A DNA stretch of 28,783 bases from a virus: positions 1 to 28,783 of IMG/VR virus record IMGVR_UViG_3300037189_002649; one strand, written 5' to 3'. This document shows, one piece after another, positions 1 to 28,783 of the stretch. The stretch's first letter is position 1. Every line of letters begins with the position of its first letter. The notes under the pieces were generated by a model. That model did no database searches. It was not told where the DNA came from and saw nothing but the letters and a program-made list of their open reading frames with translations. Both the position numbers and the translations under genes were made by a program.

Positions 1-1199
1 GAAGTTGTAGAAGTTGGCTGTTCTTTTTGGTATATGTAAACGCTAGAATCCTCTTTTAAAACATCTTGTTCTCTCATTATCTGAGTATTAACAAAATGGT
101 CTTTATAAGCTTCAATTGCTTCAGCTTTTTCAGTTGCACTAAGTACATTATCAGAATCTAAATATATTGGCTTTAAACCAGCTTTAACGCGATACTTATT
201 AACTGTATTATTTGTATGTAACATTAATTCTTCATCAGTCATACCGGCTATCTGAGCATCTAAATCCGTATTAACAGCAGCTTTTATTAAATCTAAATCT
301 GGTTCCATTACTACTTTATATCTACCTGAACCTTTTTGTCCAATCTCAACTTCTCTTGTTATTGGAACTCCATTAGCATCTTTTTTAAGGAATGCTTCTT
401 TAATACGACCATTAGATTGCATTTGAGCATTTGGATCTCTTGGATTAGTTGGTTCTAATTCAAAAATATCTGGTTTAGCAGATTTTAAACTTTCATTATT
501 AGCCGTTCTATCTGGTACCATTTTTATAAATTCAGCACCAAGATCATTTATTTTCTGTAATTTAGATGCTGCATATTCACGTACTAGATTACCTTTATCA
601 TCATACACTTCCCAAACAAGTTCATTTGGATTTGCATTTTTATATATAGCTTTTTTAGTTCCGCCTAATTTGCCTTGCATTATACGTAATGCTTTAACAT
701 CATCAGGATTCATGTCCTCAGCTAAACCACCGGGGCTGCCAATAGGTTTTAATAATAATTCATCAATATCCTCTGCATAATTAGCAATATCCCCCAAACT
801 TTTTGAAAAACTATTTGAAACCGTACTATTTATATCAGCTAATTTTTGCATAGCTAATTGTCTATCATTACCTGTTATTGTATTATTCAATAAACCTGAT
901 TTTAATTTCACAGCCTCTTGTATTAATGGCTCAAATGTTTCAGAAATATTTAATGACTCATTTCCGCTAGAAAGTTTAGATACATTAGTACGCAATGAAA
1001 AAGCATATTCTTCTGTTTCATTGTTTATTTCATCTAATCTTTTTTTATTTGCTTCAAGTCTTTTTTTTATTTCCTCTTGCTTATTAACATAACCTTGTGC
1101 AAAATTAGCAAATGAACCAGCAATAGTACTTTGTAAATTTCTAAGATGTTCACCAGATTGCGTATCAACTATTAAAGCTGGATTTGAATATGCTCCCAT
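1..1199 (-). CDS. Large virion-associated coiled-coil protein, probably internal/ejection protein (3' part missing)
   Basis: This reading frame is open from an ATG at 1197-1199 to the window edge, so about 399 residues of the N-terminal part are present and the C-terminus is outside. It begins MGAYSNPALIVDTQSGEHLR. Residues of about 40-60 are rich in Lys, Glu and Asn and look like a coiled coil. The rest is hydrophilic and mostly helical in character, with no signal peptide, membrane segment or catalytic motif that I recognise. It is the last gene of the virion module and follows a T7 gp14-like protein by three bases. In short-tailed phages this place is usually held by large internal proteins ejected into the host. 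That role is inferred from position and composition; a structural tail protein is the alternative. Confidence 0.6.
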   Translation of the reverse strand, partial: MGAYSNPALIVDTQSGEHLRNLQSTIAGSFANFAQGYVNKQEEIKKRLEANKKRLDEINNETEEYAFSLRTNVSKLSSGNESLNISETFEPLIQEAVKLKSGLLNNTITGNDRQLAMQKLADINSTVSNSFSKSLGDIANYAEDIDELLLKPIGSPGGLAEDMNPDDVKALRIMQGKLGGTKKAIYKNANPNELVWEVYDDKGNLVREYAASKLQKINDLGAEFIKMVPDRTANNESLKSAKPDIFELEPTNPRDPNAQMQSNGRIKEAFLKKDANGVPITREVEIGQKGSGRYKVVMEPDLDLIKAAVNTDLDAQIAGMTDEELMLHTNNTVNKYRVKAGLKPIYLDSDNVLSATEKAEAIEAYKDHFVNTQIMREQDVLKEDSSVYIYQKEQPTSTT

Positions 1200-1202
1200 T
1201 TA

Positions 1203-2159
1203 TTATATTTGTTTAAATTCTACATCAATTAACGAATAATCTACCATGTCATATCCATTTTTATCTTGCGATACTGCATTTTGAGGTATTTCGTGCGACA
1301 TTACTCCTTGCCATTTGCCTTTGCCAAATTTATCATCTTTATATTCAAAAGAATAAATATTAATTCCACTATCAGATACACCAATTTTTGTAATATTTTT
1401 CTTTAATCTTATATCAGAACTAGCGGGTTGACTAGGCATACTTGCCTGCCCAATAGAAGAAGCTATTGAAGCTAATCCACCAAGCATTCCAGTTATTGCT
1501 CCTGTTTCATCGGCTCTTGCTTGAGCAACTTGAGCCTGAGCATTTGAAACTTGGCCAGCTACACGATTCATTTTTTCAACCTCGCGCTGCTCTCTAACAT
1601 TGAACATAAATTCTTTACCAGCAACCTCAGCACTTTGTACTCTTTGAGCCTCACTCATTTTAATATTTTGTAATCTTTGAGCTTCAGCCATTTTAGCTTG
1701 TTGCATTTCCTGTTCCCCTTGTGCTCTAAGTTTTTGATTCGCCGCTTCTTGTTGTTCAATATTAGCAGAAATTTCCTTTTTACTTTGTAAAGCAGCTTGA
1801 GCTAATGCTGTAGCGCCTCCTGCTCCAGCTCCGGTTTGTTGTAAAGTATCTAATGTATTTGCTAATGACATATCAGCTTGTTCCGCTTGAAATTCAGCAG
1901 CCTTTGTCGCAACACCTAAACTTGCATAAGGGTTTGAAATCATTCCTGTAAGATCTGATGCCATTGCACTTACATCCTTAACTCCTTCATAAGGATTTAT
2001 TATCGCTTGTCTAGATGCTTCTAATTTTGCTAATTCAGCAGCTCTTGCTCTTGCTTCTCTTTGTGCACGTCGTCTAGCTTTTCTAGCTGAACCAGCTCCA
2101 AAGATTCCAGATACAACTGATAATCCGCCGCTAATTGCGCCGGCTACTACCATACTCAT
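1203..2159 (-). CDS. Internal virion/ejection protein with C-terminal S74-type chaperone-like domain
   Basis: The 318-residue protein has three parts. Residues 1-25 are a Gly/Ala/Val-rich hydrophobic segment followed by a strongly basic stretch (ARKARRRAQREARARA), as in T7 gp14-like internal virion proteins that insert into the host envelope. Residues of about 25-235 are Ala/Gln/Glu-rich and helical, with a repeated AEAQRLQ/SEAQRVQ pattern. Residues 248-318 start SDIRLKKNI, the hallmark N-terminus of the peptidase S74 intramolecular chaperone domain, with Ser248 and Asp249 at the place where such domains self-cleave. At about 71 residues the domain is shorter than the full S74 domain of tailspikes (usually over 100). 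The gene sits between a cupin gene and a coiled-coil virion gene with gaps of three bases. The family assignment is good; the ejection role is inferred. Confidence 0.72.
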   Translation of the reverse strand: MSMVVAGAISGGLSVVSGIFGAGSARKARRRAQREARARAAELAKLEASRQAIINPYEGVKDVSAMASDLTGMISNPYASLGVATKAAEFQAEQADMSLANTLDTLQQTGAGAGGATALAQAALQSKKEISANIEQQEAANQKLRAQGEQEMQQAKMAEAQRLQNIKMSEAQRVQSAEVAGKEFMFNVREQREVEKMNRVAGQVSNAQAQVAQARADETGAITGMLGGLASIASSIGQASMPSQPASSDIRLKKNITKIGVSDSGINIYSFEYKDDKFGKGKWQGVMSHEIPQNAVSQDKNGYDMVDYSLIDVEFKQI

Positions 2160-2162
2160 ACT

Positions 2163-2636
2163 CTATTCATTTAAAAGTTTATATTCTTTATATTTCTCGT
2201 AAGAAGTACACGTTAGCATATCTTCTAATTTTTCTATGTCTGTTATATTTTCAGGGTTTGGATATACATTAACAAATATAGTATCCTCAATTGCATGTAT
2301 AACTCTTTTGGTACCTTCTGGAGCATGTACATAACAAGGAGCAATATAATAATTTTTTCCTTCATCTGTAACAACTTCAATCTCTCCTTTTAGTAAAAAC
2401 CATGTATGGGAAATCTTGTATAGTTTACCTATTACAAGACCTCCCTTTGCCATGAACATTTCTCTAATATACACTCCTTCTGAAAAAGAATGTTTTAATG
2501 GAAACATATCTGAATTACCTTTCGCTATTAATGGACTATCCATTGCTAACATTGCATTTTCTAATGCTTCCACTTTATTGATGAACTCCATATTAATTAA
2601 ACGGTGTTCTGAATTTAATTGAATTTTATTTTCCAT
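2163..2636 (-). CDS. Cupin-domain protein in tail module
   Basis: The protein has 157 residues. Residues of about 58-126 form a compact beta-rich unit with cupin spacing: GGLVIGKLYKISHTWFLLKG, then EIEVVTDEGKNYYIAP, then PEGTKRVIHAIEDTIFVNVYP. His77 and His114 fall where cupin motifs 1 and 2 place metal ligands, but the His-X-His of motif 1 is reduced to one His, so metal binding may be weak or lost. The N-terminal 55 residues and the acidic C-terminal tail after residue 128 are not recognised. It sits between a tail-hub protein and an ejection protein, six and three bases away, so it is probably made with the virion proteins. Whether it is a virion part, a sugar-binding accessory or an enzyme cannot be told from sequence. 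Confidence 0.7.
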   Translation of the reverse strand: MENKIQLNSEHRLINMEFINKVEALENAMLAMDSPLIAKGNSDMFPLKHSFSEGVYIREMFMAKGGLVIGKLYKISHTWFLLKGEIEVVTDEGKNYYIAPCYVHAPEGTKRVIHAIEDTIFVNVYPNPENITDIEKLEDMLTCTSYEKYKEYKLLNE

Positions 2637-2642
2637 TTATAT

Positions 2643-4073
2643 TTAGTAACTTGATATAGAATATACCGAGCCAACGCTCCATAGTTCTTTTAATCCTCCG
2701 GGATCTGTAACAGAATCAGTGGACATTGTCACAGTTGCAAACCTACCTTTAATGCCTGTCATTTGGGATCCATAAATAACTTCTCCATCTGTAGCTACGC
2801 TATTATTTGTTAAGTTTGCATAATATTTGTTTTCTTTTCTATTGAAACCATAATGATAAGTTACGCCTCCATCGATATATATACCACCTATATAACTTGG
2901 AACTAAAGCAGTTGTATCTGATGTAGAAATCCATGAACCGGGGGTGCTTCCAGCATCGGCACCTTGTGGATCTGATACAAAACTATTAACTTGCCACCCA
3001 TTATCTCCTTCGTAATTTATCGTTTTAAAGTTTTTAGATACAGCAGGATTTTCGTTTAATACAAATGTTATAGACGATGGTGCAGCAACCCCATAGAATG
3101 ACCCAACCGGCACGTTATTACTATAGTGCTGCCATAATCTTCCATTATTCATGGAATATACTTTATTTCTTATGCTAAACAATTGTGATGGTTTAAATGT
3201 AAAAAAGCCAGTAAAGCCATTAACCGTTTCATCGAAATTTGTAGTAGCATAATATTGGTTTGGATTATTTATACCCGTTTGTAAAGATAATACATATTGT
3301 TTATTATATATATCCCAACCTCCTATAATATTACCTGAGCCAAAATTAGCAATAGGAGAACTTATAGCATTAAATGAATCCCTAAAAAAGTCTGACATAC
3401 CATTTTCAGATATTTCCGTTAATCCGTCTTGAGATAATCTAAGAACCGCATTTCTGAATCTATCAGTAAAATATTTTCTATAGCCATAGACTGCAAAGCT
3501 CTGAGGATCTTGGCTAATCCCATAGTTTCCAGCATAAGCCTGTATATCACCAATAACAGCATTAGATGAAGTTACTGTACCTCCTCCTTCAGCTGAATAT
3601 ATTGCGTCTTTATCAATTAATGCTCTACTTACTTTGTCTTCTTGGAATATAATTAAGTTAGTATCTTCAGCATATAACTTTTGTATAGATCCATTTGATG
3701 GATTTAAACTTTTAGTTATTTCTTCTCCTACTGAAAATTGATTTGTATTATTTGTACCTGTTCTAGAATTATATACCCCAGAATATATTAAAGAACTTGA
3801 TCTAATAGAAGCACCGTTATCGTCTTCAACTAAATATGCTTTTACTCCAAAATCAACAGTAGTATTATTATAACCACCTTGTATCCTAGCTTCTTCAATA
3901 TACCATTCTCTGTCGTTTGGATTTGCTATTAAATCCGGTGTTGGATAACCTCCTATTTCTTCCGGTATTCCAAAAGATCCCCCATATACAGGTTCAAAAT
4001 CTGTAAGATCTTCGGTTAATACTTTTTTTAATATAAAAGCATTAAAATATTTTACTTCTATTGATGCTGCCAT
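2643..4073 (-). CDS. Tail-hub/stabilisation-type virion protein, second component
   Basis: The protein has 476 residues, is rich in Tyr, Asn, Ser and Gly, and is beta-strand-like throughout with no membrane segment. Its central part (about residues 100-230) has motifs such as YNSRTGTNNTNQFSVGEEIT, LYAEDTNLIIFQEDKVSRAL and YGYRKYFTDRFRNAVLRLS. I associate these with the C-terminal half of the large stabilisation or muzzle-type proteins of Bacteroidota podoviruses. The gene follows the 1154-residue hub gene after a 72-base gap holding a hairpin. It may therefore be the second half of a protein that is single-chain in relatives, or a separate subunit of the same ring. It has no obvious enzymatic motif. 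A virion tail role is likely; the exact place is inferred. Confidence 0.65.
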   Translation of the reverse strand: MAASIEVKYFNAFILKKVLTEDLTDFEPVYGGSFGIPEEIGGYPTPDLIANPNDREWYIEEARIQGGYNNTTVDFGVKAYLVEDDNGASIRSSSLIYSGVYNSRTGTNNTNQFSVGEEITKSLNPSNGSIQKLYAEDTNLIIFQEDKVSRALIDKDAIYSAEGGGTVTSSNAVIGDIQAYAGNYGISQDPQSFAVYGYRKYFTDRFRNAVLRLSQDGLTEISENGMSDFFRDSFNAISSPIANFGSGNIIGGWDIYNKQYVLSLQTGINNPNQYYATTNFDETVNGFTGFFTFKPSQLFSIRNKVYSMNNGRLWQHYSNNVPVGSFYGVAAPSSITFVLNENPAVSKNFKTINYEGDNGWQVNSFVSDPQGADAGSTPGSWISTSDTTALVPSYIGGIYIDGGVTYHYGFNRKENKYYANLTNNSVATDGEVIYGSQMTGIKGRFATVTMSTDSVTDPGGLKELWSVGSVYSISSY

Positions 4074-4109
4074 ATAATTATTATTACTTATTTATCACAT
4101 TAATTACAA

Positions 4110-4133
4110 GGGAGATACTTAAATATATCTCCC
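4110..4133 (-). terminator. Intergenic hairpin between hub genes, possible weak terminator
   Basis: GGGAGATA and TATCTCCC form a perfect 8-bp stem around an 8-base A/T loop, in the 72-base gap between the two hub genes. Read on the minus strand it is followed by TTGTAATT, a poor U-tract. It may act as a partial terminator or an RNA-processing or stability element that sets the ratio of the two proteins. Confidence 0.5.
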
Positions 4134-4145
4134 ATTATAATAATA

Positions 4146-7100
4146 TTATACACTTTCTAAATACATTCCGCCTTCTCCGCCTCCTGTACTAAGATAATCT
4201 ACTCTAATTTCAAATGTCCAAGATCCTGGTCCTACCAAATCATGATATGCTACAGATAACCCTCCTCCGGTTCCGTCGTATGCGGCTTTTAATAATACCG
4301 GTGTTAAAGTATATATGTCAACCGATGTTTCTACTGTATTTGGACCCCAATAAAATGGAAACGCTCCAGCTCTAACTCTAGCAGTAAATCCTGCTTCAAC
4401 AGTAATTAACCCCTCAGCTCCAAATGATCCGGAAGGTTCTGAGCCTGTAGAAACAATCCCTGGACCACCTCTACCTTCAAATACTTCCCAGGTTATTCCA
4501 TATAAAGCAGAAAATCTAATACTTATATTAACTGTGTCTGATAATCCCCCTGCATCAGTTAGTTTTATGGTCATATCATATATACCTTCTGGTACATTAC
4601 CACTAGGCTGTGTTAATTCCCCTGTTACTGGATCTATGTAAAATGCACTGCTGAAATCGTTTGGCTCTATAGACCACGTTAAGTCCAATTGATTTTGACT
4701 TGGATCAGCCGTACCATTATTGCCATAAAATTGATAAATAAATGTTTGCCCCAAAGGATAATACTCTGGAGATGAAGGTGCAACTGTTATTGTTGGAGCT
4801 ACATTACTCAATGATCCAGACTTGTCAAATAAACTTACTATTGGTTCATTTGGAAGGTTTGGAGTAGTTACAGTTATATAAAATGTATATGAATCTAAAT
4901 CATCTGAGTTAAAACCATAATAAAAATAACTATTAGTTACTAAATCAAAAGTATTGGCATCAACACCTATTTGAATACTAAATCTGCTTGTAACATCAGT
5001 TCCTAATTCATTAAGCACTTGCATGGTTATATTGCCAATAGGGACAGACATAGGCACTCCTAATACATCTGCGAAATAAAAACCATCAACCGCTTTATGC
5101 CCTATTTGAGCAGACTCCGGTAAATTAAATGACCAGCCGCCTAAAGAGTATGGGGCATCGGTATCTTCTATAATTGCCTCATTAAGTTCGCTTATTATTC
5201 CTGAAGTAGCCGTCTCCCAATATAAATCTAATCTTGAATCAACTGGTTCTGTTTCCATTACAGCTAATCTTGCTAACGGTAAAAAGCCAGATGTAACAGG
5301 ATCTGGTAACCCATCTGTATTTCTACCTATTCTAGTTACTGTTGATAATCTTGCAATAAGTGGATTAGAGATATTTTGATAAAATTGATAATATTCTGGT
5401 ATTACTGGCGTGGCTGTTGGTGAGGAGGCCGGAAATAAAGAATTTAATGTGGCTATTGTATTTACAAAAGCAAAAGTATTTCCTGGATAAAATTGTTGGT
5501 TTAAAAAATTCTCTTGCCCTACTGTATCTATGTATAAATTATTAACCCTTGAATATAGTTTTACACTACTTCTATATTGTTCTTGGGTATTACTAACATC
5601 GGCTAGGTCCCTTGGGACCTTATTTATATTATCTCCAATAAGTACAAAATGTGATGTTTTGTCAAGTTCTTTATTATATTCTACTGGATATGCAGCCATT
5701 ACTCCTGGCAAATATACATTATAATAGTCTTGTTCATTTTGTTTAACTACTATTTTATATGAATACCAACCTAATGGATTATAGTCAGCACTATTAGCAT
5801 CCCCATTGTATATACCAGGCCAATCTGTAATACCATTTCCTGATATTACTTCATTAAATAAAACCTTTAATGAATAACCTGGCCATTGGTTTATTATTTG
5901 ACCATTTTCGGGTATATTACTGCCTGGGGATTGTTCTTCAATATATGGTACATATAAAGAAGCCGCTCCATACTCTACACTACCAGAAGTTGAAGGCAAT
6001 ACGGCATTAGATAATATAGTTCCAGACTGTCTTCCAAATTTATCTGACAATATAACTCCAACCTCGTAATTTCTATTTTGTTTTACCGTATGATTTGGAT
6101 ATTCTATTATACTAGTATAATTTTTATCAATATTAAACGTAGCCTTATTATTGCAAACAACATTATAGTTTAAAAATTTAGGGTATCCCTGCTTATCTTG
6201 ATAATTGCTATAAACAATTCTATTACTAACTACTTCTTGTCCAAGTGCTTTTACAGGTGTTTTGTCATATACTCTAATTAAATCTCTTTCAGGTAAAGTT
6301 CTAAAAGGTTTTTTAGATTGATAATTATATACGTATATATCAGATGATCCTGATTGTGCAGCAATCTGTGATACAGGTATAATATCAACAACCTGTACGG
6401 CTAATCCATCAGATTCTTTATATAATATATCTAATTCAGATATTTTACATACAGATTCTAACATATTTCCAGGACATGGTAACTTTATTTGCAAATATAT
6501 ATCATTTGCTTTATTATACATAAAAGAAACTATTGTACTTCGGAATGCTGCTGTTTCATTATCAACTATTGGCTCACTAGTTATATCAACTGGCGGCTCA
6601 TATAAAAAGTAACCATCTTGTTTAGGTATAAATGCTATTTGTGTGAATGGGGCAAATATAGAATATTCATTATCATCAAACCTAAATCTATAACTAAATC
6701 TAACAAATTTGTTTTCTAAATATGTTGGATCTCCTATAAAGTCCGGATTATAATATGGATTTGCGTTAAACTTTACTTCTTGATTATCTGCTAATGTTAT
6801 ATTTTCAGATACTTCTACAGTAAAAGTTATAGAATCATAATCTGTAACTCTAACATTATTTGGTATGCCTGTACCTGAAACTAATTGTCCAATTTGTGGT
6901 GTAAATCCCGTGCCTGGATCATCTATTACAAAAGTATTAGTAGTTGTAATTGCTCCATTAACAATAGCGGTTGACCCATAAGGGGGTAAAAACTCGCTAG
7001 ACACATCATACATTGTTGTTTCATATTCACCAGGAGCTTCTGTGCTTTCAGTATATAATTCAGGAGCATATACTGGACTAAGTTTAGCTACAGATATTTG

Positions 7101-7610
7101 ATCCTCAATCGTATAATAGGTGCTTGAACTTAAAGCATTATTTACATTTATTTTTCTTGGTTGATTTCTATTATCAGTCCAAAACAATAAATCCTCTAAA
7201 AGATTTACACCTATGATAGGAGAAGTTTTAGAAAAATTTAAGAAAGCACCCTCTACTAGTTTAACATAAGTATTCTGTAATACATTATATACGTATATAT
7301 AATTATTTGCTAATGGTGAATAATATGGAGGGGTAGATGGTGATGTATAATTAGTTAAAAATAAAAATACTCTATTATTAGATGTATCAACAAAATAACC
7401 AATACAATCTAAATTTGTTGCGCCTGTTAAAGCATTAAAGTCTATAACGAGTTCATTACCTAATATTGTTTGTAAGGCACCAACATCTGAATTTTCAGAT
7501 TTACTTATTTGTAAATTTATTGCATTACGATATTCATTTTCGGCAATTAACCGATCATCAACATCTTTATTCATTTTAGCACCTGTAAAATTATTTGTAG
7601 TTTCTGCCAT
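4146..7610 (-). CDS. Large tail hub / stabilisation ('muzzle'-type) protein with C-terminal Ig/cadherin-like domain
   Basis: This 1154-residue protein is the longest in the window. Its N-terminus (FTGAKMNKDVDDRLIAENEY, then NAINLQISKSENSDVGALQ) matches the pattern of P22 gp10-like and crAss-like stabilisation/muzzle proteins. These bind the neck distally and close the DNA channel. Repeated short beta motifs (for example NNRVFLFLTNY and NNYIYVYNVLQNTYVKLV) suggest a beta-propeller. Residues of about 215-285 look like an inserted beta module. Near residues 935-1035 lies a cadherin/Ig-like domain: APTITVAPSSPEYYPLGQ, FYIDPVTGELTQP and GIYDMTIKLTDAGGLSDTV. The last 120 residues are Gly-rich and beta-like. 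The gene starts six bases after the 411-residue neck gene. The Ig-like tip could touch the cell surface. The family is inferred from motifs and gene order. Confidence 0.7.
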   Translation of the reverse strand: MAETTNNFTGAKMNKDVDDRLIAENEYRNAINLQISKSENSDVGALQTILGNELVIDFNALTGATNLDCIGYFVDTSNNRVFLFLTNYTSPSTPPYYSPLANNYIYVYNVLQNTYVKLVEGAFLNFSKTSPIIGVNLLEDLLFWTDNRNQPRKINVNNALSSSTYYTIEDQISVAKLSPVYAPELYTESTEAPGEYETTMYDVSSEFLPPYGSTAIVNGAITTTNTFVIDDPGTGFTPQIGQLVSGTGIPNNVRVTDYDSITFTVEVSENITLADNQEVKFNANPYYNPDFIGDPTYLENKFVRFSYRFRFDDNEYSIFAPFTQIAFIPKQDGYFLYEPPVDITSEPIVDNETAAFRSTIVSFMYNKANDIYLQIKLPCPGNMLESVCKISELDILYKESDGLAVQVVDIIPVSQIAAQSGSSDIYVYNYQSKKPFRTLPERDLIRVYDKTPVKALGQEVVSNRIVYSNYQDKQGYPKFLNYNVVCNNKATFNIDKNYTSIIEYPNHTVKQNRNYEVGVILSDKFGRQSGTILSNAVLPSTSGSVEYGAASLYVPYIEEQSPGSNIPENGQIINQWPGYSLKVLFNEVISGNGITDWPGIYNGDANSADYNPLGWYSYKIVVKQNEQDYYNVYLPGVMAAYPVEYNKELDKTSHFVLIGDNINKVPRDLADVSNTQEQYRSSVKLYSRVNNLYIDTVGQENFLNQQFYPGNTFAFVNTIATLNSLFPASSPTATPVIPEYYQFYQNISNPLIARLSTVTRIGRNTDGLPDPVTSGFLPLARLAVMETEPVDSRLDLYWETATSGIISELNEAIIEDTDAPYSLGGWSFNLPESAQIGHKAVDGFYFADVLGVPMSVPIGNITMQVLNELGTDVTSRFSIQIGVDANTFDLVTNSYFYYGFNSDDLDSYTFYITVTTPNLPNEPIVSLFDKSGSLSNVAPTITVAPSSPEYYPLGQTFIYQFYGNNGTADPSQNQLDLTWSIEPNDFSSAFYIDPVTGELTQPSGNVPEGIYDMTIKLTDAGGLSDTVNISIRFSALYGITWEVFEGRGGPGIVSTGSEPSGSFGAEGLITVEAGFTARVRAGAFPFYWGPNTVETSVDIYTLTPVLLKAAYDGTGGGLSVAYHDLVGPGSWTFEIRVDYLSTGGGEGGMYLESV

Positions 7611-7616
7611 TATATT

Positions 7617-8852
7617 TTAGTGTTTAATCCATTTTGATTTACCTCTCATAACTTGTACAATTTCATGTAACTTAATGTTAGATAAACGTATTTTTGCATT
7701 TCTCAATTTAGCAAACTTTTCTTTATTTAATCTTTGTACTAAATATTCAGGTGAATTTGCGCGAGTAGCAATAATAGCATGCAATATATAAGCATACATT
7801 GCTTCCTCTGCCATTTTAGGCACTCTAGTGTCTAAATCATAAGCTAATCCATCAGATATATAATCTAATGTAATAATCATCTTATGCAAATTGCTTGAGA
7901 AAGATATTTTACCTTCTCTATCATTTATTGTAAACCAACCATTGCCTTGTGCAAATTGTGGGTCTAATCCGTATTGTCTCCCAACAATTCCAAAGTTATC
8001 CCAACCATAATCATAAATATCAAGTCCATCATTGTAGTTTATTGCATTAGCTAAATATAAGCCATCAAGCATATCGGTATTTGCTGTTCTCCATCTTTCT
8101 TCTATGATAGGCTCAGTGTCAATGTTATTATTAAAGTTGTCTTGCACTTCAACTCCATAATCGTCCTGTAAGGGAGCTTCCGATGGATTAGATGTTAAGT
8201 TATTAGCCGGATAAATTGGATGCTTTACACCCTGCCTATCTATCCAATATAAGCCTACATAATTAACATAGTCTTGTGGTAATACAACGCTTAATGAATG
8301 AGGTATAGTTAACTCCTGGGATTTAATGCTTTTCAATGTGTCATAACTAAATTCCTGCATTGCTCTTTTAGCATGGAAAATTACATCTGTTCTTTTTACG
8401 TCAGATATTAATTTGCCATTACCAACATAAGCAACCATGAAGTTATTTATTACATCATTTAATTTTGTATATTGATAACCGCCATAATTTTCTTCAACAG
8501 TATTACCATAAGCGTCTTTATCTCCGTAGTTCCCACCTGTTAATACTTTTAATTGTACAACTATATATTCACCATTTGCTGGAGTTGATCCAATAAAATT
8601 TATAGCATTATCTATAACGCTGTATTCATCTACATATTCTGTAAATGAACCAGGGTAACCAGTTGGACTAGTATATAGTTTAAAGTTATTTAATGGATAA
8701 TTCACATCAAGTGGATCCCAAGCATAAAAAACTAAATCTGTATTAAAGTTTGTTAGGAATAAATTTTCAGAACCATCCCCTATAAAACCTTGAACACCTT
8801 CGTAGTATTGTCTATTTGTTTCGGTAATTAAACCGCCATTAGGCATTGGCAT
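7617..8852 (-). CDS. Neck/ring (head-tail adaptor) protein, second
   Basis: The 411-residue protein contains RTDVIFHAKRAMQEFSYDTL followed by a beta segment (QELTIPHSLSVVLPQDYVNY) and VGLYWIDRQGVKHPIYP. This arrangement is typical of tail tubular/ring proteins in the T7 gp11 and P22 gp4 type of neck. The C-terminus is helical and basic (residues of about 350-411). It has no signal peptide or membrane segment. It starts five bases after another neck protein and precedes the hub gene, so gene order runs portal to capsid to ring to ring to hub as in crAss-like phages. Such proteins form a dodecameric ring below the portal. The ring role is well supported by position; the exact ring is uncertain. 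Confidence 0.7.
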   Translation of the reverse strand: MPMPNGGLITETNRQYYEGVQGFIGDGSENLFLTNFNTDLVFYAWDPLDVNYPLNNFKLYTSPTGYPGSFTEYVDEYSVIDNAINFIGSTPANGEYIVVQLKVLTGGNYGDKDAYGNTVEENYGGYQYTKLNDVINNFMVAYVGNGKLISDVKRTDVIFHAKRAMQEFSYDTLKSIKSQELTIPHSLSVVLPQDYVNYVGLYWIDRQGVKHPIYPANNLTSNPSEAPLQDDYGVEVQDNFNNNIDTEPIIEERWRTANTDMLDGLYLANAINYNDGLDIYDYGWDNFGIVGRQYGLDPQFAQGNGWFTINDREGKISFSSNLHKMIITLDYISDGLAYDLDTRVPKMAEEAMYAYILHAIIATRANSPEYLVQRLNKEKFAKLRNAKIRLSNIKLHEIVQVMRGKSKWIKH

Positions 8853-8857
8853 ATTCT

Positions 8858-9601
8858 TTAATTTTTAGAGTTAATTTCTTCTTGTTGAGATTTCTGTGCA
8901 GCTACTTGTACAATTTCTGGATCACGTATTATAACACCAGCATATAATAATATCTTAGTTATAACATTTGTTTGTTCAGAGGCATCTAATTCAAATTGCG
9001 TTGAAGTTGGCGGGTAATATATATATGGACCACTCGTCCAAGGCAATACACCTCCGATTCCACTATACCCCCAAACAACATTTTTAGGTTGTCTAATATA
9101 AGAAACACTAATATCACTTGTTATATCTTTGGGCCATACATATATTTTAGGGTTTGTTGTATTATTACCTACAGTTCCTACGGTAGAATTTTCATATACG
9201 TAAAGTGGAAATGTTTTTGTAGGTTTTGTAAGGGGAGATAAATTAAGATACAATAGATAGTCTTTTTGAACTCTCTCTACTTCTATCTCATCTTTATATA
9301 TTACTGTACCAATCTTATGTAGATCTGTTGGTACTACAAAATGGTCTGTATTAAATGTACAATTACCAAATGTTTTGAATATAGAAATCATATTGTCTAT
9401 ATTCTTTTGTCTATCGGCATATTCCGTGTTAGATTGTGGAATCCTCAACTGTTGGTTTAAATCATCAAAATAAGATTCAAATATTTCCAATTGAACCTGC
9501 GTTGCTACTTTGTTAAACTCGTCTGGAGTCATATAACCTCTCTGTTCTTTATTAAGAATAGAAAGTACTGTTTTGTAAACTGTATCTACGTTTATTGCCA
9601 T
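8858..9601 (-). CDS. Neck/ring (head-tail adaptor) protein, first
   Basis: The protein has 247 residues. The N-terminal helical part (residues 1-85) includes GYMTPDEFNKVATQVQLEIF and FESYFDDLNQQLR. A middle beta-rich domain follows (residues of about 85-205, including KIYVWPKDITSDISVSYIRQ and PKNVVWGY). The C-terminal helix reads ELDASEQTNVITKILLYAGV followed by IIRDPEIVQVAAQK. This helix-beta-helix order is common in head-tail connector and tail tubular proteins of Bacteroidota podoviruses. It comes after the capsid block and directly before the second ring protein. A GC-rich hairpin lies in its 5' leader (see 9625-9658). A connector role is inferred from layout and position. Confidence 0.65.
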   Translation of the reverse strand: MAINVDTVYKTVLSILNKEQRGYMTPDEFNKVATQVQLEIFESYFDDLNQQLRIPQSNTEYADRQKNIDNMISIFKTFGNCTFNTDHFVVPTDLHKIGTVIYKDEIEVERVQKDYLLYLNLSPLTKPTKTFPLYVYENSTVGTVGNNTTNPKIYVWPKDITSDISVSYIRQPKNVVWGYSGIGGVLPWTSGPYIYYPPTSTQFELDASEQTNVITKILLYAGVIIRDPEIVQVAAQKSQQEEINSKN

Positions 9602-9624
9602 TGTTTGTTTTTATTATAATATTT

Positions 9625-9658
9625 AGGCAGCTACCGCGTTATTACGCAATAGCCGCCC
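9625..9658 (-). promoter_or_regulatory. GC-rich RNA hairpin in leader of first neck gene
   Basis: Read on the minus strand, the 15 bases from 9658 down to 9644 pair with 9639 down to 9625 around an AATA loop. Four of the pairs are G-U wobbles. In plus-strand RNA those pairs would be A-C mismatches, so the structure favours the coding-strand transcript. No U-tract follows; the next bases are A/T-mixed and lead to the ATG at 9601. It is therefore more likely a processing, stability or translation-control element than an intrinsic terminator. The GC-rich stem stands out against the AT-rich surroundings. Confidence 0.6.
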
Positions 9659-9676
9659 TTATATTAGTATTACGTA

Positions 9677-10441
9677 TTATTGAAGTTTTTTCTCAATAGA
9701 TTGGAAGATTTCTATACCTTCATCTGTTTTGAAAAAAGCAGCCATAGCCGAATACGGATTTTCATCAAACGGTACTGTCATTAATTTCTTACCATTAGTA
9801 GCCCATTTGAAATCACGTTGGTCAGGTGATAGCTTTATGATATTCGCTTCGCATGCTTTAATAGCAAAATTACGTAGCTGTATATTTTCATCATTAACTA
9901 AATCTAAGAATAAACCTGGGTTTCTCTTAGCAAAGATTAATAAATCTCTTTTTATTTCCTTAGAAGTCATTTTAGATACTTTAGAACCTAATTCAACTCG
10001 AAGAATTGCTTCAGCTTGATCTACATCCATTGTTGATGCTGCTGTCATTGCTTCTAATTCTTGTTCTAAGTAATCTAATTCATCAACAGCAACTAATACT
10101 GCATCAAATTCTGTATATTTTCTATTAAGTTGTGGGTGATAAAGAGATAATAATTTTTGTAAATTTTGTTGTTCTTTAGGAACTGTTAGTGTTCCATTTT
10201 TAAACATAATGTGTCCAAGTGTAGCTTCTCCTTTTTGCTCGTCTACAAATGGTGAATTTTGATTTGTTGCATATCTTAATTCTCTTTGTTCTTTTGTTAC
10301 TGGATCAAACCATAATAACGGGAATCTTCTAGAGTGTCTTGAAGATATAGTATAAGTTAGTGGACTATGAGGTCCCATTAATAGATATGTTCTATCTTTT
10401 ATTTCCCAAGTATCTTGAGTATTTGTTTTTTCTTTTGACAT
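9677..10441 (-). CDS. Virion structural protein downstream of capsid gene
   Basis: The protein has 254 residues. Residues 1-100 are beta-like and include LTYTISSRHSRRFPLLWFDP and ELRYATNQNSPFVDEQKGEA. Residues of about 115-200 are helical with an acidic, Leu-rich stretch (DELDYLEQELEAMTAAS), and the C-terminus is mixed. I recognise the overall pattern as a conserved companion of the capsid gene in Bacteroidota phages but cannot give a specific function. It lies between the capsid gene (separated by a terminator-like hairpin) and the first neck gene, so head completion, capsid auxiliary or head-tail joining protein are the options. It has no membrane or catalytic motif. Confidence 0.55.
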   Translation of the reverse strand: MSKEKTNTQDTWEIKDRTYLLMGPHSPLTYTISSRHSRRFPLLWFDPVTKEQRELRYATNQNSPFVDEQKGEATLGHIMFKNGTLTVPKEQQNLQKLLSLYHPQLNRKYTEFDAVLVAVDELDYLEQELEAMTAASTMDVDQAEAILRVELGSKVSKMTSKEIKRDLLIFAKRNPGLFLDLVNDENIQLRNFAIKACEANIIKLSPDQRDFKWATNGKKLMTVPFDENPYSAMAAFFKTDEGIEIFQSIEKKLQ

Positions 10442-10471
10442 GATATAATATAATTAATTATTTTTTATTTA

Positions 10472-10510
10472 AAAGAGTAAAAGTTACCCCCGTAGTTTCA
10501 ACGAGGGTAA
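10472..10510 (-). terminator. Intrinsic terminator after major capsid gene
   Basis: On the minus strand TTACCCTCGT pairs with ACGGGGGTAA over 10 bp around a 7-base loop (10510-10484) and is followed by CTTTTACTCTTTT. One pair is a U-G wobble that would be a C-A mismatch in plus-strand RNA, which supports function in the minus transcript. It lies 22 bases after the capsid stop codon. It probably limits transcription of the downstream neck genes compared with the capsid gene. Confidence 0.7.
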
Positions 10511-10532
10511 AATTTACATTAAGTGTTTGTTA

Positions 10533-11987
10533 CTATGATGCTGAAGAAGTAAATAACACGAAGTTATTAGCTCCTTGAACACATAAACATCTTTCAGATA
10601 AGAAGTTTACCTCCATTGCATCTAAATCAGATGTATATGCTCCACCAACAGATCCTAATACCCAAGATTTCATTCTTCTGTCGTCAGCTTGAGAAGCTCT
10701 ATAACGAACGTGTAAGAATGGTCTACGAATATTTGTTCCTAAGATTTGATCGTAAACAGTTGAAGTTCCTGCAGGTACTAAGATACCATCAATAGCAGAT
10801 TCAGCAACAGCTCCACGAGTAGAAGCATCATTCAAGTATTTCCAATCTGTTTTGTAGAAATCATAAGAACCTCTACGGAAACCAGAGAATCCTAAGTTCA
10901 ATGCCATTTCAGCAGAGTTTTCGAATAATCCGTAAGCAACACCACCAGCAGCACCAGAAGATAAAGAAGCTAACATATCATCAAAATCTAAAGATGTTTG
11001 ACGGTTTAAGAATAACATGTTTTCTTCGATAGCACCTTGAGTATCTAAGTTTCTTAAGATTGAATCAAAATCAGCTAATCCAGCAGCAGCAGTAAAGTTG
11101 TTTAATACGTTACCTCTTTCTTGAACAGCAGCGAATAAACCTTGTGTACCTTTTTTACCAGCAGCTAATGCAGCAGATCCAGTAGCAGCTAATTCACCCT
11201 CTACAACTGACATTTCTAAATAATCTTCAAAACGTAATCTTGTTTCAGATTCTGCTTTTAAGTACCAGTAGTATCCACCAGCTCCGTCTTCAGTAGCAAT
11301 TTCTACCCATCCAATTTGTGCAGTATCAGATCCATTAACAGTATATTTGTTACGGATGATAATAGGAGAATTAGAGAATTGAGTGAAACTTGGCTCGATG
11401 CTTGTATAGTTATCTCCTGTTAAAGTAGATCCTTTTTTGTACTCAGAACCATAAACGAAGATTTTTAAATCATCCATTGAATCTGTAAATCCAGCAGCAG
11501 CTAAAGTAGCAGCAGTATAAGGAGCAACAGTTAAAGCACCAGTAGTAACATTACTAGCAGTAACAATAGCTTTTACTTCTAATCCTGTAGCAGGATTCAT
11601 AATAACGATAGTCTGATTAATAGAAATAACGTTTTGCACGAAATCAGCTGGGTTAGATGGAGTTAAGTTAACTGGAATAAGTAATGTATTTCCAGCAGCA
11701 CTTACTACATCAACTCCTGTATAAGCAATGTGTAATCTATTTTGTTCTGACCAAATAACCTGATCTGAAGCCATAGGCATTTCAGCTCCTACCATACGTA
11801 AGAAACCAGATAAAGTTCTGTTTCCATAACGCTCTACTTCTGCTTCGTAGATTTCTGGTAAATATTGTTGTGCGAAAGATACGAAATCCGCGTTGTTAGG
11901 ATCCGTAAAGTTTAGATAGTTAGTTTCTAAAGCTTGTTGTTTCTGAGACGGTTTAATGGTCCCAAATGAAGGCGTTACATCTGCCAT
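10533..11987 (-). CDS. Major capsid protein
   Basis: The 484-residue protein starts MADVTPSFGTIKPSQKQQAL and contains GFLRMVGAEMPMASDQVIWS followed by EQNRLHIAYTGVDVV, the N-terminal pattern of crAss-like and related marine capsid proteins. Residues of about 285-385 are Ala/Gly-rich. The C-terminus has DRRMKSWVLGSVGGAYTSDL and NNFVLFTSSAS. Length (about 480-500) and position after portal and scaffold genes fit an HK97-fold shell protein. Codon use is rich in GCA/GCT Ala codons, as expected for a highly expressed gene, and differs from the more A/T-rich neighbours. The ATG at 11987 is preceded by A/T-rich sequence with no Shine-Dalgarno. A terminator-like hairpin follows. The assignment rests on motif, length and synteny. 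Confidence 0.85.
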   Translation of the reverse strand: MADVTPSFGTIKPSQKQQALETNYLNFTDPNNADFVSFAQQYLPEIYEAEVERYGNRTLSGFLRMVGAEMPMASDQVIWSEQNRLHIAYTGVDVVSAAGNTLLIPVNLTPSNPADFVQNVISINQTIVIMNPATGLEVKAIVTASNVTTGALTVAPYTAATLAAAGFTDSMDDLKIFVYGSEYKKGSTLTGDNYTSIEPSFTQFSNSPIIIRNKYTVNGSDTAQIGWVEIATEDGAGGYYWYLKAESETRLRFEDYLEMSVVEGELAATGSAALAAGKKGTQGLFAAVQERGNVLNNFTAAAGLADFDSILRNLDTQGAIEENMLFLNRQTSLDFDDMLASLSSGAAGGVAYGLFENSAEMALNLGFSGFRRGSYDFYKTDWKYLNDASTRGAVAESAIDGILVPAGTSTVYDQILGTNIRRPFLHVRYRASQADDRRMKSWVLGSVGGAYTSDLDAMEVNFLSERCLCVQGANNFVLFTSSAS

Positions 11988-11999
11988 AATTCTTTAATT

Positions 12000-13193
12000 T
12001 TAATTGTTAAATTTATTTTTTATTTTTAGCTTTGTAGAATCAACACCATTAATTGCTTTAACTTTAAATCCATTAACAAATATTTCACCGCTAGCAGTTT
12101 GCCTTGGTGCAGTATTTATATTATTTGATTTTGCAGTTATCTCTTTAATAGCATCTGCTTTACCTTGCTCATAAAAATGATTAGCTAAAGTATCTACGTT
12201 TTCTGCAGCGTACATTGCTTTGTGATAACCTTTCAAATCTATAACTTCCCCATTGTCATTCAAGAACCTCTTGATTAGGTTTGTAATATTTGATTGTTTA
12301 TCTGCTACAACATCTGGATTTTGAACGCCATATCTGAAATTTTTATCTCCTAGTTTAAAATCAAAACCTTTGAAATCCTGAGAGAAAAAACTTTTTGTGT
12401 CGTTCTTAAATTTAGAATGTTGAGTTTCAACAACTTCCTGCTCTTTTTGGTATCGGTTGAAAAAGTCAAGGGCTTTTTGTTGATCTTTATTTATACTTGG
12501 TCGTAACTTTACTTCCTCGTAATATTTTGATTTAAGATCTTCCAGGAACCCTCTTGCTTTCGCAACTTCTTCCTTGAAAGCGAGTTTCTTTTTTCGAATT
12601 TCTCGCTCATCATCTTCGTCCTCATCATAAGCAAATCGATCGTCCATTAAAAAATCAATCTCATCCTCATTAAGATGTGGTCTAGTTTTTTTGTAATATT
12701 CTTTTAATAATACCTCACTATTCACATTGGAATAATCAGCATTTAATCTAATATAATCTTCTATAGTTCCATTAGTTTCCTCCATAAAGGCTACTAACTT
12801 CTCAATGTTTTCTGGTAATTGCTTACCGGTTGTTTCTAATTGATTAAAAGCTTCTACAGCTTCTGCCTCAAGTTCAGCTGATGAAGCACTAATTTCTTCT
12901 TCAGATATTTCTTGTATTACCGTAATCGGAGTTACTTCTTCTTGGCTTTCAACTTGGATGGTAACGACTTCTTGTTGGGCGTTTCCTTGCTCCATTTCTT
13001 GCAATCCCATTGTGGATTGTTCTGACTGTAACACGCTTTCATTTGTGCTTTGCTCTTGAATGGCATCTGTATCTTCTGTTTTATTAGTTTGTAAATCAAC
13101 TTTTGTAACCGTTGCAGGTTTGTTTAACCTTTTTGCGGCCGGTTTGGGTTTTTGTAATTTAAAAGTTCCCTCTTGTTTTACGTTTTCTGACAT
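12000..13193 (-). CDS. Capsid assembly scaffolding protein (putative)
   Basis: The protein has 397 residues. The first 30 are basic and Pro-rich (KLQKPKPAAKRLNKPATVTK), and residues of about 35-120 are very rich in Glu, Gln, Ser and Thr and look disordered. Residues of about 170-270 are highly charged helix, with DEDEDDEREIRKKKLAFKEE likely forming a coiled coil. The C-terminus ends in a basic stretch (DSTKLKIKNKFNN) that could bind the capsid inner surface. There is no hydrophobic core domain of an enzyme. A charged helical protein between portal and capsid genes is the typical scaffold. The assignment is from position and composition. It ends 12 bases before the capsid start codon. Confidence 0.72.
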   Translation of the reverse strand: MSENVKQEGTFKLQKPKPAAKRLNKPATVTKVDLQTNKTEDTDAIQEQSTNESVLQSEQSTMGLQEMEQGNAQQEVVTIQVESQEEVTPITVIQEISEEEISASSAELEAEAVEAFNQLETTGKQLPENIEKLVAFMEETNGTIEDYIRLNADYSNVNSEVLLKEYYKKTRPHLNEDEIDFLMDDRFAYDEDEDDEREIRKKKLAFKEEVAKARGFLEDLKSKYYEEVKLRPSINKDQQKALDFFNRYQKEQEVVETQHSKFKNDTKSFFSQDFKGFDFKLGDKNFRYGVQNPDVVADKQSNITNLIKRFLNDNGEVIDLKGYHKAMYAAENVDTLANHFYEQGKADAIKEITAKSNNINTAPRQTASGEIFVNGFKVKAINGVDSTKLKIKNKFNN

Positions 13194-13227
13194 AATATAA
13201 TAATATAAAATTGGTTAATATTTTTTT

Positions 13228-15630
13228 TTACATAATAGCTAAATCAAATTCTCCAATACCTTGGTCTTCGAAATTCTTAGGTAAAGTATTATTTTTTCTT
13301 TGCTCTATTAATTCTGATTGTTGTGTGGCTTGTATTTTTGTTCTTTGATCTTTACGATCTTCTGCTTGTCTTAGCTTTTCATTTGCAACTTCTATTTGCA
13401 TTTGTCCTAATTCTAAATCATATTTGAATTGTTCTGCTAATAACAATTTTTTATTCTGTAATTCTTGCTGCATTCTTTGTATCTCAAGATTTGCTTTAGC
13501 TTGTAGCACTTGAATTTCTGTTTGGGCTAATGCTTCTCTTTTTTGAACTTCAGCCATTGCTGCCGCTTCAGAAGCTTGTGCTTGCGCTTCGCCTTGTGCT
13601 CGAATATTATCTTGCTGAACAGCTTGATCTCTTTCTTGTTTTTTCTTTCTCTTATATTTAAGAGCTTGGTTAGCTAAGTCTATATTATTAATTCTATTCA
13701 AATCAATAACATCTTCTAAATCTATACCACCTGATTGTAAAGCAATTTGAACATTTCTTTCAAAAGCTGCTTTTTCTTCTTCCTCAGGTTCTAATTCAAG
13801 GAATATACCAAAGTCATATAAATTAAGATTTTCAATCTCTTTTAAAGTCTCAACATTAAATAAAGAAATACTTTCTATCAATGCTTGTTTAGTTAATGGG
13901 AAATTTAATGAGTCATTAACTCTAAGTGATATATTCTCACAAGTTCTTAATGTTAAATATAAACTTGCATCTTTTATGTGTCTAGTTGCTGTATTAGAAT
14001 TTGCAGCAGCCATTTTTTGTAAACCTACTAAAGCATCTCTATCCGGAGTACTTCCGTCTTTTGCTTCATTCAATCCGGTCACATCACGTATCATTTGTAA
14101 ATAATATTGATATGTACCTATTAATGCTTGAATCTTAGCATTGCCATTAGATGTTTGTAATTCTTGAATAGGCACTTTGCCTGGATTCATTCCACCATCT
14201 TGAGACATTGATCTACCAACAATAGATCCAGTTTGGAAATACATATTAAGTGCTTCCGCTGGATTATAGTTTGTACCATTACCAAGATCTACTTCTGCTA
14301 AACCATCAACATCAACAAATACTCCATCAGGAACCATTCTAGATAATACCTGTTGTAGTTTTAAATGTGTTAATTGGATCATATCGGCAAATGTAGTAGT
14401 TCTACTTACTAATGATTCAATTCTTCCTTTATATATTCTTGGTGCACAAATGGTATAATTCATTTGTACTTTTGTAGTATCAGCGTATGGACGAGTCATA
14501 TTCTCAGCTAACTTCCATTCTAACATTTTTTCAAATCCTAAAATTTTAGCTCCTGAATATAATACCTCTATACTTCTAGATACTTTTTTGAAATTATCAT
14601 TTTCAGGTGGATCAAAACTATCATCTTTTTGGATAGCTTTTTCTAAACCTTGTTCTGTTTGTTTTATTTTGAATACTTGATTTGAATATGTTATATATTC
14701 AAAGTACAATACATGTACAGTAGTATTATCATTACTTTGTCCTGGATAATTACGTATGTAATTCATATCACCAGGATATTTTTCAATCTCTTTTAAATCT
14801 TCATCAGATAAATGTGGAAATTGTTTTTTTAATTCCTCTAAACTAATAGCTTTTACTTCTCCAACATAGTATACGTCTTCAAAGTTTGGATCCTCAGTAT
14901 AAGAATATACTAAATTGGCTGGATCAACATAATCAATAACAATACCGTTAGAAGCATTCCATGATGTTTTTGCACATGCAATACCAATAACTGTTAAATC
15001 ATAATTTAATCTTTTTGCTATTAAATCATATTTATTAGAAGCTAATACTTGATTGATTACTTCTTCCTCAGCTATTTCAATTGCAGGTTTATAATCTAAT
15101 TGTAAACGCATTTCTAATTCTTCCTTGCTTTCTGGAAGATTAGATGGATCCACACTATTATATAGATTAGCTCCTAATTTATTTTGGATTTCATCTAAAA
15201 GATCTTTAGCCATCATATCTCTAATTATACCGGCAGCATAATCAGTTTTTGCTTTAGTTGAAGCAGGATCTTGAGCATAAGCTTTTATGCTATAACTCTT
15301 ATTAGATATACCATTAACAACTATATCAACAAATTTTGGCAATATAGGAATAGGTTTCCAATCTAAATTAAGGTAAGATAAATCACCATTAATTGATAAT
15401 TCATCTTTATATTTTTGTATAGGTTGTTCACCTCTAGCGTAAAGTCTTAATCTATGGAAGTTTTGCCAATTAGAACCAAATCTATCATTACCGGCTCCTC
15501 CAACCCTGTCTCCTCTAAACCATTCGTTTTCAATAGCTCTACCGACTAAAGCTCCATATTCGAGAGATTCTTTTACGCTATCAGGTACTACCTGGCTTGG
15601 GAAAGAACTATTACTATTAGTATAAATCAT
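13228..15630 (-). CDS. Portal protein
   Basis: The 800-residue protein matches the size of crAss-like portals. Residues of about 35-125 (FGSNWQNFHRLRLYARGEQP, then LPKFVDIVVNGI) are the usual N-terminal portal pattern. The core contains NGIVIDYVDPANLVYSYTED and NMTRPYADTTKVQMNYTICA. The helical crown region has RDVTGLNEAKDGSTPDRDAL and then LQKMAAANSNTATRHIKDAS. From about residue 650 the protein is a long Gln/Ala/Glu/Lys-rich coiled coil (EKAAFERNVQIALQSG, then AQTEIQVLQAKANLEIQRMQ), which would form the barrel inside the head. The gene begins three bases after the large terminase stop. A dodecameric channel at one capsid vertex is the expected role. Confidence 0.85.
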   Translation of the reverse strand: MIYTNSNSSFPSQVVPDSVKESLEYGALVGRAIENEWFRGDRVGGAGNDRFGSNWQNFHRLRLYARGEQPIQKYKDELSINGDLSYLNLDWKPIPILPKFVDIVVNGISNKSYSIKAYAQDPASTKAKTDYAAGIIRDMMAKDLLDEIQNKLGANLYNSVDPSNLPESKEELEMRLQLDYKPAIEIAEEEVINQVLASNKYDLIAKRLNYDLTVIGIACAKTSWNASNGIVIDYVDPANLVYSYTEDPNFEDVYYVGEVKAISLEELKKQFPHLSDEDLKEIEKYPGDMNYIRNYPGQSNDNTTVHVLYFEYITYSNQVFKIKQTEQGLEKAIQKDDSFDPPENDNFKKVSRSIEVLYSGAKILGFEKMLEWKLAENMTRPYADTTKVQMNYTICAPRIYKGRIESLVSRTTTFADMIQLTHLKLQQVLSRMVPDGVFVDVDGLAEVDLGNGTNYNPAEALNMYFQTGSIVGRSMSQDGGMNPGKVPIQELQTSNGNAKIQALIGTYQYYLQMIRDVTGLNEAKDGSTPDRDALVGLQKMAAANSNTATRHIKDASLYLTLRTCENISLRVNDSLNFPLTKQALIESISLFNVETLKEIENLNLYDFGIFLELEPEEEEKAAFERNVQIALQSGGIDLEDVIDLNRINNIDLANQALKYKRKKKQERDQAVQQDNIRAQGEAQAQASEAAAMAEVQKREALAQTEIQVLQAKANLEIQRMQQELQNKKLLLAEQFKYDLELGQMQIEVANEKLRQAEDRKDQRTKIQATQQSELIEQRKNNTLPKNFEDQGIGEFDLAIM

Positions 15631-15633
15631 TTA

Positions 15634-17853
15634 TTATATTATTTTTGAAGTATTGCCACTATTGTTGTATTTCTTAAAGTTTAATGGTACGGTTTGTTTT
15701 TGTACCTCATAAATAGGTGTGTACATGTGTTTATTACATGCCATTATTGCTAAACCTGAACTAATAGAAGCATCATGCTTTGTCCTATTATTAATATCAA
15801 ATCTTGCCCAATCATTTAAAGTACGTTGGAAATACATTGATCCAAAATTATCTCCTTGTATACCAACATGGTTTTCAATATATGTTTCTATTGCAGCCGC
15901 ATGAGCTTGTATAATATCTTGACCTGAGTTTGGTATACCCCCAATTTCTTTTTCTGTTGGTGATAACTTACTCCAAACTTTATCTGGGCGATTCATTGAA
16001 AATCCTCTATAACCTCTTCTTTTAAAGTAGTATAATAACCTAGCTTTGTTATTCTCTGCCAATATAGGCATACCATAAAACACGCAAGCCATTAATACTT
16101 CTTCAAAAAATATTTCTGCGGTTTGAGGTCTAGCTATATACTCAAGGAAAAAGTGATTAACAGGGATATTTTCCATTGAGAATTTTGTAAGCCCGTGTAA
16201 TGCTCCATTAGATCCTCTTGAATCTACAGTTCCTGAAATATCATAACTATCACAACCAAACGCACCACAATGTTCATTACCCGGATATTTCATCCCATCT
16301 TTTATTATTACGCGGTTTTGCAAGTATTTATCGGGAACCCAACTAATAAGGAATCTACCATCAGGATTTGGATAAAACATTACCTTAGAATCTTGTATAC
16401 CATTTTCCCATTGAAAACTACCTCTAGTCAATACACTAGAATTTCTTAAGTCATCATTATAATCAATCTGTTCATATATCTTAGTAAGATTGAATAATGC
16501 TTGTTTAGCTTCATCTCTAAAAGCATGCTGTTCTGTTCTTGGAAACTGTCTATAGTATTCATTTAAAGCATCAGAGTCTGATTTTAAACCTTCAACCTCA
16601 TTTTGCCAGTGTTCTATAACGCCTGCATCAATCCATTTACCATCAACGCCTTTTATTGGTTTTTCCGGAGTATCGAAGACAGGTAAGCCATGAGAATCAA
16701 TGAATCCCTCGTACGACCATTCCATAGGTATGAACAAACTATATAATCCTGAAGAAGTCTGTCCATTGCGGTTTCTTTTTGTAACATCTGAATTGTAATA
16801 AAGTTTTTTAAAATTTTCTCCTCCTTTATCTAAAGCATTTGATGTTGAACCCATCATACACTTACCAATAATTTTAGATCCTAATCTAAGACACGTTTTA
16901 GTTACACGCCAGTTGTTTAATATATTATCTGGTTTTTCCCATTTACCACTTTCGTCATGAGCTAAAAGTTTTAACTTTTCCCCGTCATAACTATTGTCTC
17001 CGGTATTTTTCCAGTCAATTGTTGTATCTAATCCATCAAGTTCCTCAAGCTTTTCGTTTGCATCTAATTTCTTACGTGTAAGTTTTGATGCAGGTATTCT
17101 ATAAGCTAATTCTGTTTTAGGCCTATCCATACCATCTTGGATAGGTTTAAAAAAGAAAGGATAGTTTATTGATATAGGTACAACTTTATCTGTAAACATT
17201 TTTTTAGCATCCGCTCCTGATTTTGATAAGATACCAAAACGAGCATCACTAGATATTGTTGCTTGATTAACTAATTCTGCTGACGACATAAATGAAAATC
17301 CGGAACGTCTATTTTTTAAATAGCACATTCCATAACATCTATCATCGGCTTTACAAGCTTCCCAAAATATAAAGAAAAGTCTGTTAGACTCTCTAAAATC
17401 TGGAGCGCCAACGTCTATCTTGCTCCATTGCAAGTACATATAATGTGTACCTGTTATATATGTTGGTTTGCCATTATTATAAAAAGCAAAACCCTCTTCT
17501 CTATACTTAAATTCTTGATCGATGTAATCATACCAGCGTTCTTTAAAAGCATCTGGATATTTATTCCAATCAAATACATTTTTAATTCTAGATAATTCTT
17601 TAGGAAATTCAGCTTGTTCCCAGTATTGTTCTTCTTTTTTATCTGAACGTTTATAAGCACCCTCTATTAAAGGAAGGGCTATTTTGAGATTTTGAATTTC
17701 ATATATTTCGCCAATTTTACCGGTATGACTAATAACAACCATATCATGGTCTTTATTATATCCATATTCCCATTTACTATGGCGATTTTTTTGTTTTATA
17801 ATATTAGGCTTGACATGATCTTCAAGTACCCTATATAAAGTTTGTTCGTACAT
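15634..17853 (-). CDS. terL: Terminase large subunit
   Basis: The 739-residue protein is the ATP-driven DNA packaging motor with a headful or end-cutting nuclease. The ATPase half has a deviant Walker A at about residues 181-188 (NRRSGFSF), Walker B at 296-301 (LLAHDE, with catalytic Glu301) and a coupling motif GSTSN at 335-339. The nuclease half has GAFGCDSYDISG (Asp535 as first metal ligand) and ILAENNK around Glu600, with later acidic residues completing the RNase H-like centre. An Arg-rich loop (RRGYRGFSMNRPDKVW) follows. The size is typical of crAss-like large terminases. The start overlaps the upstream candidate small subunit stop by one base. The portal gene follows after three bases. 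Confidence 0.9.
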   Translation of the reverse strand: MYEQTLYRVLEDHVKPNIIKQKNRHSKWEYGYNKDHDMVVISHTGKIGEIYEIQNLKIALPLIEGAYKRSDKKEEQYWEQAEFPKELSRIKNVFDWNKYPDAFKERWYDYIDQEFKYREEGFAFYNNGKPTYITGTHYMYLQWSKIDVGAPDFRESNRLFFIFWEACKADDRCYGMCYLKNRRSGFSFMSSAELVNQATISSDARFGILSKSGADAKKMFTDKVVPISINYPFFFKPIQDGMDRPKTELAYRIPASKLTRKKLDANEKLEELDGLDTTIDWKNTGDNSYDGEKLKLLAHDESGKWEKPDNILNNWRVTKTCLRLGSKIIGKCMMGSTSNALDKGGENFKKLYYNSDVTKRNRNGQTSSGLYSLFIPMEWSYEGFIDSHGLPVFDTPEKPIKGVDGKWIDAGVIEHWQNEVEGLKSDSDALNEYYRQFPRTEQHAFRDEAKQALFNLTKIYEQIDYNDDLRNSSVLTRGSFQWENGIQDSKVMFYPNPDGRFLISWVPDKYLQNRVIIKDGMKYPGNEHCGAFGCDSYDISGTVDSRGSNGALHGLTKFSMENIPVNHFFLEYIARPQTAEIFFEEVLMACVFYGMPILAENNKARLLYYFKRRGYRGFSMNRPDKVWSKLSPTEKEIGGIPNSGQDIIQAHAAAIETYIENHVGIQGDNFGSMYFQRTLNDWARFDINNRTKHDASISSGLAIMACNKHMYTPIYEVQKQTVPLNFKKYNNSGNTSKII

Positions 17854-18125
17854 TATTTAGATCTCCCTTCTGCAAATCCTTTAAATACTTTTGTATCTGT
17901 TTGCTTTTCAGAATCCTCTAACATTTTTTCTTCTTCTTGTATTCTATTTAGAATTTCAAGAGCATCAAAAATAGCTAATTTTTTTGTAGCCGCTGCATTC
18001 TTCAATCTATCAGCAGAAATATCATCCCCACTATCAACAATTTTTTCCTCAGCAACTTTTATTAATTCCTCAACTGCTTTTTGCCCAGCTCGGATTATAT
18101 TCAGCTTCGTCTCCTTTATATTCAT
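17853..18125 (-). CDS. Candidate terminase small subunit
   Basis: The protein has 90 residues, is helical and charged, and contains SADRLKNAAATKKLAIFDAL followed by EILNRIQEEEKMLEDSEKQT. It ends one base into the large terminase start. Small terminases are short helical DNA-recognition proteins encoded just upstream, and the KNAAATKKLAIFDA segment is one I associate with such genes in marine Bacteroidota phages. There is no visible helix-turn-helix in the first 30 residues. The start at 18125 overlaps the preceding gene by 56 bases, which is more than usual here; a later in-frame start would shorten the protein but none is evident. Function is inferred from position. Confidence 0.6.
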   Translation of the reverse strand: MNIKETKLNIIRAGQKAVEELIKVAEEKIVDSGDDISADRLKNAAATKKLAIFDALEILNRIQEEEKMLEDSEKQTDTKVFKGFAEGRSK

Positions 18126-18681
18126 ATTTAATTACAATATCATTAGATTTCATACAATACAATCGCTGGTCATCTATTATAAACTCAAATTCGCCATAAG
18201 GTTTATAGCCTACAACGTCACCAGGAGTGATTCCGAGCCCATTTAAGGACTCATTACCATATTTTAGTATTCCAATATGCTTTTGCTCTTTGGATAGCTT
18301 AAATTGGTCTTTATTTTTTATTGGCTTTACAAAGCAACGGTCACCATTTGACTTCCAATCACCATTACTTTTATATAAATAGATCTGATCAGGCGAACAA
18401 AAATATAGATCTTCTTGGAAATATGATCTACTATTCTTTTGTTTCCCTTTAATATCATAGAATCGTCTAAATACATTATGATGTATTACAATAATATCTC
18501 CAACTTTTATATCTGTTTCGCCAAATAATGGTACTGCAACCACTTCGGCTAATTTATTTACTGATTTAAAGCTTTCAATTCTTGTGTTTGTGATAAGTTT
18601 TTTACCATCAACATCAATACTATTGTTGTATCTAGATCCTACCGGTTTAATTATAAAATCAAATACAGCTGTCATATTCAT
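18070..18681 (-). CDS. GroES-like (chaperonin-10 fold) protein, large form
   Basis: The protein has 203 residues, about twice the length of GroES. Two stretches look like the GroES barrel core. The first is at about residues 45-70 (AEVVAVPLFGETDIKVGDII, then VIHHNVF), comparable to the EVLAVG...VKVGDIVIF strand pair. The second is at about residues 150-185 (GITPGDVVGYKPYGEFEFII, then DDQRLYCMKSNDIVIKY). The middle (75-130) includes RRFYDIKGKQKNSRSYFQED and lacks a clear mobile loop with an Ile-Val-Leu tip. It starts with a one-base overlap of the previous stop, which supports the first ATG. It lies beside the packaging genes, far from the true groS. It may be a dedicated cochaperonin or a structural derivative of that fold. 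Confidence 0.6.
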   Translation of the reverse strand: MNMTAVFDFIIKPVGSRYNNSIDVDGKKLITNTRIESFKSVNKLAEVVAVPLFGETDIKVGDIIVIHHNVFRRFYDIKGKQKNSRSYFQEDLYFCSPDQIYLYKSNGDWKSNGDRCFVKPIKNKDQFKLSKEQKHIGILKYGNESLNGLGITPGDVVGYKPYGEFEFIIDDQRLYCMKSNDIVIKYEYKGDEAEYNPSWAKSS

Positions 18682-18908
18682 TAGTACTCTAAATCGTATT
18701 CAACAGATATTGCCATATTGCAATTAAACTTTTTCCAAGGCATTACCTCTTCATCCTTCTTGATATATATATTATAAGAATTATCAGACTTGTCTAATAT
18801 TATATAAGAAATGCGATGCCCTCCGTAAACCTCTTGGCCTACGGAGTAATGCATTGCATCGTCTTTATAATTAGTTCCTATACTTATTTTTCTAACTTTA
18901 GAATCCAT
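18681..18908 (-). CDS. Small conserved hypothetical protein
   Basis: The protein has 75 residues and reads mainly as beta strands: KVRKISIGTNYKDDAMHYSV, VGQEVYGGHRISYIILDKSD and NSYNIYIKKDEEVMPWKKFN. There is no signal peptide, membrane segment or enzyme motif. The GQEVYGG turn followed by strands resembles small beta-barrel accessory proteins, but I cannot name a family. It overlaps both neighbours by one base, so it is translationally coupled to the GroES-like gene that follows. A role in the packaging/head operon is inferred from context only. Confidence 0.6.
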   Translation of the reverse strand: MDSKVRKISIGTNYKDDAMHYSVGQEVYGGHRISYIILDKSDNSYNIYIKKDEEVMPWKKFNCNMAISVEYDLEY

Positions 18909-19162
18909 TATGCCTCAACTACAGCTTCTGGTTCAATTTCTGTATATGAACCATCGGTTAAATTAATATTAATTGCTCCGTACTCTTCCTGAAGTTTGTT
19001 TTTTGTTTCTTCAATAAGTTTATTAAGATCAGCTATCTGATGTAGCAACATGTGCTTTTGTGATTCTACCATACCTATATTTACTAATAAGGTATTAAGA
19101 TCTTTTTGCTGATTTGTAACAGTCTCTAATTGCTCTTTTGTAATCTGTCTTACTACTTCCAT
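18908..19162 (-). CDS. Small coiled-coil protein
   Basis: The protein has 84 residues counted from the ATG at 19162. An upstream ATG at 19195 would add MLLILTIKLNK but would run into the tRNA gene, so the shorter form is preferred. Residues 5-62 form a heptad-like helix (EQLETVTNQQKDLNTLLVNI, then LLHQIADLNKLIEETKNKLQ). This is followed by the short beta motif EEYGAININLTDGSYTEIEP. The same layout of a helix hairpin followed by a YG-INI-DG-Y segment recurs in Bacteroidota phages, but its function is not known to me. It ends with a one-base overlap of the next gene. Confidence 0.65.
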   Translation of the reverse strand: MEVVRQITKEQLETVTNQQKDLNTLLVNIGMVESQKHMLLHQIADLNKLIEETKNKLQEEYGAININLTDGSYTEIEPEAVVEA

Positions 19163-19189
19163 TTTATTTAATTTGATTGTTAATATTAG

Positions 19190-19262
19190 TAGCAACGTAC
19201 TGGAGTCGAACCAGTTTAAACGGGCTTATGAGACCCGCGAGATACCTTACCTCCCACCTGCT
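19190..19262 (-). tRNA. tRNA-Met(CAU), acceptor stem irregular
   Basis: Read on the minus strand, the T arm is ACTGG-TTCGACT-CCAGT and the anticodon arm is CGGGT-CTCATAA-GCCCG with anticodon CAT at 19228-19230. The D arm is GAGG-TAAGGTA-TCTC and the variable loop is TTTAA. The discriminator is A, as expected for Met. The acceptor is imperfect: AGCA pairs with TGCT and GT with AC, leaving a small internal loop (G opposite GT) and an eight-base 3' strand. CCA is not encoded. CAU could also be an Ile tRNA if modified to lysidine. It sits between two short genes inside the operon. Confidence 0.75.
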
Positions 19263-19266
19263 ATCA

Positions 19267-19299
19267 AAATACCTACTATGATAAAGTAAGTAGGTATTT
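19267..19299 (-). terminator. 11-bp hairpin at the 5' side of the tRNA
   Basis: AAATACCTACT and AGTAGGTATTT form a perfect 11-bp stem around an 11-base loop. It overlaps the last codons and stop of the Dps-like gene and ends four bases before the tRNA's first base. On the minus strand it is followed by only a few bases without a U-tract. A role as a terminator, an mRNA 3' end stabiliser or a guide for tRNA 5' processing is possible. Confidence 0.5.
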
Positions 19300-19638
19300 A
19301 GTTTTTGCGGCTTCACCAGAAAGTGATTGTGCCATATTTGAAACATCTAAATAACTATTAGCATCAGCAAAATCCATAAGATCTTTTGCAAATGTTAATA
19401 CCTCATCTGTAATTGTCATTGAATCAGCATTTGGTTTTATAGCATCAATTTTCATACCCTTTACCCTTTTACCGGTATAACCCATAAGTTTTTCAATAAC
19501 GTCGTCCTTGAAATCTTGTATAAATTCATAGAACGCTCCTGTAGCTTTATGTTCTGCAAAACTTCTAGTTTCCCAATGGATCATGTGGATTTGCTCATGA
19601 AAATAAGCTAACTTTCCTGCAATTTCTTCAAGTGTCAT
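19276..19638 (-). CDS. Dps/ferritin-like helical protein (DUF5856-type)
   Basis: The protein has 120 residues and is almost wholly helical. Residues 9-50 (KLAYFHEQIHMIHWETRSFA, EHKATGAFYEFIQDFKDDVI, EKL) have the His/Glu/Asp spacing of Dps and ferritin-like proteins. In those, HW-T-S---H-A---F / D-I forms the first two helices of a four-helix bundle. I associate the pattern with the phage family DUF5856. His14, His18, His21, Asp42 and Glu49 are candidate metal contacts, but I cannot show an iron centre. The C-terminal half (65-120) is two further helices. The C-terminal codons overlap a hairpin. It may protect DNA or act as a virion or host-modifying protein; its function is not established. 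Confidence 0.6.
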   Translation of the reverse strand: MTLEEIAGKLAYFHEQIHMIHWETRSFAEHKATGAFYEFIQDFKDDVIEKLMGYTGKRVKGMKIDAIKPNADSMTITDEVLTFAKDLMDFADANSYLDVSNMAQSLSGEAAKTKYLLTLS

Positions 19639-19639
19639 A

Positions 19640-20170
19640 TTATGCTTTTTTAGCTTTACCTAAATTAACTAACATTTGCTTTTCTTTTTCAGTAGCTTTG
19701 TTTGTAGATTTAGCTCCACTAGTAATGTTATATTGGCTTGCATTAGTAGATCTTGCTTTTGAAGTATATGCTTTTGCTCTTTCAAATTCTTTTTTAAGCT
19801 TAGCATCTTCTCCTATCTTAGCCTCTTTAATTAACTCTCCAGCACCACTTACTATTTTAGCTCTAACCCCTTTTGACATATCTCCAGGAATATATTTCTT
19901 TTCGTAAGATTTTGTAGTAGCAGCACCAGTAGGAGCATCTACTTTAATACCTTGAGTTGCTTCAATATCAGCAATTTTACCAGGTGTATTTCTAGCCTTA
20001 GCCATTTTCTCTTTACCTGTATTGTATCTATCTGTAAGTTCAATATTTGTTTCAGGTTTTTTAGGGTTTTCTTGTTTCATTGGAGAACAAGACATTAATG
20101 TAGGAGGAATACCTCTACCTGTTTTTGGCATATTACCGCGCCCCGGTTTCATTTTAAATGGTGTGCTCAT
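19640..20170 (-). CDS. Basic, disordered, probable minor structural protein
   Basis: The protein has 176 residues, many of them Lys, Thr, Ala and Gly, with no enzyme motif. The N-terminus MSTPFKMKPGRGNMPKTGRG followed by IPPTLMSCSPMKQ is a low-complexity pattern I have seen at the start of several proteins of Bacteroidota phages. The middle (AKARNTPGKIADIEATQGIK) and C-terminus (LKKEFERAKAYTSKARSTNA) are positively charged, suggesting binding to DNA or to an acidic capsid surface. The gap to the next gene is one base. Virion or DNA-binding role is inferred from composition only. Confidence 0.5.
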   Translation of the reverse strand: MSTPFKMKPGRGNMPKTGRGIPPTLMSCSPMKQENPKKPETNIELTDRYNTGKEKMAKARNTPGKIADIEATQGIKVDAPTGAATTKSYEKKYIPGDMSKGVRAKIVSGAGELIKEAKIGEDAKLKKEFERAKAYTSKARSTNASQYNITSGAKSTNKATEKEKQMLVNLGKAKKA

Positions 20171-20175
20171 TTTTT

Positions 20176-20532
20176 TTAGTTGTTTAGTTTTCTTTTATAA
20201 ATTATTTGATCAGGAGCATTTGATACGTAATCTGCAACCATAGTGTTTTCATCTACAATTATAAATTTTGCAATACTTTCCCAATTATTTGGTTCATGCA
20301 ACATTTCTAAATAAAAATTTTTTTCATTAAATTGATAACTAATTATTTTAAAATTATTATCAGTTAATGTTGAAAATCCGGAAATATATAATTCTTTTTT
20401 ATTTTCAATTTTGAAATTTAATATAACAGTTTCTGATTCCCATTCGCCAACCAAAAATTCTTTTGTAATTTTTTGCGCATTTGAAGATAAAAAAACAAAA
20501 AATAATGCTAATAATAATACTAATTTTTTCAT
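20176..20532 (-). CDS. Secreted small protein, lipocalin-like
   Basis: The protein has 118 residues. Residues 1-19 (MKKLVLLLALFFVFLSSNAQ, cleavage likely at or next to the Gln) form a strong Sec signal peptide in the style of Bacteroidota hosts. The mature part is beta-rich: EFLVGEWESETVILNFKIEN, KKELYISGFSTLTDNNFKII and FIIVDENTMVADYVSN. This resembles small lipocalin-like or single-barrel secreted proteins of Bacteroidota. No lipobox Cys is present. The gene is A/T-richer and isolated by 41 bases upstream. It is probably an accessory (moron) gene taken from a host, exported to the periplasm or cell surface. Its function is not known. Confidence 0.6.
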   Translation of the reverse strand: MKKLVLLLALFFVFLSSNAQKITKEFLVGEWESETVILNFKIENKKELYISGFSTLTDNNFKIISYQFNEKNFYLEMLHEPNNWESIAKFIIVDENTMVADYVSNAPDQIIYKRKLNN

Positions 20533-20573
20533 AATAAATTAAATTAAGGTTATATTATTAATATTACGCAAGT

Positions 20574-20888
20574 TTATTGTTTTTTATAAGCTTCTATTTC
20601 CCACGGTAATTTTTTAGAACCTTCCTGCATTTTAGATCTAGGGTATATTTTACCTTTCCAAAATACATTCTTTTCATCATATCCTAAATCGCCCCGTTTC
20701 ATTTGATCTATGTGTATCAGCTCGTGCTCAATAGTTTTATTCTTTTTTAATTCTAATGGGGATAAATTCTTGTTTATTAATATAGTACCATTAGATTGAG
20801 CCATACCTAAAACATTATTATCCATGTCCTTACTGTATATTGGCGTATTTTGCACATTATAAGGAGGCCCTGGCATTTTAAATCCCAT
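20574..20888 (-). CDS. HELIH-motif zincin-like protein
   Basis: The protein has 104 residues. At residues 55-59 it has HELIH within KTIEHELIHIDQMKRGD, the HEXXH zinc-binding pattern of zincin metallopeptidases in which Glu56 would be catalytic. A later acidic segment, LPWEIEAYKKQ (residues 94-104), may supply the third ligand (Glu97 or Glu99). The remainder is short (FWKGKIYPRSKM, then EGSKKL), making it a minimal version. There is no signal peptide. It lies among small genes next to a possible decoration protein. It could cut a virion or host protein or be a structural relic. The assignment is from the motif; no substrate is known. Confidence 0.65.
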   Translation of the reverse strand: MGFKMPGPPYNVQNTPIYSKDMDNNVLGMAQSNGTILINKNLSPLELKKNKTIEHELIHIDQMKRGDLGYDEKNVFWKGKIYPRSKMQEGSKKLPWEIEAYKKQ

Positions 20889-20907
20889 ATTTATATTTTT
20901 TAAATTA

Positions 20908-20941
20908 TTATATCCCCTATAATAAGGTATAGGGGATATAA
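20908..20941 (-). terminator. 14-bp perfect hairpin after the 111-residue gene
   Basis: The stem TTATATCCCCTATA pairs with TATAGGGGATATAA around a six-base loop, seven bases after the stop of the 111-residue gene. On the minus strand it is followed by A/T-rich sequence with weak T content. The long perfect stem resembles a factor-independent terminator or transcript-end stabiliser. Confidence 0.6.
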
Positions 20942-20947
20942 AAAATA

Positions 20948-21283
20948 TTATGCGTAAAGAGCAGCTGTTACAACAATCTGAACGTCATTAACAACAGGCA
21001 TTGAAACAGGAACAAAAACTCCGCCTGGAGCGGCAGCCATAGCAGCATAAATTGCATTAGCAACTAATGGAGCAGTTCCAGCAGCAGCTGTAGAAGAATG
21101 CGTTAAAGTAAGTGTTTTTTGTCCAGCTCCCAATCTATTGTCAAAGTAAATAACTGTTGTAGTTGCAGCAGTTTGTTTTACATCGAAGATTAAATTTACT
21201 GGTAATTGAATAGGGCCTCCGTTAGGGTTAGTTGCTGTAGCATATCCTGTGCCAGTCGAGTCTATTGTAATGAAATTTGCCAT
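20948..21283 (-). CDS. Small Ala/Thr-rich virion-like protein (possible decoration protein)
   Basis: The protein has 111 residues, many Ala, Thr and Val, and reads as beta strands. It begins MANFITIDSTGTGYATATNP and contains QLPVNLIFDVKQTAATTTVI, DNRLGAGQKTLTLTHSSTAA and PVSMPVVNDVQIVVTAALYA. It has no signal peptide or membrane segment. Its GCA/GCT-rich codon use resembles that of the capsid gene, and like the capsid gene it is followed by a strong hairpin, so it may be highly expressed. A capsid decoration or other abundant virion protein fits this; the family is not recognised. The gap to the upstream gene is 33 bases. Confidence 0.5.
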   Translation of the reverse strand: MANFITIDSTGTGYATATNPNGGPIQLPVNLIFDVKQTAATTTVIYFDNRLGAGQKTLTLTHSSTAAAGTAPLVANAIYAAMAAAPGGVFVPVSMPVVNDVQIVVTAALYA

Positions 21284-21316
21284 TTTGTTTTGGTTGTTTA
21301 TTGGTTAGTTAATTAA

Positions 21317-21598
21317 TTATTTTTTCTTTTGGTTTTTCATAGCTGCTTGAGCATTCATCGCATAATGTTTTCTTGCTCCTGCAGTTAATTTTTGATTGCT
21401 AGCTTGTTTAATATCATAAGCTGTTTTCTTGCTTACCATTTTTTTCTTTTGCATAGCTGGAGTTGTTGCAGTAGGAGCTGGAGCAGGTTTAGTTGTTGTT
21501 GCCGGTGTTGATTTAGCCACTTTTTTTGCTGCAAGTCTTTCTTTTACTGTCCCTAATGCTTTACTTTTACTTATTACTTCTTTACCGATATTTCTCAT
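21317..21598 (-). CDS. Lys/Ala/Pro-rich basic protein
   Basis: The protein has 93 residues, nearly all hydrophilic. Its composition resembles the tail of histone H1: KERLAAKKVAKSTPATTTKP, APAPTATTPAMQKKKMVSKK and KNQKKK. It has no hydrophobic core and is probably disordered. A DNA- or RNA-binding role (for example condensation of packaged DNA) is a plausible guess from charge only. It lies between a holin-like protein and the 111-residue protein. It has no recognised family. Confidence 0.5.
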   Translation of the reverse strand: MRNIGKEVISKSKALGTVKERLAAKKVAKSTPATTTKPAPAPTATTPAMQKKKMVSKKTAYDIKQASNQKLTAGARKHYAMNAQAAMKNQKKK

Positions 21599-21623
21599 TA
21601 TTTTTTGTTTTTAATATTTATGA

Positions 21624-21791
21624 TTATTGTTCTTTTTTTTCTGGTCCTTTTAAATGCGTGAATATTCTTATTAAAGTATATCCAATTGATAATAATAAAA
21701 GTATAACTTTTAATAAAGGCTCTATATCAGTAAAAGTAATAGACAAAGCCGTTGCATTTAAAGCATATAATCTTAGATCAGTAATATCCAT
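21624..21791 (-). CDS. Small membrane protein, holin-like
   Basis: The 55-residue reading frame starts with ATG at 21791, one base after the stop of the upstream gene, and ends with TAA at 21624. Residues of about 24-44 (EPLLKVILLLLSIGYTLIRI) are a strong transmembrane helix. They are preceded by a short polar/hydrophobic segment (LRLYALNATALSITFT) that may form a second one. The C-terminus is basic (THLKGPEKKEQ). The layout fits small phage holins of marine Bacteroidota phages or a small membrane accessory protein. Another holin candidate lies at 25774-25980. Confidence 0.6.
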   Translation of the reverse strand: MDITDLRLYALNATALSITFTDIEPLLKVILLLLSIGYTLIRIFTHLKGPEKKEQ

Positions 21792-21792
21792 T

Positions 21793-22008
21793 TTATCTTC
21801 TACTTTTAGCGCGTTGTGTTATAGGCATTGGATTATATGATGGATCATCAAGTTTTAATTCCATACCATTCTTTCCACTGCTGCTTCCTTTGCCTTTAGG
21901 GTAACTAGTTGTATCTAATGGACCATCCCATAAATGGTTTAAACCAGAAACTTTAGGTTTCTCAACTTTTAATAAATGAGGATCATTTGGGTTATTTGTA
22001 GAGTTCAT
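21793..22008 (-). CDS. Small hydrophilic hypothetical protein
   Basis: The protein has 71 residues and is polar, with Pro, Gly, Ser and Lys dominant: MNSTNNPNDPHLLKVEKPKV, then LWDGPLDTTSYPKGKGSSSG and SYNPMPITQRAKSRR. There is no membrane segment or enzyme motif and it is probably disordered. It sits one base before the holin-like gene and 17 bases after the previous one, in a run of small low-complexity genes. Function is not known; binding to DNA or a virion surface is possible. Confidence 0.55.
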   Translation of the reverse strand: MNSTNNPNDPHLLKVEKPKVSGLNHLWDGPLDTTSYPKGKGSSSGKNGMELKLDDPSYNPMPITQRAKSRR

Positions 22009-22025
22009 ATTATTTTGTTTTATAA

Positions 22026-22316
22026 TTAATAGGTTGGTTTTTCCATTGTAGAAGCATCAATAACAGTATTCATGGTTCTATCATAACTTCCATCTGAAGG
22101 CATGCCAAACATACCAGTCATATTAGCTTGTTCTTTTGGATTAAAATTAACAGGCGCACCGCTAGGTTTTATTCCAGGGTTATACATTGTTCTTGGCGTA
22201 GAAACCATTGGAGGTGCTGGTGAGATATCTCCTGTTAACCCAAGAGTTGTGGTATCTCCTGAAGGCATAGTATTAGGATTATATTTTTGTCCACCTAAAG
22301 CATTGTTGTATTTCAT
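22026..22316 (-). CDS. Small Pro/Gly/Thr-rich hypothetical protein
   Basis: The protein has 96 residues with a low-complexity, probably extended composition: MKYNNALGGQKYNPNTMPSG, TTTLGLTGDISPAPPMVSTP and NPKEQANMTGMFGMPSDGSY. There is no hydrophobic core, signal or catalytic pattern. It overlaps the upstream gene by four bases, so it is translationally coupled. It may be a minor virion or scaffolding-type protein, but nothing in the sequence shows this. Confidence 0.5.
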   Translation of the reverse strand: MKYNNALGGQKYNPNTMPSGDTTTLGLTGDISPAPPMVSTPRTMYNPGIKPSGAPVNFNPKEQANMTGMFGMPSDGSYDRTMNTVIDASTMEKPTY

Positions 22317-22759
22317 CTTGTTTTATCTTTATTTACATTATTTATTGCTGATCGTAATACTATATCTGTATAAGTATTATTTTTCATTATTTTATTACTT
22401 CTAGGAGTTGTTGGTATATCTTCTGATCCTAACATTATACGGTACATTCGACTTATCAGTTGTTTGCACTTGAATGAAACTTTATATATATTATATTTCT
22501 GGGTTGTGTGATTTCTATTTCTCCACACTACTATCCATCCTTCTTTTAATAAATTGTTCCAGCGCTTATTGTCCCAACTATATGCGTAAGTACCTATCTT
22601 ATAATCTTGCTTGGTAAAAAATTCCATGCAATCAAAATATACCAATAATTCTAAATCAGCATCCGTAAGTCCATAATTTCTACAAGCCCATTTGCGTATT
22701 AATCTATAATGTTTTAATAAGCCAAGATCTTTTATATCTTTTGCTTCTAACTTTCTCAT
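22313..22759 (-). CDS. Winged-helix-like DNA-binding protein (putative)
   Basis: The protein has 148 residues. Residues of about 15-85 contain a helical block (LLKHYRLIRKWACRNYGLTD, then ADLELLVYFDCMEFFTKQDY) followed by WDNKRWNNLLKEGWIVVWRN and QKYNIYKVSFKCKQLI, which have the helix-helix-wing order of MarR-like DNA-binding proteins. Arg, Lys and Trp are common. It overlaps groS by four bases and the following gene by four, so it belongs to the chaperonin-linked transcript. It could be a transcription regulator or, alternatively, a DNA-recognition protein for packaging. I give the fold with moderate and the role with low confidence. Confidence 0.5.
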   Translation of the reverse strand: MRKLEAKDIKDLGLLKHYRLIRKWACRNYGLTDADLELLVYFDCMEFFTKQDYKIGTYAYSWDNKRWNNLLKEGWIVVWRNRNHTTQKYNIYKVSFKCKQLISRMYRIMLGSEDIPTTPRSNKIMKNNTYTDIVLRSAINNVNKDKTR

Positions 22760-23016
22760 AAAACTATTACAACATCCTGTAATCTTATAACCTGATAATC
22801 CTGACCATCAAATTCTATTCCGTGCCCAGCTGCTTTATCATAATAAATTACATCAGCTTGTTTTAGGCATTTAATATCATCACTTACAGAAACAACAATT
22901 GCTTCTTTGTAACGTATATTCTCTTTATCTTTTTCTTTTAAAAGTAAACCACTTTCCGTTTTTGATACACCCATTTTTTTTGGAAGTATCACTATATTAT
23001 TACCTATTGCCTTCAT
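22756..23016 (-). CDS. groS: GroES co-chaperonin
   Basis: The 86-residue protein matches GroES along its length. The N-terminal strand is KAIGNNIVILPKK. Residues of about 15-32 form a mobile loop (GVSKTESGLLLKEKDKEN) with the hydrophobic triplet LLL at the place of E. coli Ile-Val-Leu. It ends with YYDKAAGHGIEFDGQDYQVI followed by RLQDVVIVL. It would cap GroEL and help fold phage virion proteins. Its start overlaps the end of groL by 17 bases, so it is translated after groL. This is unusual because bacteria place groS first. It is slightly shorter than the usual 95-100 residues, mainly in the central loops. Confidence 0.85.
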   Translation of the reverse strand: MKAIGNNIVILPKKMGVSKTESGLLLKEKDKENIRYKEAIVVSVSDDIKCLKQADVIYYDKAAGHGIEFDGQDYQVIRLQDVVIVL

Positions 23017-24562
23017 TAACTCTTAAATTATTAATTACACAATCAGTTGATAATATTGTAACAGCTACGGATGCTGCATTCTTTAATGCGCTTTTGGTAA
23101 CAGATAATGGGTCTATAATACCTGCTTCAATCATATTAACTGGCTTTCCTGTTACAGCATTCAATCCGCGGCCTTCTAGGCGATCCCAACTACTTTCTGG
23201 TTGATCAATACCAGCATTACTTAATATTGTCTTAAATGGAGCCTTAATAGCTTTTAAAAGAGCAATACCGCCTTTGTTTGTTGTTGTAATGCTTCTTGAA
23301 GCATCTAATAAAGCAATTCCACCTCCAGGAACAATACCTTCTTTAATCGCGGCTTTAGTTGCACAAATTGCGTCTTCAACCCTATCTGCTTTTTCTTTTA
23401 ATTCTAAATCAGATCCAGCACCTACTTTTACAACAGCAACTTTTGCTGATAATCTAGCTAATCTTTTTTCTAATCTAATTACATCCCCAGGATTAGTTGC
23501 TTCTGCTAATTGCGAGTTTAATTCATCAATTAATTCTTGAACTTCTTCCTTAGTATCCCCTACATGCAGTATTGTTTCAGAATCATCCGTTATTGCTTTT
23601 AAGCAACTACCTAAACAACTAATGTCTATAAGATCCATATCGTCGCCTAAATCCTCATTTATAATGGTAGCTCCTGTTAACAGAGCTAAATCAGTTAATG
23701 TATCTTTTTTATTTATTCCATAAGTTGGAGCATTGATAACATTTACTTTTATATTTCCTTTAACCTTATTCATTGCTAAAGCAGACAAAACAGTTTGTTC
23801 CATATCTGCTATGATTAATAAAGGTTTATTATTTTTAATTACATATTCTAAAACCGATTGTATTTGGCGTATAGATTCAACTGGTGATTCAACAATCAAT
23901 ACTAATGGGTTTTCTAATTCTGCAATTCTTTTATTTGGGTTTGTAATAAAGTTTGAATTTACCAATCCTTTATCATATTGTACACCATCTATAATTTCTA
24001 TTTCTGTTTCTGGGTTTGCTGATGATTCCATCATAACAATACCAGTTTCACCAACCGCTCTAAAAGCATCTCCAATAATTTTACCAAGGACTGGATCGTT
24101 ATTGGTTGATATAGTAGCAATATGATCTATCATATCACCGGCTACTGGAACTTTAATAGATTCTAAATATTCTATAACTTTTTCTACCGTAGATTCAATA
24201 CCATTTTTTAATTCTCTTGAATTTACTTCGTTTTGAATTGCATAAGCTTCTTCTAAAATAGCATGTGCTAATACCGTTGCAGTTGTTGTACCATCTCCAG
24301 CTTCTTTAACTGTTTTTCTAGCTGCTTCTTTTAAAAGTCTTGCTCCCATATTTTCTACAGGGTCTAATAATGTAATACTATCTGCAACTGTAACTCCATC
24401 TTTTGTAATTAACGGTCTACCTTTGCTATCTTCTAACATTACACATTTTCCACCGGCTCCTAATGTTGAACTAACTGCTTTTGTTAATTTAGTTATACCG
24501 GCAAATACATTATCTCGTGCTTCGTTACCAAAGCTGAGATTCTTTACTATTTCATCTGACAT
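23000..24562 (-). CDS. groL: GroEL chaperonin
   Basis: The 520-residue protein aligns end to end with GroEL (usually about 540-550). ATP-site motifs are intact: TKDGVTVA at 53-60 (Asp55, E. coli Asp52), GDGTTT at 89-94 (Asp90, E. coli Asp87), VEDA at 395-398 (Asp397, E. coli Asp398), GGG at 413-415, Asn468-Ala469 and Asp484. The usual LGPKG nucleotide loop is LGAGG at 34-38, with Pro to Ala and Lys to Gly. The apical domain (about 190-375) is complete. The C-terminus ends RVNEGNR without the Gly-Gly-Met tail. It probably folds capsid or fibre proteins with the downstream GroES. The ATG at 24562 has an A/T-rich leader with no Shine-Dalgarno. Confidence 0.92.
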   Translation of the reverse strand: MSDEIVKNLSFGNEARDNVFAGITKLTKAVSSTLGAGGKCVMLEDSKGRPLITKDGVTVADSITLLDPVENMGARLLKEAARKTVKEAGDGTTTATVLAHAILEEAYAIQNEVNSRELKNGIESTVEKVIEYLESIKVPVAGDMIDHIATISTNNDPVLGKIIGDAFRAVGETGIVMMESSANPETEIEIIDGVQYDKGLVNSNFITNPNKRIAELENPLVLIVESPVESIRQIQSVLEYVIKNNKPLLIIADMEQTVLSALAMNKVKGNIKVNVINAPTYGINKKDTLTDLALLTGATIINEDLGDDMDLIDISCLGSCLKAITDDSETILHVGDTKEEVQELIDELNSQLAEATNPGDVIRLEKRLARLSAKVAVVKVGAGSDLELKEKADRVEDAICATKAAIKEGIVPGGGIALLDASRSITTTNKGGIALLKAIKAPFKTILSNAGIDQPESSWDRLEGRGLNAVTGKPVNMIEAGIIDPLSVTKSALKNAASVAVTILSTDCVINNLRVNEGNR

Positions 24563-24611
24563 ATTTAATTGAATTTAATTTAATATATATATTACTTATT
24601 TTAAGTAATTT

Positions 24612-24755
24612 TTACCTACCTTGCCCTCTATATTTTTTAGTATAATTTTTAGATGACTTTAGCGATGAGGTTTTCGATTTAGCATGAACACCCGGTCTGC
24701 TTACACTTTTACTATTCAATTTAGTTGAACTTTGTGTAGATTTTGGTTTGGCCAT
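24612..24755 (-). CDS. Small Ser/Lys-rich protein with KYRGQGR end
   Basis: This 47-residue reading frame starts at an ATG one base after the endolysin stop and ends with TAA at 24612. It is Ser/Lys-rich and basic: STQSSTKLNSKSVSRPGVHA, then SKTSSLKSSKNYTKKYRGQG and a final Arg. The ending SSKNYTKKYRGQGR is a pattern I have seen in many small proteins of Bacteroidota phages, which makes it likely a true gene. No function is known to me. The high positive charge suggests nucleic-acid or capsid binding, which is inference. It lies between the lysis cassette and groL. Confidence 0.65.
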   Translation of the reverse strand: MAKPKSTQSSTKLNSKSVSRPGVHAKSKTSSLKSSKNYTKKYRGQGR

Positions 24756-24756
24756 T

Positions 24757-25185
24757 TTATATATTTTTTAATTGGAAGTGCATACCATCTTTTCTTTTCC
24801 ATGTTCCTCCCCAATCAAATCCAGCATCTGTGAAACACTTTACTAATTCGGGAGACATAGTAGGGTCTTTATCTAATCCATTCCATGAAGCATTAATATC
24901 TATTGCAATCCCCCAAGAATGTAATGATAAAGATTTTAATCCACGTTTTCTACGTACATTAAAACACCCGTCCCAAGTTTTTAATTCCTTGATTAAATCT
25001 CTTTCAATTATATTTGTAAAAGCAACTATTAATGGATTTATTATTGCTTTGTTACAATATAACTTTTTTGGTATTACCCCAAGTTCTAAATGAACTGGTA
25101 CATCCCATACGGTCATATATTTTAATTCGTTCTCAACTAAAGTAGGATTACCCCACTTCTTTAAACATTGTGCACTTGTTACCAT
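24757..25185 (-). CDS. Endolysin, M15-type L-alanyl-D-glutamate peptidase
   Basis: The protein has 142 residues. The catalytic centre of peptidase M15 (VanY/L-Ala-D-Glu peptidase) is visible as SLHSWGIAIDIN (His89, six residues, Asp96), DGMHFQL (His136) and a preceding CFNVRRKR (Arg78/79) that would bind substrate. FTDAGFDWGGTWKRKDGMHF is the usual C-terminal region. There is no signal peptide, so it needs a holin. It cuts the peptide cross-bridges of peptidoglycan late in infection. It lies two bases after an envelope protein gene and after a holin-like gene, forming a lysis cassette. The length is typical of short single-domain enzymes of this type. Confidence 0.88.
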   Translation of the reverse strand: MVTSAQCLKKWGNPTLVENELKYMTVWDVPVHLELGVIPKKLYCNKAIINPLIVAFTNIIERDLIKELKTWDGCFNVRRKRGLKSLSLHSWGIAIDINASWNGLDKDPTMSPELVKCFTDAGFDWGGTWKRKDGMHFQLKNI

Positions 25186-25187
25186 TA

Positions 25188-25790
25188 TTATTTAAGCTTT
25201 ATTTTCCAATATGTTCCAATACCATAATTTATTGATCCATCAAATCCAATTCCTACATTAGCTTGAAATACTCTATCTTTTTTATCCTTGTATATTAATC
25301 CAGAAGTTAGTAATATTGTATTATTCATAAAAGCATTTCCCCCTACATACAATTGTCTTTTAGGATCCTCTTTTTTAGTTATTGTTTTTGTTACAAATGG
25401 AATCTTATAATTTTTTGTATATTCTCTTTTACCATATAATTTGTTCAACCAAACTGTATCTCGTATAACTACCGTACCAAGACTATCTAGCTTCAATGTA
25501 TCAGAATATACTGTTCTAACTAAATGTTCCTTTAAAAGGTTATTAAAACGCGTTTTACAGGTATCTATTGATTCACCTGGTTTATATTCTTCTTTGTCTA
25601 TAGTTATATATTCGGTTTTTACAGCATTTACAGTTTTAAATACCGTATCTTTAGTTGTTTTCCATATAGTATCTGTAACAACTGTTTCTTTCGGCTCTTC
25701 CGTTATATTATTTGAACAACTTCTTTGCAAAATTATAATAGCAATTAAGCTTACAATTAAATAATAAGGTATTCTATTCTGTACTGACAT
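25188..25790 (-). CDS. Membrane-anchored periplasmic protein, possible spanin-like lysis factor
   Basis: The protein has 200 residues. Residues 8-23 are a transmembrane helix (PYYLIVSLIAIIILQRSC) followed by Cys25, not a clear lipobox. Residues 30-135 are charged and extended with regular Thr/Val/Lys strands (KDTVFKTVNAVKTEYITIDK, then DTLKLDSLGTVVIRDTVWLN). The C-terminus (LYVGGNAFMNNTILLTSGLI, then RVFQANVGIGFDGSINYGIG) looks like outer-membrane-style beta strands. A protein anchored inside and reaching the outer membrane between holin and endolysin would fit a spanin-like role, but it is not homologous to Rz as far as I can see. It overlaps the holin by 17 bases. Confidence 0.55.
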   Translation of the reverse strand: MSVQNRIPYYLIVSLIAIIILQRSCSNNITEEPKETVVTDTIWKTTKDTVFKTVNAVKTEYITIDKEEYKPGESIDTCKTRFNNLLKEHLVRTVYSDTLKLDSLGTVVIRDTVWLNKLYGKREYTKNYKIPFVTKTITKKEDPKRQLYVGGNAFMNNTILLTSGLIYKDKKDRVFQANVGIGFDGSINYGIGTYWKIKLK

Positions 25791-25980
25791 ATTTAGCTTT
25801 GAATAAACGTTCTACTATATTTGTAACTCCTTCTATTGTTATATACGATGTTGCAACAATTACCCAATCTGTTGAAGTTATTACTCCCGAAAATAATCCA
25901 GCCGATGCTACAACAAACACTGTAAGTTTTCTACTTACCCACTTATTAAGGAATAAATCTATTTTTTCTTTTCTACTCAT
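25774..25980 (-). CDS. Holin (putative)
   Basis: The protein has 68 residues. The N-terminus is basic and polar (MSRKEKIDLFLNKWVSRK). It is followed by a hydrophobic run TVFVVASAGLFSGVITSTDW, then a second one, VIVATSYITIEGVTNIVERL, and a short polar end. Two membrane segments in under 70 residues, directly before the spanin-like and endolysin genes, match class II holins. Its start overlaps the stop of the fibre gene by one base. It would form lesions in the inner membrane to release the endolysin. Another small membrane protein at 21624-21791 is an alternative holin or antiholin. Confidence 0.68.
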   Translation of the reverse strand: MSRKEKIDLFLNKWVSRKLTVFVVASAGLFSGVITSTDWVIVATSYITIEGVTNIVERLFKAKYVSTE

Positions 25981-26951
25981 TAGTATACTTTGTTTAAAAT
26001 GAATACATTTGAATATATAGAATTAGAAGCTGAAGCTGTGCCCCATTGTGCTTTTATAACTAACTCATTTGCTATAGTTGTATTGAATGTTGTAGTATTT
26101 TCACTTATAAAGTTATAAGTTTCAAGATTGTTATTTGAAGACTTGCTATGAGCAAAACTACCTGCGGTAATTATACTAGCAACCCCAGCCGTTCCAGTTG
26201 CTCTTATTACAAAGTCTGTGTTTAATACCCAATGATTATTTGAACTAACCGCTAATGTCATTAAACCTGTTGTAGCTAATACAACTCCAGCAACAGTTTC
26301 TATAGTGATAGTTAAACCTACATTATTATTATTACTGATGTGTCCCATCATATAAGCATTGAAAGAATCACCAATACTAAAACCATTTGCAGGTACTGAT
26401 AAAGTTCCTACATAAGAAGAGCCATTTAATGTGCTTTTTGTTGTTGTATTTACTATAGGTGTTGAGTTAGCTATTTGTGAAGCTAAACCATAGTTGGTTG
26501 TTGTAGGTATATCTGAAGTTAATGCAATAGTACCAGATTTGTTTGGTAATGTATAATTTCTATTTGCTGTTATTGATCCTGTCAGTAAAGAACTATTATA
26601 AGTTGTGCCAACTAATATTATACCTCCACGATCTATTCTAGCTACAGTAGATACTGCGGCATCAGATATTACTAATCCAGAATCAGTTATTGCTAATTGA
26701 CCGTATTCACTCTCAGATGTATCGTATAAATACAGAGTTCCTATTTTGGCATCTTGTAATGATTCATTTCCAACTGTTAAAACTTGATCTAATGAAGGAG
26801 CAACATTTGCATTAACAAATTCTACTAAGGTTTCAGCTGTAAAACTAATAGTTCTAGCTTCACCACCATCTCCATTTTCAAATCTAGATCCTATTAATAA
26901 ATCTGAGTTATTTAATGTAACAACTTTTGGGTAACTATATATTATTGCCAT
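25980..26951 (-). CDS. Tail fibre / receptor-binding protein
   Basis: The protein has 323 residues. The N-terminus (VVTLNNSDLLIGSRFENGDG) resembles the N-terminus of the 484-residue fibre, so both may attach to the same site. Residues of about 95-165 have the fibre motif TGSITANRNYTLPNKSGTIA. The C-terminus (about 180-323) is Ser/Asn/Thr-rich beta sequence with NNHWVLNTDFVIRATGTAGV and SNVFILNKVY, as in phage receptor-binding heads. It is preceded by a 51-residue gene and precedes the holin. The fibre role is well supported by composition and repeats. The partner or receptor is unknown. Confidence 0.72.
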   Translation of the reverse strand: MAIIYSYPKVVTLNNSDLLIGSRFENGDGGEARTISFTAETLVEFVNANVAPSLDQVLTVGNESLQDAKIGTLYLYDTSESEYGQLAITDSGLVISDAAVSTVARIDRGGIILVGTTYNSSLLTGSITANRNYTLPNKSGTIALTSDIPTTTNYGLASQIANSTPIVNTTTKSTLNGSSYVGTLSVPANGFSIGDSFNAYMMGHISNNNNVGLTITIETVAGVVLATTGLMTLAVSSNNHWVLNTDFVIRATGTAGVASIITAGSFAHSKSSNNNLETYNFISENTTTFNTTIANELVIKAQWGTASASNSIYSNVFILNKVY

Positions 26952-27106
26952 TATTTATTTTTTAATATTTCTATTTCTTTATATATAGCCATTAACTCTG
27001 CTTCTTTTTGAGCTATAAGTTCTTCTTGTGTTGGTTCGTCAACTTCCATAAAGACTACTTCTACAAGGCCATTGTCATCATATATTTCTTTTCTAATTTC
27101 TGCCAT
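26951..27106 (-). CDS. Small acidic protein between fibre genes
   Basis: The 51-residue reading frame from ATG 27106 to TAA 26951 has an extended, acidic start (MAEIRKEIYDDNGLVEVVFM, EVDEPTQ) and a helical C-terminus (EELIAQKEAELMAIYKEIEI). It overlaps the next fibre start by one base (TAATG). Its placement between two fibre genes suggests a fibre assembly helper or small fibre subunit, which is inference. The size is below usual annotation cutoffs, but the start overlap and the clean coding pattern support it. Confidence 0.6.
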   Translation of the reverse strand: MAEIRKEIYDDNGLVEVVFMEVDEPTQEELIAQKEAELMAIYKEIEILKNK

Positions 27107-27116
27107 AATATTATTT

Positions 27117-28571
27117 TTAAATTGTTATACCAACAAAAGGAGCATTTGTATTTCCATATATTGGCGTTCCAAATAATGAAGGAGCTGTACCAAATGGTGA
27201 TGTTGTAAAACATATAGTTGCTGGAATAATGCCCCCGATCATAGATAAAGGAATTAAAGAACTTAAAGCTGCCGCTGAATAAGATTGAGTAGAAGAACTA
27301 TGAACACCTATCCAGTATGTAACTCCTGCTGTAAATGTTTGAGTGGTTGTAGCCGTTTTAATACCAGTAGTAGCACAATTTAAACTTGCGCTTTCATATA
27401 TTTTAGTTCCTGGAACACCATTATTATCAGAATAAATTACTATTTTTGCAAGCGATGCAGCAACTGCTGATAAAATGTTTATATATAATGAAGAACAGGT
27501 TATAGTGGATGCTGGAATATATGGAGCAACATATAGTCTATTTACGGTGCCAGCTAAATTAGTTAAACTTCCTCCATCTAATAAGAATGACGTAACTTGC
27601 CCTGAGGGGGGGGGCACTAATGTATGAATTCCTCTTGTAGATAAGTTTCCACTTCCTAAAATAGAATTACCATTAACTGTTTTAATATTAGTACCACTAA
27701 CTAAAGCTGCTTGCTTTGCATTCCAATCTGTTGAATTTCCACCAGTAGCTGATATTACTCCATTAACATCTAATTTAGTTGACGGACTTGTTGTTCCTAA
27801 ACCAACGTTAGTTCCATTATCAAAAATAATACTATTACCTATAGTTCCTGCTCCGGTAAATTTTGTTATATAATTTGTAGTTCCGGATCCGCTAATATTA
27901 CCTGTTGGAATAGTTATCCAATCTGTACCTGTTGCCGTAGATGACAATACTTGTCCACTTGTACCTGGGGAATTAGTTGAATCATAATATGCACCAGTTA
28001 CCCGGGCATTACCAAATACATGCAACTTTTGAGAGGGAGCGTTTGTCCCTATTCCTAAATTTGTATTTTGAAAAAAGGCATTAGAAGCATTTAATTGGAA
28101 ATAAGGAGCACCCATATTTACTTGCCAATCACCCATATTTATAGAGTAATTAGAACTTAATATATTACCAAATACAGAAAATAAATCAGAATCATCACTA
28201 TCTGCACAAGTTAATATATACCCTCCGGCACCAGGTTTTGTAGATTTTAAATCTAAAACTTGCCCAGTAGTTGTGCCTACTATAGAAACCCTAGAGGTAG
28301 GTGTAGTTGTTCCAATTCCAATAGCAGCGCCAGTATCAAATATTATACTGTTACCTAATGCAGAAGTGCCAGTAAACTTAGAAATATAATTTATTGTACC
28401 AGTACCAGTAATAGGATTAGTTAAAACTGCTTGCCCACCTATATCAGATAGTAATTGTGTACCAGTTCTATATTTAATGTTACCACTATCCGAAACCAGG
28501 AATCTGTCTGTATCCGTTGAGGCATTACTTAACGCTTCTAAAGTTATTACACTTTTAAATTTTATACTCAT
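27117..28571 (-). CDS. Modular tail fibre with C-terminal receptor-binding domain
   Basis: The protein has 484 residues. The N-terminus (SNASTDTDRFLVSDSGNIKY) is the probable attachment end. Two similar modules follow, residues of about 56-110 (INYISKFTGTSALGNSIIFD) and 229-280 (TNYITKFTGAGTIGNSIIFD, then GTTSPSTKLDVNG), with a GIGTNAPSQKLHVFGNARVT segment at 173-192. Then come the phage fibre joint SILGSGNLSTRGIHTLVPPP and a distinct C-terminal domain (about 325-484) with strands such as AKIVIYSDNNGVPGTKIYES and FTAGVTYWIGVHSSSTQSYS, consistent with a jelly-roll carbohydrate-binding head. The joint is encoded by nine C residues (27606-27614). The fibre role is secure. Confidence 0.8.
   Translation of the reverse strand: MSIKFKSVITLEALSNASTDTDRFLVSDSGNIKYRTGTQLLSDIGGQAVLTNPITGTGTINYISKFTGTSALGNSIIFDTGAAIGIGTTTPTSRVSIVGTTTGQVLDLKSTKPGAGGYILTCADSDDSDLFSVFGNILSSNYSINMGDWQVNMGAPYFQLNASNAFFQNTNLGIGTNAPSQKLHVFGNARVTGAYYDSTNSPGTSGQVLSSTATGTDWITIPTGNISGSGTTNYITKFTGAGTIGNSIIFDNGTNVGLGTTSPSTKLDVNGVISATGGNSTDWNAKQAALVSGTNIKTVNGNSILGSGNLSTRGIHTLVPPPSGQVTSFLLDGGSLTNLAGTVNRLYVAPYIPASTITCSSLYINILSAVAASLAKIVIYSDNNGVPGTKIYESASLNCATTGIKTATTTQTFTAGVTYWIGVHSSSTQSYSAAALSSLIPLSMIGGIIPATICFTTSPFGTAPSLFGTPIYGNTNAPFVGITI
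27606..27614 (-). repeat. Nine-base poly-C tract in fibre gene
   Basis: Nine consecutive Gs on the plus strand (Cs in the coding strand) encode three prolines at the joint between fibre shaft and tip. In this AT-rich sequence such a tract is out of place. Gain or loss of one base shifts the frame: with 8 C or 10 C the reading frame hits stops within about 15 codons, removing the tip domain. Confidence 0.85.
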
Positions 28572-28588
28572 TTTATTTTTTTATTATA

Positions 28589-28783
28589 TTATCCTACTTT
28601 AGTAACTAATACCCTGATCGGATTTGATGGAGCTGAGTCAAATGTTATTGTAAGAGTGTTCAGCGTAGTTCTAGCCACATCCGCAAATATTGTTTCGTAT
28701 GTAACAGTATCATATAATTGTACATTTACATCTCTTGTATTTAAGTTATGTGTTACTGTACCTGTTGCAGATATTGAAGTAGC
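28589..28783 (-). CDS. Tail protein C-terminus, fibre-like (5' part missing)
   Basis: Reading on the minus strand from the window edge to the TAA at 28589 gives 64 residues: ATSISATGTVTHNLNTRDVN, VQLYDTVTYETIFADVARTT and LNTLTITFDSAPSNPIRVLV, then TKVG. Thr-His-Asn-Leu followed by VQLYD and a Ser/Ala-Pro-Asn turn is the usual C-terminal beta module of phage tail fibres. The N-terminus lies outside the window. It ends 17 bases before the 484-residue fibre gene. Confidence 0.65.
   Translation of the reverse strand, partial: ATSISATGTVTHNLNTRDVNVQLYDTVTYETIFADVARTTLNTLTITFDSAPSNPIRVLVTKVG

Follow-up and report, generated by a model that had tools for sequence, protein, structure and literature searches.

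Two chaperonin genes lie side by side on the minus strand of the window, by which the whole analysed stretch of 28,783 nucleotides is meant, and a further gene of the co-chaperonin type is located elsewhere on the same strand. The groL gene (23000-24562, minus) encodes a phage GroEL (Cpn60) of 520 aa and groS (22756-23016, minus) a single-domain GroES (Cpn10) of 86 aa, with the groS ATG inside groL in a different frame; the end of groL and the start of groS share 17 bases (23000-23016, minus), exactly as described in the first-pass annotation. Upstream of groL, on the same strand, is a gene for an endolysin-type M15 peptidase (24757-25185, minus; PF13539, E 3.8e-16), and on the other side the start of a 148-aa ORF (22313-22759, minus; phrog_17028, E 2.1e-8) overlaps the groS stop; this ORF and groS are perhaps on one transcript. 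The additional gene (18070-18681, minus) encodes a 203-aa protein matching phrog_13932 (E 2.3e-23), with a predicted tandem double-Cpn10, Cpn20-like fold. It is located between a conserved 75-aa ORF directly upstream (18681-18908, minus; aligned from six loci), for which no Pfam family scored above its cut-off, and the large terminase gene downstream (15634-17853, minus; phrog_6681, E 1.5e-171), and it occupies this place in 76 of 76 loci. This second Cpn10-type gene of the locus was not mentioned at first pass. The source virus is probably a phage of flavobacteria; its terminase is shared with 87 records that come from Bacteroidota phages or uncultured relatives, and the crAss-type muzzle families PF25731 and PF25729 gave matches above cut-off.

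The GroEL protein matches Pfam PF00118 over profile positions 1-487 of 490 (E 2.8e-62; 211.5 bits, cut-off 34.3) and exceeds the cut-offs of two GroEL subfamily models, NF009487 and NF000592; for the NCBIfam equivalog TIGR02348 it reaches 466.1 bits, under the cut-off of 582.1. At 19 of the 20 positions that we take to be those of nucleotide binding and catalysis the E. coli residue is found, P33 being replaced by A, and the ATP site can be called intact, as had been supposed. Across 78 family GroELs (identical proteins were counted once in the alignments, and one GroEL split over two ORFs was excluded from residue counts), 19 of the 20 positions carry a single residue in 78/78, with P33 fixed as A, and only N479 varies (N in 70/78, D in 8/78). 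Among nine residues presumably canonical for lid and client binding, Y199, S201, Y203, L234, V263 and V264 are changed in 78/78 family GroELs, F204 and L237 are kept, and L259 is L, I or V; in 50 bacterial GroEL rows Y199, S201, Y203 and V263 are kept in all 50, L234 in 44 and V264 in 43. These changes point to a variant interface and are no argument against Cpn60 descent. The GGM tail is lost and the inter-ring positions are divergent, although the alignment is unsure in this last region. The proposal of a working folding machine has to be qualified by the apical lid/client site, which is unlike the bacterial one.

The GroES protein is recognized by Pfam PF00166 (E 7.3e-10; 39.2 bits, cut-off 21.1), and none of the 14 NCBIfam models listed reached its cut-off (best 35.3 bits). 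Numerous GroES/Cpn10 chains resemble its predicted model (best E 1.7e-6), and the GroES profile finds chloroplast Cpn20 among PDB sequences (E 3.6e-12). The mobile loop with a hydrophobic triplet, pointed out earlier, is present as L24-L25-L26, with T20, G23 and L26 invariant in 70/70 family rows, and residues 16-20 and 23-25 have pLDDT values below 50, in keeping with a mobile loop. Nine pairwise comparisons per chaperonin-type gene, 27 in all, gave omega values of 0.03-0.16; groL, groS and the tandem gene are under purifying selection and are therefore real beyond chance. Together with the PF00118 and PF00166 matches, this substantiates the view that the window carries a genuine, complete GroEL-GroES pair.

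A scan of IMG/VR yielded at least 593 GroEL-encoding stretches, of which 80, none below 70% identity to the GroEL of the window, were kept. With these 80 contigs, the window and three named phages (a contig repeating the window was left out), groL precedes groS in 84 of 84 loci, and this order is a fixed trait of the phage group, which answers the earlier suggestion to look for it in related genomes. The two genes overlap in 83 loci, the exception being Maribacter phage Panino (PP540027; 121 bases between them), and by exactly 17 bases in 48 of the 84; these lengths assume that an ORF begins at its first ATG, GTG or TTG and are overstated if the true start is later. Judging from this position, translation of groS would be coupled to that of groL. 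In bacteria, 72 of 80 loci had groS before groL and eight had no groES in the fetched flank, so none of the 72 scorable loci was reversed, and the order in the window is indeed the opposite of that in bacterial operons. The reversed order is not universal among phage groE genes, since immuto has groS before groL, Cellulophaga phage phi38:1 has groS, one other gene and then groL, and Calle_2 carries a small Cpn10 gene upstream of that for GroEL; in Vibrio phages 2.275 and phiKT1024 no annotated groES is adjacent to groL.

The AlphaFold model of the tandem protein (pLDDT 80.9) has as its top PDB fold match the Cpn20 chain 7ekq_R (Foldseek E 5.4e-6, TM 0.52). Superposition gave Z 10.4 for 161 residues over model positions 1-187 (rmsd 3.9), with both Cpn20 domains covered, and either half, N or C, resembles single GroES chains (Z about 8); according to this model, the protein consists of two Cpn10-fold domains in one chain. 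The fold alone does not prove the function, because dehydrogenases, which appear lower in the list of fold matches (Z ≤5.2), also have a Cpn10-type fold, and the entry 7ekq is titled as a complex of ClpP rather than of Cpn60. At the sequence level, the protein of the window stays under the Pfam Cpn10 cut-off (16.3 bits, cut-off 21.1; C half only), no Cpn10 match in Pfam was obtained for the tandem proteins of Panino, elemoF and MW202828, and the four Cellulophaga tandem proteins tested are above that cut-off. The alignment profile searched against PDB returned eight matches, the strongest with E 0.21, and no co-chaperonin, whether Cpn10 or Cpn20, was among them; a scan of IMG/VR for relatives of the Panino tandem protein found none. 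A duplication visible in the sequence was considered and rejected, the halves having no similarity in blastp or hhalign. The N-domain loop has a hydrophobic stretch at 29-31, with N32 and E36 invariant in 70 rows, and the loop of the C domain is short throughout the family. Since phrog_13932 also gives matches in bacterial and archaeal control genomes (9 of 14; PF00166, 11 of 14) and is thus not specific to the tandem form, the gene was scored only where almost all of the 200 profile positions were matched; that of elemoF, also annotated in its record, was accepted on positions 1-145.

Co-occurrence was followed in 25 IMG/VR loci with long contigs (17 found via GroEL and 8 via the tandem protein) and 10 named records. 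The single-domain and tandem genes were present together in 34 of these 35 records and both absent in the remaining one, Gundel_1; GroEL was present in 30. The Pachyviridae phi18:3, phi19:3, phi13:2 and phi46:3 carry the tandem gene and no phage GroEL, and a further record of 72.8 kb likewise has both co-chaperonin-type genes and no GroEL; in three of the four Pachyviridae the single-domain gene is a weak match (E 5e-4 to 8e-4), and that of phi18:3 was confirmed by a further search. When 12 more records were examined, two (17.8 and 30.1 kb) had the tandem gene and no separate single-domain gene. The constant neighbour of the tandem gene is the terminase rather than groL. In Flavobacterium phage elemoF 6-3D (Elemovirus, NC_055853), whose GroEL is 38% identical to that of the window, groL precedes groS and the tandem gene, annotated as "co-chaperonin GroES", stands directly before the terminase gene, but the groE pair and the packaging genes are on opposite strands. 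The uncultured podovirus MW202828 (Manatee Spring) and Panino share both arrangements, the tandem gene of the former and groS of the latter being annotated as "hypothetical". Phages phi38:1 and Calle_2 (Pervagoviridae) and those of the phi18:3 type resemble the window in having single and tandem Cpn10-type genes; the differences are the intervening gene of phi38:1 and the lack of GroEL in the four phi18:3-type records.

The most likely explanation of this locus is a chaperonin private to the phage, old and kept by selection, that has two lid proteins. Put in full, a private Group I chaperonin would be formed by phage GroEL, the single GroES and the tandem lid, folding phage proteins, with the lids placed on host GroEL where phage GroEL is absent, and we assign to this reading a probability of roughly 0.55. 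Phage GroEL would be the ATP-driven chamber and the GroES encoded from the groL overlap would cap it; the tandem protein, a putative GroEL cap by its modelled fold, would be supplied from the terminase/portal cassette and add further lid domains, either alone or mixed with the single GroES in a chloroplast-like manner. The clients would be phage proteins poorly handled by the host chaperonin, and abundant proteins of the virion are the most likely candidates; late expression and capsid or fibre clients, as envisaged in the first-pass annotation, are conjectures from gene position. In relatives without phage GroEL, both lids may act on host GroEL, as gp31 of T4 does. T4 is not known to have a GroEL of its own. 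The gp31 protein, described in PMC6318259 as working with host GroEL, is likewise a phage-made co-chaperonin of the Cpn10 fold (1g31 against the tandem N domain, Z 7.0), but is single-domain.

The closest parallel is the chloroplast set of Cpn60, Cpn10 and Cpn20, in which a chamber is likewise accompanied by a single-domain and a tandem-domain co-chaperonin, the likeness of the tandem form resting on its predicted fold. The system of the window is phage-encoded, and its tandem profile has no sequence-level match to Cpn20, unlike the profile of the single GroES; the phage tandem protein is probably a domain fusion independent of the plastid one. In chloroplasts, the fit of a double-domain co-chaperonin to a chamber of seven-fold symmetry is described as a dilemma (PMC5780408). 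It is conceivable, though we hold it only tentatively, that flavobacterial phages independently evolved a plastid-like two-lid chaperonin for virion building, in which a mixed lid of seven domains, for example one single and three tandem Cpn10 proteins, would sit on phage GroEL or, where this is absent, on host GroEL. If so, a Cpn20-type co-chaperonin would exist outside plastids, with the same solution to the seven-fold mismatch. The matching set of parts, together with small genomes and hosts in culture (Cellulophaga, Flavobacterium, Maribacter), would make these phages an independent test case for the chloroplast dilemma. Since relatives with and without phage GroEL share both lids, it can be tested directly whether the lids serve the phage or the host chamber, and an intact ATPase site beside an apical surface altered throughout the family provides a natural experiment on the specificity for lid and client.

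A different assignment of the tandem protein appears unlikely, but is the strongest competitor: GroEL and the single GroES would work together, and the tandem protein, its Cpn10 fold borrowed, would be a packaging or head-assembly factor or would cap some other machine. A small terminase subunit is often encoded ahead of the large one, where the tandem gene stands, and the invariable terminase neighbour, the four Pachyviridae without phage GroEL, the weak Cpn10 sequence signal of the family, the shortened C-domain loop and a best structural match taken from a ClpP complex all agree with such a role. It accounts less well for a fold match spanning both Cpn20 domains, for the four Cellulophaga members exceeding the Pfam cut-off and for a single-domain Cpn10 alongside in 34 of 34 tandem-bearing records among the 35 searched; moreover, the tandem protein is absent from the phi18:3 proteins labelled as MS/MS-detected, a set in which small proteins can be missed.

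More improbable still is a phage GroEL that is lid-independent or single-ring, as in phages EL and OBP, with the GroES-type genes serving host GroEL. The chaperonins of these phages, EL gp146 and its OBP counterpart, are also phage-encoded and of GroEL type, and are described as working without a co-chaperonin (PMC5934643), and the EL chaperonin is reported not to interact with E. coli GroES (PMC7185714). The altered apical residues, the lost GGM tail and the divergent inter-ring positions, in a last region of unsure alignment, could be read in the same way, but the near-constant groS-groL overlap and the kept mobile loop of GroES are what would be expected if GroEL and GroES act together.

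Of 50,697 phage records, 282 have GroEL matches, among them some that look bacterial although filed as phage, and phage GroEL is rare among isolates; against this stands the IMG/VR count given above. Within the phage group of the window it has reportedly been in print since 2017. The emphasis on rarity at first pass is therefore justified for isolates, but exceptionality was overstated, because related public records already annotate both groL and groS and a 2020 paper (PMC7185714) knows of phages with homologues of both. No description of a tandem Cpn10 in phages or of the groL-groS order was found in the accessible literature on phage chaperonins, flavobacterial, crAss-like and Cellulophaga phages and Cpn20; as evidence of absence this is weak. 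PMC7077304, on Baltic Flavobacterium phages, does not in its main text mention chaperonins, GroEL, GroES, Cpn10 or elemo.

As to origin, the nearest bacterial GroEL among the matches listed in a scan of bacterial genomes is 42% identical. For the comparison with host homologues that had been proposed, a tree was built from 12 family GroELs out of 78 and 50 bacterial loci out of 80; in it a branch with SH-aLRT 98 sets the phage rows apart, the details of the tree being unsure because five phage rows are on long branches. Long evolution in phages, one of the two alternatives raised initially, fits these data better than recent capture. An old Bacteroidota origin of the phage clade was not rejected (p-AU 0.377; AU test without L202_bact, 302 aa), which is the one point in favour of a host source, but recent capture and rearrangement of a host groE operon is hardly credible in view of the identity and the branch just given, and an assembly chimera is untenable because many contigs and the three named phage genomes have the same order. 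The GC content of the chaperonin region is likewise similar to that of the remainder of the window.

The GroEL-GroES pair encoded in the window belongs to a kind that is already known, and the novelty lies in a tandem lid-type protein and in a changed apical surface of GroEL. Of the 78 environmental genomes in the phi38:1/IAS-virus group, 36 were reported in 2017 to encode GroEL (PMC5332604), the possession of both homologues by some phages was stated in 2020 (PMC7185714), "chaperonin cpn10" was listed among the Pervagoviridae core proteins in 2021 (PMC8776804), and GroEL and GroES homologues were both described for Panino (PMC11590407). In the public records of several phages, the annotation of the tandem gene reads GroES or cpn10. 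In the mostly non-subscription literature on phage chaperonins, flavobacterial, crAss-like and Cellulophaga phages, and Cpn20, no paper was found that comments on the groL>groS order or on the two domains of the tandem protein. The observation made in the first-pass annotation was confirmed, and its interpretation was supported in part.

The long ORFs of the 28,783-base record, classed by IMG/VR as linear, are carried by the minus strand. In reading order, a 484-aa ORF that weakly matches tail proteins is followed by an M15 peptidase gene, groL (24562 to 23000; 211.5 bits to Pfam Cpn60, above the cut-off), groS (23016 to 22756; 39.2 bits to Pfam Cpn10, above the cut-off), small ORFs, a 75-aa ORF (18681-18908) with an RKI(S/T) start, the gene for the 203-aa tandem double-Cpn10 protein (18070-18681; phrog_13932 "co-chaperonin GroES", 2.3e-23), the large terminase, and then the portal and other head genes. 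The start of a 148-aa ORF (22313-22759(-); phrog_17028, unknown function) overlaps the groS stop, and a DUF5856 protein (PF19174, E 1.3e-14; also phrog_858 "starvation-inducible transcriptional regulator") is encoded at 19276-19638(-). The 75-aa ORF matched no Pfam family above its cut-off. The closest PDB sequence to the window GroEL is the bacterial GroEL 8wuw, spanning query residues 7-510; the cut-offs of the stricter NCBIfam models are not all reached, as would fit diverged members.

The gene order was compared in 84 loci, namely the window, the named records MW202828, Flavobacterium elemoF and Maribacter Panino, and 80 kept from an IMG/VR scan with the window GroEL that gave at least this number (70-95% identical; L001, which is the window itself, was left out). 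The loci are mutually related, as clustering of 78 GroEL rows gave 52 groups at 95% identity and 18 at 80%. In all 84, groS follows groL on the same strand; the groL-first arrangement claimed initially recurs in related genomes and, by coordinates, is also present in eight elemo-like contigs. It is the reverse of the bacterial order, since groS was upstream in 72 of 80 bacterial loci, with no reversed case and no groES within the fetched flank in eight. The 17-base overlap noted in the window is found exactly in 48 of the 84 loci, followed by overlaps of 23 (14 loci), 20 (10), 4 (5), 1 (4), 26 (1) and 44 bases (1); in Panino alone, the two genes lie apart, by 121 bases. That groL>groS is a general phage order was ruled out: phage immuto has groS>groL, the Cpn10 gene of Calle_2 precedes that of GroEL, and phi38:1 carries groS, one ORF and then groL. 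In phiKT1024 (locus L164), a phage GroEL gene (3001-4581) is located between the tail sheath and tail tube genes, with no adjacent groES annotated.

Of the 84 loci, 76 yielded the tandem gene; among the remaining eight, five belong to contigs ending 1.8-3.1 kb downstream of groL, and in three (L061, L063 and L076) a whole-record search located the gene elsewhere in the record. In 76/76 loci, the terminase follows on the same strand, mostly about 200 bases on (an interval that holds a small ORF in the window), and a 75-aa-type ORF directly precedes the tandem gene. Among 35 large records (25 from IMG/VR and 10 named), GroEL was present in 30 and the tandem protein in 34, and exactly these 34 also had a single-domain Cpn10; Gundel_1 was without all three. 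Both lids and no GroEL were found in four Pachyviridae, where the single-Cpn10 matches are weak (E 5e-4 to 8e-4), that of phi18:3 being backed by Pfam (5.7e-11) and public annotation and the other three resting on these matches, and in the 72.8-kb record G026, with a tandem protein that shares 47% identity with the phi38:1 one. In a second set of 12 records including G026, GroEL occurred in eight and a separate single Cpn10 in 10, the two records without the latter, G027 (17.8 kb) and G035 (30.1 kb), possibly being fragments. Because of the presence counts in large records, which represent few independent lineages, the lids accompany each other more strictly than they accompany GroEL.

The AlphaFold model of the tandem protein (40 sequences, pLDDT 80.9, pTM 0.75) gave the Chlamydomonas-type Cpn20 chain 7ekq_R as the top match both in Foldseek (E 5.4e-6, TM 0.52) and in VIA-align, where it reached Z 10.4 with 161 residues over 1-187, ahead of further rows at 8.6 and below; the entry is titled as a ClpP complex, and Cpn20 is named there as a subunit. 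The N and C halves each match single GroES/Cpn10 chains with Z of about 8 (VIA-align). Fold alone is no proof of a lid, because GroES-like domains of dehydrogenases also match further down the list (Z 5.2 and less). Support from sequence is weaker than that from fold: Pfam Cpn10 matched the window protein only in the C half (E 0.0098), 35 of 40 family members matched when E values of up to 1 were allowed, the lowest being 1.8e-4, and four Cellulophaga-phage members exceeded the cut-off, in the C half, while the Panino, elemoF and MW202828 proteins gave no Pfam Cpn10 match. No resemblance was found between the two halves by sequence, and no Cpn10 came up in a profile search of the PDB. Across 70 rows, the N loop has a hydrophobic stretch at 29-31 (mostly L, I/V, V/L/T) followed by invariant N32 and E36, and the C loop is short.

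Most likely, the phage assembles its own folding chamber. The 17-base overlap would couple GroES translation to that of GroEL, and the tandem protein, whose gene lies with those for terminase and portal, would supply extra lid domains during virion protein production. A possible mode of action is offered by analogy with the chloroplast chaperonin, in which mixed seven-domain rings are formed by Cpn20 together with Cpn10 (PMC5780408; PMC3542282); Cpn20 is described there as known until recently, before the malaria parasite, only from algal and plant chloroplasts (PMC3542282). In the main rival reading, the tandem protein would serve in packaging, and its fold would be a borrowed one. In the phi18:3 record, however, MS/MS detection is marked for portal and other structural proteins and for neither Cpn10 protein (small proteins can be missed).

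Pairwise omega between the window and nine relatives ranged over 0.06-0.14 (groL), 0.03-0.13 (groS) and 0.11-0.16 (tandem gene). At 20 GroEL positions that we take to be those of the nucleotide site, 19 have one residue in 78/78 family GroELs (at P33 it is always A), and at N479, 70 rows have N and eight have D; the ATP-site residues thus look intact, as originally proposed. At the positions presumed to form the apical lid/client site (including Y199, S201, Y203, F204, L234, L237, V263 and V264), all 78 family members carry Y199 to L/I, S201 to N, Y203 to H/N, L234 to Q, V263 to A and V264 to M and retain F204 and L237, whereas the 50 bacterial GroELs all retain Y199, S201, Y203 and V263, with L234 kept in 44 and V264 in 43. 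The apical sites of the distant group members diverge each in its own way: MW202828, elemoF, Panino and phi38:1 all retain Y199 and have Y203 changed, and phi38:1 retains V263. The GGM tail is absent from the phage GroEL. We interpret these residue patterns as an ATPase that is intact and a lid/client surface that is the phage protein's own. The suggested GroES mobile loop with a hydrophobic triplet is also borne out, with T20, G23 and L26 in 70/70 rows, L or I at position 24, and the loop predicted to be disordered, as expected of a mobile loop. The GroEL frame is broken in two single contigs, being split over two ORFs in L081 and interrupted by a stop in L138 (record G006), which could be decay or sequencing error.

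The GroEL tree comprised 72 rows, 50 bacterial, six from other phages and 16 from the phage group of the window (12 window-family rows, MW202828, elemoF, Panino and phi38:1). A branch with SH-aLRT 98 divides these 16 rows from the 56 others, and the gene is most likely old in this phage group. Five phage rows, four of them inside the group, have long end branches, and the program flags a long-branch join. The long evolution in phages suggested earlier fits this branch better than recent host capture does; an old Bacteroidota donor is compatible with the data, the constraint joining the phage rows to Bacteroidota rows not being rejected (p-AU 0.377).

The crAss-type "muzzle" of the window is split into an N part (PF25731; 4146-7610(-)) and a C part (PF25729; 2643-4073(-)). 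The seven tested IMG/VR relatives and Panino have the same split, the N part of record G001 lying at the edge of its contig. In MW202828 and phi18:3, the C part alone was detected, and in phi38:1, elemoF and Gundel_1, both parts lie within one ORF.
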